Assembly: GCA_018241505.1 (NCBI GenBank)
Contig: JAFEDS010000010.1
Location: 124,001-188,000 of the forward strand
Source of the DNA: Pseudomonadota bacterium
GTDB taxonomy: Bacteria > Pseudomonadota > Gammaproteobacteria > Steroidobacterales > Steroidobacteraceae
Direction: 5' to 3'
DNA length: 64,000 nt
The notes under the pieces are model-generated. The model worked only from the letters and a program-made list of their open reading frames with translations. It had not been told where the DNA came from and did not search any database. Below, one piece after another: positions 1 through 64,000 of the stretch (the first letter of the stretch is position 1; each line of letters starts with the position of its first letter). The translations under genes were made by a program, and so were the position numbers.

Positions 1-776
1 AGGATCTCCGCTTGAATCTGCAACGCGGTCAGAGGCGTTCTGAGTGAATGGGCCGCATCCGTCACAAAGCGTTGTTCCCGCTCCATTGCGGTGCTCAAAC
101 GCCGCAGCAACCGGTTGATCTCTTCGATCAAGGGCGCCACTTCCGCGGGAATCCCCGCCACCGGCAGAAGGTCGAGGGACAGCGGCGGTCGGGACGCAAT
201 GGCCGCTGTAGTCAGATTCAAGGGTCGCAGTTGCTTGCGAATGGCCCACCCCAGGACGAGGGCCAACAGCGGCAGCAACAACCCGATCGGCACCAGGGTC
301 GCCGCCGCAATCCCGGCTTCAGCTTCGCGGATTACATCCATCGACTGCGCGACCTGGATTTTCAAGCCGTTTTCCGCTTTCGCGGCAAACACGCGAAACG
401 TGCCATGACCGATTCTTCGCGTCTGAAATCCCAACTGTTCGAAGTCGGGGAGTGTCTTGCCGGGCAGATGTTTGTTGGAATGCGACGCGTACAGAAGAAG
501 TCCCTGCTCGTTGCGCACCGAGACGATCAGGTCATCGTCCTTGTCATGGTGCACATGAACCCGCGGAAATATCTGCGGGTCACTGATCCTGGCGTTCTCA
601 TCCCCGGCGGAAAACGGCTGCCCGGCCATGATGTGCGCTACCTGCTGCATCTGGTAGTCCACCTGCTCCTGGGTCTCCTCTTCGGCCTGCCAGATTGCAA
701 CAACGACACTCAGTGCGCCCACCACACCGATGGTGACCCATACCCAGACTGTCAATGCGCTGCGTAACGACTTCAC
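1..776 (-). CDS. Sensor histidine kinase, QseC/PmrB-like (C-terminus beyond window)
   Basis: Membrane sensor kinase of a two-component system; autophosphorylates and passes phosphate to the regulator encoded just upstream. Reading leftward from a GTG at 776, the protein has an N-terminal membrane segment (about residues 8-28, with WVWVTIGVVGALSVVVAIW), a periplasmic sensor of roughly 130 residues, a second membrane segment (LVPIGLLLPLLALVLGWAI), then a HAMP-like linker and the H-box RFVTDAAHSLRTPLTAL, whose His is the phosphorylation site. The sequence ends in the dimerisation helix, so the ATPase domain lies outside the window. The GTG overlaps the TGA of the regulator gene by 4 bases, indicating translational coupling. 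The signal sensed cannot be told. Confidence 0.9.
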   Translation of the reverse strand, partial: MKSLRSALTVWVWVTIGVVGALSVVVAIWQAEEETQEQVDYQMQQVAHIMAGQPFSAGDENARISDPQIFPRVHVHHDKDDDLIVSVRNEQGLLLYASHSNKHLPGKTLPDFEQLGFQTRRIGHGTFRVFAAKAENGLKIQVAQSMDVIREAEAGIAAATLVPIGLLLPLLALVLGWAIRKQLRPLNLTTAAIASRPPLSLDLLPVAGIPAEVAPLIEEINRLLRRLSTAMEREQRFVTDAAHSLRTPLTALQIQAEI

Positions 777-1453
777 GGCAACAGACCGATGCGCCAGCCG
801 ACTCCCCGAACGTTGTCGATGATCTCGGCGCCGAGCTTCTTGCGCAGGCTGTGGATGACAAACTCGATCGCGTTGCTTTGCACGCTCTCATCCCAGCCAT
901 AGAGCCGCTCTTCCAGTTGCGTCCGTGACAGGATGGCACCGGGCCGCTCCAGCAACGAATGCAACAGCGCAAACTCTCGGCCGGACAGAAGCACGGCGCC
1001 ATCGCCGCGGCGCACGGTGTGCGTCACCGTATCCAACACCAGGTTGCCATGAGAAATTTGAGCGGTGGGTCGTCCTTGTGCGCGACGCAACAAGTTGCGG
1101 ATTCGGGCCTTGAGCTCCGCCAGCTCGAAAGGCTTCACCAAGTAGTCGTCGGCCCCGTTGTCCAGACCCGTAACCCGGTCATTCAGGCCGTCACGGGCGG
1201 TCACCATGAGAATCGGGAGTGTACTGCCGGAGGCACGGACCGCCTGAAGCACCGAAAGGCCATCCTGTCGCGGCAGATTCCAGTCGAGCACCACCAGGGA
1301 AAACTCGGCGCGGCGGTCTTTCAGGGCGGCCAATGCAGCCGCGCCATCGCGCACCCAGTCAACGGCAAAGGCTGATCGGTTACCGACGTCGCGAAGGCCT
1401 TTGACCAGGCTTTCGCCAATCATGCGATCGTCTTCGACCAACAACAGGCGCAT
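773..1453 (-). CDS. OmpR-family response regulator, QseB/PmrA-like
   Basis: Cytoplasmic DNA-binding response regulator, 226 aa, the usual length. The receiver domain has the acidic pocket at residues 7-9 (EDD), phospho-acceptor Asp57 in VVLDWNLP, and Lys107 in DDYLVKPF. The C-terminal winged helix (about 130-226) carries SGREFALLHSLLERPG and the recognition region QSNAIEFVIHSLRKKLG. It is first in a two-gene operon with the sensor kinase. A 9-bp direct repeat with an 11-bp period just upstream of the ATG looks like the tandem half-sites used by this family, so autoregulation is likely. Targets are unknown; the neighbouring Fur-type operon is not an obvious one. Confidence 0.93.
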   Translation of the reverse strand: MRLLLVEDDRMIGESLVKGLRDVGNRSAFAVDWVRDGAAALAALKDRRAEFSLVVLDWNLPRQDGLSVLQAVRASGSTLPILMVTARDGLNDRVTGLDNGADDYLVKPFELAELKARIRNLLRRAQGRPTAQISHGNLVLDTVTHTVRRGDGAVLLSGREFALLHSLLERPGAILSRTQLEERLYGWDESVQSNAIEFVIHSLRKKLGAEIIDNVRGVGWRIGLLP

Positions 1454-1454
1454 T

Positions 1455-1491
1455 CGGGCAGTCTGCCCGGACAGACTTAGCGCAGACTTAG
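1455..1491 (-). promoter_or_regulatory. Tandem operator repeats and hairpin in front of the response regulator
   Basis: CAGACTTAG occurs twice on the plus strand (1472-1480 and 1483-1491), an exact 9-bp direct repeat with an 11-bp period, the spacing typical of OmpR/PmrA-class dimers. Between it and the ATG lies a perfect inverted repeat with 7-bp arms (CGGGCAG T CTGCCCG, 1455-1469) in place of a clear Shine-Dalgarno. Regulation by the adjacent response regulator is inferred. Confidence 0.55.
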
Positions 1492-1533
1492 GCTAAAAGA
1501 GCGTCAACGGAAGGGGGTGCGCCAACCCGGGGC

Positions 1534-1929
1534 TCAGGAACGCAGCGTCTTTTCGGCTTCCCGGCGTTGCCCATCCACCTGAATGGCGCCCGCGGCATCG
1601 GTAACGACCTGCTCGAGGACAGCCAGGTACTCCATGTATTTCTTCCGGCCCTCGCTCGTGATCCGACACAGGGTCAACGAGCGGTTGCCCTCGACACCCT
1701 TGAAAATGGTGATGAGGCCCGCGTCATCCAGAACCTGCAGGTGACGGCTCAAGTTGCCATCCGTCAGGTTGCACATCCGCTTGAGATCATTGAAAGCCAG
1801 ACCGGCGCCGTTGGCAATCAACGCAGTGAGCACGCTGAGGCGTGCGTGCTCGTGAATCAGGCGATCGAGCCCCTCATAAGCGAACGGTGCATCTTCGGCG
1901 CTACGCGGTTTCTTGGAGCTCATTTTCAC
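1534..1929 (-). CDS. Winged-helix transcriptional regulator (HTH_34/MarR-ArsR-like)
   Basis: Small cytoplasmic DNA-binding protein, 131 aa. The winged-helix domain spans about residues 18-105: HEHARLSVLTALIANG, then AFNDLKRMCNLTDGNLSRHLQVLDDAGLI as the helix-turn-helix with recognition helix, and a wing at FKGVEGNRSLTLCRIT. This matches single-domain regulators that are commonly paired with a small integral membrane protein, as here: the membrane gene ends 29 bases inside this reading frame. The function of such pairs is poorly known. It probably represses its own operon through the inverted repeat at 2543-2557 (inference). Confidence 0.8.
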   Translation of the reverse strand: MKMSSKKPRSAEDAPFAYEGLDRLIHEHARLSVLTALIANGAGLAFNDLKRMCNLTDGNLSRHLQVLDDAGLITIFKGVEGNRSLTLCRITSEGRKKYMEYLAVLEQVVTDAAGAIQVDGQRREAEKTLRS

Positions 1930-2521
1930 TACCGTGTTTCAGGATCGCAGCAATCAAGAGTTGACCGACTCCGAACGGAATCCCCATGAACCAAGGCGAA
2001 AGCTCGTGATCGACCCCACCAATAGTGAGGCACACGAGCCCGGTGACCATATACCACAGCCCCACCGCAAACATCGGGCGCGGCAGAAAGCGGCACGAGG
2101 CAAAAACACCCAGACAAAACGCGAGCTGCCACAGCCCCGGCAGCATCCACGTCTCTCCCGGCGCCACTCGCTCGAGCACGACAGTCAGCATGAGGCCGAC
2201 CACCAGCGCCGGCAGGAAGTGCTCGATAGCCATCTGAAACTTCTGCTTCCACAGGCCGGCATGCATCCGTCGGGTACGCAGGACTGTCTCAGTGATAGAG
2301 AAAGCGGCAGCGGCCACGGCCGTGCACACCCACACCTTCAGAAAGACCGAGGCAGTGCTCTCATGGGTCTTTTGCCAGGCGCTCTCACCGGCAGCCACAC
2401 ACAGTGCAAGCAGACCGCTCGCCGCGGTGGTGCCAGGACCATATCCCCGGAAAAGGGTCTCGCGGGCCACCAGGGACCGGATTGCATCAATATCGGCAAG
2501 GGCTTGCCGCAGCTCTCTCAT
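1901..2521 (-). CDS. Small integral membrane protein paired with winged-helix regulator
   Basis: A 206-aa hydrophobic protein of unknown function. The start at 2521 was chosen because GGAGG lies 7 bases upstream; an open frame continues upstream into the porin gene but adds an unrelated polar stretch. About six membrane segments are visible, including TTAASGLLALCVAA, VWVCTAVAAAAFSI, LPALVVGLMLTVVL, LWQLAFCLGVFA, LWYMVTGLVCLTIG and GVGQLLIAAIL. It overlaps the following regulator gene by 29 bases. The pairing suggests the membrane protein is the regulated effector or a sensor feeding the regulator; the sequence does not say which. Confidence 0.75.
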   Translation of the reverse strand: MRELRQALADIDAIRSLVARETLFRGYGPGTTAASGLLALCVAAGESAWQKTHESTASVFLKVWVCTAVAAAAFSITETVLRTRRMHAGLWKQKFQMAIEHFLPALVVGLMLTVVLERVAPGETWMLPGLWQLAFCLGVFASCRFLPRPMFAVGLWYMVTGLVCLTIGGVDHELSPWFMGIPFGVGQLLIAAILKHGSENELQETA

Positions 2522-2542
2522 GGCGTGCCTCCGGAGACTTCC

Positions 2543-2557
2543 CGTTACAAAGTAACG
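2543..2557. promoter_or_regulatory. Inverted repeat, candidate operator for the membrane protein/regulator pair
   Basis: CGTTAC AAA GTAACG is a perfect 6-bp-arm inverted repeat, placed 21 bases before the ATG at 2521 and 8 bases after the porin stop codon. Its position at an operon's start and its symmetry suit a dimeric winged-helix repressor. No direct evidence of binding. Confidence 0.4.
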
Positions 2558-2565
2558 CGCCCGGA

Positions 2566-4233
2566 TCAGAAGTTCAAACCCAAACCCAGGTCCAGCCTGT
2601 TGAACGCCTTGTTCAGATCGAACCACTGGTAATCAGCCTTGAAGACCACGTGCGGAGTGACATAAAAATTCACACCCGCCGTCCACACCCGATCTCGGTT
2701 CGACGGCCAAGTTCCGAAGTCGCCGGGCGAATCGGTGAGCGGCACCGTACCCGAGGGGATCTGCGGGACGGCGCCCGAATACTTCGACCCCATGTCGTAG
2801 TACTCCCAACGCACGAACGGATTCAAGCGGTAGTCGCCGTATTCCCACGCCTGGTAGGCGGCCTGCACGAAGTAGCCATAGAAAGCTGACGGAATCGGAT
2901 TCGGTGAACCGGGGTTGGCGATGTTGGCAGCGGCGACATTGCCGATCGTGCCGTGAGCATAGAGAGCCGACAGGTCAAACTTGCCCGGTGTCAAGCGCGC
3001 ATGCCCTTCCCACAACGTGACGCGTGAGTCGCCGGCCGTCCCGGGGGCCGTCTCCGCATTGCCCGTGAACACCGCGCCACCCACATCGAGGCCCGGTAGC
3101 CCGAAGTAGTTGAGAGCCACGTACTGCGACAGATGTCGGGCGGAAGCAAGCGAAAGTTCCTGGTGAGTCGCCTGCAACGGCGCCGGGCCGTTGTTGGCCA
3201 ACTCCAGCGCGCTGGTGTATTGCGGGAATTCAGGCGCGAACTCCCAGGCACCGAGATTGACGCCCGTGGTCACGCCCGCGCTCCATGCGACACCGAAGTC
3301 GAAATCGCCGTGGAAACTCAGGCCACCTTCACGCCAGGTGCTGGGGATGATCAGTGTTTCAACAAAGTTGCGCTGCATACCGTAGAAGTTGGTGGGCTCA
3401 TGATGCTCGTTGATGAAGCCGAACGGCATCAGGAAGAGGCCCGCCCGCAGCGTCGCCTTGTCATTGAGCTGGCGGTCGACATAGAACTGTTCAACCTCGA
3501 ATTCGCCCTTGTCTTCCGAGGACGCCACCGCGTGCTCGACTTCGTACTCGGAGTTGAATTCGGTCCGGTCGTCGAACCGATAGCCGATGCCGAACACCGC
3601 GCGGGCCAGGTCCGCGGTGGTCCTGGTTGTATCGCGGCTCTGGCGGCTGTAGTAGATCTCGCCGTAGCCCCACAGGCGTACGTTGTCCAACGAGCCCACG
3701 CCGAAACCACCCGGCTGCGCGCCAGGCAGCGGGTTGGCGGAGGCCGGCATGCCAGTACCGGAGGTGTTGGCCGTAGCCGGCACCGCCTGCGCGTTGCCGA
3801 CTGCCGGCTGCCCCGGCAGAGCCGAGTTGTTTCCAGGGAGTGCCGCCTGCCCTGCCGCGCCCGCCGCACTCTGCGCGCCCGCCGCACTCTGCGCACCCGC
3901 CGTGTCCTGCGTACCCGCCAGCCCCTGCGCACCGGCCGACGCCGCGCCACCCGCCACCAGCGCCGCCTGCGCCTCCTGCAACGCCGCCTGCTGCTGAACC
4001 AACTGTCGCTCCAGCTCCTCCTGGTGCTGCATCAACGTCTGGTTCTGGTCCGCCAGCTTCGCAAGCGTCTTTTGCACGGCCAGCAGTTGCTCCTGCAGTG
4101 CCTTGATCTGCTGTTCCTCGGTCTGCTTGCTCTTCGGCTCAGCGGCATTGGCCACAGTGGCCGCGCCAAGTGCGCAGGCAACGAGCATGGCGGCGCTCCG
4201 CGCGGCCGGGCTCTTCTTGTTGGAAAAGTGCAT
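2566..4233 (-). CDS. Outer-membrane porin with N-terminal coiled coil
   Basis: A 555-aa predicted trimeric-type porin. The start at 4233 has AGGAG about 9 bases upstream and opens a signal peptide (MLVACALGAATVANA, cleavage about residue 30). Residues 37-92 are a Gln/Leu/Glu-rich coiled coil, a common periplasmic feature of long porins that contact peptidoglycan or trimerise. An Ala/Gly/Pro/Ser-rich linker follows (about 95-170), then a beta-barrel beginning VRLWGYGEIYYSRQ with alternating strands (FGIGYRFDDRTEFNSEYEVEH; LNPFVRWEYYDM), ending in the C-terminal Phe expected for BAM-dependent insertion. It follows the di-heme peroxidase gene by 10 bases, so the two share the Fur-box promoter. 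The substrate is unknown; uptake linked to iron or redox need is inference. Confidence 0.8.
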   Translation of the reverse strand: MHFSNKKSPAARSAAMLVACALGAATVANAAEPKSKQTEEQQIKALQEQLLAVQKTLAKLADQNQTLMQHQEELERQLVQQQAALQEAQAALVAGGAASAGAQGLAGTQDTAGAQSAAGAQSAAGAAGQAALPGNNSALPGQPAVGNAQAVPATANTSGTGMPASANPLPGAQPGGFGVGSLDNVRLWGYGEIYYSRQSRDTTRTTADLARAVFGIGYRFDDRTEFNSEYEVEHAVASSEDKGEFEVEQFYVDRQLNDKATLRAGLFLMPFGFINEHHEPTNFYGMQRNFVETLIIPSTWREGGLSFHGDFDFGVAWSAGVTTGVNLGAWEFAPEFPQYTSALELANNGPAPLQATHQELSLASARHLSQYVALNYFGLPGLDVGGAVFTGNAETAPGTAGDSRVTLWEGHARLTPGKFDLSALYAHGTIGNVAAANIANPGSPNPIPSAFYGYFVQAAYQAWEYGDYRLNPFVRWEYYDMGSKYSGAVPQIPSGTVPLTDSPGDFGTWPSNRDRVWTAGVNFYVTPHVVFKADYQWFDLNKAFNRLDLGLGLNF

Positions 4234-4243
4234 CAAAAGGCTC

Positions 4244-5695
4244 CTAAGGGCTGGGGCTGGCAATAGGCTGACATTGCGACGGCACGTTGTAGGCGGATGG
4301 ATGGTTGGGATCGAAACCATCCGTCAGCGTGCAAAGAAACAACACGAGGTCGTCAATTTCCTGGGCGGTCATCGTCGGACCGTTACCGCCGGCAATCGCG
4401 GGCGCCGTGTACGGCACCTCACCGGCGTTGACGTTCGCGTCATAGAGAACTGGCAGGTCGTTGTACTGATACAGGTCGGGAGTCCCGTCGGCGGCAACGT
4501 AGAAAGTGCCCACCGCCTCGTACGGATTGCCGCCCGGGCCGGCCGGCACTGGCGTCGGATTGTTGCCCGTGTTGTTGTTGATATCACGGGTGATGTACCA
4601 CTCAACTGCCTGGTGAATCTCGGCGAACACACCGTTGTGGAAATAGGGCGCCGTGAGTGCGATGTTGCGTAGTGTCGGGACCTTGAATTGCCCGCAGGAT
4701 GGCAGCAGATGGGCGAGGTCGGGACGCGCGCCGCCATCCTGCGGATCGGCAACAAAGGGCCCGCAGATACCCATGTCGTAGTAACTGTACTCAGCATCGT
4801 TCGGCACATTGACCGGCGTGGGCATGTATTTCAGCGATGCGCCGGTGATGGGATTGCGAGTCGTAGCGGAATTGGCCGGGATGTGCCAATTGCGGGGAAT
4901 GCCAATATTGTCGTACGAGAAGTCGGTGAACAGCGCCCGGCTGCTGAATTCCTGGTGCACGCTCGGGTGACAGGAGGTGCAATTACCCTTGCCCGGATTG
5001 TTGAACAGCGCCAGCCCGTTCAACTCCCGCTCGCTGAGCGTCACCTTGCCGTCAACATAAGCATCGAATTTGCTGGTAAACGGCTCGAATTCCGCAATGT
5101 CTTCCGTTTCGTAGGCGGCCAGGGCCGCCCCGATGTTGTTCAACGCCTGGTTCGCGTCATTCAACGAATCGGCGCCATAGGCCTCGACGTACAGGCGCAG
5201 TGTGTCCGGTGAGTTCTTCAACCGGCTCACCACCTCCGCGGCATCCTGGTTGGCCATCTCAAACGAATTCACAAACGGCTGCACTGCCTGCGCCGCGAGC
5301 GTCGATGCACGCCCATCGCGAAAGAACCCACCGCTCGCCGCTCCATCCTCCAGAGAGAATGCCGGCGTAAAGGCTGCATACATGAGTGACGGCGCATTCC
5401 GGAATCCCGGCTCATCCATATTCACGCCGCCGAGCGGCACCGGCAGACCTTTGTCGACAGCCGGGTCAGCAGTGAAAGCGCGCGATTTGATGTGGCAGGT
5501 ACCGCAGGACTGCTGACCGGAGGCCGAGAGACTCTTGTCACTGAAGAGCGCTTCGCCGGCGAGTGCCGCATCGGACATCGCCTGTACCGTCGGGGCAGCC
5601 GGCGTTTCGCTGCTACCGCCACAGGCCGACAGTGTTGCCGATGCAACCATCAGGACCGCCAGCGCGTAACCGCGAGTCTTGTTGTTCGAGACCAT
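4244..5695 (-). CDS. Di-heme cytochrome c peroxidase / MauG-family lipoprotein
   Basis: Periplasmic c-type di-heme enzyme, 483 aa. A lipobox (LSAC, Cys25) follows a hydrophobic signal sequence, so it is likely lipid-anchored. Two heme-binding motifs are visible: CGTCH at 64-68 and CTSCH at 239-243, the spacing of the CcpA/MauG superfamily. The first is followed by the family pattern FRNAPSLMYAAFTPAF and FFRDGRASTLAAQA, the second by KVPTLRNIALTAPYFHNGVF. Relatives reduce hydrogen peroxide or oxidise proteins; which applies here cannot be decided, and a C-terminal stretch rich in Asn, Pro and Gly is extra. First gene of an operon with the porin. A Fur-like site sits between its -35 and -10, implying induction by iron limitation. 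Confidence 0.88.
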   Translation of the reverse strand: MVSNNKTRGYALAVLMVASATLSACGGSSETPAAPTVQAMSDAALAGEALFSDKSLSASGQQSCGTCHIKSRAFTADPAVDKGLPVPLGGVNMDEPGFRNAPSLMYAAFTPAFSLEDGAASGGFFRDGRASTLAAQAVQPFVNSFEMANQDAAEVVSRLKNSPDTLRLYVEAYGADSLNDANQALNNIGAALAAYETEDIAEFEPFTSKFDAYVDGKVTLSERELNGLALFNNPGKGNCTSCHPSVHQEFSSRALFTDFSYDNIGIPRNWHIPANSATTRNPITGASLKYMPTPVNVPNDAEYSYYDMGICGPFVADPQDGGARPDLAHLLPSCGQFKVPTLRNIALTAPYFHNGVFAEIHQAVEWYITRDINNNTGNNPTPVPAGPGGNPYEAVGTFYVAADGTPDLYQYNDLPVLYDANVNAGEVPYTAPAIAGGNGPTMTAQEIDDLVLFLCTLTDGFDPNHPSAYNVPSQCQPIASPSP

Positions 5696-5724
5696 ACCCT
5701 GCGCACTTCTTCTTGCGAGCGGGA

Positions 5725-5753
5725 ATCGTACTGAGAGTGATTCTCATTAGCAA
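5725..5753 (-). promoter_or_regulatory. Promoter with embedded Fur box, peroxidase-porin operon
   Basis: Reading leftward: TTGCTA (5748-5753), a 17-base spacer, then TACGAT (5725-5730), each 4/6 to sigma-70 consensus. Between and overlapping them, 5733-5751 reads GCTAATGAGAATCACTCTC, which matches the 19-bp Fur consensus GATAATGATAATCATTATC at 15 positions. Iron-dependent repression of the peroxidase-porin operon is the natural reading. Confidence 0.7.
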
Positions 5754-5917
5754 GAAAAGCTGAGCCGTAACCCGCGTGCCGAGAGTGCGAGGTGCGGAAA
5801 CGGCGACTGTGAGGGGGTGCCCGGGCGCAACGCCGGAGCGCGGTCATTCGAGAGGGCGGCGTCCCCGCCGCAGGAGGCGCGGCGCGGGGGCATGGTGGCC
5901 AACAAGGAGCGCGGCAA

Positions 5918-5942
5918 CCTGGCCGCGGCGCATGCGGCCAGG
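5918..5942 (-). terminator. Stem-loop downstream of parC
   Basis: CCTGGCCGC, a 7-base loop, then GCGGCCAGG form a perfect 9-bp GC-rich stem 13 bases past the parC stop codon. No T-tract follows, so it may be a weak or factor-dependent terminator or an mRNA 3'-end stabiliser. The rest of the gap 5754-5917 is GC-rich with no gene seen. Confidence 0.4.
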
Positions 5943-5955
5943 TCACCTCATCGGG

Positions 5956-8217
5956 TCAGGCCTTAGGCGGCGGCGAGAACCCTTCAGCGCGATCAATCTG
6001 GCGCCAGCCTCGCGGCAACACCGCCCCACGCTGCGCCCGTTCGCCCTTGAACTCCTTCAGCTCCGCCCAGGTCAGTGTCTTTTGCTTGTCACCGGACCAC
6101 AGCACGAGCGTGCCGTTCGGCGGTACCACGGCGACGGCGGTCAACACCTCATCGCGCGAAGCCGCCTTCTTGGACGGAATATCAAACAGCTTGTTGCCCT
6201 TGCCTTTCGGCATCTCAGGCACATCGCTGACCTTGAATGCCAGCATCTTGCCTTCGCTGTTGACCACCAATACGAGCGAATCAGCCGACGGCACCAACGC
6301 AGGCGGCAGCACGTGGGAGTTCTCCGGGACATTGAGCACAGTCTTGCCAGCACGCCGGTCCGTGATCAGCTCCTTGAGGCGCACCGTAAACCCATATCCC
6401 GCATCGGAAGCAAGCAACCACAGGTCCTCAGGCTCACCCATGATCACACCCGCAAACTTCGCGCCATCGGGCGGATTCAAACGGCCCGACAACGGCTCGC
6501 CATTCCCGCGAGCCGACGGCAGCGAATGCGCAGGCAGCGAATAGGTCCGCCCGGTGCTGTCAACAAAGATGGCCTGCTGCAGACTTTGCCCGCGGGCAAC
6601 ACTCTGGAACGCATCGCCGCCCTTGTAGGACAAGCTGCGCGGATCAATCTCGTGTCCCTTCGCCTGGCGCACAAAGCCGCCCGTCGACAACACAACCGTC
6701 ACCGGCTCTTTCGCGATCAGCGACGTCTCATCGATCGCCACCGCGGCTTCGCGCTCGACGATCTTGGTACGCCGGGCGTCGCCGTGCTTCTGCGCATCGG
6801 CCTCGATTTCCTTCGCCACCAGCTTCTTCAACTTCGCCTTGCTGGCGAGCGTGCCCTCGAGATTCTCGGCTTCCGCCTCGAGCTCCTTCCGCTCTTCGCG
6901 GATCTTCATTTCCTCGAGCTTGGCCAGGTGGCGCAGGCGCGTGTTGAGAATCTCCTCCGCCTGCTCGTCCGAGAGCTTGAAGCGCTTCATGAGGACGGGC
7001 TTCGGCTCGTCCTCGCGGCGGATGATCCTGATCACCTCATCGAGGTTCAGGTACGCAATCATCAAGCCTTCGAGGATATGCAGCCGCTTGCGGACCTTGT
7101 CGAGGCGGTGTTGCAAACGACGGGTGACCGTCGTGATGCGGAACTCCAGCCAACCCGACAACAGGTCCCTCAGCCCCATCACGCGCGGACGACCATCCAA
7201 CCCGATGATGTTGAGGTTGACGCGATAGCCGCGCTCCAGGTCCGTTGTCGCGAACAGGTGATTCATCACCTCAACGAGATCAACACGGTTCGAGCGTGGA
7301 ATGATGACCAGGCGCGTCGCATTTTCGTGGTCGGACTCGTCGCGCACGTCCTCGATCATCGGCAGCTTCTTCGCGCGTATCTGCTCCGCGATCTGCTCCG
7401 TGACCTTGCTTCCCGACACCTGGTACGGGAACGCCGTGACGACGATGTTGCCGTCTTCAATCTCATAGACGGCGCGGGCCTTGAATGCCCCGACGCCCTT
7501 CTCGTAGAACTCCTTGATGTCGGCCCGCGGCGAAATAATCTCACCGCCCGTCGGCAGGTCCGGTCCCTTGATGTGTTTCATCAGGGCGGCGGTCGTGGCC
7601 TCGGGGTCTTCCAACAGATGAATGCAGGCAGCGGCCACTTCGCGCAGATTGTGAGGCGGTATGTCCGTCGCCATACCGACCGCGATACCCTGGGTGCCGT
7701 TCAACAACAGGTTGGGCAGGCGCGACGGCAGTATCATCGGCTCATCGAGGGAGCCGTCGAAGTTGGGTTGCCAGTCGACCGTGCCGTGTGCCAGCTCACC
7801 GAGCAGCACATCGGCGTACTTCGTGAGCTTCGACTCCGTATAGCGCATGGCCGCGAAGGACTTCGGATCGTCCTGCGAGCCCCAGTTCCCCTGACCGTCC
7901 ACAATCGGATAGCGATAAGCAAACGGCTGCGCCATCAGCACCATCGCTTCATAGCAGGCAGTGTCGCCGTGCGGATGGTATTTGCCGATGACATCGCCCA
8001 CGGTGCGGGCCGATTTCTTGTGCTTGTTGGCGGCCGCGAGACCCAGCTCGCTCATGGCGTAGATGATGCGGCGTTGTACGGGCTTCAGACCGTCGCCGAG
8101 CGCCGGCAGCGCACGATCGAGAATGACGTACATCGAATAGTCGAGGTACGCCTTCTCCGTGAAGGATTTGAGGGGTTGCTTCTCGACGCCCTCGAAATTG
8201 AGCTCTTGGTTATCCAT
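5956..8217 (-). CDS. parC: DNA topoisomerase IV subunit A
   Basis: Type IIA topoisomerase breakage-reunion subunit; with ParE it decatenates daughter chromosomes. The 753-aa length fits ParC rather than GyrA, the C-terminal domain is short, and the GyrA-box motif is not apparent. The winged-helix/tower core has the catalytic Tyr126 in [10 protein letters not shown]. The quinolone-determining region reads [12 protein letters not shown]: Thr86 stands where E. coli ParC has Ser80, and Glu90 matches E. coli Glu84. The ATG overlaps the TAA of parE by one base (TAATG), so the subunits are translationally coupled at about equal amounts. A strong stem-loop follows the stop codon. Confidence 0.97.
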
Positions 8218-10109
8218 TAGACCTGCACTTCAGCAAGGTTGCCCTTCTCTTCCAGCCAGTCGCGACGATCGCCCGCGCGCTTCTTGGCCAGCAACATATC
8301 CATCAACTTGTCGGTTTCGTCCTGGTCCTCGATGGTGAGCTGCACCAGGCGCCGCGTGCGCGGGTCGATGGTGGTCTCGCGCAACTGCGACGGATTCATT
8401 TCTCCCAGTCCTTTGAACCGCGTAACCGAGGGCTTGGCCCGCGGATTGTCCTTCTCGATCTTCTTCAGCATCTGATCGCGCTCGGTTTCATCCAGCGCGT
8501 ACATGACCTGTTTGCCGGCATCGATACGGAACAGGGGCGGCATGGCGACATACACGTGCCCATTCTTCACCAGGGGCCGGAAATGCTTCAAAAACAGGGC
8601 ACACAACAGTGTTGCAATGTGTTGGCCGTCCGAGTCCGCGTCCGCCAGGATGCAGACCTTGTGGTAGCGCAACTGGGTCAGGTCCTGCGAGCCCGGATCG
8701 ACACCGAGCGCAATCGAGATGTTGTGCACTTCCTCGGACGAGGCAATGGAGCCGGAATCCAACTCCCAGGTGTTCAGGATCTTGCCGCGCAACGGCATGA
8801 TCGCCTGGAAGTCCTTCTCCCGCGCCTGCTTGGCAGAACCGCCGGCCGAGTCGCCTTCGACCAGGAACAGCTCCGAGCGCTTCGGCTCCTGGCTCGAACA
8901 GTCCGCGAGCTTGCCGGGCAACGCGGGCCCGCCCGAAACCTTCTTGCGCACGACTTTCGCCGCGGCCTTGATGCGCTCCTGCGCGTTCGCAATCGCAAAC
9001 TGCGCAATCTTCTCACCCGCATCCGGATGACGGTTCAGCCACAGGCCCATGGCATCGCGCACCTGGCCTTCCACGAGCTGCGCCGCATCCCGCGAGGCGA
9101 GGCGCTCTTTCATCTGGCCGGCAAACTGCGGTTCCTGGATCTTGATGGACAGTACGTAGCAGGCCTTCTCCCAGATATCCTCCGGAGTCAGCTTCACGCC
9201 GCGCGGCACGAGATCGCGGAACTCGCAGAACTCACGCACCGCCGCCGCAACGCCCGACCGCAGGCCATTGACGTGGGTACCGCCCTCGATGGTCGGAATC
9301 AGATTGACGTAACTTTCACCAAACGCCATTTCCGCGTTGGGCGCCCAGAGCAGCGCATAGCTCACCGGGTCGTTATCCGTCTCGCGTGGGCTGGTTATCG
9401 GCTCGGCGGGCAACTTGTCGGTGGCTGCCAACTCCTCGACCAGGTATGCACCCAGGTCGCCGGTGAAGAACCACTCGTCCTTCTCGCCCGTAGCCTCGTT
9501 GGTGAACGTGATCTTCAGCCCCGGACACAACACGGCTTTTGCCTTGAGTGTGTGTTTCAACGGCTGCACGGAGAACTTGTCGGTGTCGAAGAACTTCGGG
9601 TCCGGCCAGAAGCGCACGGTGGTGCCGGTGGTCCGCGCCCCGACACTGCCGGTTGTCTTCAGCTTTGTAGTGACTTTGCCGTCATTGAAGCCAATGAAGT
9701 ATTCCTTGCCGCCGCGCTTGATGGTGCAATCAAGCTTCTTCGACAGTGCGTTTACGACCGAAACGCCCACACCGTGCAGACCGCCGGAGAACTTGTAGTT
9801 GGCATCGGAAAACTTACCGCCCGCATGCAGGCGCGTGAGAATCAGCTCGACACCGCTCACCTTTTCCTTCGGGTGAATGTCGACCGGCATTCCGCGTCCA
9901 TCGTCGGCAACTTCCAGTGATCCGTCCTTGAACAGCGTGACGTCAATTCGTTTGCAGTGACCGCCGAGGGCCTCGTCGACACTGTTGTCGATGACTTCGT
10001 GGGCCAGGTGATTGGGCCTCGAAGTGTGCGTGTACATGCCCGGCCGACGGCGTACGGGCTCGAGGCCGCTGAGGACCTCGATATCGGATGCATTGTATGA
10101 AGAGCTCAT
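8217..10109 (-). CDS. parE: DNA topoisomerase IV subunit B
   Basis: ATPase subunit of topoisomerase IV, 630 aa as expected for ParE (GyrB is longer). The GHKL ATPase fold shows [13 protein letters not shown] (catalytic Glu, Mg-binding Asn), [13 protein letters not shown] and [16 protein letters not shown]. The transducer domain follows, then the TOPRIM domain with [18 protein letters not shown] and the acidic [11 protein letters not shown] that binds Mg for strand cleavage. It ends with the conserved [20 protein letters not shown]. First gene of the parE-parC operon; the spacer back to the DUF3501 gene is 114 bases and no convincing promoter could be fixed in it. Confidence 0.97.
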
Positions 10110-10223
10110 GGAACCCCGGTCCGGGCTGTGGCGCGCTGTCAGACGCGAAAGCGCGCGATCTTACAAAATGTCGCAGGCCGTGGCGCGCCCCAGAGCTGAA
10201 GATGGGGCTAAGCCATTAATTTT

Positions 10224-10808
10224 TCAAGACAAATCAGCTAACAGAGAAGTGCGCGTTGCGGCCGCGACGGGCTGTACCACCTGGCTGTAGCGGGGGTGAT
10301 CGATGCCGACGGCCAGCTCCGCCCCACCCCGCAGCGCGCTCACCATCGCCGGCGCGAGCTCAAATCGCAGGAAGTGTACGGCCGAAGTCTTCTCGTCGTT
10401 CTCGCGCTCGAGATCTTCGTCTGCAATGGCAAAAACCCGTTCCTCGCCAGTGACCTGCACCCAGCAACGGTCCTCGATGCCTTTCAACTGAGTCAGCTTC
10501 TCGCGCCGCTCGCTCTCATTCGGATATTCAATCAGCAGCGTAACCTTCCAGTTACTGCCGTCCGGGATCATCGGGTTGTATGACTCGAGCTCCTCCGCAA
10601 TGCCTTCGGGCTCGAAAATCCGCTCGGCGCGCAGCATCTCCTGGACCTGGTACTGCATGGTCAGGCGGTCCTCGAAGAGCCAGGTCACGTGCGCCCCGAC
10701 GCCGATCTGCCGATCTCGCTTGTGCTCCAGGACCTTGGCCCTGAATGCCTGCCGCTCGCGCGCGTAGCGCTCCAGAGTGAGCAAATCTTCAACCTTGAGT
10801 TTGTTCAT
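10224..10808 (-). CDS. DUF3501 family protein
   Basis: A 194-aa protein of the DUF3501 family; function unknown. Typical features are the N-terminal MNKLKVEDLLTLERYARERQAF, the central VTWLFEDRLTMQYQVQEMLRAERIF and the C-terminal HFLRFELAPAMVSALRGGAELAVGIDHPRY. No signal peptide or membrane segment is visible, so it is probably cytoplasmic. Its ATG overlaps the end of the CCG-type Fe-S protein gene by 4 bases, and rubrerythrin is the first gene of the set. This rubrerythrin, Fe-S protein, DUF3501 trio recurs in other proteobacteria, which suggests a joint role in peroxide or redox defence; that is inference from context. Confidence 0.85.
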   Translation of the reverse strand: MNKLKVEDLLTLERYARERQAFRAKVLEHKRDRQIGVGAHVTWLFEDRLTMQYQVQEMLRAERIFEPEGIAEELESYNPMIPDGSNWKVTLLIEYPNESERREKLTQLKGIEDRCWVQVTGEERVFAIADEDLERENDEKTSAVHFLRFELAPAMVSALRGGAELAVGIDHPRYSQVVQPVAAATRTSLLADLS

Positions 10809-12178
10809 AAACCGTATGCCTTGCGCAGCAGCTTCAAGGGATGGTCGGGCTCCTTGTGCTCCTTCAGGCCGCTTTCAATCTGGTGGCCCGCCATGGGGCA
10901 GTCGCTGCTGTAGTGATCTGGATGTGCATTTTCGACGCGCGTCATCACGGGCCGACCGATCTTCATGGACGCGGCGCGGTATTCCTTCTTCACGGCGTAA
11001 GTGCCGTTGTGGCCCGAGCAACGCTCGATCACGTCGATCGTCGTGTCAGGCACGAGCTTGAAAACATCGCGCGTCTTCAACCCGATGTTCTGCACTCGCA
11101 AATGACATGCCACGTGGTAGCTGATCTTGCCGAGCGAGGTCTTGAAGTCGGTCTTCAGGAGGCCTTCCTTGTGGCGCAACATCAGGTATTCGAACGGATC
11201 GAACATGCGCGCCTTGACCTTCTGCACGTCGGCATCGTCCGGGTACATCAGGGGCAGCTCCTGTTTGAACATCAACACACAGGAGGGGATGGGAGCCACG
11301 ATGTCAAAGCCGGCGTCGATCGCCTGCTCGAGCTGGGGGATGTTGAATTCCTTCAGCTTCGCCACTGTCTCGAGATCGCCGTTCTCGAGCTTGGGCATGC
11401 CGCAGCAGCGCTCCTGCGCAATCAGCGTGACGTGCAGGCCATTGTGCTGCAACACCGCTGCCAGGTCCTCGGCGAGGTCGGGCTCGTTGCGGTTGCCGTA
11501 ACAGGTTGTGAAGATCGCGACCTTGCCCGTCGTCTGCGCGGTCGGCGTAATCGGTACCGACGGCATGTTGGCGTTCGCAGTGGTCCCCAGGCTCCACAAA
11601 TGGCTGCGAGCCGTGCGCGAGTGGAAAGTGGGCAGCGGCGCATCCTTCGCCACACCCAGTGTCTTTTCCAACAACACACGGGCGGGTTCGGTTTTGTTGA
11701 TGGTGTTGACGATCTCGGCAACCACGGGTATCCCCGCGAGCCTGCCCACGAGATCGGTGTTGGACAGCGTCCGGTCGCGGAAACTGGGGCCGCTGTTGCG
11801 GTTCTGGACGGCCTTGGCCCGCAACATCAGGTGCGGGAAATCGACGTTCCATGGGTGCGGCGGCACGTACGGACACTTGGTCATGTAGCACATGTCGCAC
11901 AGGTAACAATTATCGACGACGCTCCAGTAGACCTTCTTGTCGACCCCATCCAACTCCATGGTGGGCGACTGGTCGATGGCATCGAACAGGGTGGGAAACG
12001 AGTTGCACAGGCTGAAGCAGCGCCGGCAGCCGTGGCAGATATCAAAGACCCGCTCCAATTCCTTGTCGAGGGCGGCCTGATCGTAGAATTCCGGGTTCTG
12101 CCAATCCAGGGGATGGCGCGTCGGCGCTTCGAGGCTGCCTTCGCGGCCGCCCTCCGGCTTGGATGGAGACGAGCTCAT
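10805..12178 (-). CDS. CCG-domain (Fe-S)-binding protein, HdrD/GlpC-like
   Basis: A 457-aa probable electron-transfer protein. Two [4Fe-4S] ferredoxin-type clusters are ligated by C48HGC51RRC54FSLC58 and C91YLC94DMC97YMTKC102P. Two cysteine-rich CCG domains of the heterodisulfide-reductase/GlpC kind follow: one with CCGMPKLENGD near residue 262, the second with CHLRVQNIG and ERCSGHNGTYAV. No membrane segment is seen. It lies between rubrerythrin and DUF3501 in one operon and could carry electrons to rubrerythrin (inference). Substrate and donor are unknown; annotations such as glycerol-3-phosphate dehydrogenase subunit C would over-read the similarity. Confidence 0.85.
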   Translation of the reverse strand: MSSSPSKPEGGREGSLEAPTRHPLDWQNPEFYDQAALDKELERVFDICHGCRRCFSLCNSFPTLFDAIDQSPTMELDGVDKKVYWSVVDNCYLCDMCYMTKCPYVPPHPWNVDFPHLMLRAKAVQNRNSGPSFRDRTLSNTDLVGRLAGIPVVAEIVNTINKTEPARVLLEKTLGVAKDAPLPTFHSRTARSHLWSLGTTANANMPSVPITPTAQTTGKVAIFTTCYGNRNEPDLAEDLAAVLQHNGLHVTLIAQERCCGMPKLENGDLETVAKLKEFNIPQLEQAIDAGFDIVAPIPSCVLMFKQELPLMYPDDADVQKVKARMFDPFEYLMLRHKEGLLKTDFKTSLGKISYHVACHLRVQNIGLKTRDVFKLVPDTTIDVIERCSGHNGTYAVKKEYRAASMKIGRPVMTRVENAHPDHYSSDCPMAGHQIESGLKEHKEPDHPLKLLRKAYGL

Positions 12179-12235
12179 GGAGTGTCGTGACCTCGCGCAG
12201 GTGAGGAGTTGGTTTTCGAGGACGCGCGCAAGCCG

Positions 12236-12271
12236 CCCGGCGCATCGGTCCTGACAGGACGATGCGCCGGG
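12236..12271 (-). other. Large stem-loop between rubrerythrin and the Fe-S gene
   Basis: A near-perfect 36-base dyad: outer arms CCCGGCGCATC / GATGCGCCGGG (11 bp), inner arms GTCCTG / CAGGAC, with a single bulged G. It lies 21 bases after the rubrerythrin stop and 57 bases before the Fe-S ATG. No T-tract follows. It probably protects the rubrerythrin 3' end or reduces read-through, giving more rubrerythrin than downstream proteins. Confidence 0.55.
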
Positions 12272-12292
12272 CCAATCAACACGCAGTGGACC

Positions 12293-12706
12293 TTAGATGG
12301 AGTCCAGTGCCTTCTGGAAACGGTTGGCGTGCGAGCGCTCGGCCTTCGCCAGCGTCTCAAACCAATCTGCGATTTCCGCGAAACCTTCATCGCGTGCCGT
12401 CTTCGCCATACCCGGGTACATGTCGGTGTACTCGTGCGTCTCGCCGGCGATAGCCGCCTTCAGGTTCAACTTCGTCTCACCAATGGGCAGACCCGTTGCC
12501 GGATCACCCACAGCTTCGAGATACTCGAGGTGTCCGTGCGCATGGCCCGTCTCGCCTTCCGCGGTGGAGCGGAACACGGCGGATACGTCGTTGAAGCCTT
12601 CGACGTCGGCCTTGCTTGCGAAGTACAAATAACGACGATTCGCCTGCGATTCGCCTGCGAATGCATCCTTCAGATTCTTTTCCGTCTTGCTGCCTTTTAG
12701 ACTCAC
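12293..12706 (-). CDS. Rubrerythrin (short form, without rubredoxin domain)
   Basis: Cytoplasmic non-heme di-iron protein that reduces peroxide. At 137 aa it contains only the four-helix ferritin-like domain. Carboxylate and His ligands of the di-iron site are visible as [40 protein letters not shown] and [11 protein letters not shown]. The C-terminal rubredoxin module of classic rubrerythrins is absent, so an external electron donor is needed; the Fe-S protein encoded next is a candidate. The start is a GTG at 12706 with AGGAG 6 bases upstream. Expression is probably controlled by the palindrome just downstream of a sigma-70-like promoter. Confidence 0.92.
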
Positions 12707-12720
12707 GACGCTCTCCTAAA

Positions 12721-12777
12721 ATTAGACTGGGTCTAATACATGCCGGCGACTCTATTCCCGCCACGCAGGGTCGTCAA
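12721..12777 (-). promoter_or_regulatory. Rubrerythrin promoter with palindromic operator
   Basis: Leftward: TTGACG (12772-12777), 17-base spacer, TAGAGT (12749-12754). Just downstream, 12721-12737 reads ATTAGACTGGGTCTAAT, a perfect 7-bp-arm palindrome with a 3-base centre, lying about +5 to +21 of the expected transcript. That position suits a repressor. The regulator is unknown; Rrf2- or Fur-family redox/iron regulators are possible, but the site is not a recognisable Fur box. Confidence 0.6.
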
Positions 12778-12889
12778 CCTCACGGTTGCCGCCCGGGGCC
12801 CGGCGCGAGGAGGCGTTGCCCCCTTTATCTGCGCTGTGTAACGTGGCGCCCCATTCAACATTACGCGTACTGTATTTCAAGGAGCTTTC

Positions 12890-13135
12890 TTGGCCGACAC
12901 ACCCGATTTTGAACGCTCTTTGTCCGAGCTGGAAAGTCTGGTCGAGCGGTTGGAGCGAGGCGATCTGCCTCTCGAGGACGCACTGAAGACGTTTGAGCGC
13001 GGCGTAGAGCTGACCCGTCATTGCCAGAACTCATTGAAGGCAGCCCAGCAGAAAGTGGAGATTCTCCTGAAGCGGGGCGGTCAATCCGGGATCGAGTCAT
13101 TTGCGGCTCCGGATGAGGGTGCAGGCCAGGCGTGA
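12890..13135 (+). CDS. xseB: Exodeoxyribonuclease VII small subunit
   Basis: An 81-aa XseB, the small subunit of the XseA/XseB single-strand exonuclease. It has the characteristic antiparallel helical hairpin: FERSLSELESLVERLERGDLPLEDALKTFERGVEL then CQNSLKAAQQKVEIL. The start is TTG at 12890, chosen because AAGGAG precedes it and the family N-terminus aligns. The TGA overlaps the GTG of ispA by 4 bases. The xseB-ispA-dxs order is conserved in proteobacteria; xseA is not in the window. Confidence 0.93.
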   Translation: MADTPDFERSLSELESLVERLERGDLPLEDALKTFERGVELTRHCQNSLKAAQQKVEILLKRGGQSGIESFAAPDEGAGQA

Positions 13136-14040
13136 CGTCTCTCGAAGCGCGCATAGAGTCCTATCGGACCCGGATCGAGCGGGTCCTCGACGAGTGCCTC
13201 GCTTTGCCTGACGCCGGCACGGCGCGGCTCCGTGAAGCGATGCGATACAGCACGCTGGGCGGTGGCAAGCGTCTGCGTCCCGCTCTGGTTTATCTGACGG
13301 GCGAATCTCTTGGCGCACCCTTGTCAAACCTCGACGCAGCGGCAGCCGCGGTCGAGCTGATTCATGTTTACAGTCTCGTCCACGATGATCTTCCGGCCAT
13401 GGACGACGACGATCTACGTCGCGGCCGGCCGACGTGTCACCGTGCGTACGACGAAGCCACGGCCATTCTCGTAGGAGATGCGCTCCAGGCGCTGGCTTTT
13501 TCGGTGCTGGCTGACGAATCGTTGGGCGATGTGCCGCCTGGTACGCGCCTTGCGATGATCAAAACATTGGCGATGGCGGCCGGAACCGCCGGTATGGCAG
13601 GTGGGCAGGCGGTCGACCTGGCGGCAGTGGGACAGACTCTGAGCGTCGCTGCCGTCGAAAACATGCATCGTCGCAAGACCGGCGCCTTGATCAAGGGCAG
13701 TGTGTTGTTGGGCGCGCTAGGTGCCGGCGTCGATTCCGGCTCGCCCAGTCCCTCATCACCCTGGCACGCGCTGCAGCTATTTGGTGACGAGATCGGTCTC
13801 GCATTCCAGATCCAGGATGACATCCTGGATGTCGAGGGCGATGTCGCGGTCCTCGGAAAGACCACAGGCGCGGACGCAGCGCTGAGCAAACCGACCTATC
13901 CCAGCACGGTCGGATTGCCCGCCGCCCGAGATCGAGCCCGAGGTCTGCGCGATCGCGCGATTGCCGCGTTGACCCCGCTGGGACCCCGGAGTGCGCCTTT
14001 GATTGAGCTGGCCCAGTTCGTCGTGAGTCGCATCAAGTAG
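13132..14040 (+). CDS. ispA: Polyprenyl synthetase, farnesyl diphosphate synthase
   Basis: Condenses IPP with DMAPP and GPP to give farnesyl diphosphate, feeding quinone and undecaprenyl synthesis. It has 302 aa. The first aspartate-rich motif is at about residues 85-91 ([11 protein letters not shown]) and the second is [12 protein letters not shown] in the C-terminal half; both bind Mg-diphosphate. [11 protein letters not shown] near residue 43 binds IPP. The GTG start overlaps the xseB stop by four bases, and dxs follows closely, so the operon joins the first enzyme of the MEP pathway to prenyl-chain synthesis. Confidence 0.94.
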
Positions 14041-14095
14041 CTTGACCGTCGAGAGGTATCGGGGCCAGTCTTGGCTCAGTGTACAATTCACCACA

Positions 14096-15994
14096 ATGAC
14101 CGGTCCTAAATACCCCTTGCTCGAAACCATCGATACCCCGGACGACCTGCGCCGGCTATCGCCCACGAAACTTCCAGAGCTGGCCCAGGAGCTGCGGGAG
14201 TTTCTCATCCACAGCGTGAGCACCCGTGGCGGCCACTTCGCCGCTGGATTGGGTACTGTCGAACTCACGATAGCCCTGCACTACGTCTTCAATACGCCTT
14301 ACGACAGGCTGGTCTGGGACGTAGGGCACCAGGCCTATCCACACAAGGTTCTGACCGGACGCCGTGAACAGCTCCATACGATCAAGCAGCCGGGCGGTCT
14401 CGCACCGTTTCCTGCGCGTCCTGAGAGCGAGTACGACACGTTCGGCGTCGGCCACTCCAGCACGTCGATCAGCGCTGCGCTCGGCATGGCCGTGGCGGCT
14501 GCGCAACGAGGGGAGAATCGCAGTGTCGTAGCTGTGATTGGCGATGGCGCCATCACGGGTGGTATGGCGTTCGAAGCGCTGAACCATGCAGGCTCCTTGC
14601 CGACCGACCTGCTCGTCATCCTCAACGACAACGACATGTCGATCTCCGAGAACGTGGGCGCGCTGTCGAATCAGCTCGCGCGTGCGTTGTCCGGCCGCGT
14701 GTACGCACACCTGCGCGAAGGCGGCAAGAAAGTGCTGGCCCAAATGCCCACGGTTTGGGAGCTGGCCCGACGCTCCGAAGAGCACCTCAAGGGGATGGTT
14801 CTGCCCGGCACGCTGTTCGAAGAGCTCGGTTTCAACTACATCGGGCCGATGGACGGCCATGACGTGAAGGCGCTCGTCTCGACCCTGAGCAACGTCAAGA
14901 AGCTCAAGGGGCCGCAATTCCTGCACGTGGTCACCCGCAAAGGCAAAGGTTACGCGCCGGCCGAAGCGGATCCCATCAAGTGGCACGGTCCGGGCCCGTT
15001 CGATCCGAAGGCCGGCACCATTTTCAAAGAGAAGGCCAGCGGTCCCACTTACTCGCAGATTTTCGGCCAATGGCTGTGCGACATCAGCGAGCGCGACCCG
15101 AAGATTATCGGCATCACGCCCGCCATGCGTGAAGGCTCGGGGATGGTCGAATATTCAAAGCGCTTTCCGGACCGCTATTTCGACGTAGCGATCGCCGAGC
15201 AGCACGCGGTGACATTCGCCGCGGGTCTGGCCGCGGAAGGCTACAAGCCCGTGGTCGCGATTTATTCGACTTTCCTGCAACGCGCGTACGACCAACTCAT
15301 ACACGACGTTGCCCTGCAGAACCTGCCTGTTGTGTTTGCCATTGACCGTGCCGGCCTCGTCGGCAGCGACGGCGCCACTCACCAGGGCAGCTATGACCTG
15401 ACGTTCATGCGTTGTATTCCCAACATGACGATCATGGCGCCTGCGGACGAGAACGAATGCCGGCAGATGTTGTATACGGCGACCACGTTGCCGGGTCCCT
15501 CGGCTGTGCGATTCCCGCGCGGCACCGGCCCGGGCACGCCGCTCGTCGCCGAAATGACGGCCCTGCCGGTCGGCCGCGCGCAGGTGCGCCGCGAAGGCCG
15601 CAGTGGCCTGGCCATCCTGGCCTTCGGCGTGCTGGTCGATCCGGCGCAGAAGATCGCCGAACGCCTCGACGCAACCGTAGTCAACATGCGTTTTGTCAAA
15701 CCGCTCGATGAGGACCTGATCATTTCGATCGCGGCCCGGCATCGCGCCATCATCACGATTGAAGAGAACGCCACCCTCGGCGGTGCCGGCTCGGCTGTAG
15801 CCGAGTTGCTGGCCTCCGAGGGGCTACAGTTGCCACTGCTGCAAATCGGCATCCCGGACCGCTTCATTGAGCACGGGTCGCGCGACACCTGCCTGGCGGC
15901 TGCCGGACTCGATCTCGCGGGCCTCACGGCCAGTGTGGAGCGGTGGTGGGCCATGCAGGGGCAGGATCGAATCCGCTCCGCGGGCGGCGGCTAG
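14096..15994 (+). CDS. dxs: 1-Deoxy-D-xylulose-5-phosphate synthase
   Basis: Thiamine-diphosphate enzyme joining pyruvate and glyceraldehyde 3-phosphate, the first step of the MEP isoprenoid pathway. The 632-aa form starting at ATG 14096 aligns with known Dxs N-termini ([17 protein letters not shown]). A longer frame opens at TTG 14042, but those 18 residues fit no family and have no ribosome site. Visible motifs are GHQAYPHK, the ThDP/Mg motif [15 protein letters not shown] with [12 protein letters not shown], the pyrimidine-domain Glu in [14 protein letters not shown], and [15 protein letters not shown]. Third gene of xseB-ispA-dxs, 55 bases after ispA. Confidence 0.96.
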
Positions 15995-16162
15995 CTGCCC
16001 CCGGCTGAACCCGCCGCTGCCTTTCAGCCACCCACGCAAAGGCGCCCATCTACCTCCAATTGGGGGGTTGAGCCATGTGCGCTCGCCCCAATGCCTGCCG
16101 GGTAATGAGGCCATAGCGCCAACTGATTAGAGCCCCGTGCGACATTGAGGTAGGCTTTCACA

Positions 16163-16990
16163 ATGACCCCGCCCGTTACCGCCAAGGTCCCCCGCTCCAC
16201 CGTGACTGAAATCGAGGACGTCCAGGGACGTGCCGATACGCGCCGCCTGCCGATCAACCGCGTCGGGATCAAGGAAATCATGCATCCCGTGCGCGTGCGC
16301 GACCGCTCCGCGGGCGAGCAGCACACCATCGCCACGTTCAACATGTATGTGAGCCTGCCGCACAACTTCAAAGGCACTCACATGTCGCGGTTCGTGGAAA
16401 TCCTGCATACCGAGCGGGAAATCTCCGTTGAATCCTTCCGCGCGATGTTGGGTGTGATGACCGAGCGCCTGGAAGCCGACACCGGTCACATTGAGATGAC
16501 CTTCCCGTTCTTTGTGATGAAGAAGGCGCCGGTGTCGGGTGTCGAGAGCCTGATGAACTACCAGGCGAGCCTCATCGGTGAGCGTACCAACGGCCGCACC
16601 GAGATGTGGGTGCGCGTCCAGGTCCCGGTGACGAGCCTCTGCCCCTGCTCGAAGAAGATCTCCGAGTACGGTGCCCACAACCAGCGCTCACATGTGACCA
16701 TCAAGGCGAAGCTGCGCACTCACATGTGGATCGAAGAGTTGATTGAGATCGCCGAAAGCGAGGCCTCCAGCGAGCTGTACGGCATCCTCAAGCGCCCGGA
16801 CGAAAAATTTGTCACCGAGCGCGCCTACAACAACCCGAAGTTTGTCGAGGACATGGTGCGCGATGTCGCCGCGCGCCTGAATGCGGATGAGCGCATCGGC
16901 TCTTATGTGGTGGAGTCGGAGAACTTCGAGTCCATTCACAATCATTCGGCCTATGCCATGATTGAGCTGGACAAGGACGCGCAGCCTTAG
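16163..16990 (+). CDS. folE2: GTP cyclohydrolase FolE2 (type IB)
   Basis: Converts GTP to 7,8-dihydroneopterin triphosphate for folate synthesis. The 275-aa sequence is the FolE2/COG1469 kind, not FolE. The conserved metal-site Cys is in [21 protein letters not shown] and the active-site Glu/His in [10 protein letters not shown] and [12 protein letters not shown]. FolE2 works with metals other than zinc, and many relatives are induced by zinc starvation; no clear Zur box was seen in the 168 bases upstream. It stands alone: dxs ends well before, and the next gene is convergent. A 7-bp stem (16998-17015, GCGCGGC/GCCGCGC) follows the stop. Confidence 0.94.
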
Positions 16991-17125
16991 TTTATTGGCG
17001 CGGCACTGGCCGCGCGGAGCCCGGGCTTCGTTTCCGCCAGGCTGGGCGCCCCCCCAAAAAGCGTGGCTTTTGGTGGCTGCGTGGGTGGCGGGGCGCCTGC
17101 GGCGCGTTGGCCGCGCGGACACCTC

Positions 17126-18460
17126 CTAGCCCTTGAAGCGCTCGCTGTGGACGCTTTCAGCGCTCTGCAGTCGGCTGATCAGCGAGCTCAAGAACACCCG
17201 GTTGAACCGCAACTGGCACGACGCCGACACCTGTTCCAACAACGTCGAGCTGACCTTCAGCACCGTCACGTCGCTGGCCGAGCGAATGGTCGCCGTACGC
17301 TTGGCGCCCTGTACATAGCTGGCCTCACCGAAACAATCACCCGTTTCGAGGGCTCCGATCCGCGTTCCGTGCCGTTCAACGGCACAACTTCCCGACACGA
17401 TGATGTAGAACCGATCGTCCATCTCGCCTTCCTTGACGATCTCCTCACCAGCGTCGTAATCCTGCCAATTGCTTGCGCGCAGCACTTCCCAGATTTCCGC
17501 GTGTGAAAACTCGTGGAAGAACTTGAGCCGCCGCAATACGCCGAACTGCTCCTGGCGATCGATTCGCGCATTCGCCTCGCGCAACCGTTGGTGTACGCGT
17601 GTCAATTCCGCGGCGAAATCGAGCCCGCTCTTGTAGCGCTTGGCCGGATCCTTCTGCAGCGCCATCGCCACCACGGTCTCGAGCTCTTCAGGAATCTCTT
17701 TGTTCAGTGTGTGAATCGGCGGCGGCGTTGCATACACAATCTGATGCAACAGCTTCTGCAGATTGCCGGCGCGGAACGGGCGCGAGCCGGTCAGGAGCTC
17801 GTACATGACGGCTCCCAGCGAATACAGGTCCGACCGGTTGGTGAGATCGAGACTCTGCACCTGCTCGGGCGACATATACGAAGGACTACCGGCGATGCCT
17901 TCGATGCGCGAGATGTCGGAGTCGGACACCAGCGCAATCCCGAAATCGATGATTCGCACGTCGCTATCCTGCGTAAGCATGATGTTCGACGGCTTGATGT
18001 CGCGGTGAATCACACCGCGTGAGTGCGCGTAGTGCAATGCCTTCGCGCACTTGAAGATGATTTCGACCGTATCGTCGATGCGCAGCAGATTGTCAGGGCG
18101 GCAGTAGGCAGCGAGCGTGCGTGCGCCATGCACGTGCTCCGTCACGATGTAGCAGTGGCCGCTCTCTTCACCCGCGTCGTAGATCGGGAGGATGTGAGGG
18201 TGCTGCAGCATTCCGACGAGGTGCGCCTCTGAGAGGAACATCTTTCGCGCAATACGCGCGCGCTCCTCATCACCGCCCGTGTCGCTGTTGTAGACCTTAA
18301 TGGCGACGTCGCGGCCATAGTAGGCGTCATGTGACAGGTACACCGTACCTGTACTACCGCGGCCGACCTCCTTGATCACCACGTACTTGCCGATCTTCTC
18401 GGGAATCTTCCGTGGCGGGGTCGACTTCGGGGCTGCTGATTTGGATGCCGGTGCTGACAT
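17126..18460 (-). CDS. Ser/Thr protein kinase fused to a cyclic-nucleotide-binding domain
   Basis: A 444-aa soluble Hanks-type kinase. Residues 25-285 form the kinase: glycine loop EVGRGSTGTVYL, Lys55 in VAIKVY, catalytic HRDIKPSN (152-159), DFG (172-174), and GSPSYMSPEQ in the activation segment, so all key residues are present. A short helical linker (LTRVHQRLREANARIDRQEQF) leads to a cNMP/CRP-like domain (about 315-430) with EIVKEGEMDDRFYIIVSGS and the phosphate-cassette-like GDCFGEASYVQGAKRTATIRS. The start at ATG 18460 is preferred over a GTG at 18484; neither has a strong Shine-Dalgarno. No membrane segment is seen. Cyclic-nucleotide or redox gating of the kinase is inference. It follows thiL on the same strand. 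Confidence 0.9.
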   Translation of the reverse strand: MSAPASKSAAPKSTPPRKIPEKIGKYVVIKEVGRGSTGTVYLSHDAYYGRDVAIKVYNSDTGGDEERARIARKMFLSEAHLVGMLQHPHILPIYDAGEESGHCYIVTEHVHGARTLAAYCRPDNLLRIDDTVEIIFKCAKALHYAHSRGVIHRDIKPSNIMLTQDSDVRIIDFGIALVSDSDISRIEGIAGSPSYMSPEQVQSLDLTNRSDLYSLGAVMYELLTGSRPFRAGNLQKLLHQIVYATPPPIHTLNKEIPEELETVVAMALQKDPAKRYKSGLDFAAELTRVHQRLREANARIDRQEQFGVLRRLKFFHEFSHAEIWEVLRASNWQDYDAGEEIVKEGEMDDRFYIIVSGSCAVERHGTRIGALETGDCFGEASYVQGAKRTATIRSASDVTVLKVSSTLLEQVSASCQLRFNRVFLSSLISRLQSAESVHSERFKG

Positions 18461-18575
18461 GACTCGCGCTGAAGCGAAAACCACCGACAGGATACGGACT
18501 GCGCGCGAGACTCACTGTGATGCATCCCTCAGCGTCCCGGCCCTCATGAAAGGACGAGACTTAGGTCAGCCCGTG

Positions 18576-19544
18576 TCACGCTCCGAAATGATCGTAGCCC
18601 GAATGAGAGAACTCAATCACGGACCCGCCGCGCGTCACGATGCTGCCGGGAGCTTCGCGCAGTGTGCCGATGCAGCAATAACCCCAGCGCCCCGGCGGCA
18701 GATTATGTTGCAATCGTCCCACCTCGGACGGCCGGACTGTGAAGCACAGCTCATAGTCATCCCCGCCTGTTAGTGCGAGCTCCCGCGCGCGCTCGACCCC
18801 GACCGCACTCACAAGCTCTTCAGAGACCGGCACGTCGTCGAACACCAGCTCAAGCCCGCACCCGCTAGCATGCGCGAGCTTTCCCGCGTCGCCCATCAAG
18901 CCATCCGACACGTCGATGCAAGCAGTCGCATAGCCACGCAGGCAATCGCCGAGTGCCAGGCGTGGCGACGGATACAGGAATCGCTTCCTCAAATAGCGCT
19001 CAGCTTCACTGGAAGCCTGGAGTTTGGATTGCTCAATCGCCAGTCCCCCTGCAGCATCCCCTGGTGTTCCTGAAACGAACACCTTGTCACCCGGCCGCCC
19101 ACCCGACCGCAACAGCGCAGTCGACTTCGCAACATGCCCCAGGATCTGAATCGTGACTGACAAGGGGCCCGATGTTGTATCTCCACCTACGAGGGCCACA
19201 TCGTGTGATCGCGCCAACGCGGAAAGCCCACCGGTAAATTCCTCCAGCCAACGTTCGTCGACCTTAGGGAGCGTGAGCGCGAGTAACGCCCACGAGGGAC
19301 GCGCACCCATGGCTGCCAGATCGCTCAGATTGACCGCGAGTACTCGATGGCCGATTGATGCCGGCGGTGAGCCGGGCGGAAAGTGCACACCTTCGTTGAG
19401 TGTGTCGATCGCTGCTACGAGCTGCGCTCCCGGAGGACTTTGCAGCAAAGCGGCGTCATCACCGACGCCCAATTCGACGTCCGTTCGCATCGCGCCAACT
19501 TTGCGGAAGTAGCGCTCAATGAGCGCGAACTCCGAGAGGGACAT
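18576..19544 (-). CDS. thiL: Thiamine-monophosphate kinase
   Basis: Phosphorylates thiamine monophosphate to thiamine diphosphate, the active cofactor. It has 322 aa with the PurM/ThiL fold: GVGDDAALLQSPPG near residue 26, the substrate region NEGVHFPP, AVNLSDLAAMGARPSWALL, GGDTTSGPLSVTIQILG, SGTPGDAAGGLAI and the C-terminal DVSDGLMGDAGKLAHASG and GGDDYELCFTV. It follows nusB with a 2-base gap, the usual order ribH-nusB-thiL, so it is co-transcribed with riboflavin and antitermination genes. Dxs encoded nearby is a thiamine-diphosphate enzyme. Confidence 0.95.
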   Translation of the reverse strand: MSLSEFALIERYFRKVGAMRTDVELGVGDDAALLQSPPGAQLVAAIDTLNEGVHFPPGSPPASIGHRVLAVNLSDLAAMGARPSWALLALTLPKVDERWLEEFTGGLSALARSHDVALVGGDTTSGPLSVTIQILGHVAKSTALLRSGGRPGDKVFVSGTPGDAAGGLAIEQSKLQASSEAERYLRKRFLYPSPRLALGDCLRGYATACIDVSDGLMGDAGKLAHASGCGLELVFDDVPVSEELVSAVGVERARELALTGGDDYELCFTVRPSEVGRLQHNLPPGRWGYCCIGTLREAPGSIVTRGGSVIEFSHSGYDHFGA

Positions 19545-19546
19545 GG

Positions 19547-20332
19547 CTAGTGTTCGCTGGGCCGCAGCTTGCGTGCGGCCCGATCGAGCACTGCGTTCAC
19601 AAACTTGTGCCCGTCGGTCGCTCCGAAACGCTTCGCCAGCCCAACCGATTCGTTGATGGCCACGCGATAGGGGACTTCGGGCCGTGCGGTCAGCTCAAAG
19701 AGCCCGATCAGGAGCACCGCATGCTCAACGGGATCGAGCTGCGCCACCGGGCGGTCCATCAATTCGGCCAGCGACCCGTCCAAGGACTCGCGGGCGGCCC
19801 ATACGCCCTCAACGAGCTCGCGGAAATACTCGCGATCCGCATTGGCCATATCTTCGGCTTCGCCGAACTCCTGCACGAGGTCTTGCCAGGGGCTGTCGTT
19901 GAGCTGCCAGCGGTAGAGGGCCTGAAGCGCCAGCTTGCGGGCGACGGAGCGGGTAGCCGCGAAGGCGTGCTTGGCCCTTGAAGACGTGGACGATGGTTTA
20001 GCGCTGGAGGGTGACGACGGCTTCGCGCGGATCTTTTTTGCGGGGCCCTCGTGATGCGCGTGCGCGCCATGACGAGTGCCCTCGGCCTCCGCAGACCCAG
20101 TCGCATGCGCGGCACTCGGCTCGACGCCTCCCTGCGAGACACCCTCGGCATGTACGCCCTCAGCCGCCCGCGCGTTCGCCAACGCGGTGCTCAGCGTCGT
20201 GCCTGTCCACACCGTGCTGGGGTCAAACTCCTGCGCCTCGCCCCCGCTCACACCAGCCCGTGCCGGCGTGATCTTGCCGGCAACTACTTTGAGGGTCGTC
20301 CGTTCCCGCATTGTTTTGGGCCGGTCGCTCAC
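19547..20332 (-). CDS. nusB: Transcription antitermination factor NusB with long N-terminal extension
   Basis: NusB binds boxA RNA with NusE (S10) in the antitermination complex of rRNA operons. The all-helical core runs from about residue 129 (VARKLALQALYRWQLNDSPW, then YFRELVEGV and PYRVAINESVGLAKRFG) to the end. Before it are about 128 extra residues, low-complexity and rich in Ala, Gly, Ser and Lys/His, where most NusB proteins (about 140 aa) have nothing. The GTG at 20332 overlaps the ribH stop by 4 bases, and no ATG or GTG suits the core start, so the extension appears to be translated. Its function is unknown. Confidence 0.92.
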   Translation of the reverse strand: MSDRPKTMRERTTLKVVAGKITPARAGVSGGEAQEFDPSTVWTGTTLSTALANARAAEGVHAEGVSQGGVEPSAAHATGSAEAEGTRHGAHAHHEGPAKKIRAKPSSPSSAKPSSTSSRAKHAFAATRSVARKLALQALYRWQLNDSPWQDLVQEFGEAEDMANADREYFRELVEGVWAARESLDGSLAELMDRPVAQLDPVEHAVLLIGLFELTARPEVPYRVAINESVGLAKRFGATDGHKFVNAVLDRAARKLRPSEH

Positions 20333-20799
20333 AGGTGCTTCATCAGTGAAATCATTTCGAGCGCCGTGTCCATCGACTCACCGCCCTTGTTGCCGGCAGT
20401 GGTCGCAGCGCGCTCCAGTGCCTGCTCGACCGTTTCGACGGTCAACACCCCGAAAATAATCGGCAGTCCCGACTCCAGGCTCACGAGGTTCAAACCTCGC
20501 GCGCACTCGCCGGCGACGTACTCAAAATGAGGCGTATCACCTCGAATGACGCAACCAAGCGCCACTACGGCGTCATACCGACCACTCAAAGCGAGCTTTC
20601 TTGCCACGACGGGCAACTCAAACGCGCCGGGTACCCTTGCGATGAGCAGATCCTCCGCAGCGCCTCCGCGCTCGGACCATGCTGTCGTCGCGCCTTTCAG
20701 CAGGCTCGAAACAATAAAATCATTGAAGCGTGCAGCAGCAATGGCGACCTTACGGCCGCGTGCAACGACTTCGCCCTCGACAATACGTGAAGAATCCAT
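20329..20799 (-). CDS. ribH: 6,7-Dimethyl-8-ribityllumazine synthase
   Basis: Joins 5-amino-6-ribitylaminouracil with 3,4-dihydroxy-2-butanone 4-phosphate, the penultimate riboflavin step; usually an icosahedral or pentameric assembly. It has 156 aa. Conserved features are AAARFNDFIVSSLLKGA, VPGAFELPVVARKLA (substrate loop), VVALGCVIRGDTPHFEYVAGE with the catalytic His, and IIFGVLTVETVEQALERA. It lies 11 bases after ribBA and overlaps nusB by 4 bases. Confidence 0.95.
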   Translation of the reverse strand: MDSSRIVEGEVVARGRKVAIAAARFNDFIVSSLLKGATTAWSERGGAAEDLLIARVPGAFELPVVARKLALSGRYDAVVALGCVIRGDTPHFEYVAGECARGLNLVSLESGLPIIFGVLTVETVEQALERAATTAGNKGGESMDTALEMISLMKHL

Positions 20800-20810
20800 A
20801 GACGTAGAGA

Positions 20811-21992
20811 TTAACCATCCTCACCAACATAGCTTTCGATTTCGAGATCGAACGCCGAAATACCCTGCAACTGACGAGGTGCCGACAGCACCTTCATGCG
20901 CCTGACGCCAAGATCTTTGAGGATCTGCGCTCCAACGCCGTATGTACGCAATACTCCGCCTACGGGCTCCGGCGGTGGGGCCAATGGCTGCGCCGCCAGC
21001 ATAGGACCATTCGCCTCGCCCAACGCGCGCACGGCATCAACCAAATCTCGCGGCGACTCGTGGTCGCGCAGAATCACAATTACACCACTTCCCGCTTGGG
21101 CAATGCGCTCCATAGCAGCGCGCAGCGTCCACGCACGCGTAACCGATCGGACGCCTACGAGGTCGCGAAGTGTGTCGGCGACATGCACGCGAACCAGCGG
21201 GACCGTCGAATCCGTGACAGGGCCATGCGTAAGCGCCAGATGAACATCCCGCTGGACATGGTCTTCGTACATGTACAAGCGAAATTCACCAAACTCTGTT
21301 TGTACGTTCTGCTCCGAGATTCGTTCAACCGAACGCTCATTCCGCAGGCGATAGCGGATGAGGTCGGCGATAGTGCCAATCTTCAGGTTGTGTGTTCGGG
21401 CAAACGTTTCCAGCTCCGGCCGGCGAGCCATCGTGCCATCGTCGTTCATGATCTCGACAATCACCGCCGCGGGTTCGAAACCCGCCAGGCGCGCCAAATC
21501 ACAGCCCGCCTCGGTATGGCCCGCGCGGGTCAACACCCCACCGGGCTGCGCCATGATCGGGAAAATATGCCCCGGCTGGCGCAGATCCTCGGGACTCGCG
21601 TTAGGCGCCACCGCCGTTCGAACAGTGTGCGCACGATCGTAGGCAGAGATACCGGTCGTGACGCCCTGGGCCGCCTCAATCGACAGGGTAAAGTTGGTGC
21701 GCCGCTCGCGATCGGTTTCGCTGACCATCAGCGGTAGTCGCAACTGACGGCAGCGCTCCCGGGTCAACGTCAGGCAGATCAGGCCTCGGCCGAAACGAGC
21801 CATGAAATTGATGTCTTCAGGCCGCACCAGGCTGGCGGGCATCAGCAGATCGCCCTCGTTCTCACGGTCCTCATCGTCCATGACCACGACCATGCGTCCC
21901 GCACGCAGCTCCTCGAGGATCTCTTCAACGGAGTTCAAGCCCGGAGTGGTGCTGGTGGGCCCCTTGCCGGTGATGGAGAAAACGTTGGACAT
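20811..21992 (-). CDS. ribBA: RibBA-type protein: DHBP synthase with degenerate GTP cyclohydrolase II domain
   Basis: The N-terminal half (about 1-210) is 3,4-dihydroxy-2-butanone 4-phosphate synthase: [35 protein letters not shown], and [30 protein letters not shown], with all family residues. The C-terminal half resembles GTP cyclohydrolase II, but the zinc ligands are gone: where RibA has the three-Cys segment ending CDCG, this protein reads [22 protein letters not shown] cyclohydrolase II activity is therefore unlikely, and a separate RibA is probably elsewhere. ATG 21992 matches the family N-terminus and is preferred over one at 22025. It has its own promoter region, since island DNA separates it from ribE. 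Confidence 0.92.
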
Positions 21993-22021
21993 GTCGCTGC
22001 CTGGAAAGGAATGTGGTGCCG

Positions 22022-22048
22022 TCATTATACGGCTGTATTTTTATACAG
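22022..22048 (-). promoter_or_regulatory. ribBA promoter region with a LexA-box-like palindrome
   Basis: A perfect -10 hexamer TATAAT (22024-22029 read leftward) lies 31 bases before the ribBA ATG. Four bases upstream of it is CTGTATTTTTATACAG (22033-22048), which fits the gammaproteobacterial SOS box CTGT-N8-ACAG with an AT-only core. The palindrome would fill the promoter spacer. SOS control is inferred from the sequence only. Confidence 0.5.
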
Positions 22049-22113
22049 ACCGCCCTTTGAATGCAGCCGACGCCAGCTTGCACCCATTACCCGCCCCGCA
22101 GCCGGGCTAACCA

Positions 22114-22224
22114 GTGCCTGCGGCCAAGCCAACCGAACCGGTGCCTGCTGGGGCGAGGCCGACGAGTGCCTGCGGCGGCGAGGCGCCGACCAGTGGGGGC
22201 GAGCCGCCAGTGCCTGCGGCCGGT
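22114..22224. repeat. Degenerate GC-rich repeats between the RES gene and ribBA
   Basis: GTGCCTGCGGC or a close variant recurs at 22114, 22141, 22166 and 22210, with a diverged copy (GTGGGGGCGAG) at 22193, a period of about 25-27 bases. The 514-base gap 21993-22506 holds no gene I can support; this repeat and the ribBA promoter are its only recognisable contents. No FMN riboswitch pattern was found in it. Confidence 0.5.
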
Positions 22225-22506
22225 CGCGGGCTCGCGCTCCGCTGCAAAGCAATGCGCCGCATACCACAGCTCCGCAAGAAACCAACGCAATCGGCATTCC
22301 CTGCGTCAATCGCTGGAAGTTGAAAATAACATCTAACATGTCGGATTGAATTCGCACTTCCGGCGTCACCGCCTCGCTCCAAGCCTCCGAGAGCCTTGCT
22401 CGATCACAAAACTGTATTTTCCGGATGAGGCCTCAACGAATCCTTTGCACTGTTGTTTCAGCGTACGTAGTCGGCGCCCGATTCCTACGGGGTCCGCACA
22501 AATAGC

Positions 22507-23232
22507 TCACTCAGAGTCTATCGATAGTTCCTGCGGGTCTCCAAAGTCCACAATTGCATTCGCTCGCCTCGCTTCGCGGCGAAGCAGATCGCGGACCGGG
22601 TTGTCTCTCACTGAAATCGCGTCGTCGACCGGCTCAAACATAGTCATACCGTCTTGCGCGAAAACTATGATGCAATCGCCCGGCACCTGGTGGGATTCGT
22701 ATAAGAGGCCGCGCATCTCCGGTATGTGATCGAGCAATCGCTGCGCCCAGCAACGTGTCCGGCCGTATTGAGAATGGGGCGCAGAAGATAAGCGGGGTGA
22801 GTGCTTTCCTTCAGCAACGAGATTTTCGACCTGCGGGCGACGGATATCGGCAACCAACAGGGGCTGCAGCAGCCGAGCCTCGATCAGGTAGCGATCGCGA
22901 GTTTCGTGCTCCGGAACTCGGCGCATGCCTTTGTGGCGGATGTCACGCAGTACGACCTCCCATGCTACTGTCTCAGGACGATCGCCCGCGTAAGCTGCCG
23001 GAACGATGACCCCCGATTTGTGCACAGGGCTGAATCGGTTGTTGACCACTGATGGATAGCAAACTCGGGCGTATTCGCCGGCTTCGTGTGCCGAATCGGC
23101 TCGCAGGATCCGATACCACCGGGAGCCGGGCGCCAACTCATGCTGAAGAAGTCCGTCTCGCCAGGCATTCAGCGCAGCGGCGAGATCTTCATCGGTGGGC
23201 AGGTCGAGGTAGAGCGGGTCAGTCGCGACCAT
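22507..23232 (-). CDS. RES-domain toxin of a RES/Xre (MbcT/ParT-like) toxin-antitoxin system
   Basis: A 241-aa RES-family protein. Family members degrade NAD+ or ADP-ribosylate targets, and expression without the antitoxin stops growth. The motif set is present: GSRWYRI near residue 36, NNRFSPVH (the conserved Arg and Ser), ETVAWEVVLRDI with the conserved Glu, and the C-terminal LLYESHQVPGDCIIVF. It starts 14 bases inside the preceding antitoxin gene, the usual order for this class. It lies in accessory DNA that splits the riboflavin operon. Whether it is active is not known, but the frame is intact. Confidence 0.85.
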   Translation of the reverse strand: MVATDPLYLDLPTDEDLAAALNAWRDGLLQHELAPGSRWYRILRADSAHEAGEYARVCYPSVVNNRFSPVHKSGVIVPAAYAGDRPETVAWEVVLRDIRHKGMRRVPEHETRDRYLIEARLLQPLLVADIRRPQVENLVAEGKHSPRLSSAPHSQYGRTRCWAQRLLDHIPEMRGLLYESHQVPGDCIIVFAQDGMTMFEPVDDAISVRDNPVRDLLRREARRANAIVDFGDPQELSIDSE

Positions 23233-24103
23233 TCCAACGTTCCGTGTTGGCAGCTTTGATCACGTTCCGGCGATCAGCTTTCCAGGCTTGAAGCGGCGTG
23301 CTGCCCTTCAGCGCTTCGTGCGGTCGCAGGAACCATTGCAGCCGATCCCATCCTGGAATATCGGGGGACAATGCGGTGAGCACGTCTTTCATCTCTGGAT
23401 ATACGCGGCCCGTTGCATCGAACTGGAACGTGGGGTATCGCCACTCGCGACCCCAACGGACTCCAAACAATTTGCCGCTGCCACGCTGATCCGCTGCGAG
23501 CTGACTCGAATTTGTGGTGGTCGACTGGGCTGCAAGGGCGAGGTCCTCACTACTCAATGTGCCGCCGGCCTGCTGGAGCATGTCTTTACGAACGCGCATG
23601 AGCTCTTCACGGTCCGATCCTTCCCCGGCGCCGGGGATCTGATGTGCTGTCCCATTCGCAGACGAGCGAGTGTCAGTTAAGCGACGCAACACCTTCAAAC
23701 CCGTATCGAGCCGGGTTCGGAAATCTTCGGTCAGGCGGATCACAACGATCGTCTGGCCAGCCAGGCGTTGAGCTGCTGTTTGTACTGAGCTGGCGAGTTC
23801 CTCGCGCTGGATCGTCTCTTGTAGAAGCAACTCGTTTGCACGCTCAGCAAACACGAGCCACGGGTCAGTGCGTCGGTGCGATTCCAGCAGCGAATGGAAT
23901 ACGTCCCACTGGGATAGAAATAAATCAAACAGGCGTTCGGCATTTCCTGTGCCGGGAGGCGCAAGCGTAATGGCGGCCGGATCCTCTTTCAGGAAGGTGG
24001 TCAATTGCCTGCGTGAGTAGGCCGCCGTGCGGAGCTCCGGCGCGTCCTGCTGCTCCAAAATGGCGCTGAGCAAATAGGTGGATTCCAGCGAGCGAGCTTC
24101 CAT
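23219..24103 (-). CDS. RES-associated antitoxin (MbcA/ParS type) with long N-terminal region
   Basis: A 294-aa likely antitoxin. Its last 130 residues fit the Xre/MbcA/ParS class: an HTH-like LSSEDLALAAQSTTTNSSQL, then KLFGVRWGREWRYPTFQFD, and the toxin-binding part IPGWDRLQWFLRPHEALKGS with TPLQAWKADRRNVIKAANTE. The first 165 residues are unusual; they are charged and helical with no recognised domain (for example AERANELLLQETIQREELASSVQTA). AAGGA precedes the ATG at 8 bases. It overlaps the RES gene by 14 bases. Four 8-bp repeats in its leader suggest autorepression. The N-terminal region could be a second regulatory module or the remains of a fusion. Confidence 0.75.
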   Translation of the reverse strand: MEARSLESTYLLSAILEQQDAPELRTAAYSRRQLTTFLKEDPAAITLAPPGTGNAERLFDLFLSQWDVFHSLLESHRRTDPWLVFAERANELLLQETIQREELASSVQTAAQRLAGQTIVVIRLTEDFRTRLDTGLKVLRRLTDTRSSANGTAHQIPGAGEGSDREELMRVRKDMLQQAGGTLSSEDLALAAQSTTTNSSQLAADQRGSGKLFGVRWGREWRYPTFQFDATGRVYPEMKDVLTALSPDIPGWDRLQWFLRPHEALKGSTPLQAWKADRRNVIKAANTERWNGRD

Positions 24104-24110
24104 GACAATA

Positions 24111-24147
24111 ATCCTTAATTTCTTAGCCTCTTAGTATCTTAACTATA
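24111..24147 (-). promoter_or_regulatory. Toxin-antitoxin promoter with four 8-bp direct repeats
   Basis: Leftward, TATAGT (24142-24147) is a good -10. It is followed by TTAAGATA, CTAAGAGG, CTAAGAAA and TTAAGGAT back to back (24142 down to 24111), four 8-bp repeats of consensus YTAAGRNN, running to the Shine-Dalgarno. Upstream is a small inverted repeat, CCGAC tatt GTCGG (24154-24167). An iteron-like operator bound by the antitoxin is the simplest reading. The local sequence is much richer in A and T than its surroundings. Confidence 0.6.
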
Positions 24148-24286
24148 CCACCACCGACTATTGTCGGCCTTCGCCGATTATCTTTAGATTCAGGTAGTTA
24201 CGGCCTGTATACCGCCCGGATCAGTCGTCGGCGACTCCTGCGAGTCCCAGCCGTGCAAGGCGATCGATCAGGGGACGCCGATGGGT

Positions 24287-24559
24287 TTACGCCGGATTCC
24301 CGCCGGGGTCCGGTACTTTGATGCCGGCGACGCGCAAATGAAGCTGATCGCGCAGGCGAGTGAGATTGGGATGCCGTAGGTTCTGCCGTTCGACCGCTCG
24401 GGCCGTATCAGCAATCGCATCGGGAAACGCGGTCATATCGCGAATTCGTTGTACCAGTGCGCCGGTCGGTATTTTCAGGGATTTCGCGGCATCGCCCCAA
24501 TGCCGTGGCTGAATCGTCTGCAGCTTGTAGTGCCGCCCCACTCGCATCGCCAAGGCAGG
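24287..24559 (-). pseudogene. C-terminal fragment of a HipA-family kinase toxin
   Basis: About 90 codons (LAMRVGRHYKLQTIQPRHWG, then AKSLKIPTGALVQRIRDM) resemble the C-terminal end of HipA toxins, which phosphorylate glutamyl-tRNA synthetase. The kinase domain, its catalytic residues and the whole N-terminal part are missing. The fragment begins at the very point where the truncated yhcG-like gene loses homology, in another reading frame, so the two are joined by a deletion. No ribosome site is evident; this is most likely a dead remnant. An internal ATG at 24553 could open an 88-aa frame. Confidence 0.6.
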
Positions 24560-25149
24560 CCCAGAGAGTCCACGAGGTAGCTGTCTTTGAAGATGGCGTC
24601 AGCATCCGGGTGCAATTGTGTCACCGCCGGTGACACTTTTGGCCGACCCAGAACAGCGCGTTCGAAGAGTGCACCGCGCAGTTGCCGGTCCGTTTCACGC
24701 TTATCCCATCCTTCCCGATGGGCGAGACGCAAATAGAATTCTCGCTCTTCTGACGACTTACACCGACTGAGTATGAGGAGGTTACCGCTCCAACTAACAT
24801 GTCGTACCAATGGCGCTGCAGCTTTGTGGTCCTTGTACGCATCGTAAAACTGCCGCATGCGAAACAGGTTGCGGCGTTCGAATCCGCGAAGATCCGAATG
24901 ACATCTCGAAATGTAACGCGCCAACTGGTCAACGACACCCTCACCCCAAATGGATTTTTGGAGCTTCTGGCTTATGTATCGGCCTACTTCCCAATAGAGA
25001 GTGACCAGGCTCGTGTTGACCGCCTGCAGAGCGCGTTGGCGCGCGCCGCGGATTAGATCAACAATCTCGCGAAATTCTGACTCACGCTCATGCATATCCG
25101 GCGCCTTCCCTGCCGCTCGGTTGACCAGGTCACGTCTCTTGATCTTCAT
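24553..25149 (-). pseudogene. Truncated YhcG/DUF1016-family protein (PDDEXK nuclease lost)
   Basis: The open frame starting at 25149 encodes the N-terminal helical region of YhcG-type proteins: IVDLIRGARQRALQAVNTSL, VTLYWEVGRYIS, GEGVVDQLARYI and LFRMRQFYDAY, then the central VSWSGNLLILSRCKSSEERE and ERAVLGRPKVSP. Homology stops at DSYLVDSLGLP (residue 199), where a complete protein would run on into the PDDEXK nuclease. Beyond it the frame reads about 25 unrelated residues to a stop at 24475, because the DNA there is a hipA fragment in another frame. The nuclease domain is lost, so the gene is probably inactive. Confidence 0.75.
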
Positions 25150-25429
25150 GAATCAACAGTGAAGTTGCATTTTGAGCGTTCAATCCTGTTCGCATTATAG
25201 ACCCAACGACTCTAGGTGAAAATCCACGAGCACGGTTGTTCGTAGAACGATGTAGTTTCTCATGTTGATACCAGATGCCCGAACCACGCGTGTGAACCAC
25301 GGTGAGACTCATGGGGGACGCGGACGTGAGAAGCAGGGAGTGCATCCACTACGGTTGTTGGGTGATCGAGGCAGGCCCCCGATACATTCAGGCTCGCCAC
25401 GGGAGCATCTTGCGCCGCTCGGGTAGATA

Positions 25430-25506
25430 CCCCGCCGCCTTGCGCGTGGCGCTCCCGCGTGCTTATCGCGCGGTTTCGCGTGCCGGATTTTCGTATCCGT
25501 GAGCAT
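25430..25506 (-). pseudogene. N-terminal remnant of a P4-type tyrosine recombinase
   Basis: From ATG 25506, MLTDTKIRHAKPRDK matches the arm-binding N-terminus (DUF4102) of P4-family island integrases. Past it the frame is lost: the expected DGGGLYLLV-PSG stretch survives only as pieces in different frames around 25390-25440. The remainder of the gap 25150-25623 holds no other gene I can support. The remnant lies between the end of ribE and the island genes, where an integrase is expected at an island edge. Confidence 0.6.
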
Positions 25507-25623
25507 GACGGCATTCGTGACGGTATGGGGCTCCACGAACCGCAACCGTCACCGATCCCGTCAAACTTTTCTGAATGCCAGTGAACGATGACGCACGGTG
25601 GTGCGCCATCGTTTCCTGAAGAG

Positions 25624-26247
25624 TCAAAGAACTACATAAGACGAGCCAACATTGGAGGACGCGCACAGAAGCCGCTCGACGTAGCGCGCTACCTGGTCAA
25701 TTTCGAGGTTCACGCGCGCGCCTACCGTCAGTCGGCCCAGCGTAGTAACAGCCTGCGTGTGAGGAATGATGTTGACGCCGAATTCGTTACCGTCGACTTC
25801 GTTAACCGTCAGACTGACACCATCGACTGCGACTGAACCTTTGCGCGCGATATAGCGAGCGAGGTCAGCCGGAACCGAAATTCTGATTCGTTGCGAGCGC
25901 GCGTCACCGCTGATTGCGGTCACCGTGGCAACTCCGTCTATGTGGCCCGAGACGAGATGGCCACCCAACGCATCGCCAGCTTTTAATGACGGCTCGAGGT
26001 TCACCGGCGTTCCATCGCGCAGATCGCCCAGAGTGGTTAGATTTAGAGTCTCGCGAGACACATCGGCCGCGAACGCCTTTCCAAGAAGCTCCGTAGCCGT
26101 GAGGCAGCAGCCCTGAACGCAGATGCTGTCCCCGATGCGGATTCCGCTGGGATCCAGGCGATCGAATTCAATGACCATTCGAACATCGCCACCGCGGGCT
26201 TCCAGCTTCTGCACGCGACCGACGTCTAGAACTATTCCAGTGAACAC
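25624..26247 (-). CDS. ribE: Riboflavin synthase, alpha chain
   Basis: Dismutates two 6,7-dimethyl-8-ribityllumazine molecules to riboflavin. It has 207 aa with the two tandem lumazine-binding barrels: MFTGIVLDVGRVQ, GDSICVQGCCLTAT and SRETLNLTTLGDL with GGHLVSGHIDGVATV in the first; ARYIARKGSVAVDGVSLTVNEV and NIIPHTQAVTTLG in the second. The C-terminal tail after VARYVERLL (about 13 residues, ending SSYVVL) is not typical and may have been altered by the insertion that follows. In related genomes ribBA comes next; here about 3.6 kb of accessory DNA intervenes. Confidence 0.95.
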   Translation of the reverse strand: MFTGIVLDVGRVQKLEARGGDVRMVIEFDRLDPSGIRIGDSICVQGCCLTATELLGKAFAADVSRETLNLTTLGDLRDGTPVNLEPSLKAGDALGGHLVSGHIDGVATVTAISGDARSQRIRISVPADLARYIARKGSVAVDGVSLTVNEVDGNEFGVNIIPHTQAVTTLGRLTVGARVNLEIDQVARYVERLLCASSNVGSSYVVL

Positions 26248-26283
26248 CCTTTGCTCCTAATCTCTGTAGCTAGATGGTTGCGC

Positions 26284-27681
26284 TCACTTCGGACGCAACC
26301 GCAATCGCAGATCATCGCCGAAGCGTTTCGCATCGAACAAGGAGAAACCCCAGGCGTCCTGTAGCGATTGCAATTCCGGAAGATTCACGAGCGGACGGCC
26401 CTGCGGCCCGAGCAACTTCGGCGCTACGTACAGCAGCAACTCGTCCACAAGGAAAGTGGTGAGCAATTGACCGGCCAGCGTCGGACCTGCTTCGACGAGG
26501 ACCTCGTTCACTTCCATCTCGCCCAACTTCTTCAGGACCGCGGGCAGGTCGAGGTATCCGTCATCGGACGGGACTTCTTCAATTCGCACGCCTTTTCCGG
26601 AGAGCGCCGCCCTGGGGACCCGGAAGTCCGCGGGCGAATCGGACTTCGCAGCAGTCGACTCGACAGTGCTGGCCTGCGCAGAAGGCCTGCGGTCCACAGG
26701 GATCGCGCCACTCAATGCGGCACCGGCCCATGTTGCGTCATCGGCACTGGGCGCAACACCGGAGACAGAATTCTGATCGGGCGGCTCCGCAGATGCCGCG
26801 GCGAAAACAACCACCGGTCCAGCGCCAGGGTCAGCTCCACGGCCCGCACCACCGTCCACGCCCGCAGCAGCAGCACCGCCCACACCCGCAGCACCGCCCA
26901 CACCCGCAGCACCGCCCACACCCGCGCCACCGCCCACACCCGCACCACCGCCCGCGCCAACACCACCCCCAAACACCTTAGCCCCCACCGGACTCCGCAA
27001 CCGCGCGTCCAACACCACCCGCAGGGGCTGCCGCCCCTTGAACCCGGCCGCTCGCACATTCAACTGCGGATCATCGGCCAACACCGTGCCAACGCCTGTC
27101 ATGATTGCGGAGCAGCGGGCGCGCCAGCGTTGGACATCGGCGCGTGCGGCTTCGCCGGTGATCCACTGGCTGGCGCCGTTGGCCAGCGCCGTGCGGCCAT
27201 CGAGGCTCATGGCGAGTTTGACACGCACCCAGGGCAGGCCATCCTTCATGCGCTTCATGAAGCCGATGTTGAGCTCGGTGGCTTCGTTTTCCATGAGCCC
27301 CGCCTCGACAGTCATACCGGCGCGAAGCAGAGCATCAGCGCCCTGCCCACTCACACGAGGATTGGGATCCTGAACAGCAAACACAACACGCGCGATGCGC
27401 GCTTCAATCAACGCATTGACGCAGGGAGGGGTTCGGCCGTGGTGGCTGCAGGGCTCGAGGGTGACATAGGCCGTTGCCCCCGCAACAGGCTCCTTCGCCG
27501 AACGAAGGGCCATCACCTCGGCGTGCGGCTCACCTGCGCGTTCATGGAAGCCTTCGCCAATGATGCGATCGCCCTGGGCGATAACACATCCAACCCGCGG
27601 GTTGGGATGTGTCGTTTCCAGGCCGCGCTCGGCGAGCGCCAAGGCCTGAGTCATTGCGAGTCGGTCGAACTCAGTGAACAT
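26284..27681 (-). CDS. ribD: Bifunctional riboflavin deaminase/reductase RibD with low-complexity insertions
   Basis: Carries out the deamination and then the NADPH reduction of the pyrimidine intermediate in riboflavin synthesis. The deaminase domain (1-145) binds zinc through H53AE, Cys78 and Cys87 (LEPCSHHGRTPPC). The reductase domain has VKLAMSLDGRTALANGASQWITG and NEVLVEAGPTLAGQL. It is 465 aa where about 370 is usual. One Gly/Ala/Val repeat (about 238-288) and one Ala/Ser/Pro-rich stretch (about 297-355) are inserted on either side of the strand GPVVVFAAAS in the reductase domain. Both probably form loops. Lies 31 bases after nrdR and 36 before ribE. Confidence 0.93.
   Translation of the reverse strand: MFTEFDRLAMTQALALAERGLETTHPNPRVGCVIAQGDRIIGEGFHERAGEPHAEVMALRSAKEPVAGATAYVTLEPCSHHGRTPPCVNALIEARIARVVFAVQDPNPRVSGQGADALLRAGMTVEAGLMENEATELNIGFMKRMKDGLPWVRVKLAMSLDGRTALANGASQWITGEAARADVQRWRARCSAIMTGVGTVLADDPQLNVRAAGFKGRQPLRVVLDARLRSPVGAKVFGGGVGAGGGAGVGGGAGVGGAAGVGGAAGVGGAAAAGVDGGAGRGADPGAGPVVVFAAASAEPPDQNSVSGVAPSADDATWAGAALSGAIPVDRRPSAQASTVESTAAKSDSPADFRVPRAALSGKGVRIEEVPSDDGYLDLPAVLKKLGEMEVNEVLVEAGPTLAGQLLTTFLVDELLLYVAPKLLGPQGRPLVNLPELQSLQDAWGFSLFDAKRFGDDLRLRLRPK
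26827..26970 (-). repeat. 18-bp tandem repeats inside ribD
   Basis: The plus strand shows repeated CCGCCCACACCCGCAGCA and variants, best conserved at about 26877-26960, encoding GVGGAA-like hexapeptides. The unit is a multiple of three, so copy-number change keeps the frame. It looks like a coding minisatellite. Confidence 0.75.
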
Positions 27682-27712
27682 GTGTCACCTGCAAACGGCA
27701 GTCCGACAAAAG

Positions 27713-28285
27713 CTACTTACGCCCAGTCCCCGTGGTGGGGGCATCCGGCAACAAAGGCAACTGGTCCCGATTGGCTTCCTTGGCAGGCTTCGCAGCCCGC
27801 TTGCCGTCGCGAGCCGCGAGCTCGGAGGCCGTGCGCTGGGCACGAAGCCGCTGAATCTCGTCGTGAAATGCCTCGACATCCTGGAAATGTCGATAAACGG
27901 AGGCGAAGCGGACGTAAGCCACTTCATCGAGCTGCCGCAGCTCCTCCATCACAAACTCACCGATCTCCCGCGAGGGCACCTCGCGGTCACCAATGATCCG
28001 GACCTTGTGAGTGATGCGGCTGACAGCCTCGTCGACGGCCTCGCGCGCAACCGGCCGCTTCTGCAGAGCCTTCTCCAATCCCGCCCGCAGCTTCGACTCG
28101 TCATAGACCTCGCGCACGGCGTTCGATTTCACGACCACGGGCATGACCAGCTCAGCCGTCTCGAAAGTGGTGAAGCGCTCACCGCACTTCAAACACTCAC
28201 GCCGACGGCGGATCTGACGCCCCTCACCCGCAAGGCGTGAATCGTTTACCTTCGTCTCAACATGGCCGCAAAAGGGACAATACAC
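27713..28285 (-). CDS. nrdR: Transcriptional repressor NrdR
   Basis: Zinc-ribbon/ATP-cone repressor of ribonucleotide reductase genes; it senses (d)ATP. It has 190 aa. Zinc ligands are C3, C6, C31 and C34 (MYCPFCG and CLKCGERF), followed by the ATP cone ([29 protein letters not shown]). The start is a GTG at 28285, because the zinc ribbon begins at residue 2. About 40 residues after the usual end are charged and disordered. Conserved order glyA-nrdR-ribD. Confidence 0.95.
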
Positions 28286-28303
28286 GCGGCGCCTCGGTTG
28301 CCT

Positions 28304-29560
28304 CTACGAGCCGTACACCGGGAAGCGGCGGCACAGCTCCACGACTTTCGGTCGCACGCGCTCGATTGCCGCAGCCGAGCCTTCAGCATCGAGAATCTCG
28401 ACAATGAAGTCCGCCACCTGCTCGATTTCAGCCTCCTTGAAGCCACGCGTCGTCGAAGCGGGCGTACCGATACGGATGCCGCTGGTCACCATCGGTGGCC
28501 GCGGGTCGTTCGGAACCGCATTCTTGTTGACGGTGATGTTGGCACGGCCCAGGGCCGCGTCAGCATCCTTACCCGTAATGTTGCGAGAAGCCAGACTCAA
28601 CAGGAACAGATGGTTGTCCGTTCCGTTCGAGACAATCGGAAAACCCTTCGCCGCGAGCCGTGCAGCCATGGCACGCGCATTCTTCTGTACCTGCTGCTGA
28701 TACGACTTGAACTCCGGCTGCAGTGCTTCCAGGAATGCAACCGCCTTGGCCGCAATGACGTGCATCAACGGTCCTCCCTGGGTGCCGGGGAAGACGAGCG
28801 AATTCAACTTTTTGGTGATCTCGTCATTGGCCTTCGCCAGGATCAGTCCTCCACGAGGTCCGCGCAAGGTCTTGTGCGTTGTGGTGGTCACAACGTCGGC
28901 ATGCGGAACCGGATTGGGATAGAAACCGGCGGCGACCAGACCCGCGACGTGCGCCATATCGACCACGAAATAAGCACCCACACTCTTGGCGATGGCGGCA
29001 AAACGCGACCAGTCAATCACCCGGGAGTAAGCCGAAAAACCCGCAATGATCATCTTCGGCTCGTGCTCTTCCGCTAGGCGTTGGACCTGGTCGTAGTCGA
29101 TTTCGCCGGTGTCCGGCTTGATGCCGTACTGCGCCGCCTTGAAGAACTTGCCCGAGAAGTTGACCTTGGCGCCGTGCGTGAGATGGCCGCCGTGATCGAG
29201 GCTCATGCCGAGAATCGCATCGCCAGGCTGAACCAACGCGTAGTACGCCGCGGCATTCGCCTGTGAGCCCGAGTGCGGCTGCACGTTCGCATAGTCAGCC
29301 CCGAACAGCTTCTTGGCCCGATCGATCGCCAACTGCTCGGCAATATCCACGTACTCGCAACCGCCGTAGTAGCGCTTCCCCGGATAGCCTTCAGCGTACT
29401 TGTTGGTTAGTACGGACCCCTGTGCTTCGAGCACGCGGGGGCTGGTGTAGTTTTCAGACGCGATCAGCTCGACGTGATCTTCCTGACGTTGCCGTTCCCC
29501 TTGGATGGCCTTGGCGAGCTCAGGGTCAAAACTGGCGATATCCATGGACTTGGCGAACAT
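28304..29560 (-). CDS. glyA: Serine hydroxymethyltransferase
   Basis: PLP enzyme interconverting serine and glycine with tetrahydrofolate, the main one-carbon source. It has 418 aa from the ATG at 29560; an open frame upstream adds 31 residues unlike the family. PLP-binding Lys230 is in [15 protein letters not shown]. Other motifs are [51 protein letters not shown] and the C-terminal [16 protein letters not shown]. It starts the leftward glyA-nrdR-ribD-ribE group, with small gaps. Confidence 0.97.
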
Positions 29561-29654
29561 GCGAAGGGCCCCCGGTGAGAACGATGAAACGAGCCCGCAA
29601 TTGTACCGGATCGGTCGCTGGCTGCCGGTCGAAAAGCGACAGCCAGATTGCAAT

Positions 29655-30599
29655 CTACAGCAGATTCTCTACGACCGCCGTCCAGGCCTGAGCCAGATTC
29701 GAGCGGTTATAGCCACCGCCGCCCAACCCCAGCACCCGCCCGTGTCCCAATCGATCCGCGAATTGGGACAGCTCCCGCGCGGCCCTGCCGTGAGAGGCTG
29801 CGGAATAACGCAAGTGCGTGATGGGATCGCCTTCGAGACTATCCGCCCCGCACTGAAGAATGATGAACTCCGGCGCGAACTTTTCCAGGTGCGCAATCAC
29901 CCGTGGCCAAACAACGTCGAAGGCCGCGTCATCGGAACCCGGCGGCATCGGCACATTCAGCTTCGTTCCTGCCGCAGCCCCTTTGCCCGTCTCGGCCGAA
30001 GAGCCGGTACCCGGGTAAAGATACCGTCCGTCCTCATGCAAGTCGGCAAATATGACCCCTGGGTCATCCTCAAACCCGTAGAAAACCCCGTCACCGTGAT
30101 GCGCATCGATGTCGACGTACGCGATGCGTTCCAGGCCCGAGCTCTTGCGCAGCATCTCGATCACGACGCCACAGTCGTTGAACACACAAAATCCGGCCGC
30201 ACGATCGCGCCCGGCGTGATGGAGCCCGGCAATCGGAACAAACGCTCGACGACACTGTCCTGACATGATTGCCGCGGACGCATTCAACGCCGCACCCACG
30301 ACCGTAACCGCCGCCTCGTAAATTCCACGAAAGGCAGGCGTATCTCCAGCGTCGAGGAAACCCTGCCCACTGATCGAGCGTTCTCGAACCAGGTTCACGT
30401 ACTCAGCGGTATGAAATGACAGGAGCTCGTCGTATGACGCATCGCGTAATTCGAGCATCTGGGCGCGGCGATGCAGCCCCCGGCATTCGAACTCCCGGAC
30501 GAAGGCAGCGTGGCGGTCCGGGCCGAACGGATGGCCGGCACCGAAGCCGTAGCGAGCCAATCTCTCGCTTACGACGACCCCCAGATTGGAATTGCCCAT
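29655..30599 (-). CDS. Histone deacetylase family protein (AcuC-like)
   Basis: Zinc amidohydrolase of the HDAC/AcuC/acetylpolyamine hydrolase superfamily, 314 aa. Visible motifs: the charge-relay pair H127H128 in [20 protein letters not shown], zinc ligands Asp165 and His167 in [18 protein letters not shown], and the third ligand Asp in [28 protein letters not shown] near the end is typical. Substrate choices include acetyl-lysine and acetylpolyamines; none can be chosen here. It is divergent from ettA with about 105 bases between the starts. Confidence 0.88.
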
Positions 30600-30704
30600 T
30601 GGGCCAAAAGCCTAGCACAGGCGCCCCCGGCCATCGCCAACCGGGGACGACTCCCCCATAATGCCCGCCCTCGCTACCCGCTCATTTTTCTCAAGATTTC
30701 AGGC

Positions 30705-32378
<1,674 letters not shown>

Positions 32379-32434
32379 CCTTGGCTGGTCAAGCGAATGC
32401 CGGGTCGCTGCCGGCCACCGAGGATCGCAGCGCC

Positions 32435-34972
32435 ATGCGCTGGATTGCGCCACTCGCGGCGCTGGTGGTGTTCGGCGCCGTGGTGGCTGTTCTGCACCAC
32501 GAGCTGAAGCAGCTCCACATCCGCAGCGTCTTCGAGCACCTGCACTCCATACCCCGGGTCAACATCCTGGCTGCGCTCGGCTTCACGGCCGCGAGCTACC
32601 TGTTGCTCAGCTCCTATGACGCGCTGGCACTGCGCTACCGGCAGCGCACCATCGTCTACGCACGGATCCTGTTCACTTCATTCATTGCCTACTCCTTCGG
32701 TCACACCCTGGGATTCGCGGCCTTCACCGGCGCCGCCATCCGTTTCAGGTTGTATTCAACCGCCAAAGTCACGGCCATTGATGTTGCGACCATTTCGGCG
32801 TTCAGCAGCCTCTCCATCGGCATCGGGCTCACCACACTGACCGGTATCTCGCTGCTGGTTACCCCGGAGCAGGCCGCATCGCTGCTGCATCTGCAGCCCG
32901 CGTGGTCGATGTTGGTGGGCTTCCTGCTGTTGGCCGTTGTCGCCGCCTACGGATTATGGGGCTCACTGTCACGCAACGTGTTGGAGTTCCGCGGCTGGGC
33001 GCTGCGCCCGCCGGGCCCCCTGATCGCCATCGTGCAGATCGTGCTCAGTGTCATTGACCTGAGCCTGTCCAGTGCGGTGTTGTGGTGGTTGCTGCCCCCG
33101 GACGCCCATATCAGCTTCATTGCATTTGTAGGGGCCTACGCTGTTGCGGTGATTGCCGGAATCATCAGCCACGTCCCCGGCGGCATCGGCGTCTTCGAAA
33201 CCGTCATTCTCTACACTCTGCCCGATGTTCCGAAGGACGCTCTGCTGGGCTCGCTCCTGGCCTACCGCCTCGTGTACTACCTCGTGCCGCTGTTCTTCGC
33301 GACGCTGCTGTTCCTGACAAAAGAAGTCAGCGCCCAGCGAGGCAAGCTGGCGCGTGCGCGGGAATTAGCTGGAATCTATGTCGCCCCGATCGTCCCGCAG
33401 ATTGCCGGCGCACTGACTTTCTTCGCCGGCACACTGTTGTTGCTGTCCGGTGCAACACCCGGCATGGATGACCGACTCCACGCCCTCTACAACTTTCTAC
33501 CGCTCATTGTCGTCGAGGCATCCCACCTCGCGGGCAGCGTTATCGGCCTGGGCCTGCTGATCCTCGCGCGAGCGCTGTTCCGGCGGGTGCACGCCGCGTA
33601 CCACATCACGTTCTGGCTTCTGACCGCCGGCATCTTCGCTTCTCTCCTGAAAGGTCTCGACTTCGAAGAAGCGACAGTGCTCGCAGTCGTTCTCGGCGTA
33701 CTGACACTCGGCCGCAACGCGTTCCACCGGCCGACGGCCATTCTTTCGGAACGAGTAGGCCCGGTCTGGGTAGTGAGCATCATTGGTGTCATTTCACTGG
33801 CCGTCTGGATCGGCTTCGTTGCCTACCGTCACGTTGATTACTCCGATGAGCTCTGGTGGACGTTTGCGCTCGACGGAGATGCACCGCGAATGTTGCGAGC
33901 GTCGCTCGTAGTCGTGGTGTTGTTGGCCGCCTACCTTCTGCTCACGATGTTGCGACCGGCGCAGCCGGAGCCGGCCGTCGCAGGTCCCGAGGACCTGGAA
34001 CGTGCAAAAGGTGTCATTTCAAGATCGAACCTCACCGTCTGTAACGCCGCGCTCACAGGTGACAAACGCCTGCTGTTCAGTGACTCAGGCGATGCCTTCG
34101 TGATGTACCAGATTGCCGGCCGGAGCTGGATTGCTCTCGGTGACCCCGTCGGTTCCGATGCCGGTGCTGAAGAGCTGGTGTGGCGCTTCCGGGAAATGTC
34201 CGACCGCCACGGCGGCCAGACCGTCTTTTACCAGGCGAGCGGTGACCGGTTGCCGCTGTACGTGGATCTCGGGTTGGCCGCCTTGAAGATCGGCGAGGAA
34301 GCCCGCGTGCCACTGAAGGATTTTTCCCTCGACGGCTCGGCTCGCGCGGATTTGCGCCAGGCCCACCGTCGCGCGGAACGGGACGGCGCCACCTTCGAAG
34401 TCATCTCACCCGAACAGGTGGTCGAGCTGCTGCCCGAGCTGGAAAAGATTTCCAACTCCTGGCTGACGAGCAAGTCCACGGGCGAGAAGCGCTTTTCGGT
34501 CGGCGCCTTTTCGGCTGACTACCTGCGCAATTTCCCCATGGCCCTGGTGCGCAGCGAGGGCAATGCAACCGCCTTCGCCAATCTTTGGGCATCGGGCACC
34601 CGCGATGAGCTGTCGGTGGACCTGATGCGTTTCGGCAATGAAGCACCCCGCGGCGCCATGGATTACCTGTTCATTGAGCTCATGAAATGGGGGCGCACCC
34701 AGGGCTATCAGTGGTTCAACCTGGGAATGGCTCCGCTTGCCGGCCTGGAGCGCCATCCGCTGGCGCCGGCCTGGCACCGCGTCGGCAATTTTGTCTTCCG
34801 CTACGGCGAGCACTTCTACAACTTCGAAGGACTGCGGCGCTATAAGACAAAATTCGAGCCGGTGTGGGAGCCGAAATACCTGGTGGCCCGTGGCGGCCTC
34901 GCACTGCCGCGCGTGCTCGTCGATGTGTCAGTGCTGATCGCCGGCGGCATGAAGGAATTGTTCGCTCGGTGA
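32435..34972 (+). CDS. mprF: MprF-type phosphatidylglycerol lysyl/aminoacyl transferase and flippase
   Basis: Transfers an amino acid from aminoacyl-tRNA to phosphatidylglycerol and flips the product outward, lowering surface negative charge and sensitivity to cationic peptides. The 845-aa form has about 14 N-terminal membrane segments (for example FGHTLGFAAFTGAAIRFRLY and SHVPGGIGVFETVILY, conserved in the flippase) and a C-terminal GNAT-like synthase (about 545-845) with SWIALGDPVGS, ADLRQAHRRAERDGATFEV, SVDLMRF and YQWFNLGMAPLAGL. ATG 32435 has GAGGA 10 bases upstream; a TTG at 32381, 2 bases after ettA, is the alternative. Which amino acid is carried is unknown. Confidence 0.9.
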   Translation: MRWIAPLAALVVFGAVVAVLHHELKQLHIRSVFEHLHSIPRVNILAALGFTAASYLLLSSYDALALRYRQRTIVYARILFTSFIAYSFGHTLGFAAFTGAAIRFRLYSTAKVTAIDVATISAFSSLSIGIGLTTLTGISLLVTPEQAASLLHLQPAWSMLVGFLLLAVVAAYGLWGSLSRNVLEFRGWALRPPGPLIAIVQIVLSVIDLSLSSAVLWWLLPPDAHISFIAFVGAYAVAVIAGIISHVPGGIGVFETVILYTLPDVPKDALLGSLLAYRLVYYLVPLFFATLLFLTKEVSAQRGKLARARELAGIYVAPIVPQIAGALTFFAGTLLLLSGATPGMDDRLHALYNFLPLIVVEASHLAGSVIGLGLLILARALFRRVHAAYHITFWLLTAGIFASLLKGLDFEEATVLAVVLGVLTLGRNAFHRPTAILSERVGPVWVVSIIGVISLAVWIGFVAYRHVDYSDELWWTFALDGDAPRMLRASLVVVVLLAAYLLLTMLRPAQPEPAVAGPEDLERAKGVISRSNLTVCNAALTGDKRLLFSDSGDAFVMYQIAGRSWIALGDPVGSDAGAEELVWRFREMSDRHGGQTVFYQASGDRLPLYVDLGLAALKIGEEARVPLKDFSLDGSARADLRQAHRRAERDGATFEVISPEQVVELLPELEKISNSWLTSKSTGEKRFSVGAFSADYLRNFPMALVRSEGNATAFANLWASGTRDELSVDLMRFGNEAPRGAMDYLFIELMKWGRTQGYQWFNLGMAPLAGLERHPLAPAWHRVGNFVFRYGEHFYNFEGLRRYKTKFEPVWEPKYLVARGGLALPRVLVDVSVLIAGGMKELFAR

Positions 34973-35076
34973 CATAACAGCGCACACTGTAAGATTGCCG
35001 CTCGCACGCGCAAATCATCGGCTAGACTGTCCTTTGGGGATTTGAAAACAACAAGCGCTGGCGAAGCCAACACGCT

Positions 35077-35793
35077 ATGTCCGTACACATCGACTCCGCG
35101 AGCCGGCTGATCAATGACCAGGGCCCGAGCCTGGCGATCACCTGTCCGCATTGCGAGGTCGTATCACACATAACGCCGAGCGCGGTTCCGGCCTTCGAGG
35201 AACTGCAGGCGCGGAAACCCAGGCACGTCGGCGTCGTTTATAGCTGTGACGCCTGCGGTGCCCCGGTGTTCACCCGCTACCAGGTGCGGCTGTACGGACC
35301 TTCGCGAATCGAGCTGGCGCCGCAATTTACGGAGATTGAGCGTGCCCGTGAGAAATTTTCATTCACGTACCTGCCGCAGGAGGTGGAAGCTCTCTTCAAA
35401 GAGGCCCTCGCGTGCTTTTCGGCCGGCGCATTCAACGCCTTCGCTTCCATGTGCCGCCGCGCCGCGCAAGCCGTATTCGCCGATCTCGGCGAAGGCGGCA
35501 AGCTCCACATCTTCGACGAGCTCAACACCACGCGGGATCTCGCCGGATTGTCCGCGGAAACCTACGGGAAATTGAAAATGATCCTGTTCGGCACCGAGGC
35601 GGACGCGCGTCCCAGTCCGCCCCTGCTGGACAGCTACGAAGCCGGCATCGTCCTCGAGGTGATGAAGGACGTGCTGTACGAGGCTTATGTCAGAAAGGGC
35701 AAGCTGCGCCAGGCCATCCTGGTGCGCCGCTTCTTCCTCGATGAAACTGCGGCCAATCTCGCACCCGTCTCCCCGGCGGTGCACTCAAGTTGA
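35077..35793 (+). CDS. Zinc-ribbon protein with DUF4145-like domain
   Basis: A 238-aa soluble protein of unknown function. An N-terminal zinc ribbon is formed by CPHC (about 23-26) and CDAC (about 57-60). The remainder is helical, with FKEALACFSAGAFNAFASMCRRAAQAVFADLG and SYEAGIVLEVMKDVLYEAYVRKGKL, which resembles the DUF4145 domain seen in some restriction and defence proteins as well as in isolated genes. The stop is 60 bases before the fliS-like gene on the same strand, so it may be transcribed with it. A role in flagella is not shown. Confidence 0.6.
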   Translation: MSVHIDSASRLINDQGPSLAITCPHCEVVSHITPSAVPAFEELQARKPRHVGVVYSCDACGAPVFTRYQVRLYGPSRIELAPQFTEIERAREKFSFTYLPQEVEALFKEALACFSAGAFNAFASMCRRAAQAVFADLGEGGKLHIFDELNTTRDLAGLSAETYGKLKMILFGTEADARPSPPLLDSYEAGIVLEVMKDVLYEAYVRKGKLRQAILVRRFFLDETAANLAPVSPAVHSS

Positions 35794-35855
35794 GCCTGGC
35801 GCCGCCGCTAGCTTTCTGGGGCGGGAGATTCCGCCAGATTCCTAGAGATGGCTAT

Positions 35856-36197
35856 ATGTCATTGATGCTGATGGACAGCGCGCTGCAGCGCATCGATCAG
35901 GCTCGCCACTGGATGGACGCTCGCGACAGCGTCGAAAGGGACCATCTCCTGCAAGGGGCGGTGCAGATCGTCGCCGAGCTTCGTAGTACCCTCAACGTGC
36001 GAGATGGCGGTCCCTTCGCCGCCAATCTGGACGATCTGTGTGAATACATGTCCCGTCAGCTCGTGGCTGCCAACCTCCAGAACCGGGCTTGCAGCCTGCA
36101 TGGGCTCGCGACCTTGGATGAGGTCGCGGATCTCCTGCGCGAGATCCGTAAGAACGCCTGGATGGTGCAATCATGTATGACGGTGCAGATACAGTAG
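35856..36197 (+). CDS. fliS: FliS-like flagellar export chaperone
   Basis: A 113-aa helical protein resembling FliS, which caps the C-terminus of flagellin before export. Matching parts are SALQRIDQARHWMDARD, GAVQIVAELRSTLNV, NLDDLCEYMSRQLVAANLQ and LDEVADLLREIRKNAW. The usual N-terminal segment (with a conserved Tyr and the SP-x-x-L motif) is absent from this start. An in-frame TTG at 35790 would add 22 residues that fit the family poorly. It overlaps the PilZ gene by 25 bases. fliC and fliD, normal neighbours, are not in the window. Confidence 0.7.
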   Translation: MSLMLMDSALQRIDQARHWMDARDSVERDHLLQGAVQIVAELRSTLNVRDGGPFAANLDDLCEYMSRQLVAANLQNRACSLHGLATLDEVADLLREIRKNAWMVQSCMTVQIQ

Positions 36198-36742
36198 TCC
36201 TATACGAAGAGCTGGCATTTCAGGACGTTTTGCCGCTCACCTGGAAGCCCATGACCAGCGCCATCGATCGCGAGCTGACCGCGAGCTTTGACGAGAGAAA
36301 CCTGCGCCTGCTGCAAGCGTGGGAGGCGATGGACGAACACATGCCCAGCGAAAAGCAGAAAGTCGAGGACGCGCCCTACGCTGCGGAAATCATGCGGCTG
36401 GACCTCAAGGTCAATCTTCTGCTGGATCTCGTCGGCCAGCTTCTGGTCGCGAACCATCCCCGTCCGCATCCAGTTCCGGTTCGATTTAATGCCCTCGGCG
36501 CAATGTGGCGCGGGAGCGGCACCCTTCCGGAGGCTGGTGAACAGGGCATCGTCGAGATCTATCTGCGCGACTCCCTCGCCGAGCCGCTGCGCATGGCTGG
36601 ACGGGTAACCAGTGTCACGCCCGAGGGGGGTATCAAGGTCAAATTCCTGCCCATGGGCGAGGCCATTTCCGATCTTCTGGAGAAGCTCGCCTTCCGCCGT
36701 CACCGGCGTCAAGTTGCCGGCGCTCGCCACCCGCGCCGCTGA
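36173..36742 (+). CDS. PilZ-like protein of the flagellar cluster
   Basis: A 189-aa protein. An N-terminal segment (YEELAFQDVLPLTWKPM) and a helix (APYAAEIMRLDLKVNLLLDLVGQLL) lead to a beta-rich half: VPVRFNALGAMWRG, EIYLRDSLAEPLRMAGRVTSV and GIKVKFLPMGEAISDLLEKLAF. This matches PilZ-type proteins encoded after fliS in Xanthomonas-like flagellar loci. The classical c-di-GMP motif RxxxR/DxSxxG is not clear, so it may not bind the nucleotide. Probably links second-messenger state or chaperone function to flagellar assembly (inference). Confidence 0.65.
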   Translation: MYDGADTVVLYEELAFQDVLPLTWKPMTSAIDRELTASFDERNLRLLQAWEAMDEHMPSEKQKVEDAPYAAEIMRLDLKVNLLLDLVGQLLVANHPRPHPVPVRFNALGAMWRGSGTLPEAGEQGIVEIYLRDSLAEPLRMAGRVTSVTPEGGIKVKFLPMGEAISDLLEKLAFRRHRRQVAGARHPRR

Positions 36743-36899
36743 CGGTTTCCGCTGAGCAAGCTGGGCTATTCGTGACCCGGATCACGAGAAGTGCGTTGCG
36801 CAACGGTCACAAAGCAGGAACGGTTCACAGCTTTGAGACCCTGTACGCCTCAACATAAGACCTGTCGCGAGCGCACGAAAAAGAAGCAGGGTGGAGTGA

Positions 36900-38111
36900 A
36901 TGTCGGCAGCCGAATCGGTCATCGTCCCCGAAATGCTACGGAGCGAGACGGATGCCGGTTTCCCGGGAATCACTTCCCTCGATGACCGTCGCGCCCGCCT
37001 CCCCACCGGTACCTCCGGCCCCATTCGTGAAGTCATCTCGCTGATCCGTCAGGTCGCCGGCCACGATTCGACCGTTCTCGTGCTCGGGGAGTCCGGCACC
37101 GGCAAGGAAGTCTGCGCGCGCGCGATTCATGATCTGAGCCCCCGTCGCAACCGGCCGTTCGTGGCCGTCAACTGCGGCGCCATCCCCGCCGACCTGCTCG
37201 AGTCCGAGCTGTTCGGTCACGAGCGGGGTGCCTTCACCGGTGCGGTCTCCGCCCGCAAGGGCCGGTTTGAGATCGCCGAGGGCGGCACGCTGTTCCTCGA
37301 CGAAATCGGCGACATGAGCCCGACGATGCAGGTGAAGCTCCTGCGCGTGTTGCAGGAGCGGGTGTTCGAGCGCGTCGGCAACCAAACACCCATGCGTTGC
37401 AACGTACGCATCGTTGCGGCGACGCACCGCAACCTGGAGGACTCGATCCAACGCGGTACCTTCCGCGAGGATCTGTTTCATCGCCTCAACGTATTCCCCA
37501 TCGAGATGCCCGCGTTGCGCGCGCGCATCGAAGACCTGCCCCTGTTGGTTCGCGACTGCATTGCAACTAACATGCAGGAAGGCCGCGGCCGCGTCCAACT
37601 CTCACCGCGCGCGCTCGGCGCCCTGGCGTTGTGTCCGTGGACGGGCAACGTGCGCGAGTTGGCTAACCTGATTGAGCGTCTGTCGATCGTATGCGCCGGA
37701 CGTGTGGTGGAAGTACGCGATTTACCGCCGAAATACCGGCCGCCAGTGGACTGGACTCTCGAAGTCAAGACACTGGAGCTGCCCGCCGCCGCGCCCGCGG
37801 AGGATGAGCACGAGCAACTCACCGACGAGCATGCGCTGTCGGTGCTCGAAGAGGTGGAGTTGGAGAGCGCCGAGCGCAAGGAAACATCCAACAAAACGGC
37901 GACGGGCGATGCGCTGGCAACACTGCCCGAGGACGGGCTCGATCTGCGCGAGCATCTGCTGACGATCGAGCGTCAGTTGATTGAGCAGGCGCTGCAGCGC
38001 TCCCGCGGCACGGTCGCCAAGGCCGCGCGGCTCTTGAACCTGCGCCGCACTACGCTCGTCGAGAAGATGCGCAAGCTCGGAATGGGCGGCGACTTTCCGC
38101 CGGAAGTTTGA
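36900..38111 (+). CDS. fleQ: FleQ-like sigma-54-dependent flagellar master activator
   Basis: AAA+ enhancer-binding protein, 403 aa. The AAA+ domain has Walker A GESGTGKE (63-70), the sigma-54 contact GAFTGA (110-115) and Walker B LFLDEIGD (131-138). The C-terminal helix-turn-helix has [28 protein letters not shown], which matches FleQ/FlrA. The N-terminal receiver-like domain of FleQ (about 120 residues) is missing: only about 35 residues precede the AAA+ domain. An acidic linker (about 295-340) is unusual. Being upstream of the FleR-like gene and the flagellar operons, it is the likely top-level activator. FleQ binds c-di-GMP in Pseudomonas; whether this truncated form does is open. Confidence 0.85.
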
Positions 38112-38175
38112 CGCTCGGGCGGCGCATTCGTGCCGCCGTTGTGACCCCCTTCACGCTTTAGCACCCAACACCGCC

Positions 38176-38192
38176 AGGCACGGCTTTTGCAA
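38176..38192 (+). promoter_or_regulatory. Sigma-54 promoter upstream of the FleR-like gene
   Basis: AGGCACGGCTTTTGCAA has the invariant GG (-24) and GC (-12) ten bases apart and matches TGGCACG-N4-TTGCA at all but the first base. It ends 37 bases before the start codon at 38230. The FleQ-like activator encoded immediately upstream is the likely trigger. Confidence 0.8.
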
Positions 38193-38229
38193 TCCTCCCT
38201 TCACCAGGCACACGCCCGCGGTGAAGTGA

Positions 38230-39270
38230 ATGATTGAAGCACAGACAGACAAACAGGCAGTCAACGGCACGAGCCGCGAGCCCGAACCGGTGGCTTTCGC
38301 GCCGGCCTCGATGCGGCTGATCGAGCTCGCCAGGCGCGTCGCAACGAGCGACTGCACTGTCCTCATTGTTGGCGAATCCGGCACGGGCAAGGAAGTGCTC
38401 GCCCGGTTTATTCACCGCTGCTCACCCCGCAACCGCCAGCCGTTTGTGGCCGTGAACTGCGCCGCGATTCCCGAGAACATGCTGGAAGCCATGTTGTTCG
38501 GTTACGAGCGGGGCGCGTTCACCGGTGCGCACGCAGCCCACCCCGGCAAATTCGAACAGGCGCAAGGCGGAACCCTGCTCCTCGATGAGATCACCGAGAT
38601 GCCGCTGGGACTGCAGGCGAAACTGTTGCGCGTCCTGCAGGAGCGCGAAGTGGAGCGCCTGGGCGGCCGCACCCCGATTGCGCTCGATGTCAGAGTTCTG
38701 GCGACCACCAACCGCCGTCTGCGTGAGGAAGTGGCCGCCGGCCGCTTCCGCGAGGACCTCTACTATCGCCTGAATGTATTTCCCCTGGCGCTCGCGCCGC
38801 TGCGCTCGCGCCGCGAAGACGTCCTGCCCCTGGCGATGCAGTTGTTGAGTGGCCGATGCCGTCCGGGAGAGCAGATTCCGGCGCTCGGCGCCGATGCCGC
38901 GCACCTGTTGTTGACCTATCCGTGGCCCGGCAACGTCCGCGAGTTGGATAACCTGCTGCAGCGCGCGTTGATTCTGGTCAATGGGCCGGTCATTCACCAG
39001 GAGCACATTCAGTTTGAGCTGGCGAATGAGCACAGTCTCAGCGAGCCGGCTCCCCTGGTTGAAATCAAACCCGCGAGCCTGGACACACCGTCCGCCAACT
39101 CCCTGGCGCGCTCGCTGGATGAAACCGAACGCGACCTGATCCTGGATGCACTGCGCACCGGTCAGGGAAGCCGGCGCGAAGTCGCCGAAAAGCTGGGCAT
39201 CAGCCAACGCACCTTGCGCTACAAGCTGGCGCGGTTGCGGGAAGCCGGTATCGACGTGCCGGCTGCTTGA
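38230..39270 (+). CDS. FleR-like sigma-54-dependent activator without receiver domain
   Basis: AAA+ activator, 346 aa. Walker A GESGTGKE (48-55), GAFTGA (95-100), Walker [10 protein letters not shown], sensor region [32 protein letters not shown], then [18 protein letters not shown] and a C-terminal helix-turn-helix ([28 protein letters not shown]). It groups with FleR/FlrC by context and sequence, but has only about 27 residues before the AAA+ core, where FleR has a receiver domain phosphorylated by FleS. No fleS-like kinase lies beside it. It follows the FleQ-like gene behind its own sigma-54 promoter and precedes fliE. Confidence 0.85.
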
Positions 39271-39272
39271 GG

Positions 39273-39292
39273 GTGCAACGCATGCGTTGCAC
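39273..39292. promoter_or_regulatory. Perfect 20-bp palindrome between the FleR-like gene and fliE
   Basis: GTGCAACGCATGCGTTGCAC is a perfect palindrome starting 2 bases after the stop codon. As RNA it would fold as an 8-bp stem with a 4-base loop; as DNA it is an ideal operator for a symmetric dimer. No T-tract follows, so a plain terminator is unlikely. fliE starts 68 bases downstream, and no sigma-54 site was seen between. Confidence 0.6.
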
Positions 39293-39360
39293 GGGCGAGG
39301 CCGCGAGGGCTGCCCAGGATCGACGGTGAGCGGCAAACGGCCGCGCAACAGGAGACACAC

Positions 39361-39702
39361 ATGAGCCTCGAAATTGATTCAGTCCTTGCTCAAATCCGCT
39401 CGCTGTCCTCCCAGGCGAAGGGCGGTCTTGGTGGGATTGCCCCACCGCAGTCGCCCAGTGCTCCCGACAAGTCGGGCCCGAGCGCATTCGCCACCCTGAT
39501 GGGCAAAGCGGTCGACAGCGTGAATCAGCAGCAGCAAACCGCTGGAAAGCTCTCTGACGCCTTTCAACGCGGTGACCCGGGCGTGGAGCTGCCGCAAGTC
39601 ATGCTCGAATTGCAGAAAGCGGGCGTGGCGTTCCGCGCTCTGACCGAGGTTCGCAACCGCGTGGTCAGTGCGTACCAAGAAGTCATGAACATGCAGATCT
39701 AG
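39361..39702 (+). CDS. fliE: Flagellar hook-basal body protein FliE
   Basis: Joins the MS ring to the rod. It has 113 aa, with the conserved C-terminal half SFATLMGKAVDSVNQQQ-like (here AFATLMGKAVDSVNQQQQ), ELPQVMLELQKAGVAFRALTEVRNRVVSAYQEVMNMQI. AGGAG precedes the ATG. First gene of the long fliE-fliK run. Confidence 0.94.
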   Translation: MSLEIDSVLAQIRSLSSQAKGGLGGIAPPQSPSAPDKSGPSAFATLMGKAVDSVNQQQQTAGKLSDAFQRGDPGVELPQVMLELQKAGVAFRALTEVRNRVVSAYQEVMNMQI

Positions 39703-39719
39703 CGGAAGGTTAGTAGCTC

Positions 39720-41438
39720 TTGAACGCCGAAGTCGCACACCTCCCCGCCCCCGCTCCCGGGTGGCAGGCCACGCTGAAACCCCTGCTCCTGCTGGTTGGC
39801 ATCGCCATGGCGGTGGCCGCCGGCGTGACCGTCGTGTTGTGGTCGAGAGGCCCCACCTACACCACCTTGTATGCCAACCTCGGTACTCAGGACCAGGCGC
39901 AGATCACCCAGGCGCTGGATGCCGCGCAGATTCCCTACCGCATGGCTCCCGGCTCCAGCACCATCGAAGTACCCGCCGAGAAGCTGAATGATGCGCGGCT
40001 GAAGCTCGCCGGCCAGGGCCTGCCCGAAGGCGGTGGCGGCTTCGCCATGATGGACAAGGATCCCGGTTTCGGGGTCAGCCAGTTCATGGAGAACGCCCGG
40101 TACCAACACGCACTCGAGGCCGAGCTGGCGCGCACCATCGCTGCCTTGCGGCCTGTCGAAGCCGCACGGGTCCACCTCGCCGTGCCACGTGCCTCCGCAT
40201 TTGTTCGCGACCACAAGGGCGCGAGCGCCTCTGTCTTCCTGCAACTCAAACAGGGCCGCCGCCTGGAGCAGGAGCAGATCCAGGCTATTGTCAACCTCGT
40301 CGCCTCCAGCATTCCCGACCTGGAAGCCAACCAGGTCACGGTCGTCGACCAGCAGGGCCGCCTGTTGTCCTCACCGGAAGGTCACGACCAGTTCGCCATG
40401 CGCGAGCAGCAGTACGACATGATTCACCGTCTGGAAGATGACTACGGCCAGCGCATCGAGGCGTTGTTGGTGCCGTTGGTAGGTCCAGGACGCGTGCATG
40501 CGCAGGTGGTCGCCCAGATGGACATGGCCGTGACCGAAGAGGCTCACGAGCAGTACAAACCTGACAGTCAGATCGTGCGGAGCGAGCAGACTTCGGAGTC
40601 CGTGACCAAGGATGCCTCAGGTACGCAGGGAGTTCCCGGCGCACTGACCAACCAGCCGCCACCGGCCGGCGTTGCACAACCGCCCCCACCCAACACCCCG
40701 GCAAAACCCGCCAACGGAGCACCCGCCGCCGCTGGCGCGGCTGCCGCCACGAGCCCCGTCGGTGCGACCACGGGCGTACCGGCTACCGAGAGCACCTCCA
40801 AGCAGGCAACCAAGAACTACGAAATCGACCGCACGGTCGCCTACACGAAGCAACCGGCCGGCCGGCTGCGGCGAGTTACGGTCGCCGTGTTGATTGACAA
40901 CCTGCGCACCGTGTCCAAGGACGGCAAGACCCACGAAACGCCGCTCTCCAAGGAGCAGCTCGATCACATCAACCAACTGGTGAAAGATGCGGTCGGGTAT
41001 GACGAAGCGCGTGGTGACAGCGTGAACGTGGTCAACGCCTCATTCACCCAGGACGCGACACCGGCTCCCGATGGCGAGCTGATCACACCCAAGATCTGGG
41101 AAACGCCCCTGTTCCTCGACATCGCCAAGGTAGTCGGCGGCCTCGTGGTGTGTCTGGTCCTGGTGCTGTCGGTCATCCGGCCGCTGGTGAAGAACCTGAT
41201 CGCTCCGGCAGCCCAGCAGATGCAGGTACAAGTCCTGCCCAAACAAGCCGCGGCGGGTGCGGCAGGGGCTCTGGGGGCCGATGCGGAAACGGCGACCAAT
41301 ACGCCGGCATTGCCGAGCGCGGCTCAACTGGCCGCCGCCACGCATGAGCAGCAGGTACAACAGGCCCGGACTCTGGTGACTCAGGATCCGAAGCGCGTCG
41401 CACAGGTCGTCAGAGGCTGGGTGGCGCAGGATGACTGA
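39720..41438 (+). CDS. fliF: Flagellar MS-ring protein FliF
   Basis: Forms the MS ring in the inner membrane, the base on which export gate and rotor are built. It has 572 aa with two membrane segments (about 21-42, LLLLVGIAMAVAAGVTVVLW; about 461-482, VVGGLVVCLVLVLSVI). Between are the ring-building motifs: YTTLYANLGTQDQAQITQAL, DKDPGFGVSQFMENARYQHALEAELARTI, ARVHLAVPRASAFVRD and NLVASSIPDLEANQVTVVDQ. A Pro/Ala-rich loop (about 305-360) lies in the periplasmic part, and the C-terminal tail contacts FliG. The start is a TTG at 39720. It overlaps fliG by 8 bases. Confidence 0.96.
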   Translation: MNAEVAHLPAPAPGWQATLKPLLLLVGIAMAVAAGVTVVLWSRGPTYTTLYANLGTQDQAQITQALDAAQIPYRMAPGSSTIEVPAEKLNDARLKLAGQGLPEGGGGFAMMDKDPGFGVSQFMENARYQHALEAELARTIAALRPVEAARVHLAVPRASAFVRDHKGASASVFLQLKQGRRLEQEQIQAIVNLVASSIPDLEANQVTVVDQQGRLLSSPEGHDQFAMREQQYDMIHRLEDDYGQRIEALLVPLVGPGRVHAQVVAQMDMAVTEEAHEQYKPDSQIVRSEQTSESVTKDASGTQGVPGALTNQPPPAGVAQPPPPNTPAKPANGAPAAAGAAAATSPVGATTGVPATESTSKQATKNYEIDRTVAYTKQPAGRLRRVTVAVLIDNLRTVSKDGKTHETPLSKEQLDHINQLVKDAVGYDEARGDSVNVVNASFTQDATPAPDGELITPKIWETPLFLDIAKVVGGLVVCLVLVLSVIRPLVKNLIAPAAQQMQVQVLPKQAAAGAAGALGADAETATNTPALPSAAQLAAATHEQQVQQARTLVTQDPKRVAQVVRGWVAQDD

Positions 41439-42441
41439 CAAGAAAGAAGCGGAGCGCACGGGCACCGAGCGCGCCGCCATTTTGTTGCTGACCCTCGGCG
41501 AGAAAGAAGCCGCCGAGGTGTTGAAGCAGATGGGCGCCAAGGAAGTGCAGCGCATTGGCGCCGCCATGGCCAAGCTGTCCAATGTCTCCAAGGAAGAGGT
41601 TCAGAAGGTCATTGCCGAATTCTCCACCTCCGTCGAAAGCCATACCTCGGTCGGTGTCGGCGCGGAGGATTTTCTGCGCAAGGTGCTCGTCGACGCGCTG
41701 GGCCAGGAAAAGGCCGCGGGTATCATTGATCGTATCAGTGTCGGCCGCTCCACCAAGGGACTGGAAGCCCTGAAGTGGATGGATGGGCGCGCCGTGGCGG
41801 AGCTGATCCGCCTGGAGCATCCCCAGATCATTGCCATCGTCCTGGCCTACCTCGAGGCCGACCAGGCGGCGGAAGTCCTGACCCATCTGCCGGCCAACAC
41901 GCGTTCCGACATCATGGTGCGCATCGCAACACTCGACGGCGTGCAACCGAGCGCCCTGAGCGAGTTGGATGACATCATGGAAAAGACTTTCGCCGGCAAG
42001 GGCACCACGCGCACATCCGCCCTGGGCGGCGCCAAGGCCGCGGCCGAAATCATCAACAACCTCGAGCCCAGCCAGGAAGGCGTCATCATGGAGCAGATCA
42101 CCCAAACCGACGAGGCATTGGGGTCGCGCATCCAGGACCTGATTTTCGTGTTCGACAACCTGCTGGAAATCGACGATCGCAGCATGCAGGAGCTGTTGCG
42201 CCAGGTGGCGAGCGACAAGCTGCTGCTCGCCATGAAGGGCGCCGAAGACAGCATGAAGGAAAAGATTTTCAAGAACATGTCGCAGCGCGCGGCGGAAATG
42301 TTGAAGGACGATCTCGAGTCGAAGGGCCCTGTGAAGATCTCCGAGGTCGAAGGCGCCCAGAAGGAGATTCTGCAGACGGCCCGCAAGCTGGCCGAAGCGG
42401 GCACCATCCAACTCGCCGGCAAGGGCGAAGAGTATGTCTGA
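41431..42441 (+). CDS. fliG: Flagellar motor switch protein FliG
   Basis: Rotor protein that transmits torque from the stators and binds FliF and FliM. It has 336 aa, the full family length: N-terminal AAILLLTLGEKEAAEVLKQM, the middle domain EHPQIIAIVLAYLEADQAAEVL with the EHPQ motif, and the C-terminal torque helix with QDLIFVFDNLLEIDDRSMQELLRQV, containing the charged residues that face MotC. Overlaps fliF and fliH by 8 bases each. Confidence 0.97.
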   Translation: MTDKKEAERTGTERAAILLLTLGEKEAAEVLKQMGAKEVQRIGAAMAKLSNVSKEEVQKVIAEFSTSVESHTSVGVGAEDFLRKVLVDALGQEKAAGIIDRISVGRSTKGLEALKWMDGRAVAELIRLEHPQIIAIVLAYLEADQAAEVLTHLPANTRSDIMVRIATLDGVQPSALSELDDIMEKTFAGKGTTRTSALGGAKAAAEIINNLEPSQEGVIMEQITQTDEALGSRIQDLIFVFDNLLEIDDRSMQELLRQVASDKLLLAMKGAEDSMKEKIFKNMSQRAAEMLKDDLESKGPVKISEVEGAQKEILQTARKLAEAGTIQLAGKGEEYV

Positions 42442-43132
42442 GGCCCGACGCCCCTCTCACGCGCAAGCACCGTCGCGGCCCATCCCCGCGCAATCGGCGG
42501 CATTCGAGCGCTGGGCGCTGCCGGATGTCGCCGGCCCCATCGTCAGCCGGGTCCGCGACGACAAGAAAGCCGTCGACAACAGCGTGGACCTGCTGCGTCA
42601 GGCGCTGCAAGAAAGCGAGGCTCGCGGCTACCAGGCGGGACTGGAAAAGGCCCAGGCCGAAGCCCAGGTCACCCTGGACGCCCTCGCCGCCCGCGTGGCC
42701 CAGTTGGACTCCATCCTTCAGTTGCTCGGCGCACCCCTGCAACAGTTGGATGCGGAAGTCGAGCAGGAGCTGCTGAACCTGACACTCGCGGTGGGAAAGC
42801 AACTCGCCCGGCGCGAGTTGCGGGTCGATCCCACGCAGGTGATCGGCATCATTCGCGAGTCCCTGTCGCAACTGCCCGCGGCCGCACGTGACATCCGGGT
42901 TCATCTGCATCCTGAAGACGCCGCGACTGTTCGCGAGCGTCTCGCCGAGCCAGCGCAGGATCGCCGCGCCTGGACGATCGTCGAAGATCCGACGCTCAAC
43001 CGCGGCGGCTGCATGATCCGCACAGAGAACTCGCAGATTGATGCGCGGCTCGACAGCCGGATCAGTGCCGTCATTGCCAATGCGTTAGGTGAAGAACGTG
43101 CACCCGAGCGACCCGCCGAGGAAGATAAGTGA
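42434..43132 (+). CDS. fliH: Flagellar assembly protein FliH
   Basis: Stator-like regulator of the FliI export ATPase, docking the FliI-FliJ complex at the C ring. It has 232 aa: a variable N-terminus with the conserved [12 protein letters not shown], a coiled coil with GxxxG-like spacing ([18 protein letters not shown]) and a C-terminal ATPase-binding domain ([36 protein letters not shown]). GTG of fliI overlaps its stop by 4 bases. Confidence 0.93.
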
Positions 43133-44514
43133 TCGACCTCGGGACCAAACGGGCCGCCAATTGGAGCGAGCGCCTCGCCAAGCGTACGCGACGCATCGAG
43201 CAGACCCCGCCGCCGCCGGTGGAGGGCTCACTGACGCGCATGGTCGGTCTGACGCTGGAAGCAACCGGCTGCCAGGCCTCGATCGGCGACTATTGCGACG
43301 TCATTACCGGAGACGGTGCGCGCGTTGAATCCGAAGTTGTGGGTTTCGCAGGTGACCGCCTCTACCTCATGCCTACCGGTGACATTCAGGGCCTGGGTCC
43401 CAACGCCCGGGTCATTCCGCGGCAACGCGCGGGCACTGTCAGAGTCGGGCCGCAATTGCTGGGCCGGATTGTGGACGGTGGCTGCAACCCGTTGGACGGA
43501 CTGGGTCCCCTCGAATGTGAAGAACGGGTTCGCCTGACGGGCAAACCCATCAATCCCCTGTCTCGCAAGCCGATTGAAGAGCCGCTGGATGTGGGCATCC
43601 GCGCCATCAACTCGCTGCTCACCATCGGCCGCGGCCAGCGTGTTGGTTTGTTCGCAGGCAGCGGCGTCGGCAAGAGCGTGCTTTTGGGCATGATGGCCCG
43701 ATATACGAATGCCGATATCATCGTCGTCGGGCTCATCGGCGAGAGAGGCCGCGAAGTCAAGGAATTCGTGGAGCGCATCCTGGGTCCCAAGGATCGCAAG
43801 CGCGCGGTCGTCGTCGCGGCACCCGCGGACAGCCCACCGCTCATGCGCCTGCACGGTGCCTGGCTGGCGACCGCGATCGCGGAATATTTCCGCGACCAGG
43901 GACTGAACGTATTGTTGTTGATGGACTCGGTCACGCGCTTCGCGCAAGCGCAGCGCGAAATCGGGCTCGCCATCGGCGAAGCGCCCGCCACCAAGGGTTA
44001 TCCGCCCTCGGTGTTCGCGCGTTTGCCGCAACTCGTGGAACGCGCAGGCAACGGTGCGGAAGGGTCCGGATCGATTACTGCGTTTTACACTGTGCTCACC
44101 GAGGGCGATGACACCAACGATCCGGTCGCGGATGCGGCGCGCGCCATTCTGGACGGTCATATTGTCTTATCGCGGCGCATCGCCGAAAGCGGCCACTATC
44201 CGGCGATCGACATCGAGGCCTCGGTCAGTCGTGCAATGCACGAGATCGCCACCGGCGCGCAAATGAACACAGCGCGGCAGTTCCGCCAGACGCTTGCCAC
44301 CTACCAGCACAATCGCGACTTGATTGCGGTGGGCGCCTACCAGCGTGGCAGTGATCCACGGGTCGATAACGCCATCACACTCTGGCCCCGCATGCAGAAA
44401 TTTCTGCAGCAGGATATTCGCGAGCGTGTGGATTTCGCGGCAAGCCTCACAGCGCTTCAGAACGTACTGGCGGACAGTGGCGGCGGAAAACCTGAACCCG
44501 CCCGTCCTGCCTGA
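43129..44514 (+). CDS. fliI: Flagellum-specific ATPase FliI
   Basis: F1-beta-like ATPase hexamer of the flagellar type III export apparatus. It has 461 aa. Walker A is AGSGVGKS, the catalytic-Glu region is [15 protein letters not shown], Walker B is [22 protein letters not shown], and the arginine-finger region follows [15 protein letters not shown]. The start is GTG 43129 overlapping fliH. fliJ follows 16 bases later. Confidence 0.97.
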
Positions 44515-44530
44515 ACGATAGGGAATCACC

Positions 44531-44986
44531 ATGAAGCGCGCTCAGAGACTCGAAATGGTTCAGAACGTCGTCGACGATCTGGAACGCAAGCGCGCCGAGG
44601 CACTCGCGAGCAGCGAACGACGCGTGACCGAGAGCGAGGCGAAGCTGGCCGAACTCGAAAGCTATCACGCGAGCTACGTCCGCGGCTTTGCCGCGCGAGC
44701 CGGGTCCGGTATCGACGCCAACATGGCGCGCGACTACCAGGCCTTCCTGGGCCGCCTCGATGAGGCAATCCGTCAACAGACTCAAATCGTGACTCGCGTG
44801 CGTGCGCAACGCGACAGCGAGAGGCAGAACTGGCAGGGCGCCGCCCAGCGCGCCGAGGCCGTTGGTCAGATGGTGAAACGCTTCCAGACCGAGGAAGTCC
44901 GCGCCGCTGACAAACGCGAGCAACAAGAGTCCGACGAGCGCTCCGCGCGCGCGTGGGCATTTGGATTGGTGGCACGTGGCGCTTAA
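44531..44986 (+). CDS. fliJ: Flagellar export protein FliJ
   Basis: A 151-aa coiled-coil protein that sits in the FliI hexamer like the F1 gamma subunit and activates the export gate. Long charged helices (RLEMVQNVVDDLERKRAEAL and RAQRDSERQNWQGAAQRAEA) and size fit FliJ; the family has little sequence conservation, so position between fliI and fliK is the main support. Overlaps fliK by 11 bases. Confidence 0.88.
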   Translation: MKRAQRLEMVQNVVDDLERKRAEALASSERRVTESEAKLAELESYHASYVRGFAARAGSGIDANMARDYQAFLGRLDEAIRQQTQIVTRVRAQRDSERQNWQGAAQRAEAVGQMVKRFQTEEVRAADKREQQESDERSARAWAFGLVARGA

Positions 44987-46427
44987 TATTCGACCCTCTT
45001 CAGCATCCTCTTCCTCCACCAGCTCGACGCAATCGTCCAGCGCCAAGACTTCGGTCCCCGACCTGTTTGCGCAAGGCATGGCCGCGGCCGCCAAAAGCGC
45101 ACAGAAATCCACGCCACACAAAGCCCCGCAACCTAAGCACACCTCTACGGCCCCCAAGCCCGCGACAAAGACGGCGAGCGCGCCGAAGCCGAAACCAACA
45201 CCCAAACTCGACGCGGATGATTCTCAATCCAAGGCGACGGCGAAATCTGCCAGCGCGGCCGGCAAGCCCAAGCCTGCGGCGCCTCAGCCCGCGCAGAATG
45301 ACCACGCAACCGATGGCACCGCCACCGCCGAGGCCAATGCCGCGGAAGCGAATGCGGATAGCGCGAATGGCGTCAAAGGCCGCGCAACCGCACGCACAAC
45401 CGGCAAAAATGCAGCCCCGCAGAACGCCGCAGCATCAACCAAAGCACGCGAAACTGCCGCCGACCCGAGCGCGGACGAGACCAACCAATCCGGCCTGAGC
45501 CTGCTGCAGTTGCTCGCTCAGTCGCTGGGAGACGCTGACTCGGAAGCGCCTTCAACCGACACGGCCGCAGCGCCTGCTGCCACTGACAAATCGAGCACCG
45601 ACGCGACCGATAAAGCCGGCGATGACCCCAATGCAATTGCGCTTGCGATGTTCAGCCAGGCGCTGGCCGCCGCGCTCGCAGGGCAACAAACACCCGGTGC
45701 GACTGCGGCTGGCAAAGACGATGGCACGGCGGCCATAGGCGACGCCACCCGATCACCCGGCGGTGCGGCATCGACGCAGGACATTATGACAGTGCTGGCG
45801 CACGACATTGCCGCAAGTGCGCAAGGCAAATCTGACGACGCTGCAGCGCAATTCAATGTAGACCCTACAAAGCTCGGAGCTGACAGCAACAGCGATGCCG
45901 ACCCCACCCTGGCGCCCAACGCGCTCACCAACTCTCTGGCCCATTTGGGAGTTGCGTCACACTTTGCGGCGCAACACCCGCGCAACGACACCAACCCGGG
46001 GGAATTGCGGGCCCCGGTCGGCTCCTCCGACTGGAATGACGAGCTCGGCGCCCACCTCACCTGGATGACCCAGAAAGGCCTGGAAACAGGCTCGCTGCGC
46101 GTTTCGCCCGAGCACCTGGGACCCGTTGAGGTCAACATCTCGGTGCAGAACGGCGCTGCCAGCGTGTGGTTCGCGGCGAACCATGCCGACACGCGCGCCG
46201 CATTGGAACAGGCCCTGCCCCGGCTGCGCGAAATGTTTGCCAGCCAGGGAATGAACCTCGCCGACTCCGGCGTATCGCGCCAGTCTGTTGCGGACCAGGG
46301 GTCGCGCGATCGCGGCCGCTCGGGGGCGTCCCAGAGCGTTTCTGGAGTAGCCGCCGTGGCAGGCACGGAGGGCGCCTCCGCAACCGCCTCCCGCATCAAT
46401 CTCGGCCTCGTCGACCTGTACGCCTGA
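44976..46427 (+). CDS. fliK: Flagellar hook-length control protein FliK
   Basis: Secreted molecular ruler that ends hook growth and switches export specificity through FlhB. About 483 aa with an Ala/Thr/Lys/Pro-rich N-terminal and central region of low complexity (the ruler), and a folded C-terminal domain (about 350-435) with GSLRVSPEHLGPVEVNISV, VWFAANHADTRAALEQALPRLREMF. The GTG at 44976 (MALNIRPSS) is preferred; an in-frame TTG at 44961 would add five residues. The ruler region is compositionally extreme, but this is typical of FliK. Confidence 0.9.
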   Translation: MALNIRPSSASSSSTSSTQSSSAKTSVPDLFAQGMAAAAKSAQKSTPHKAPQPKHTSTAPKPATKTASAPKPKPTPKLDADDSQSKATAKSASAAGKPKPAAPQPAQNDHATDGTATAEANAAEANADSANGVKGRATARTTGKNAAPQNAAASTKARETAADPSADETNQSGLSLLQLLAQSLGDADSEAPSTDTAAAPAATDKSSTDATDKAGDDPNAIALAMFSQALAAALAGQQTPGATAAGKDDGTAAIGDATRSPGGAASTQDIMTVLAHDIAASAQGKSDDAAAQFNVDPTKLGADSNSDADPTLAPNALTNSLAHLGVASHFAAQHPRNDTNPGELRAPVGSSDWNDELGAHLTWMTQKGLETGSLRVSPEHLGPVEVNISVQNGAASVWFAANHADTRAALEQALPRLREMFASQGMNLADSGVSRQSVADQGSRDRGRSGASQSVSGVAAVAGTEGASATASRINLGLVDLYA

Positions 46428-46492
46428 AGGCTCGCTCCGCGCCGCCAATAATCCGGCGCAAGTGATCCATTTCACACTCCTGGGATTGACGC

Positions 46493-46516
46493 AAATGCCT
46501 TGTTTTGTAGGCATTT
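46493..46516 (+). terminator. Candidate stem-loop terminator after fliK
   Basis: AAATGCC and GGCATTT form a 7-bp stem around a T-rich 10-base loop, with a short T run at the 3' arm. It lies 65 bases after fliK and 19 bases before the sigma-54 promoter of fliL, so it may separate the two transcription units. The stem is modest. Confidence 0.45.
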
Positions 46517-46535
46517 TCGTACCACCTGAGCCTGG

Positions 46536-46551
46536 TGGCACGAGCGTTGCA
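46536..46551 (+). promoter_or_regulatory. Sigma-54 promoter upstream of fliL
   Basis: TGGCACGAGCGTTGCA matches the sigma-54 consensus TGGCACG-N4-TTGCA exactly, with GG and GC ten bases apart. It is 50 bases before the fliL ATG and should drive fliL-fliM-fliN-fliO-fliP-fliQ-fliR-flhB, under the FleQ- or FleR-like activator. Confidence 0.9.
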
Positions 46552-46601
46552 AACTCCACTGGCGGCTGCGTGTATGCCGCGATTGTGGAGCGACCCAGGC
46601 A

Positions 46602-47108
46602 ATGGCAGAAGTACCTGTACTGAATGCGGCGGACGGCGCCGCAGCGGCGCCCAAGAAGGGCAAGAAGTGGCTCATTATCGGCATTGCCGCATTCGTGGTG
46701 CTGGCCGGAGGTGGCGCTGCCGCCTTCTTCGCCCTGGGTCACAGCGACCCGCACAAGAAGGTGGAAGCCAAAAAAGAGCCCGCGAAGCCGCCCATGTACG
46801 TGGCGCTCGATCCCCCCTTTGTAGTCAATTTTCAAGGCGATCAGCTCGTGCGTTTCCTGCAGGTCACGGTGCAGGTGCTGACGCGCGAGCCGGAGACCGC
46901 CGAGCTCCTCAAAGCCAATGACCCGGTCGTGCGCAACGACCTGCTGATGTTGTTCGGCAACCAGAAATACGAAGTCGTCGCGCAGAACGATGGCAAGGAA
47001 AAGCTGCGCATGGACGCCCTGAAGGCCGTCCGCCACATCGTGGAAGCCAACGGCGGCAAGCCCGCAAGCATCGAAAACGTCTATTTCACAAGCTTTGTGA
47101 TGCAGTAA
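46602..47108 (+). CDS. fliL: Flagellar basal body-associated protein FliL
   Basis: Single-pass inner-membrane protein that surrounds and supports the stators. It has 168 aa: cytoplasmic Lys-rich start (KKGKKWLIIG), one membrane segment (IIGIAAFVVLAGGGAAAFFAL), then a periplasmic domain with YVALDPPFVVNFQGDQLVRFLQVTVQVLTRE and the C-terminal ENVYFTSFVMQ, where the pattern VYFTSFVMQ is typical. Leads the second flagellar operon behind a consensus sigma-54 promoter. Confidence 0.95.
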   Translation: MAEVPVLNAADGAAAAPKKGKKWLIIGIAAFVVLAGGGAAAFFALGHSDPHKKVEAKKEPAKPPMYVALDPPFVVNFQGDQLVRFLQVTVQVLTREPETAELLKANDPVVRNDLLMLFGNQKYEVVAQNDGKEKLRMDALKAVRHIVEANGGKPASIENVYFTSFVMQ

Positions 47109-47110
47109 TC

Positions 47111-48121
47111 GTGAGCGACGACAAGATACTCGATCAGGACGAAATCGACGCCCTCATTCACGGCGTCGACCTCGGCAAAGTAGACACGACACCCGAGGCC
47201 GCGCCCGGCGAAGCTCGGGCGTACGATTTCAACAACCAGATGCGGATCGTGCGCGGCCGCATGCCGACGCTCGAGATGATCAACGAGCGCTTCGCACGCA
47301 TCTTCCGCGTCAGCCTGTACAACATGTTGCGCCGGAGCCCGGAAATCTCGGTGCAACAGATCCAGGTGAAGAAGTTCAGCGAATACGTGCACACGCTCCA
47401 CGTGCCCACGAGCCTGAACCTCGTGAAGATGAATCCCCTGCGCGGCACGGCGCTGGTGGTGCTCGAACCGAAGCTCGTGTTCGCGACCGTCGACAACTTC
47501 TTCGGCGGTACCGGCCGGCACGCGAAAATTGAAGGCCGCGAATTCACCGCCACCGAGCAGCGGGTCATCCACATGGTGTTGCGCAACGTGTTCGCCGACC
47601 TTCACGAGGCCTGGTCCCACGTAGCCCCCATTGAAGTTGAATTCGTGCAGCACGAAATCAACCCGCATTTCGCCAACATCGTCTCGCCGTCGGAGATTGT
47701 GGTCGTCACCAGTTTCCACATCGAGCTGGATGGCGGCGGCGGCAACCTGCACGTGACCATGCCTTACGCCATGATTGAGCCGCTGCGCGAAGTTCTCGAC
47801 GCCGGCATGGCGAGCGACCGCGTCGATAACGACGAGCGTTGGGCAGTCACCCTGCGCGAGGAGATCGAAGAGGCCGAAGTACAGCTCACGACGCGCCTGG
47901 GCTACGCCAACATCTCGCTGTCCACATTGTTGAATATGAAGCCCGGGGACATTGTCCCCTGCGATTTTCTCGGCCAGGTCACCATCCTGGCCGAAGAAGT
48001 TCCTGTGTTCCGCGGCAGCTTCGGCCTGTCGCACGGCCTGCAGGCCGTCAAGGTCGAAGAGCGTGTCCGCCGCCAAACCGCCGTTCTGAACAACGACAGT
48101 CCGATTGCCAAGAGAGCCTGA
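47111..48121 (+). CDS. fliM: Flagellar motor switch protein FliM
   Basis: C-ring protein that binds phospho-CheY through its N-terminus and reverses rotation. It has 336 aa. The CheY-binding peptide is near the start (ILDQDEIDALIHGV), followed by the CheC-like middle domain (MRIVRGRMPTLEMINERFARIF) with the GGxG-type FGGTGRHAKIEGREF, and a C-terminal SpoA domain (YANISLSTLLNMKPGDIVPCDF). The start is a GTG at 47111, 2 bases after fliL. Confidence 0.97.
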   Translation: MSDDKILDQDEIDALIHGVDLGKVDTTPEAAPGEARAYDFNNQMRIVRGRMPTLEMINERFARIFRVSLYNMLRRSPEISVQQIQVKKFSEYVHTLHVPTSLNLVKMNPLRGTALVVLEPKLVFATVDNFFGGTGRHAKIEGREFTATEQRVIHMVLRNVFADLHEAWSHVAPIEVEFVQHEINPHFANIVSPSEIVVVTSFHIELDGGGGNLHVTMPYAMIEPLREVLDAGMASDRVDNDERWAVTLREEIEEAEVQLTTRLGYANISLSTLLNMKPGDIVPCDFLGQVTILAEEVPVFRGSFGLSHGLQAVKVEERVRRQTAVLNNDSPIAKRA

Positions 48122-48131
48122 GGAAGACGCC

Positions 48132-48467
48132 ATGAATGCCACTGCCGCCGAGCCGAAAACCGCGGAATTCGACAACCTTCAGGATGAAGGCCAGCCAGCC
48201 GGCCGCGACGTCAACCTGGACGTCATTCTCGATGTGCCCGTCACTCTGTCCATGGAGGTCGGCCGCACCCGCATTCCCATCCGCAACCTGCTGCAACTGA
48301 ACCAGGGTTCGGTCGTGGAGCTCGATCGCGCCGCCGGCGAGCCGCTCGATGTGTTCGTGAACGGAACCCTCGTTGCGCACGGTGAAGTCGTCGTGGTCAA
48401 CGAGAAATTCGGTATCCGGCTCACCGACGTCATCAGTCCTGCCGAGCGCATCCGCAAGCTGAAGTGA
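48132..48467 (+). CDS. fliN: Flagellar motor switch protein FliN
   Basis: C-ring protein and docking site for FliH. It has 111 aa from the ATG at 48132, which has GAGGA upstream; a longer frame starts inside fliM. The SpoA domain shows DVILDVPVTLSMEVGRTRIPI, NLLQLNQGSVVELDRAAGEPLDVFVNGTLVAHGEVVVVNEKFGIRLTD. Its stop overlaps the GTG of fliO by 4 bases. Confidence 0.96.
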   Translation: MNATAAEPKTAEFDNLQDEGQPAGRDVNLDVILDVPVTLSMEVGRTRIPIRNLLQLNQGSVVELDRAAGEPLDVFVNGTLVAHGEVVVVNEKFGIRLTDVISPAERIRKLK

Positions 48468-48892
48468 GTCGCGTGGAATCCAACCTCGTAGCAACGACCG
48501 CGCCACCGAATAACCATCCCTTCGCGGCGCCCCAGACTGTCACCGCGCCCACGGCCCCCACGGCTGGTGGGCTCGCGCAGGTGACGTTTGCATTGTTGGT
48601 TGTGCTCGTCGCTATTTTCGCGGTCGCATGGGTAGCCCGTCGCATGCGCGGATTCAGCAATCGCGTCGCGGGCGGCTCGCTCGACGTCCTTGCCGACATT
48701 TCACTGGGCCAGAAAGAGCGCGCCGTACTGTTGAAAGTGGGCGCGAAACAGATTCTCGTGGGCGTGGCCCCGGGACGGGTCAATACCTTGCACGTACTGG
48801 AAGAGCCGCTGGAGCTGACGAAACCGTCGCCGGGGCCCAATGACGCGCGTCCCAACTTCAAGCAACTGATGCTGCGGAGCCTGGGCAAGTGA
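48464..48892 (+). CDS. fliO: Flagellar biosynthetic protein FliO
   Basis: Bitopic inner-membrane protein that helps FliP assemble into the export gate. It has 142 aa: a Pro/Thr-rich N-terminus, one membrane segment ([25 protein letters not shown]), and a cytoplasmic domain ([38 protein letters not shown]), as in FliO. The GTG start overlaps the fliN stop, and its stop overlaps the fliP start. Confidence 0.92.
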
Positions 48893-49650
48893 GGCGTCTC
48901 ACCAAAATCGCCCGCCTGATGGTTCCGGCGGCGACGCTGCTGATACCCGCGGCCTCGATGGCGGCCGACATCGGTTTGCCCGCCCTGTCGGTGCAGACCG
49001 CCCCGAGCGGTGGCGGCCAGACCTACACACTGACATTGCAGGTCCTGGCGCTGATGACGGCGCTGACCCTGCTGCCGGCCATTCTGCTCATGATGACGGC
49101 CTTCACGCGGGTCATCATTGTGTTGAGCATCCTGCGCCAGGCGCTGGGAGCCGGCCAGACCCCGCCCAACCAGGTCCTGATCGGCCTGTCCTTGTTCCTC
49201 ACGTTCTTCATCATGACGCCCGTCATCGACCGCATCAACGAAGATGCCTTCAAGCCGTATTCCGCCGGCACGATCGAGGCGAGCGTCGCCATGGATCGCG
49301 CCCTCGTGCCGCTCAAGAAATTCATGCTCGACCAGACGCGCGAGAGTGACATCGCCACTTTCGTCAAGATCTCCGGCGGCAAGGGCTTCGCGAGCCCGCA
49401 GGATGTGCCGCTGACCCTGCTGGTGCCGGCCTTTGTGACCAGCGAGCTGAAAACAGCTTTTCTCATGGGCTTTCTGATCTTCATTCCCTTCGTGATCATC
49501 GACCTCGTGGTCGCGAGCGTGTTGATGTCCATGGGCATGATGATGCTCTCGCCCGTGCTCATCTCGTTACCTTTCAAGCTCATGTTGTTCGTGCTCGTCG
49601 ACGGCTGGACGCTCGTCATGGGCACCCTGGCCTCCAGCTTCTATTCCTGA
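48889..49650 (+). CDS. fliP: Flagellar export gate protein FliP
   Basis: Core of the export gate (FliP5-FliQ4-FliR1). It has 253 aa with a cleavable signal peptide ([16 protein letters not shown]), a first membrane segment ([25 protein letters not shown]), the conserved [36 protein letters not shown] region and the C-terminal [24 protein letters not shown]. The start is a GTG at 48889. Confidence 0.96.
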
Positions 49651-49667
49651 CTTCCGGCAAATAAACC

Positions 49668-49937
49668 ATGTCACCTGAAACAGTCATGACCATCGGCAGC
49701 CGTGCGCTGGAAATCACGTTGCTGCTCGCCGCGCCGCTGCTGGTCGTGGCCCTCGTCACGGGCCTCATCATCGGTGCCTTCCAGGCGGCCACCCAGATCA
49801 ATGAGCAGACGCTGTCGTTCATTCCGAAGCTGCTGGCCATGGCACTGGCCCTGGTCATCGCCGGTCCCTGGATGCTCAAGGTGCTGCTGAGCTACACCCA
49901 TGAGCTGTTCGAAAGCATTCCCAACCTGATCAATTGA
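49668..49937 (+). CDS. fliQ: Flagellar export gate protein FliQ
   Basis: An 89-aa two-helix membrane protein of the export gate. Segments: ALEITLLLAAPLLVVALVTG and LLAMALALVIAGPWMLKVLL, with FQAATQINEQTLSFIPKL between them, which is the family signature. Seventeen bases after fliP and 19 before fliR. Confidence 0.96.
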   Translation: MSPETVMTIGSRALEITLLLAAPLLVVALVTGLIIGAFQAATQINEQTLSFIPKLLAMALALVIAGPWMLKVLLSYTHELFESIPNLIN

Positions 49938-49956
49938 CGAGATCGAAGCGGCCGCC

Positions 49957-50739
49957 ATGCTCAACATCACCACAGGACAGCTCGAGGGATGGCTCGCGCA
50001 GTTGCTGTGGCCGTTCATTCGCGTGGGCGCCTGCTTCATGGTGGCTCCGGCATTCGGCGCCGTGTTTGTACCGGCCCGGATCCGCATAGTTCTGGCAGGC
50101 GCGGTCGCCATGATCATTGCGCCGCTCATTCCCACGCCGGCGCAAATCACGGTGTTTTCCCCTGCGGGCATCGTCGTAACCCTGCAGCAGATCATCATCG
50201 GAATTGCCATCGGATTCAGCCTGCAGCTTCTGTTCGATGCCGTGACCCTCGGCGGCCAGTTGCTTGCCAACAGCATGGGACTGTCGTTCGCGTTCAATAC
50301 CGACCCGATGCACGGAGTACAGACGCCTGTGCTGGGTCAGATCTACTCGATGCTGGTCATGCTCACGTTCCTGGCACTGGACGGTCACCTGAAGTTGATT
50401 GAAGTGCTGGTCGACGGCTTTCAGACACTCCCCGTGGGCACGACGGGCCTCGGCCAGGACGGCATCTGGTCCATTGTCACGTGGGGCTCATTGCTCTTCT
50501 CGGGTGCCCTGCAGATTGCCTTACCTGGCGTCACCGCCCTGCTGATTGTCAACATTGCTTTCGGCGTCATGAGCCGCGCGGCACCGCAATTCAACCTGTT
50601 TGGTGTCGGCTTCCCGATTACATTGGTATTCGGGCTCATGATCATTCTCGCGGGTCTGCCGGCGATGCAGAACACGTTCGTGCATCTGCTGGCGGATGCA
50701 TTCGACCTGCTCCGCAAGCTCAGCACTCCAGGGAGTTGA
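49957..50739 (+). CDS. fliR: Flagellar export gate protein FliR
   Basis: Single-copy gate protein, 260 aa, with about six hydrophobic segments. Visible signature: VGACFMVAPAFGAVFVPARIRIVLAGAVAMIIAPL, IGIAIGFSLQLLFDAVTLGGQLLANSMGLSFAFNTDP and the C-terminal ALLIVNIAFGVMSRAAPQFNLFGVGFPIT. Three bases separate it from flhB. Confidence 0.96.
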   Translation: MLNITTGQLEGWLAQLLWPFIRVGACFMVAPAFGAVFVPARIRIVLAGAVAMIIAPLIPTPAQITVFSPAGIVVTLQQIIIGIAIGFSLQLLFDAVTLGGQLLANSMGLSFAFNTDPMHGVQTPVLGQIYSMLVMLTFLALDGHLKLIEVLVDGFQTLPVGTTGLGQDGIWSIVTWGSLLFSGALQIALPGVTALLIVNIAFGVMSRAAPQFNLFGVGFPITLVFGLMIILAGLPAMQNTFVHLLADAFDLLRKLSTPGS

Positions 50740-50742
50740 CGC

Positions 50743-51867
50743 ATGGCGGAGAATGAAGCCGAACGGACCGAACAACCTACTCCCAAGCGCCTGGAAGAGG
50801 CGCGCAAGAAAGGTCAAATTCCCCGCTCGACCGAGCTCAGCGCGGCGGCAGTGATCCTGGCCGTGGGCGCGGGTCTGCATTATCTCGGCGGCTATATGGG
50901 CACGCGCCTGAACGGGCTGATGTCCTCGAGTCTGAGCCTGACCCGTGAGCAGTCCGTCGACGAATCACTCATGATATCGACGCTGACCGCGGAAGCGGCC
51001 CATGCCCTGATTGCCTGCGCGCCCATCCTCGGCCTCACCCTGATCGTGGCCCTGCTCGCCCCGATGTTACTGGGTGGGTGGAACATGAGCTTCGAGGCGC
51101 TGGCTCCCGACTTTACTCGTCTGAATCCCCTGAACGGTTTCGGGCGCATGTTCTCCATGAACAGTGTCGTGAACCTGGCCAAGGCCTTCGCCAAGTTCAT
51201 TTTCCTCGGCCTGGTGGCCGTCCTGGTCCTGAAGCAGAAGTACAGCGAGCTCATGGGCCTCGGCATGGAGCCCACCCGGGTCGCCATTGCCCACGCGACC
51301 TCGCTGACCGGCTATGCCTTCCTCATGCTGGCGGCTACGTTGGGGTTGATTGCCGCCATCGACGTTCCCTGGCAACTGTTCCAGCACAACAAACAACTGC
51401 GCATGACCCGTGAGGAAATCAAGGAGGAAATGAAGGAGAGCGACGGCTCGCCCGAGGTCAAGGGCCGTGTCCGCCAGTTGCAGCGCGAATTTTCCCGCCG
51501 CCGCATGATGCAGGAGGTGCCGAAGGCGGACGTCATCGTCACCAACCCGACTCACTTCGCGGTTGCGTTGAAATATGACGAGAAGCGCATGGGTGCGCCG
51601 ATTGTCGTCGCCAAGGGCGCGGATCTGGTCGCGGCCCGCATCCGCGAGGTTGCCACCGAGAGCCTCGTCCCTGTTTTCGAAGCTCCGCCGCTGGCACGTG
51701 CCTTGTTCAAGAGTGTGGAGATCGGTGCGGAGATTCCGGCCACCCTGTATGTGGCCGTGGCCCAGGTTCTCACCTACATCTACCAACTGAAGACTGCGCG
51801 CCGCGATGGTCTGCAGCCGCCCACGCCGCCGGATATCGATCCGGCGCTCGACGAGACGAAGCACTAA
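50743..51867 (+). CDS. flhB: Flagellar export switch protein FlhB
   Basis: Export-gate protein whose cytoplasmic domain cleaves itself and switches from hook to filament substrates after contact with FliK. It has 374 aa: ERTEQPTPKRLEEARKKGQIPRS at the start, four membrane segments, then the autocleavage site NPTH in VIVTNPTHFAVALKYDEK and APIVVAKGADLVAARIREVA. All expected parts are present. Confidence 0.97.
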   Translation: MAENEAERTEQPTPKRLEEARKKGQIPRSTELSAAAVILAVGAGLHYLGGYMGTRLNGLMSSSLSLTREQSVDESLMISTLTAEAAHALIACAPILGLTLIVALLAPMLLGGWNMSFEALAPDFTRLNPLNGFGRMFSMNSVVNLAKAFAKFIFLGLVAVLVLKQKYSELMGLGMEPTRVAIAHATSLTGYAFLMLAATLGLIAAIDVPWQLFQHNKQLRMTREEIKEEMKESDGSPEVKGRVRQLQREFSRRRMMQEVPKADVIVTNPTHFAVALKYDEKRMGAPIVVAKGADLVAARIREVATESLVPVFEAPPLARALFKSVEIGAEIPATLYVAVAQVLTYIYQLKTARRDGLQPPTPPDIDPALDETKH

Positions 51868-51870
51868 CTC

Positions 51871-53961
51871 ATGGCCGTAACCGGAACCAACTCAACGCCT
51901 GCCATGCCGACCCTGAAGGACATCCTGCGTAGCGGGGTCGGCGTGCCCATTGGCGTGCTCGCCGTCCTGTCGATGGTCGTGCTGCCGCTGCCGCCGATCA
52001 TTCTGGATTCGCTCTTCACGTTCAACATTGCGCTGTCGCTGGTGATCGTGATGGCGGTGTTCTATGTGTCACGCCCGGTTGAATTCGCCGTGTTTCCGAC
52101 CATTTTGCTGTTGGCCACGTTGTTGCGGCTGGCACTGAACGTCGCGTCCACCCGCGTCGTCCTGTTGAATGGGCATACCGGACCGCAGGCCGCCGGCCAC
52201 GTCATTCAGTCGTTCGGTGAATTCGTCATTGGCGGCAACTTCGCCGTCGGCGTCGTCGTGTTCATCATTCTGACCATCATCAACTTCGTGGTCGTCACCA
52301 AAGGCGCAGGCCGCATCTCCGAAGTCAGCGCGCGATTCACGTTGGACGCCATGCCCGGCAAACAGATGGCAATCGACGCCGACCTGAACGCGGGACTGAT
52401 CACGCAGGACGAAGCCCGTGCCCGTCGCCTCGAAGTACGCTCCGAGGCCGATTTCTACGGCTCCATGGACGGTGCCAGCAAGTTTGTCCGCGGCGACGCC
52501 ATCGCCGGCATCCTGATCCTGTTTATCAACATCATCGGTGGCCTCGCCATCGGTACCATCGGTCACGGCCTCGCTGTGGCCGATGCCGGCAAGACCTACA
52601 CATTGCTGACCATCGGTGACGGCCTCGTTACTCAGATTCCGGCGTTGCTGTTGTCAACGGCCGTTGCATTGCTCGTTACCCGCGTGTCGCGCGCCACGGA
52701 TATGAGCGGTGAGATGTCAAAGCAGTTGTTCGGCAACCCCAAGGCGCTGGCCGTGGCCGCCGGCCTGCTCGGACTGATTGGCATCGTTCCGGGTATGCCG
52801 AATTTCGCTTTCCTGACCATGGCGGCCCTGTGTGGCGGCGGGGCGTGGCTGCTGGCCCGCCGGCGCGCCAATCCTCCGGCGCCCGCCGTATTGCCGCCCG
52901 TCCCCGTGGCTCCCCCGGAGAGCAAGGAACTGAGCTGGGACGACGTGCAGGGCGTAGACCTCATCGGCCTCGAAGTGGGATATCGCCTGGTGCCGCTGGT
53001 CGACAAAAAGCAAAACGGCGATCTTTTGGCGCGGGTGCGCGGTGTGCGCCGCAAACTGTCCCAGGATCTGGGTTTCCTCATCCCCGCCGTGCACATCCGT
53101 GACAACCTGGACCTCGCTCCAAACGTCTACCGCATCAATCTTTCGGGTGTTCCGGTCGGCGAAGCCATCATTTATCCAGAACGTGAACTGGCTATCAATC
53201 CGGGCAGAGTGTTTGGCCCCATCCAGGGAATTGCGACACGCGACCCGGCATTTGGCATGGAAGCGCTCTGGATCGAGCCCGGCCAGCGCGATCAGGCGCA
53301 AACTCTCGGCTACACGGTGGTGGATCCGAGCACTGTCATTGCGACACATCTCAGTTTCATCATCCAGTCGCACGCCAACGAGATCCTCGGCCACGAGGAA
53401 GTGCAGCACCTGCTCAACACCCTGGCGAAGACGGCTCCCAAGCTGGTCGAAGACCTGGTCCCCAAGCTCCTGCCGCTGTCCGTGGTGGTACGTGTATTGC
53501 AGTGTCTACTGGCAGAGCGTGTTCCGGTCAGAAACATTCGCACAATCGTCGAAACTTTGGCGGAACACGCGGCGAAGACTCAGGACCCAATGGTGTTGAT
53601 GGGCCACGTACGAGTGGCCCTGGGGAGGCAGATAGTGCAGGACATTGCAGGCGTGGGCGCGGAATTGCCCGTGATTACGCTCGAGCCGGACCTCGAGCGC
53701 CTGCTGGCCAGCTCGCTCGCCGGCAACGCCGCGAACCCCGGGCTCGAACCCGGACTCGCGGAGCGGCTGCAGCAGCGAGTGGCGGAAGCCACCCGCCGGC
53801 AGGAGAACTCCGGTGAACCGGCGGTACTGCTGGTGCCACCGCAACTGCGGCAAAACCTCACGCGGTTCCTGAGATCGAGCATGCCGAACCTCCACGTGTT
53901 GGCGTGGAACGAGATACCCGACAACCGCAAGGTGCGTCTGGTAACCGCAGTAGGAAAGTAA
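51871..53961 (+). CDS. flhA: Flagellar export protein FlhA
   Basis: Major export-gate protein and substrate docking platform; forms a nonameric ring and uses the proton motive force. It has 696 aa: eight N-terminal membrane segments with the FHIPEP-family region FPTILLLATLLRLALNVASTRVVL, FVVVTKGAGRISEVSARFTLDAMPGKQMAIDADLNAG, then a cytoplasmic domain (about 350-696) with IGLEVGYRLVPLVD and DPSTVIATHLSFIIQSHANEILG. Three bases after flhB, one before flhF. Confidence 0.97.
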   Translation: MAVTGTNSTPAMPTLKDILRSGVGVPIGVLAVLSMVVLPLPPIILDSLFTFNIALSLVIVMAVFYVSRPVEFAVFPTILLLATLLRLALNVASTRVVLLNGHTGPQAAGHVIQSFGEFVIGGNFAVGVVVFIILTIINFVVVTKGAGRISEVSARFTLDAMPGKQMAIDADLNAGLITQDEARARRLEVRSEADFYGSMDGASKFVRGDAIAGILILFINIIGGLAIGTIGHGLAVADAGKTYTLLTIGDGLVTQIPALLLSTAVALLVTRVSRATDMSGEMSKQLFGNPKALAVAAGLLGLIGIVPGMPNFAFLTMAALCGGGAWLLARRRANPPAPAVLPPVPVAPPESKELSWDDVQGVDLIGLEVGYRLVPLVDKKQNGDLLARVRGVRRKLSQDLGFLIPAVHIRDNLDLAPNVYRINLSGVPVGEAIIYPERELAINPGRVFGPIQGIATRDPAFGMEALWIEPGQRDQAQTLGYTVVDPSTVIATHLSFIIQSHANEILGHEEVQHLLNTLAKTAPKLVEDLVPKLLPLSVVVRVLQCLLAERVPVRNIRTIVETLAEHAAKTQDPMVLMGHVRVALGRQIVQDIAGVGAELPVITLEPDLERLLASSLAGNAANPGLEPGLAERLQQRVAEATRRQENSGEPAVLLVPPQLRQNLTRFLRSSMPNLHVLAWNEIPDNRKVRLVTAVGK

Positions 53962-53962
53962 G

Positions 53963-56029
53963 ATGAAGATCATCAGACATACCGCTCGCGACATGCGCCA
54001 GGCCCTGCGCGCCGTGCGCGAGCAACTTGGCGAGGATGCGGTCATCCTGTCCTCGCGTCGCACCGGTGAAGGTGTTGAAGTCACCGCCGCTGTCGATTTC
54101 GATGCATCCACGTTGGAGGCCGGCGGTTTCTCCAATGCAACGGCCGCGGCCCCTCTGCCCGCTCACGCATTGCCGCCACCCATTATTGAAGCGACTGCTG
54201 TTGCAGTTGCGCCCGCGCCGGCCAGGGGATCGCGCTCGGCCACCGCTGCCTTGCCCGCCACAACCCGTGCCCCGGCCGGGCCGACGTCGCGCGCCTCCCG
54301 TTCGGCCTCGACTGCCGCAGTCAGCGAAGCCCCATCCCGCTCGCCTGCCGCTGCAACGCGTTCGGCTTCGACGCTGAGCGCGACTGCGTTTGCCCTGACA
54401 ACCGGGCGCGCACCGCCGATGCCGGCCCCGGCTGCTCTGCCCGCTCCGACGGACATTGATGCGGAAATCGACGCTGACGACCAGGGCCCCGCCCCGTCGT
54501 ATGACGAGTTGGCCGCGCTCGAACAGCCAGACAACTACGACGACGGAGTTACTTTTACCTCGCACGCCAGCCCGCGCCGAGTCCGCTCCGCCACATCGAG
54601 CCGCAGCACGGCGTATCACCCGGCGTACGAAGCCGACCAGATATCAGAAGCCGCTCGCGAAGCAGTTGTTGAGCACCTCGCCAGCGAACGCGCGCCCGTG
54701 TTGGCACCCGCGCCTGCGCACGCAGCACAAGCGCGTGCATCAGGTGCTACGACCTCTGCGAATGCAGGCTCGCGCGAAACGGGCTCTGCGCATACGAGAA
54801 CGCGCACCGACGCTACCGCGCCCGCGGCATCACGCGCTAGCGCACCGGCCGCTTCTCGTACCGCCGTGTCGGCGCTCGAGGCACCGCGCACCTCCGCACA
54901 ACGACCCGCAGCATCTCGAGCGGAGGTCGACGAGACCACCGCGGCAGAGTCACTGGGCTCCTACGAAGACAGGGCCGCCAGGGACCCGGTCGAGGAGCTC
55001 CGCGAAGCAACCTTGACGCCGCTGGCCTCCAACGAAATCAAAGCAACCTTCGACGAATTCGCGGCCGGCGCCGCGGCGAGTGCCTCCGGGACCTCGCCGG
55101 CCGCGGCCGAAGCCATGGGCAACGAGCTGAAAACGCTGCGCCGCATGCTCGAGAACCAACTCGCGCACCTGGCGTGGAACGATTTGACGCGCCGCGCGCC
55201 CGTACACACTGAAATCCTGCGCGAGCTGACTGAAATAGGCATCTCCCAGGATCTCGCCGAGCACCTCGTGCGCCAGCTTCCCGAAGACCAGGACCTGACT
55301 TTTGCGCGCCGCTTCACCATCGCCGGCCTGTCGCAGTACCTCAAGGTCACGGGCGACCACTGGCTGGACGATGGCGGCCGTGTTGCGTTTGTCGGTGCCA
55401 CCGGAGTCGGCAAGACGACCACGCTCGCCAAGATTGCAGTGCGTTGGGTGTTGCGGCACGGCGCGCGCGACATTGCGCTCGTGGCGGCCGATCCGGTGCG
55501 AATTGGTGCACAGGACCAACTACGTTCGCTTGCTCAATTGCTCGGCGTGTCGGTATACACACCCGAGAGCTTCGAACATTTGCCCACGTTGCTGTCACGG
55601 CTGAGTGAGCGACTCATTCTGATTGATACACCCGGCTCGAGTGTGCGCGATAGTCAACTCGCCGGCCGCCTGGCGGTGCTCGCCAACTCGGCCTCAAAAC
55701 TCGAAACCGCCTTGGTGCTGGCCGCCAGCACCCAGGCCGGCGCGATCGAGGAAGCGGTGCGGCGCTTCGCGCCCGCCAACCCGTCCTGCTGCGTACTCAC
55801 AAAGCTCGACGAGGCGGCAAGCCTCGGCGGCGTGCTGTCGGCTCTCATCCGGGCGAGGTTGCCCGTTTCCTACATGAGCGAAGGACAACGCGTGCCGGAG
55901 GATCTGCGCCCGGCACGAGCGCTCGAGCTGGTGTCGGCTGCGGTGCGGCTCGCGAAGGCGCGCGGTGCGGCGGCTGATGAAGATCTCCTGCGACGACGAT
56001 TCGGAAAAAACGCCCATGGCATCTCCTGA
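53963..56029 (+). CDS. flhF: Flagellar SRP-type GTPase FlhF with extended disordered N-terminal region
   Basis: Sets polar flagellar position and number together with FlhG. It has 688 aa, far more than the usual 380-480. The first 50 residues are the conserved B domain start (MKIIRHTARDMRQALRAVREQLG, DAVILSSRR). Then about 300 residues of Ala/Ser/Thr/Pro/Arg-rich low-complexity sequence follow, and a helical N domain (LRRMLENQLAHLAWNDLTRR). The GTPase has GATGVGKTTTLAKIA near residue 478, AADPVRIGAQDQLRSLAQLL, DTPGSS in place of the usual DTAG at G3, and TKLDEAASLGG at G4. Overlaps flhG by 14 bases. Confidence 0.94.
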   Translation: MKIIRHTARDMRQALRAVREQLGEDAVILSSRRTGEGVEVTAAVDFDASTLEAGGFSNATAAAPLPAHALPPPIIEATAVAVAPAPARGSRSATAALPATTRAPAGPTSRASRSASTAAVSEAPSRSPAAATRSASTLSATAFALTTGRAPPMPAPAALPAPTDIDAEIDADDQGPAPSYDELAALEQPDNYDDGVTFTSHASPRRVRSATSSRSTAYHPAYEADQISEAAREAVVEHLASERAPVLAPAPAHAAQARASGATTSANAGSRETGSAHTRTRTDATAPAASRASAPAASRTAVSALEAPRTSAQRPAASRAEVDETTAAESLGSYEDRAARDPVEELREATLTPLASNEIKATFDEFAAGAAASASGTSPAAAEAMGNELKTLRRMLENQLAHLAWNDLTRRAPVHTEILRELTEIGISQDLAEHLVRQLPEDQDLTFARRFTIAGLSQYLKVTGDHWLDDGGRVAFVGATGVGKTTTLAKIAVRWVLRHGARDIALVAADPVRIGAQDQLRSLAQLLGVSVYTPESFEHLPTLLSRLSERLILIDTPGSSVRDSQLAGRLAVLANSASKLETALVLAASTQAGAIEEAVRRFAPANPSCCVLTKLDEAASLGGVLSALIRARLPVSYMSEGQRVPEDLRPARALELVSAAVRLAKARGAAADEDLLRRRFGKNAHGIS

Positions 56030-56897
56030 GCTCAATTTGATCAACAACGCGAAACTCGAAGGCCTCTCCCACCCCGTTCAGGTCATAGCGGTCACGGGTG
56101 GCAAGGGTGGCGTCGGCAAGACGAGCGTGTCGGTCAACATGGCGACCGCGATGGCCGCTGCAGGCAAACGTGTCGTGCTGCTCGACGGCGATCTCGGCCT
56201 GGCCAACGCCGACGTGTTTCTCGGACTGTCACCTCGCTACACACTGGCGCATGTTCTGTCCGGTGAGCGCACACTCGATGAGGTTGTAATCCAAGCGCCA
56301 CAGGGATTCCTGGTGGTGCCCGCGGCCTCCGGCGCCGCCGACCTGGCCAACATCGGTGAAATGGAGAGCCTGGGGCTGGTTCAGGCCTTCAGCACCCTGG
56401 CCGCTCGCGTGGATTGTCTGATCGTCGATACGGCGGCGGGCATCAACCATAGTGTGCTGCAGTTCTCACAAGCGGCCCAACATGTCGTGGTCGTCATTTG
56501 CGACGAGCCCGCCTCGCTAACCGACGCCTATGCGCTCGTCAAGGTGCTGAGTCGCAATCACGGCGTGAGTCGGTTCCGCGTGCTGGCCAACCAGGTGCGC
56601 GTGCAGGGAGCCGGTGCGGAGCTGTTCCGGCGCTTCGAGCTCGTAACCGCTCGATTCCTCGATGTAGTGCTGGAGTTCGCAGGCGAAATCCCGGAAGACG
56701 AGTACCTTCGACGCTCGGTGCGAGAGCAACGGCCCGTTTATGACGCTTATCCGTCATCCGCGGCGTCCCGTGCATTCAAGAAATTGGCTGCCCGGGCCGA
56801 TAGCTGGCCGGTACCTCCCGGCCCGCGCGGCAACATCGAGTTCTTCGTCGAGCGGCTCGTGCGCAAACAGGTCGCACGCCTGGAAGCGGTGCAATGA
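56016..56897 (+). CDS. flhG: MinD-like flagellar number regulator FlhG (FleN)
   Basis: ParA/MinD-type ATPase that limits flagellar number, acting on FlhF and the FleQ activator. It has 293 aa from the ATG at 56016. Deviant Walker A VTGGKGGVGKTSVSVNMA, LLDGDLGLANADVFLGL (Walker A' and switch I), VDCLIVDTAAGINHSVLQF (Walker B). A C-terminal amphipathic end (FFVERLVRKQVARLEAV) could bind membrane. The stop overlaps fliA by 4 bases. A sigma-28-like motif lies within its 3' part. Confidence 0.95.
   Translation: MASPELNLINNAKLEGLSHPVQVIAVTGGKGGVGKTSVSVNMATAMAAAGKRVVLLDGDLGLANADVFLGLSPRYTLAHVLSGERTLDEVVIQAPQGFLVVPAASGAADLANIGEMESLGLVQAFSTLAARVDCLIVDTAAGINHSVLQFSQAAQHVVVVICDEPASLTDAYALVKVLSRNHGVSRFRVLANQVRVQGAGAELFRRFELVTARFLDVVLEFAGEIPEDEYLRRSVREQRPVYDAYPSSAASRAFKKLAARADSWPVPPGPRGNIEFFVERLVRKQVARLEAVQ
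56776..56803 (+). promoter_or_regulatory. Possible sigma-28 promoter inside flhG, upstream of fliA
   Basis: TCAAG (56776-56780) and GCCGATAG (56796-56803) resemble the FliA -35 and -10, with start-to-start spacing of 20 instead of 19. It is 90 bases before the fliA start codon and could give FliA autoregulation, but lies in coding sequence and may be chance. Confidence 0.3.
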
Positions 56898-57622
56898 ACG
56901 CAGCGAGCGCCTACAGCTCGGCTCGCGCGACGGGAGATGCGGATCGGCTGGTGTTGCAACACGCCGAGCTGGTGAAGCGGATTGCGTACCACCTGGCAGG
57001 CAGATTGCCGCCCTCGGTGGAGGTCGACGATCTGATTCAGGCCGGCATGCTGGGTTTGCTGGAGGCGGCGTCCAACTACGCCGCCAACCGCGGTGCGAGC
57101 TTTGAGACGTACGCGGGGATTCGGATTCGGGGCGCGATGATCGATGCGCTGCGGAAGCTCGACTGGGCTCCCCGCTCGGTGCACCGAAAGGCGCGCGCGG
57201 TCGCTGCTGTGGTGCAAGAAATCGAGCGGCGGACCGGGCGCGACGCGCGCGATGTCGAGATTGCCGAAGGCATGGGAGTAGGTCTGGATGAATACCACTC
57301 AATCGTGCAGGACGCTGCGAGCTGTCGCCTTGCAAGCCTGGATGATGCGACTGCCGCTGCTGCTGCGGGATCTGAAGACCCGTTCGCCGAGGCGGCGGAT
57401 GAAAGATTTCGGACTGCGTTGAGCCGTGCAATCGAGGGGCTGCCCGAACGGGAGCGTCTGGTGATGTCGCTGTACTACAGCGACGGCCTGAACCTCAAGG
57501 AGATCGGCGCGGTGTTGAAGGTTACGGAGTCACGTGTGTGCCAACTGCATGGACAGGCACTCGTGCGGCTGAAAGCCCGCCTCGCGGATTGGCGCGACAG
57601 CGGTGTCAGTGAGCAGGCTTGA
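56894..57622 (+). CDS. fliA: Flagellar sigma factor FliA (sigma-28)
   Basis: Directs transcription of late flagellar and chemotaxis genes. It has 242 aa. Region 2 ([62 protein letters not shown]), region 3 ([24 protein letters not shown]) and region 4 with the HTH ([48 protein letters not shown]) are all present. A match to the promoter it would use is found at 61180-61206. Confidence 0.96.
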
Positions 57623-57641
57623 GTATCGGGAGACGGAAGCT

Positions 57642-58028
57642 GTGAGCAAAGATATGAAGTTCCTGGTCGTCGATGATTTCTCGACAATGCGCCGCATAGT
57701 CAAAAATCTTCTGCACGACCTGGGTTATCCCAACGTCACGGAGGCGGACGACGGCAAGACCGCCCTGCCCATGTTGCAGGCGGGAAGCTTCGACTTCCTG
57801 ATTTCCGACTGGAACATGCCCGGCATGTCCGGCCTCGACCTGATCAAGGCCGTGCGCTCGGATGCGAAACTGGCCAAGTTGCCGGTATTGATGCTCACCG
57901 CCGAAGCCAAGCGCGAGCAGATCATCGAGGCCGCCCAGGCGGGTGTGAACGGCTACGTCATCAAGCCCTTCACGGCCGAGACTCTCAAAGAGAAGCTCGA
58001 CAAGATCCTCAGCGCGATTGCCAAGTGA
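57642..58028 (+). CDS. cheY: Chemotaxis response regulator CheY
   Basis: Single-domain receiver that, when phosphorylated by CheA, binds FliM. About 128 aa from the GTG at 57642 (GGGAG upstream); the ATG at 57654 is an alternative. Acidic residues D11-D12, phospho-acceptor Asp56 ([12 protein letters not shown]), Thr86 (VLMLTAEAK) and Lys108 ([11 protein letters not shown]) are in place. cheZ follows 7 bases later. Confidence 0.95.
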
Positions 58029-58035
58029 GCCTGTC

Positions 58036-58800
58036 ATGTCAAGCTTTCAAATACTGAAACTCGAATACAGTGCGTGCGTGGAGGCCCTGACCGACGCGTT
58101 GCGCCATGAGGACGAGACCGCGTTTTTCGCGGCTGTCGACCACATTGTTCACATGCGCGAACCCGGCATGTTCAAGGAGCTGCGTCAGCTCACCGGCGAC
58201 CTGCAAAAAGCGCTGGAGCGCTTCAGCATCGAATCGCGCCTGCAGGACATTGCAGAGAACGAGATTCCGGATGCGCGCGCGCGCCTCACGCACGTCATCA
58301 ACATGACCGATGAAGCGGCGCATCGGACGCTCGATCTCGTCGAACAGTCAGGCCCGCTCGCCGAGCGCACAGCGCAGGAAGCCGCGGTCCTGATCGAGTC
58401 GTTCGAGAAGCTGCAGAATCGCGCCGCCGGCGGTCCGAGTTACGACGCTGTGTTGCAATCGATAGAGGGCCTGCAACCGCTGGTGAAGTCGGTGGAGAAG
58501 TTCCTGCCGGCCGCGCGCTCGGACTCCGAGCTGATCCGCCGCAACCTGGCCGATGTGCTGCTGGCACAGGGCTACCAGGATCTCACCGGCCAGATCATCC
58601 GCAGTGTCATGAAACTCGTCGAAGAGCTCGAGGCGGCGCTCTCCAACCTCGCACGCCTGTCGGGCGATATCGTGGAGCATGCGACTATGGGAGAGAGCGC
58701 CAGCAAGGGACAGGGCCCCGCCGTACCCGGCGTGACCAAGGGCGAAATCGCTTCAGGCCAGACAGACGTGGATGCGTTGCTGTCGGGTCTCGGGATGTAA
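58036..58800 (+). CDS. cheZ: CheY-P phosphatase CheZ
   Basis: Dephosphorylates CheY. It has 254 aa from the ATG at 58036. The catalytic helix contains the active-site motif in LLAQGYQDLTGQIIRSVMKLVEELE (the Asp and Gln of the DxxxQ-type motif). The C-terminal CheY-binding peptide, QTDVDALLSGLGM, is conserved. Part of cheY-cheZ with small gaps. Confidence 0.93.
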   Translation: MSSFQILKLEYSACVEALTDALRHEDETAFFAAVDHIVHMREPGMFKELRQLTGDLQKALERFSIESRLQDIAENEIPDARARLTHVINMTDEAAHRTLDLVEQSGPLAERTAQEAAVLIESFEKLQNRAAGGPSYDAVLQSIEGLQPLVKSVEKFLPAARSDSELIRRNLADVLLAQGYQDLTGQIIRSVMKLVEELEAALSNLARLSGDIVEHATMGESASKGQGPAVPGVTKGEIASGQTDVDALLSGLGM

Positions 58801-58809
58801 GGTGGTCCG

Positions 58810-59550
58810 TTGGACGTATTGAGCATCATCGGGCTGGTGCTCGCACTGAATGCGATCCTGGTCGGCGCCGTGCTCAAGGGCGCCGGTCTGATGGCGTTGG
58901 TGTCAGCCGCTGCATTCATGATCGTCGTGGTCGGAACCTGCGCGGCCATTTTCATTCAAACGCCGCTGCCGGTCATGCAGCGCGCCATGAAAATCTTCCC
59001 CTGGGTCATGCGCCCGCCGGTGCGCGATGGCCGGCTGTTGATTGCCAAGATGGTCGAGTGGAGCAACATCGCCCGCAAGCAGGGGCTGCTCGGACTCGAG
59101 ATGATGATCGACCGCGAGCCGGATGACTTCGTGCAGAAAGCCCTGCAACTGGTCGTCGACGGCACGGAACCTGACAACATCAGCAGCGTCATGTATGTCG
59201 ATCTGAACATGCGCGAGCATGCGGACACGACCGCTGCGAAAGTGTTCGAGGGCATGGGCATCTACTCGCCCACCCTCGGCATCATCGGCGCGGTTCTCGG
59301 CCTGATGGCCGTGCTGCAGAATCTCGCCGACCCGAGCAAGCTGGGACACGGCATCGCCGCGGCCTTCACGGCGACCATCTACGGCATCGGACTCGCCAAC
59401 CTGTTTTTCCTTCCCGTGGCAGCGAAACTCAAGGTCATTATCGCGCGCCAGACGCAGTTCCGCGAAATGGTCGTCGACGGAATGCTCTGTATTGCGCAAG
59501 GGGAGAATCCCCGTGCTATTGAGTCCAAACTTCAGGGATACCTCCACTGA
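58810..59550 (+). CDS. motC: Flagellar stator protein MotC (MotA-like)
   Basis: Proton-channel stator subunit, 246 aa, with four membrane segments (IIGLVLALNAILVGAVLKG, MALVSAAAFMIVVVGTCAA, IIGAVLGLMAVLQNL, FTATIYGIGLANLFFLPVA). A charged cytoplasmic loop between the second and third includes ARKQGLLGLE. It pairs with the MotD downstream, the second stator type of Pseudomonas. The start is a TTG at 58810, 9 bases after cheZ. Confidence 0.9.
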   Translation: MDVLSIIGLVLALNAILVGAVLKGAGLMALVSAAAFMIVVVGTCAAIFIQTPLPVMQRAMKIFPWVMRPPVRDGRLLIAKMVEWSNIARKQGLLGLEMMIDREPDDFVQKALQLVVDGTEPDNISSVMYVDLNMREHADTTAAKVFEGMGIYSPTLGIIGAVLGLMAVLQNLADPSKLGHGIAAAFTATIYGIGLANLFFLPVAAKLKVIIARQTQFREMVVDGMLCIAQGENPRAIESKLQGYLH

Positions 59551-59566
59551 TGCGGAGCTCAGCGAG

Positions 59567-60631
59567 TTGAGCCGCGTTCGGCACTCAACCGGACGGCGGC
59601 GTAAGAAGCACGAAGAGCACGCCAACCACGAGGCCTGGGCCATTCCCTACGCCGACTTGTTGACTTTGCTGCTCGCGTTCTTCGTGGTGATGTACGCCAT
59701 CTCTTCCGTCAACGCCGGCAAGTACCGTGTGTTGTCGGACTCATTGTTTGCTGCTTTCCGCGGCGCGCCCCGCAGCCTGCAGCCCGTGCAGGTCGGCGAC
59801 AAGCAAGTGGGCACCGGCGCGGATATGAATTCCACGGTTGTCCAACAAGCGCAGCTCGAGGGCAAGGCCCAGGCACGCATCGCTCCAGTGCCGGTCTCGT
59901 ACGGAGCAAAGGCTCCCGGCGACGCAGCGGCCTCGCCGGTCAAACTTCCGCCTCAGGCGGCGGCGGCCGCACAGGCACTCTCCAAGCTGGCGGACCAGAT
60001 CTCCCAGGCCATGAACCAGTTGGTTCAAAAGGACCTGGTGACCATCCGCCGCTCCGACTTCTGGATTGAAGTCGAGATGAAGACCGACATCCTGTTTCCC
60101 AGCGGCAGTGCGCGGCTGGCGGACAGCGCTCTGTCCATCCTCGAGCAGCTCGGCGGCGTGCTGGCACCCTTCCCCAACCCGATCCGCGTTGAAGGCCACA
60201 CCGACAACAAGCCTATCAAGACGGCGCTCTTCAGCTCCAATTGGGAGCTGTCAGCCGCGCGTGCCGGCAGTGTCGTGCGGGTTCTTGCCGGTCATGGGGT
60301 AAACCCGGCCAGGCTCGCCGTCATTGGCTACGGCGAGCAGCGCCCGCTCAAGAGCAACGATTCCGCGGAAGGCCGCAACGCCAACCGCCGGGTCGTGGTC
60401 GTCATCCTCTCGACCGAGCTGATGCGCCAGCAGGCGAACGGCCCCAACCAGATTTCCAACAGCAACGACCCCGCCACCGCGCATCCCGAGATCATGGAAA
60501 ACGGGCCGCCGCCCTCGGGCCCGGGCGCGGTTGCCTCACCGGGCGACTCGCCCCAGGCGCTTCCCGCGCCCGATTCCACGCCCACCGCGCAAACCAACCA
60601 GACCGACACTGGCATAGAACCTGCAACCTGA
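59567..60631 (+). CDS. motD: Flagellar stator protein MotD (MotB-like)
   Basis: Stator subunit that anchors to peptidoglycan. The N-terminus RRRKKHEEHANHEAWAIPY leads to a single membrane helix with the proton-carrying Asp in YADLLTLLLAFFVVMYAISS, and to the plug region. The OmpA-like domain has IRVEGHTDNKPIKTALFSSNWELSAARAGSVVRVL. A Pro/Ala/Ser-rich tail follows. About 354 aa from a TTG at 59567; a GTG at 59513 or a TTG at 59492, inside motC, would add residues that do not fit the family. Confidence 0.88.
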   Translation: MSRVRHSTGRRRKKHEEHANHEAWAIPYADLLTLLLAFFVVMYAISSVNAGKYRVLSDSLFAAFRGAPRSLQPVQVGDKQVGTGADMNSTVVQQAQLEGKAQARIAPVPVSYGAKAPGDAAASPVKLPPQAAAAAQALSKLADQISQAMNQLVQKDLVTIRRSDFWIEVEMKTDILFPSGSARLADSALSILEQLGGVLAPFPNPIRVEGHTDNKPIKTALFSSNWELSAARAGSVVRVLAGHGVNPARLAVIGYGEQRPLKSNDSAEGRNANRRVVVVILSTELMRQQANGPNQISNSNDPATAHPEIMENGPPPSGPGAVASPGDSPQALPAPDSTPTAQTNQTDTGIEPAT

Positions 60632-60707
60632 ACTGCAGCCCCGCCGCGCGACGCCGGAAACCTGACGTTTCAGCGCAGCGAGTGTGAACTGGTTCACGGA
60701 GGTTGTT

Positions 60708-61148
60708 GTGCCCGCACTTCAGATGCCGCCTGTTGAGTTGCTTTTCCTCATCGGACGCGCCGTATTCCTGGTGTTTTCCTTTGTCCTGGCGACCATCGCG
60801 TTCGTGCGCTGGCGCCGCGCCATCCTGGCCCAAACCGAGCTCGTGCTTGCCAACCACACTGTTGTCCTGCAACGCCTCGCCGAGCTGGAGGCGCGTGTCG
60901 ATGCGACGAACGTCACTGTTTCCCAGTTGGGTGACCGTATCGGCAAGCCACAACATGTAACATCGCCCGCACCGGTGGCAACACCGGGCTACCAGATAGC
61001 AATCCGGCTCGCGAAGAGCGGCGCCACGCGCGAAGAGCTGATTTCGAGCTGTGGCCTGTCGGCCAGCGAGGCTGAGTTGGTTCAGCGCCTGCACGGACCC
61101 CAAGTGAAGGCCGGCGCGCGCCGCGGCCGGGATGCCCATGCTGCGTAG
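60708..61148 (+). CDS. DUF2802 family protein
   Basis: A 146-aa membrane-anchored protein of unknown function, often found in flagellar-chemotaxis clusters. One N-terminal membrane segment (ELLFLIGRAVFLVFSFVLATIAFV), a coiled coil (NHTVVLQRLAELEARVDATNVTVSQL), and the DUF2802 helix pair GYQIAIRLAKSGATREELISSCGLSASEAELVQRLHG. The GTG at 60708 has GGAGG 6 bases upstream; a GTG at 60684 is the alternative. Confidence 0.8.
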   Translation: MPALQMPPVELLFLIGRAVFLVFSFVLATIAFVRWRRAILAQTELVLANHTVVLQRLAELEARVDATNVTVSQLGDRIGKPQHVTSPAPVATPGYQIAIRLAKSGATREELISSCGLSASEAELVQRLHGPQVKAGARRGRDAHAA

Positions 61149-61179
61149 CGGAACTGGTTCATGTTTCGTTAACTGAAGT

Positions 61180-61206
61180 TCAAGCACCTCGTGCACACGC
61201 CGATAG
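61180..61206 (+). promoter_or_regulatory. Sigma-28 (FliA) promoter upstream of the STAS-cheA-cheW operon
   Basis: TCAAGCAC (61180-61187), 11 bases, then GCCGATAG (61199-61206). The -10 matches GCCGATAA at 7 of 8 and the -35 has the Pseudomonas-type TCAAG. Start-to-start spacing of 19 fits TAAAGTTT-N11-GCCGATAA. It lies 42 bases before the STAS gene. A CGTGCAC repeat flanks the -10. Confidence 0.75.
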
Positions 61207-61248
61207 CGATCGTGCACGACCACAATTGGCCCTCACCCCGCCATACAA

Positions 61249-61647
61249 ATGACCAAGCGCAAAAAAGCGAAATCGGCCCGGCCGCGTCCTACGCGTGGTG
61301 GGCACCTGCTAGGCCCACCCAGAGAGGCCGGCGCCGCTCGTAATTCCACGGCTGACGCCTCGCCTTCCCCAGTTTCGACCACCCTGGTCCTCGCCGCCGA
61401 GTGCCTGGTGGCCGGCGCGGGCGCTCTCAAAGAGAGTCTCGCCCCGCTCGTTGAGCAACCTCTCCCGGTCACACTCGACATAACCGACCTGCAGCGAATC
61501 GATACCGCCGGTTTGCAGGTACTGACGGCGTTCGCCCGCGAGCGGACCGGTCACGGTCGCGCGATCGAGTGGCGCGGCACTGCCCCGGCACTGACTTCCG
61601 CCGCACAGCTTCTGGGCCTGACAGCCGCGCTCGGGCTGCCGGCATGA
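61249..61647 (+). CDS. STAS-domain protein
   Basis: A 132-aa protein with a basic, disordered N-terminus (KRKKAKSARPRPTRGG) and a STAS domain from about residue 45 (LVLAAECLVAGAGALKESL, LDITDLQRIDTAGLQVLTAFARERTG). It resembles anti-anti-sigma-factor-like proteins beside chemotaxis genes, where its role is unknown; the segment TDLQRIDTAGLQ lacks the usual Ser/Thr phosphorylation site at the helix cap (Asp-Thr present, so a phospho-site is possible). Its stop overlaps the cheA start by 4 bases. Confidence 0.85.
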   Translation: MTKRKKAKSARPRPTRGGHLLGPPREAGAARNSTADASPSPVSTTLVLAAECLVAGAGALKESLAPLVEQPLPVTLDITDLQRIDTAGLQVLTAFARERTGHGRAIEWRGTAPALTSAAQLLGLTAALGLPA

Positions 61648-63884
61648 CCATCGATCTCACCCAGTTTCACGATGCCTTCTTTGAAGAGAGCTTCGAAGCC
61701 CTGGACTCCATGGAGGCCGCGCTGCTGAAGCTCGATATCGGCGCGCCCGACAAGGAGCTGATCAACACCATCTTCCGTGTCGCACACTCCATCAAGGGTG
61801 GCAGCGCGACGTTCGGCTTCTCCGACATCGCCTCTTTCACGCACAGCCTCGAGACACTGCTCGATGAGCTGCGCAGCGGCACGATGCAAGTCACCATGCC
61901 GATGTCGGACCTGCTGTTGAAGTCGGTCGACGTGATGCGCGCAATGCTGCGCGCCGTGCAACAGAAAAAGCCGATCGACGCACAGAAGGTGTCGGACCTC
62001 CAGTTCGACCTGGAGTTGATGATCGCGCAGAAGGATACCGTCGCGGCCCCTGCGGCAGCGGCCCCTACGACAACGGCCCCTGCAGCGCCGCCGCCGGTTG
62101 TCATGTCAGCGCCGACCCCCAGGCGCTGGGAAATTGCATTCCGCCCCTTCCCCGAGTTGTTTGCTCGCGGAAATGATCCACTGCGCATGATGCGCGAGTT
62201 GTCGGAGCTGGGCGAGTTGGAGTCCATTGCGGATGTGCACGCCCTACCCGCCTTCGCGGCCATGGACCCTCAGTCGTGCTACCTGTCGTGGAACCTGCAG
62301 CTCACCGCCGAGGTCGAGGAAAGCGCCATTCGCGCGGTGTTTGAATGGGCTGAAGGCGATTGCGAGCTGACGATCAAGCTGACCGGGGCGCCACAGTCCG
62401 TTCAACCCGCCGCCGCGACCGCAGCAACGGCTGACGCCGCGCCGCCGACCCACGCCGTGCCAGCCCACGCCGGATCAGCCGTGCCAGCCCACGCCGGATC
62501 AGCCGTGCCAGCCCACGCCGGATCAGCCGCGTCAGCCCACGCCGCATCGCCCGCGCAGGCCCCAGCCGAATCGGCGCCGGCCGCTGCCTCTGCCGCGCTG
62601 CCCGCGGCCGCCACGACTGGCGCCACAAGCGCATCCGCCTCAGCGGCGCCACCGAAGCTCGAAGCTGTCCCCAAGGCCGAAGCCCCCATCGAAAAGATGG
62701 CCGACTCCGGTTCCATCCGCGTCAGTGTCGAAAAGATTGACGAGTTGATGAACACCGTGGGCGAGCTCGTCATCACCCAGGCGATGTTGAGTCAGCTCGG
62801 CTCCATGCTCGAAGGCCCCACCGCCGAACAGCTCCGTGGGGGCCTTGCACAACTCGAACGCAACATGCGCGAGTTGCAGGAGAGCGTCATGCGCGTGCGC
62901 ATGTTGCCCATCAACGCAGTGTTCAGCCGCTTTCCACGCATGGTGCGCGACCTGGCCCAGCGTCTCGGCAAGCAGATCGAGCTGAAGCTCACCGGTGAGC
63001 AGACTGAGCTCGACAAGACCGTTCTGGAAAAGATTGGCGACCCGCTCGTGCACCTGGTCCACAACAGCATCGACCACGGCATCGAGTCCCCCGAGAAGCG
63101 GCTCGCCGCCGGCAAATCAGCAGCGGGCACCGTGCACCTGGATGCGTGCCATCGCGGCGGCAACATTGCCGTTGAAGTCAGCGACGACGGTGGCGGCCTG
63201 GACAAGAACCGTATCCTCGCCAAAGCGAAAGATCGCGGCCTCGTCGGCCCGAACGACGTGCTGACGGACGAACAGATCTACGAGCTCATCTTCCTCCCGG
63301 GCTTCTCAACGGCCGAGAAGACCACCGACGTCTCCGGCCGCGGCGTCGGCATGGATGTCGTCCGCCGGAACATCAAGGAGCTGGGCGGCAAGATCGAGCT
63401 GCGCAGCGACTACGGCAAGGGGTCGAAGACCATCATCACGCTGCCGCTGACCCTTGCCATTGTCGATGGCCAGTCCGTGTCGGTCGGCGGTGAAACCTAC
63501 ATAGTGCCCCTCATCTCCATCGTCGAATCGATGCAGTTGAAGTCGGCGAATGTCAGCCGCCTGTCAGGACGGGGCGAAGTATTCTCGTTCCGCGGGTATT
63601 ACCTGCCCATCATCCGCCTCCACGAGTTGTTCGGCATCGAGCCGCGCACCCGGGTGCTGGATGAAGGGCTCGTGGTCGTCGCCGAGGGCGAAGGCCACCA
63701 GCGCGTTGGCTTGTTCGTCGACGACCTGCTCGGCCAGCAGCAGGTGGTCATCAAGTCGCTGGAAGCCAACTACGGTCACGTCAATGGGGTGTCCGGTGCA
63801 ACCATTCTCGGCGACGGCTCCGTGGCACTGATCCTGGACATTCCCGGTCTCATCCGCGCCACCTCCATACGTTCGGCCGCCTGA
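61644..63884 (+). CDS. cheA: Chemotaxis histidine kinase CheA
   Basis: Receptor-coupled kinase that phosphorylates CheY. It has 746 aa from the ATG at 61644. P1 has His48 in FRVAHSIKGGSATFGF. A P2-like domain is at about 150-250 (RWEIAFRPFPELFARGNDPL, MDPQSCYLSWNLQL). An Ala/Pro-rich linker (about 268-350) holds four 8-residue repeats. P3 begins with SIRVSVEKIDELMNTVGELV. The P4 ATPase has LVHLVHNSIDHGIES, VEVSDDGGGLD and GRGVGMDVV. The P5 CheW-like domain ends it (LSGRGEVFSFRGYYLPIIRLHE). A cheW gene follows. Confidence 0.97.
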   Translation: MTIDLTQFHDAFFEESFEALDSMEAALLKLDIGAPDKELINTIFRVAHSIKGGSATFGFSDIASFTHSLETLLDELRSGTMQVTMPMSDLLLKSVDVMRAMLRAVQQKKPIDAQKVSDLQFDLELMIAQKDTVAAPAAAAPTTTAPAAPPPVVMSAPTPRRWEIAFRPFPELFARGNDPLRMMRELSELGELESIADVHALPAFAAMDPQSCYLSWNLQLTAEVEESAIRAVFEWAEGDCELTIKLTGAPQSVQPAAATAATADAAPPTHAVPAHAGSAVPAHAGSAVPAHAGSAASAHAASPAQAPAESAPAAASAALPAAATTGATSASASAAPPKLEAVPKAEAPIEKMADSGSIRVSVEKIDELMNTVGELVITQAMLSQLGSMLEGPTAEQLRGGLAQLERNMRELQESVMRVRMLPINAVFSRFPRMVRDLAQRLGKQIELKLTGEQTELDKTVLEKIGDPLVHLVHNSIDHGIESPEKRLAAGKSAAGTVHLDACHRGGNIAVEVSDDGGGLDKNRILAKAKDRGLVGPNDVLTDEQIYELIFLPGFSTAEKTTDVSGRGVGMDVVRRNIKELGGKIELRSDYGKGSKTIITLPLTLAIVDGQSVSVGGETYIVPLISIVESMQLKSANVSRLSGRGEVFSFRGYYLPIIRLHELFGIEPRTRVLDEGLVVVAEGEGHQRVGLFVDDLLGQQQVVIKSLEANYGHVNGVSGATILGDGSVALILDIPGLIRATSIRSAA
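62457..62552 (+). repeat. 24-bp tandem repeats in the cheA linker
   Basis: Three identical 24-bp units GTGCCAGCCCACGCCG-GATCAGCC (62457-62480, 62481-62504, 62505-62528) and a fourth diverged one (62529-62552), encoding PAHAGSAV-like octapeptides between P2 and P3. In frame, so copy-number changes lengthen the linker without breaking CheA. Confidence 0.9.
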
Positions 63885-63901
63885 TCAAACAAGGATATGC
63901 A

Positions 63902-64000
63902 ATGTCAGCCAATGGACCAATAAAGACCACCGGGGATGGATCCCATCAGGTTCTGACTTTCGTTCTCGGCAACGAAACCTATGGTGTGGACATCCTGCGG
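63902..64000 (+). CDS. cheW: Chemotaxis coupling protein CheW (5' part only)
   Basis: The first 33 codons (MSANGPIKTTGDG, then QVLTFVLGNETYGVDILR) match CheW, the adaptor joining receptors to CheA. The rest lies beyond the window. It starts 17 bases after cheA; the short gap has AAGGA upstream of the ATG. Confidence 0.9.
   Translation, partial: MSANGPIKTTGDGSHQVLTFVLGNETYGVDILR

Follow-up and report, generated by a model that had tools for sequence, protein, structure and literature searches.

Genes and remnants between ribE and ribBA

The window analysed here is a stretch of 64,000 nucleotides of contig JAFEDS010000010.1 (Steroidobacteraceae), in which ribE and ribBA, both on the minus strand, are separated by a gap of 3.6 kb; the coordinates bear out the distance first proposed from the sequence alone, with the end of ribE at 25624 and the most likely ribBA start at 21992. 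A longer ribBA open reading frame, from 22025, is the alternative and overlaps the TATAAT box that precedes the gene. The features of the gap and of its borders are:

20811..21992, minus strand: ribBA; leader closest to the relatives L032 and L033, RibB domain of another lineage than that of its genus
22024..22029, minus strand: likely ribBA -10 box TATAAT, at the position of a genus-wide TATACT box
22033..22048, no strand assigned: LexA-type operator CTGTATTTTTATACAG, abutting the ribBA -10 box
22507..23232, minus strand: RES-domain toxin (PF08808, E 9.9e-13); R66, E92 and S180 invariant in five aligned proteins
23219..24103, minus strand: antitoxin, its C-terminal part predicted to be Xre/MbcA/ParS-like; each of the four family homologues immediately precedes a RES gene
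24287..24553, minus strand: HipA C-terminal remnant, in another frame (tblastn, best E 2e-5)
24475..25149, minus strand: truncated DUF1016 (YhcG-type) gene (PF17761, DUF1016_N, E 1.4e-38; PADLOC PDC-S02, E 1.3e-63)
25397..25438, minus strand: possible integrase C-terminal end AAGYLPERRKMLPW, in another frame; aligns with residues 365-378 of the G003 integrase at 22.3 bits
25462..25506, minus strand: integrase remnant MLTDTKIRHAKPRDK, covering the first 15 codons; scores 27.7 bits against the L130 integrase, with 26.6 as the highest of 200 shuffled sets
25518..25563, minus strand: integrase arm-type site array TGACGG-N6-TGACGG ... CCGTCA, which also precedes the ribE-linked integrase of G003
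25624..26247, minus strand: ribE, riboflavin synthase (PF00677, E 1e-50)

The RES/ParS-type toxin-antitoxin pair and the yhcG-hipA fusion remnant announced by the sequence-only reading are both recovered. The conserved arginine, glutamate and serine of the toxin agree with the RES-domain triad. The antitoxin of the window has no Pfam match; among its four homologues, Xre_MbcA_ParS_C is found above the cut-off in L211 (25.6 vs. 24.5 bits) and below it in L210 (16.1 bits), the other two being without match. The pair may be active. As for the remnant, the DUF1016(YhcG)-HipA arrangement is a deletion fusion, its HipA part matching four plasmid records by tblastn at E 0.01 or better, with three of the matched places annotated as HipA.

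The C-terminal tail of RibE had been regarded as atypical, a view that did not hold: the tail is within the normal range and, since the tails following VERLL vary from locus to locus among the relatives read, it provides by itself no evidence for an island and was rejected as such.

The ribE-linked element of G003 and probable traces of a similar one in the window

In G003, a genome of the same genus (contig JAJZDX010000009.1, locus L112), the gene of an intact P4-type integrase begins 143 bp downstream of ribE; the protein comprises PF13356 (Arm-DNA-bind_3), PF22022 (central) and PF00589 (catalytic) domains. Both attL and attR of this element were defined against two empty sites, L041 and L039, the G003 contig and these relatives all being metagenome-assembled. 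On the left, positions 2924-3499 of L112 correspond to 8001-8576 of L041, and on the right, 17532-17760 correspond to 8557-8787, so that the two homologies overlap by 20 bp inside ribE; this overlap is therefore the att site, with approximately 14.0 kb inserted in G003, and L039 yields the identical 20 bp. The att site lies in the last conserved ribE codons, and the displaced ribE 3' end remains beside ribBA. Primase, AAA ATPase, resolvase, ParB-like and terminase genes lie within the element. No integrase from viral contigs exceeds 35% identity, the best phage integrases among the matches listed reach 38%, and ribE was not found in a search of the viral contigs.

In the window, no intact integrase exists: its N-terminus lies 117 bp after ribE, on the same strand as in G003, and is accompanied by the possible C-terminus. 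The integrase remnant expected next to ribE is thus seen for the N-terminus, which only just exceeds the best of the shuffled sets, and less surely for the C-terminal piece, whose score falls below the ten best shuffles, that is, within the shuffle range, and which was accepted for its place and order only. An integrase profile built from 32 entries did not recover the window remnant at E 1; with the same profile, G003 alone showed an integrase in the flank of ribE.

The arm array of the window has the same order, orientation and 12-bp spacing as that of G003. Two or more arm motifs were present at none of 32 other P4-type integrases, and at least three in 3 of 1750 random 150-bp stretches. 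The common pattern, which was drawn from the window and G003 and then found by searching at the same two loci, matches two of 396 genomes of the order, both times beside ribE; a slightly looser pattern matches one of 369 genomes of the class, the window's own, and no match was found in viral contigs. Furthermore, the ribE-integrase spacers of both loci align better than all 2000 shuffles.

Read from the sequence, window positions 25672-25691 would correspond to the 20-bp att site of G003, and DNA homology of the window ribE with that of L033 (85% identical) stops at 25667. The 3' end of ribE is consequently the predicted integration target in the window, where the element may have used the same crossover point as in G003, and the RibE tail, CASSNVGSSYVVL, is probably derived from the element. 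Neither a right att copy nor a displaced ribE 3' end was found in the window. A 17-of-20 repeat between ribE and the DUF1016 gene was discarded as attR, as it sits inside the DUF1016_N coding stretch and is within chance by a rough estimate; two ribE-like peptides, 24 bases apart in the gap of L123, were not accepted as attR either. The junction duplication that alignment with uninterrupted relatives had been expected to reveal is therefore seen in G003, against L041 and L039, but not in the window, whose right att copy is gone. Given the loss of attR and the shortness of the integrase traces, integration in the window is something we infer.

The ribE-ribBA spacer was also compared among relatives. 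It measures 200 bp or less in 67 of 103 family genomes and exceeds 1 kb in 28 of them, so that the supposed continuity of both genes applies to the family but not to the genus of the window, in which 3 of 17 genomes have 200 bp or less and 14 exceed this length. In this genus, the spacer is often occupied. Among 26 other large gaps, a Pfam scan of 102 proteins gave metabolic or surface proteins as the commonest families, and the 25 most frequent of 100 families include none from mobile elements; the integrase profile identified none of these other loci as mobile elements, G003 being the only case. The spacer could thus be a place that tolerates any gene, filled by ordinary recombination with no site-specific integration in the window, as its frequent enlargement, the contents of the large gaps, and the shortness of integrase traces partly within chance would allow. 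We regard this explanation as unlikely, as the arm array lies beside ribE, recurs at the intact ribE-linked element of G003 and nowhere else in 396 genomes, and the integrase N-terminus has the right place and strand. Nor are the same intact genes found across the family: among 217 family genomes, the full-length antitoxin occurs in the window only (E 1e-10 or better), and uninterrupted forms of the locus exist.

The ribBA border and the proposed history

TATACT or TATAAT precedes ribBA in 27 of 32 rows, compared with 22 of 6000 in the control, and this conserved box would act as a promoter. The pattern CTGTATN4ATACAG occurs at two places in 7.88 Mb, one of them the putative ribBA operator, which resembles the operator of the organism's own lexA gene, preceded by CTGTATGCAAGAACAG; LexA may accordingly be suspected of controlling ribBA.

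In the ribBA tree, the window falls outside a clade (support 100/100) holding 28 other rows of the genus together with L047 and L049, and in the ribH tree it groups with L032 and L033 (94/89). This discordance, along with a ribE so close to that of L033, would fit a foreign segment extending through ribBA, with the new ribBA brought by the element or by one later exchange. Nonetheless, both the codons of the leader and the DNA surrounding the start resemble L032/L033 most, a clear affinity to the other lineage is confined to the RibB domain (the RibA domain being placed in neither lineage clearly), and it is simpler to assume a separate exchange within ribBA; we consider such an extension distinctly improbable, and the whole ribBA was set aside as island cargo after the domain and leader comparison. 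An assembly or binning error joining unrelated pieces is a further explanation, given that the genome is a 46-contig assembly with an estimated contamination of 5.67%; it appears extremely improbable, as the contig measures 677 kb, both flanks follow the gene order of the genus, and G003 provides an independent case.

We find it likely that a P4-type element inserted at the end of ribE in the window and then decayed to an island around the RES pair; the original proposal of a mostly decayed island with a retained toxin-antitoxin module is in this respect supported by the gene remnants, the arm array and the comparison with G003. Elements with this integrase would integrate at the 3' end of ribE and give RibE a new tail, the window being a case by extension from G003. 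A P4-type tyrosine integrase element would have entered ribE within its last conserved codons (VARYVER region) and provided the gene with a replacement 3' end, which could have left RibE functional; the new tail may keep the enzyme active. The insertion could be tolerated because, in this genus, ribBA would be transcribed from its own promoter. During decay, most of the integrase would have been lost, a deletion would have joined the DUF1016 gene to the hipA gene, and the right end would have disappeared together with the displaced ribE end, up to just before the ribBA promoter. The RES pair would have persisted, as expected of a module that is costly to lose.

Significance and relation to known systems

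More tentatively, and with considerable doubt, a mobile-element lineage using ribE might supply RibE C-termini, its decay leaving a toxin-antitoxin pair and an SOS operator at ribBA, which would place the first steps of flavin synthesis under DNA-damage control. If true, the gene of a conserved metabolic enzyme would join the protein genes known as integration sites, and a defined 20-bp site and its integrase would be open to testing; it would also help to explain the variable ribE-ribBA spacer in this genus, and would offer a possible route from a decayed element to altered control of a vitamin pathway. Among the matches listed from open-licence full texts, no report was found of ribE as integration target or of a LexA-controlled ribBA: in the portion available of PMC8190616 the match is a phylogeny marker, that of PMC12884075 contains no ribE, and in that of PMC2605562 the matching word is part of author names.

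Several known systems can be compared with these findings. RES-Xre systems such as MbcTA consist of a RES toxin and an antitoxin that is encoded first, carries an Xre/MbcA/ParS-like C-terminus and overlaps the toxin gene. NatR-NatT is described as another RES-Xre toxin-antitoxin system in the accessible part of its report (PMC11535050). To that extent, the window pair is like MbcTA and NatR-NatT in its RES toxin, antitoxin-first order, gene overlap and putative Xre/MbcA/ParS-like C-terminus, and differs in the long N-terminal part of its antitoxin, which has no Pfam match. Satellites and islands of the P4 family encode a protein with Arm-DNA-bind_3, Phage_int_M and Phage_integrase domains, whose gene adjoins the target gene and reads away from it, as well as a primase. 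The G003 element is alike in integrase domains, in the place and direction of the integrase at the target gene, and in its primase gene; it differs from P4-type relatives in its position at a protein gene, a tRNA gene being found no more than 600 bp upstream of 16 of 29 related integrases (L130-L158). Finally, trmE or yicC serves as the target of SGI1-group elements, which integrate at the gene's 3' end according to the available portion of their description (PMC8409611); the likeness is that an integrative element enters a conserved protein gene at its 3' end. Unlike in that group, the target here is ribE, and terminase, primase and resolvase genes are present in the G003 element.

The ribE-ribBA gap of the window

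On the minus strand of the window (genome assembly of 7.88 Mb in 46 contigs), the gene order is glyA, nrdR, ribD, ribE, a 3.6-kb gap, ribBA, ribH, nusB and thiL. In the direction of transcription, the gap contains an integrase remnant, then a truncated DUF1016 gene with a HipA tail and, last, overlapping genes for an antitoxin and, after it, a RES toxin. The sequence-only reading had proposed that about 3.6 kb interrupt the gene order between ribE and ribBA, as is seen in the window, and that they form an island in decay whose toxin-antitoxin pair survives; the integrase, DUF1016 and HipA remnants and the RES-Xre pair bear this out. At E 1e-10 the antitoxin is matched in 5 of 217 family genomes and is full length in the window alone; the remaining matches cover its C-terminal part, and all four of them lie directly upstream of a RES-domain gene. 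Furthermore, toxin residues R66, E92 and S180 are invariant in the five proteins, and we take the pair, on its sequence, as a RES-Xre toxin-antitoxin pair. Elsewhere in the locus, ribD carries a Gly/Ala/Val-rich insertion (26800-27000; 465 aa in all) at which relatives' matches stop, nusB (19547-20332; 261 aa) has a long N-terminal part without match in relatives, and a 20-bp unit, GGCTAACCAGTGCCTGCGGC, occurs in three imperfect copies between the RES gene and ribBA (22105-22220).

Integrase traces in the DNA next to ribE (25150-25640) were sought by tblastn; among the 32 integrase entries used as queries, one gene of a same-genus genome (G003) is represented three times:

25624-26247, minus strand: ribE, directly before the 3.6-kb gap
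25506-25462, minus strand: integrase remnant, protein start MLTDTKIRHAKPRDK; best tblastn match, 27.7 bits
25438-25397, minus strand: possible integrase end AAGYLPERRKMLPW; other frame, aligned with the protein's end, 22.3 bits

The N-terminal match exceeds the best of 200 shuffles (26.6 bits); the remnant was missed at E 1 by a profile built from these integrases. The AAGYLPERRKMLPW match lies below the ten best shuffles (24.6 bits or more), with equal scores in other rows, and only its position and order speak for the integrase end; with this piece accepted, some 350 codons would be missing between the two.

Integration at the ribE 3' end in G003 and probably in the window

Upstream of the integrase start, the window carries the arm-type motif TGACGG, a second TGACGG 12 bp on, and then an inverted CCGTCA, an array that recurs with identical 12-bp spacing upstream of the G003 integrase. 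Two or more motifs occur in none of 32 other P4-type integrases with sufficient upstream DNA (one motif in three; six further integrases with short upstream DNA were left out), and three or more in 3 of 1750 random 150-bp stretches. The pattern common to both loci is matched in 2 of 396 genomes of the order, each time adjoining ribE, and a slightly looser one in 1 of 369 genomes of the class (a set excluding G003), the window's own; because the pattern was built from these two loci, such matches show rarity and are no independent test. The ribE-to-integrase spacers of both loci align with a score of 26, against 24 for the best of 2000 shuffles and 23 for the best other integrase (L135).

In G003 (locus L112, contig JAJZDX010000009.1), ribE and ribBA are 14.1 kb apart, and an intact integrase gene, its three expected domains all present, starts 143 bp after ribE. 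The element encodes a primase, an AAA ATPase, a serine resolvase, a ParB-like protein and a terminase, and is therefore prophage-like or satellite-like. Near its integrase (L112 4867-6074) there are direct repeats of 63 bp (three copies) and 66 bp (four copies). Homology to the empty site of L041 extends on the left to L112 3499 (531 of 576 positions identical) and on the right back to 17532 (195 identical, 31 mismatched, 8 gap positions), and both share 20 bp of L041, at the ARYAER codons; the identical overlap is obtained with L039 as the empty site. Since both homologies overlap within the empty-site ribE, the element inserted within this gene and swapped its last codons, the old end now being beside ribBA. 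The uninterrupted relatives and junction duplication to which the sequence-only reading had looked are thus at hand for G003, whereas a search of the window for the displaced ribE end found none. The integration site is the ribE 3' end in G003 and, we infer, in the window.

At the right end, homology to the window's nearest relatives by ribE restarts only just before the ribBA start, at 22004 (L033) and 21993 (L032). A cytochrome P460 gene lies between ribE and ribBA in L032, and the L033 spacer is equally long. The right att copy (attR) and the old spacer were probably removed from the window by deletion.

ribBA and its upstream region

Along residues 41-200, compared 40 residues at a time, the window's RibB domain shares 72-100% identity with five proteins from other genera and 35-70% with three from the window's genus. 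Trees also place this domain (21426-21905) with other genera and give no clear RibA-domain placement; in the ribBA tree, the 28 other genus rows group with L047 and L049 in a clade of their own (100/100). The ribBA leader most resembles those of L032 and L033, with which ribH also groups. From these sequences, we read the ribBA mosaic as a second event, separate from the island.

Next to ribBA lies a further predicted feature:

22033-22048: predicted LexA operator CTGTATTTTTATACAG, three bases before a TATAAT box

CTGTATN4ATACAG occurs at only two places in the 7.88-Mb genome, here and at G000:C4:427043-427058, two bases upstream of a gene for a putative radical SAM protein of DNA modification/repair (TIGR03916, 565 bits; rSAM_link_UDG) and additionally upstream of a divergently oriented one. 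Directly before the start of lexA stands CTGTATGCAAGAACAG. In a set of 141 stretches upstream of ribBA, with some genomes contributing more than one, a LexA-type box of this kind is present only in the window; two others fit the loose form CTGTN8ACAG with an unrelated sequence. The window's predicted operator may stem from the element or from point mutation.

Spacer variability and tolerance of insertion

The family survey matched listed ribE and ribBA places in 188 of 217 genomes each, one ribBA place being added separately; at least 109 genomes have both genes among these places, six of them on different contigs. The proposal that ribE and ribBA are normally continuous holds for the family, with spacers of 200 bp or less in 67 of 103 listed same-contig genomes (longer in 36, above 1 kb in 28), but not for the window's genus (3 of 17 listed). 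In genus g25 (L165, L167-L169, L171-L174, L188), none of nine listed spacers is that short, and all nine measure 1 to 10 kb. Among 102 proteins encoded in 26 other large gaps, Pfam recognised 100 families, of which the 25 commonest are metabolic, redox, transport, signalling or surface families.

Of 32 rows (30 from the window's genus plus L047 and L049), 27 have a TATACT or TATAAT box before ribBA, against 22 of 6000 random stretches. Two of the remaining five rows, those of L112 and the window, do carry the box and were scored from a start set too far upstream; it is absent before ribBA in L115, L047 and L049. Because of this box, ribBA would have its own predicted promoter and no longer depend on ribE, so that insertion would be tolerated. 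Beyond the first reading, the new point is the ribE 3' end as an integration site.
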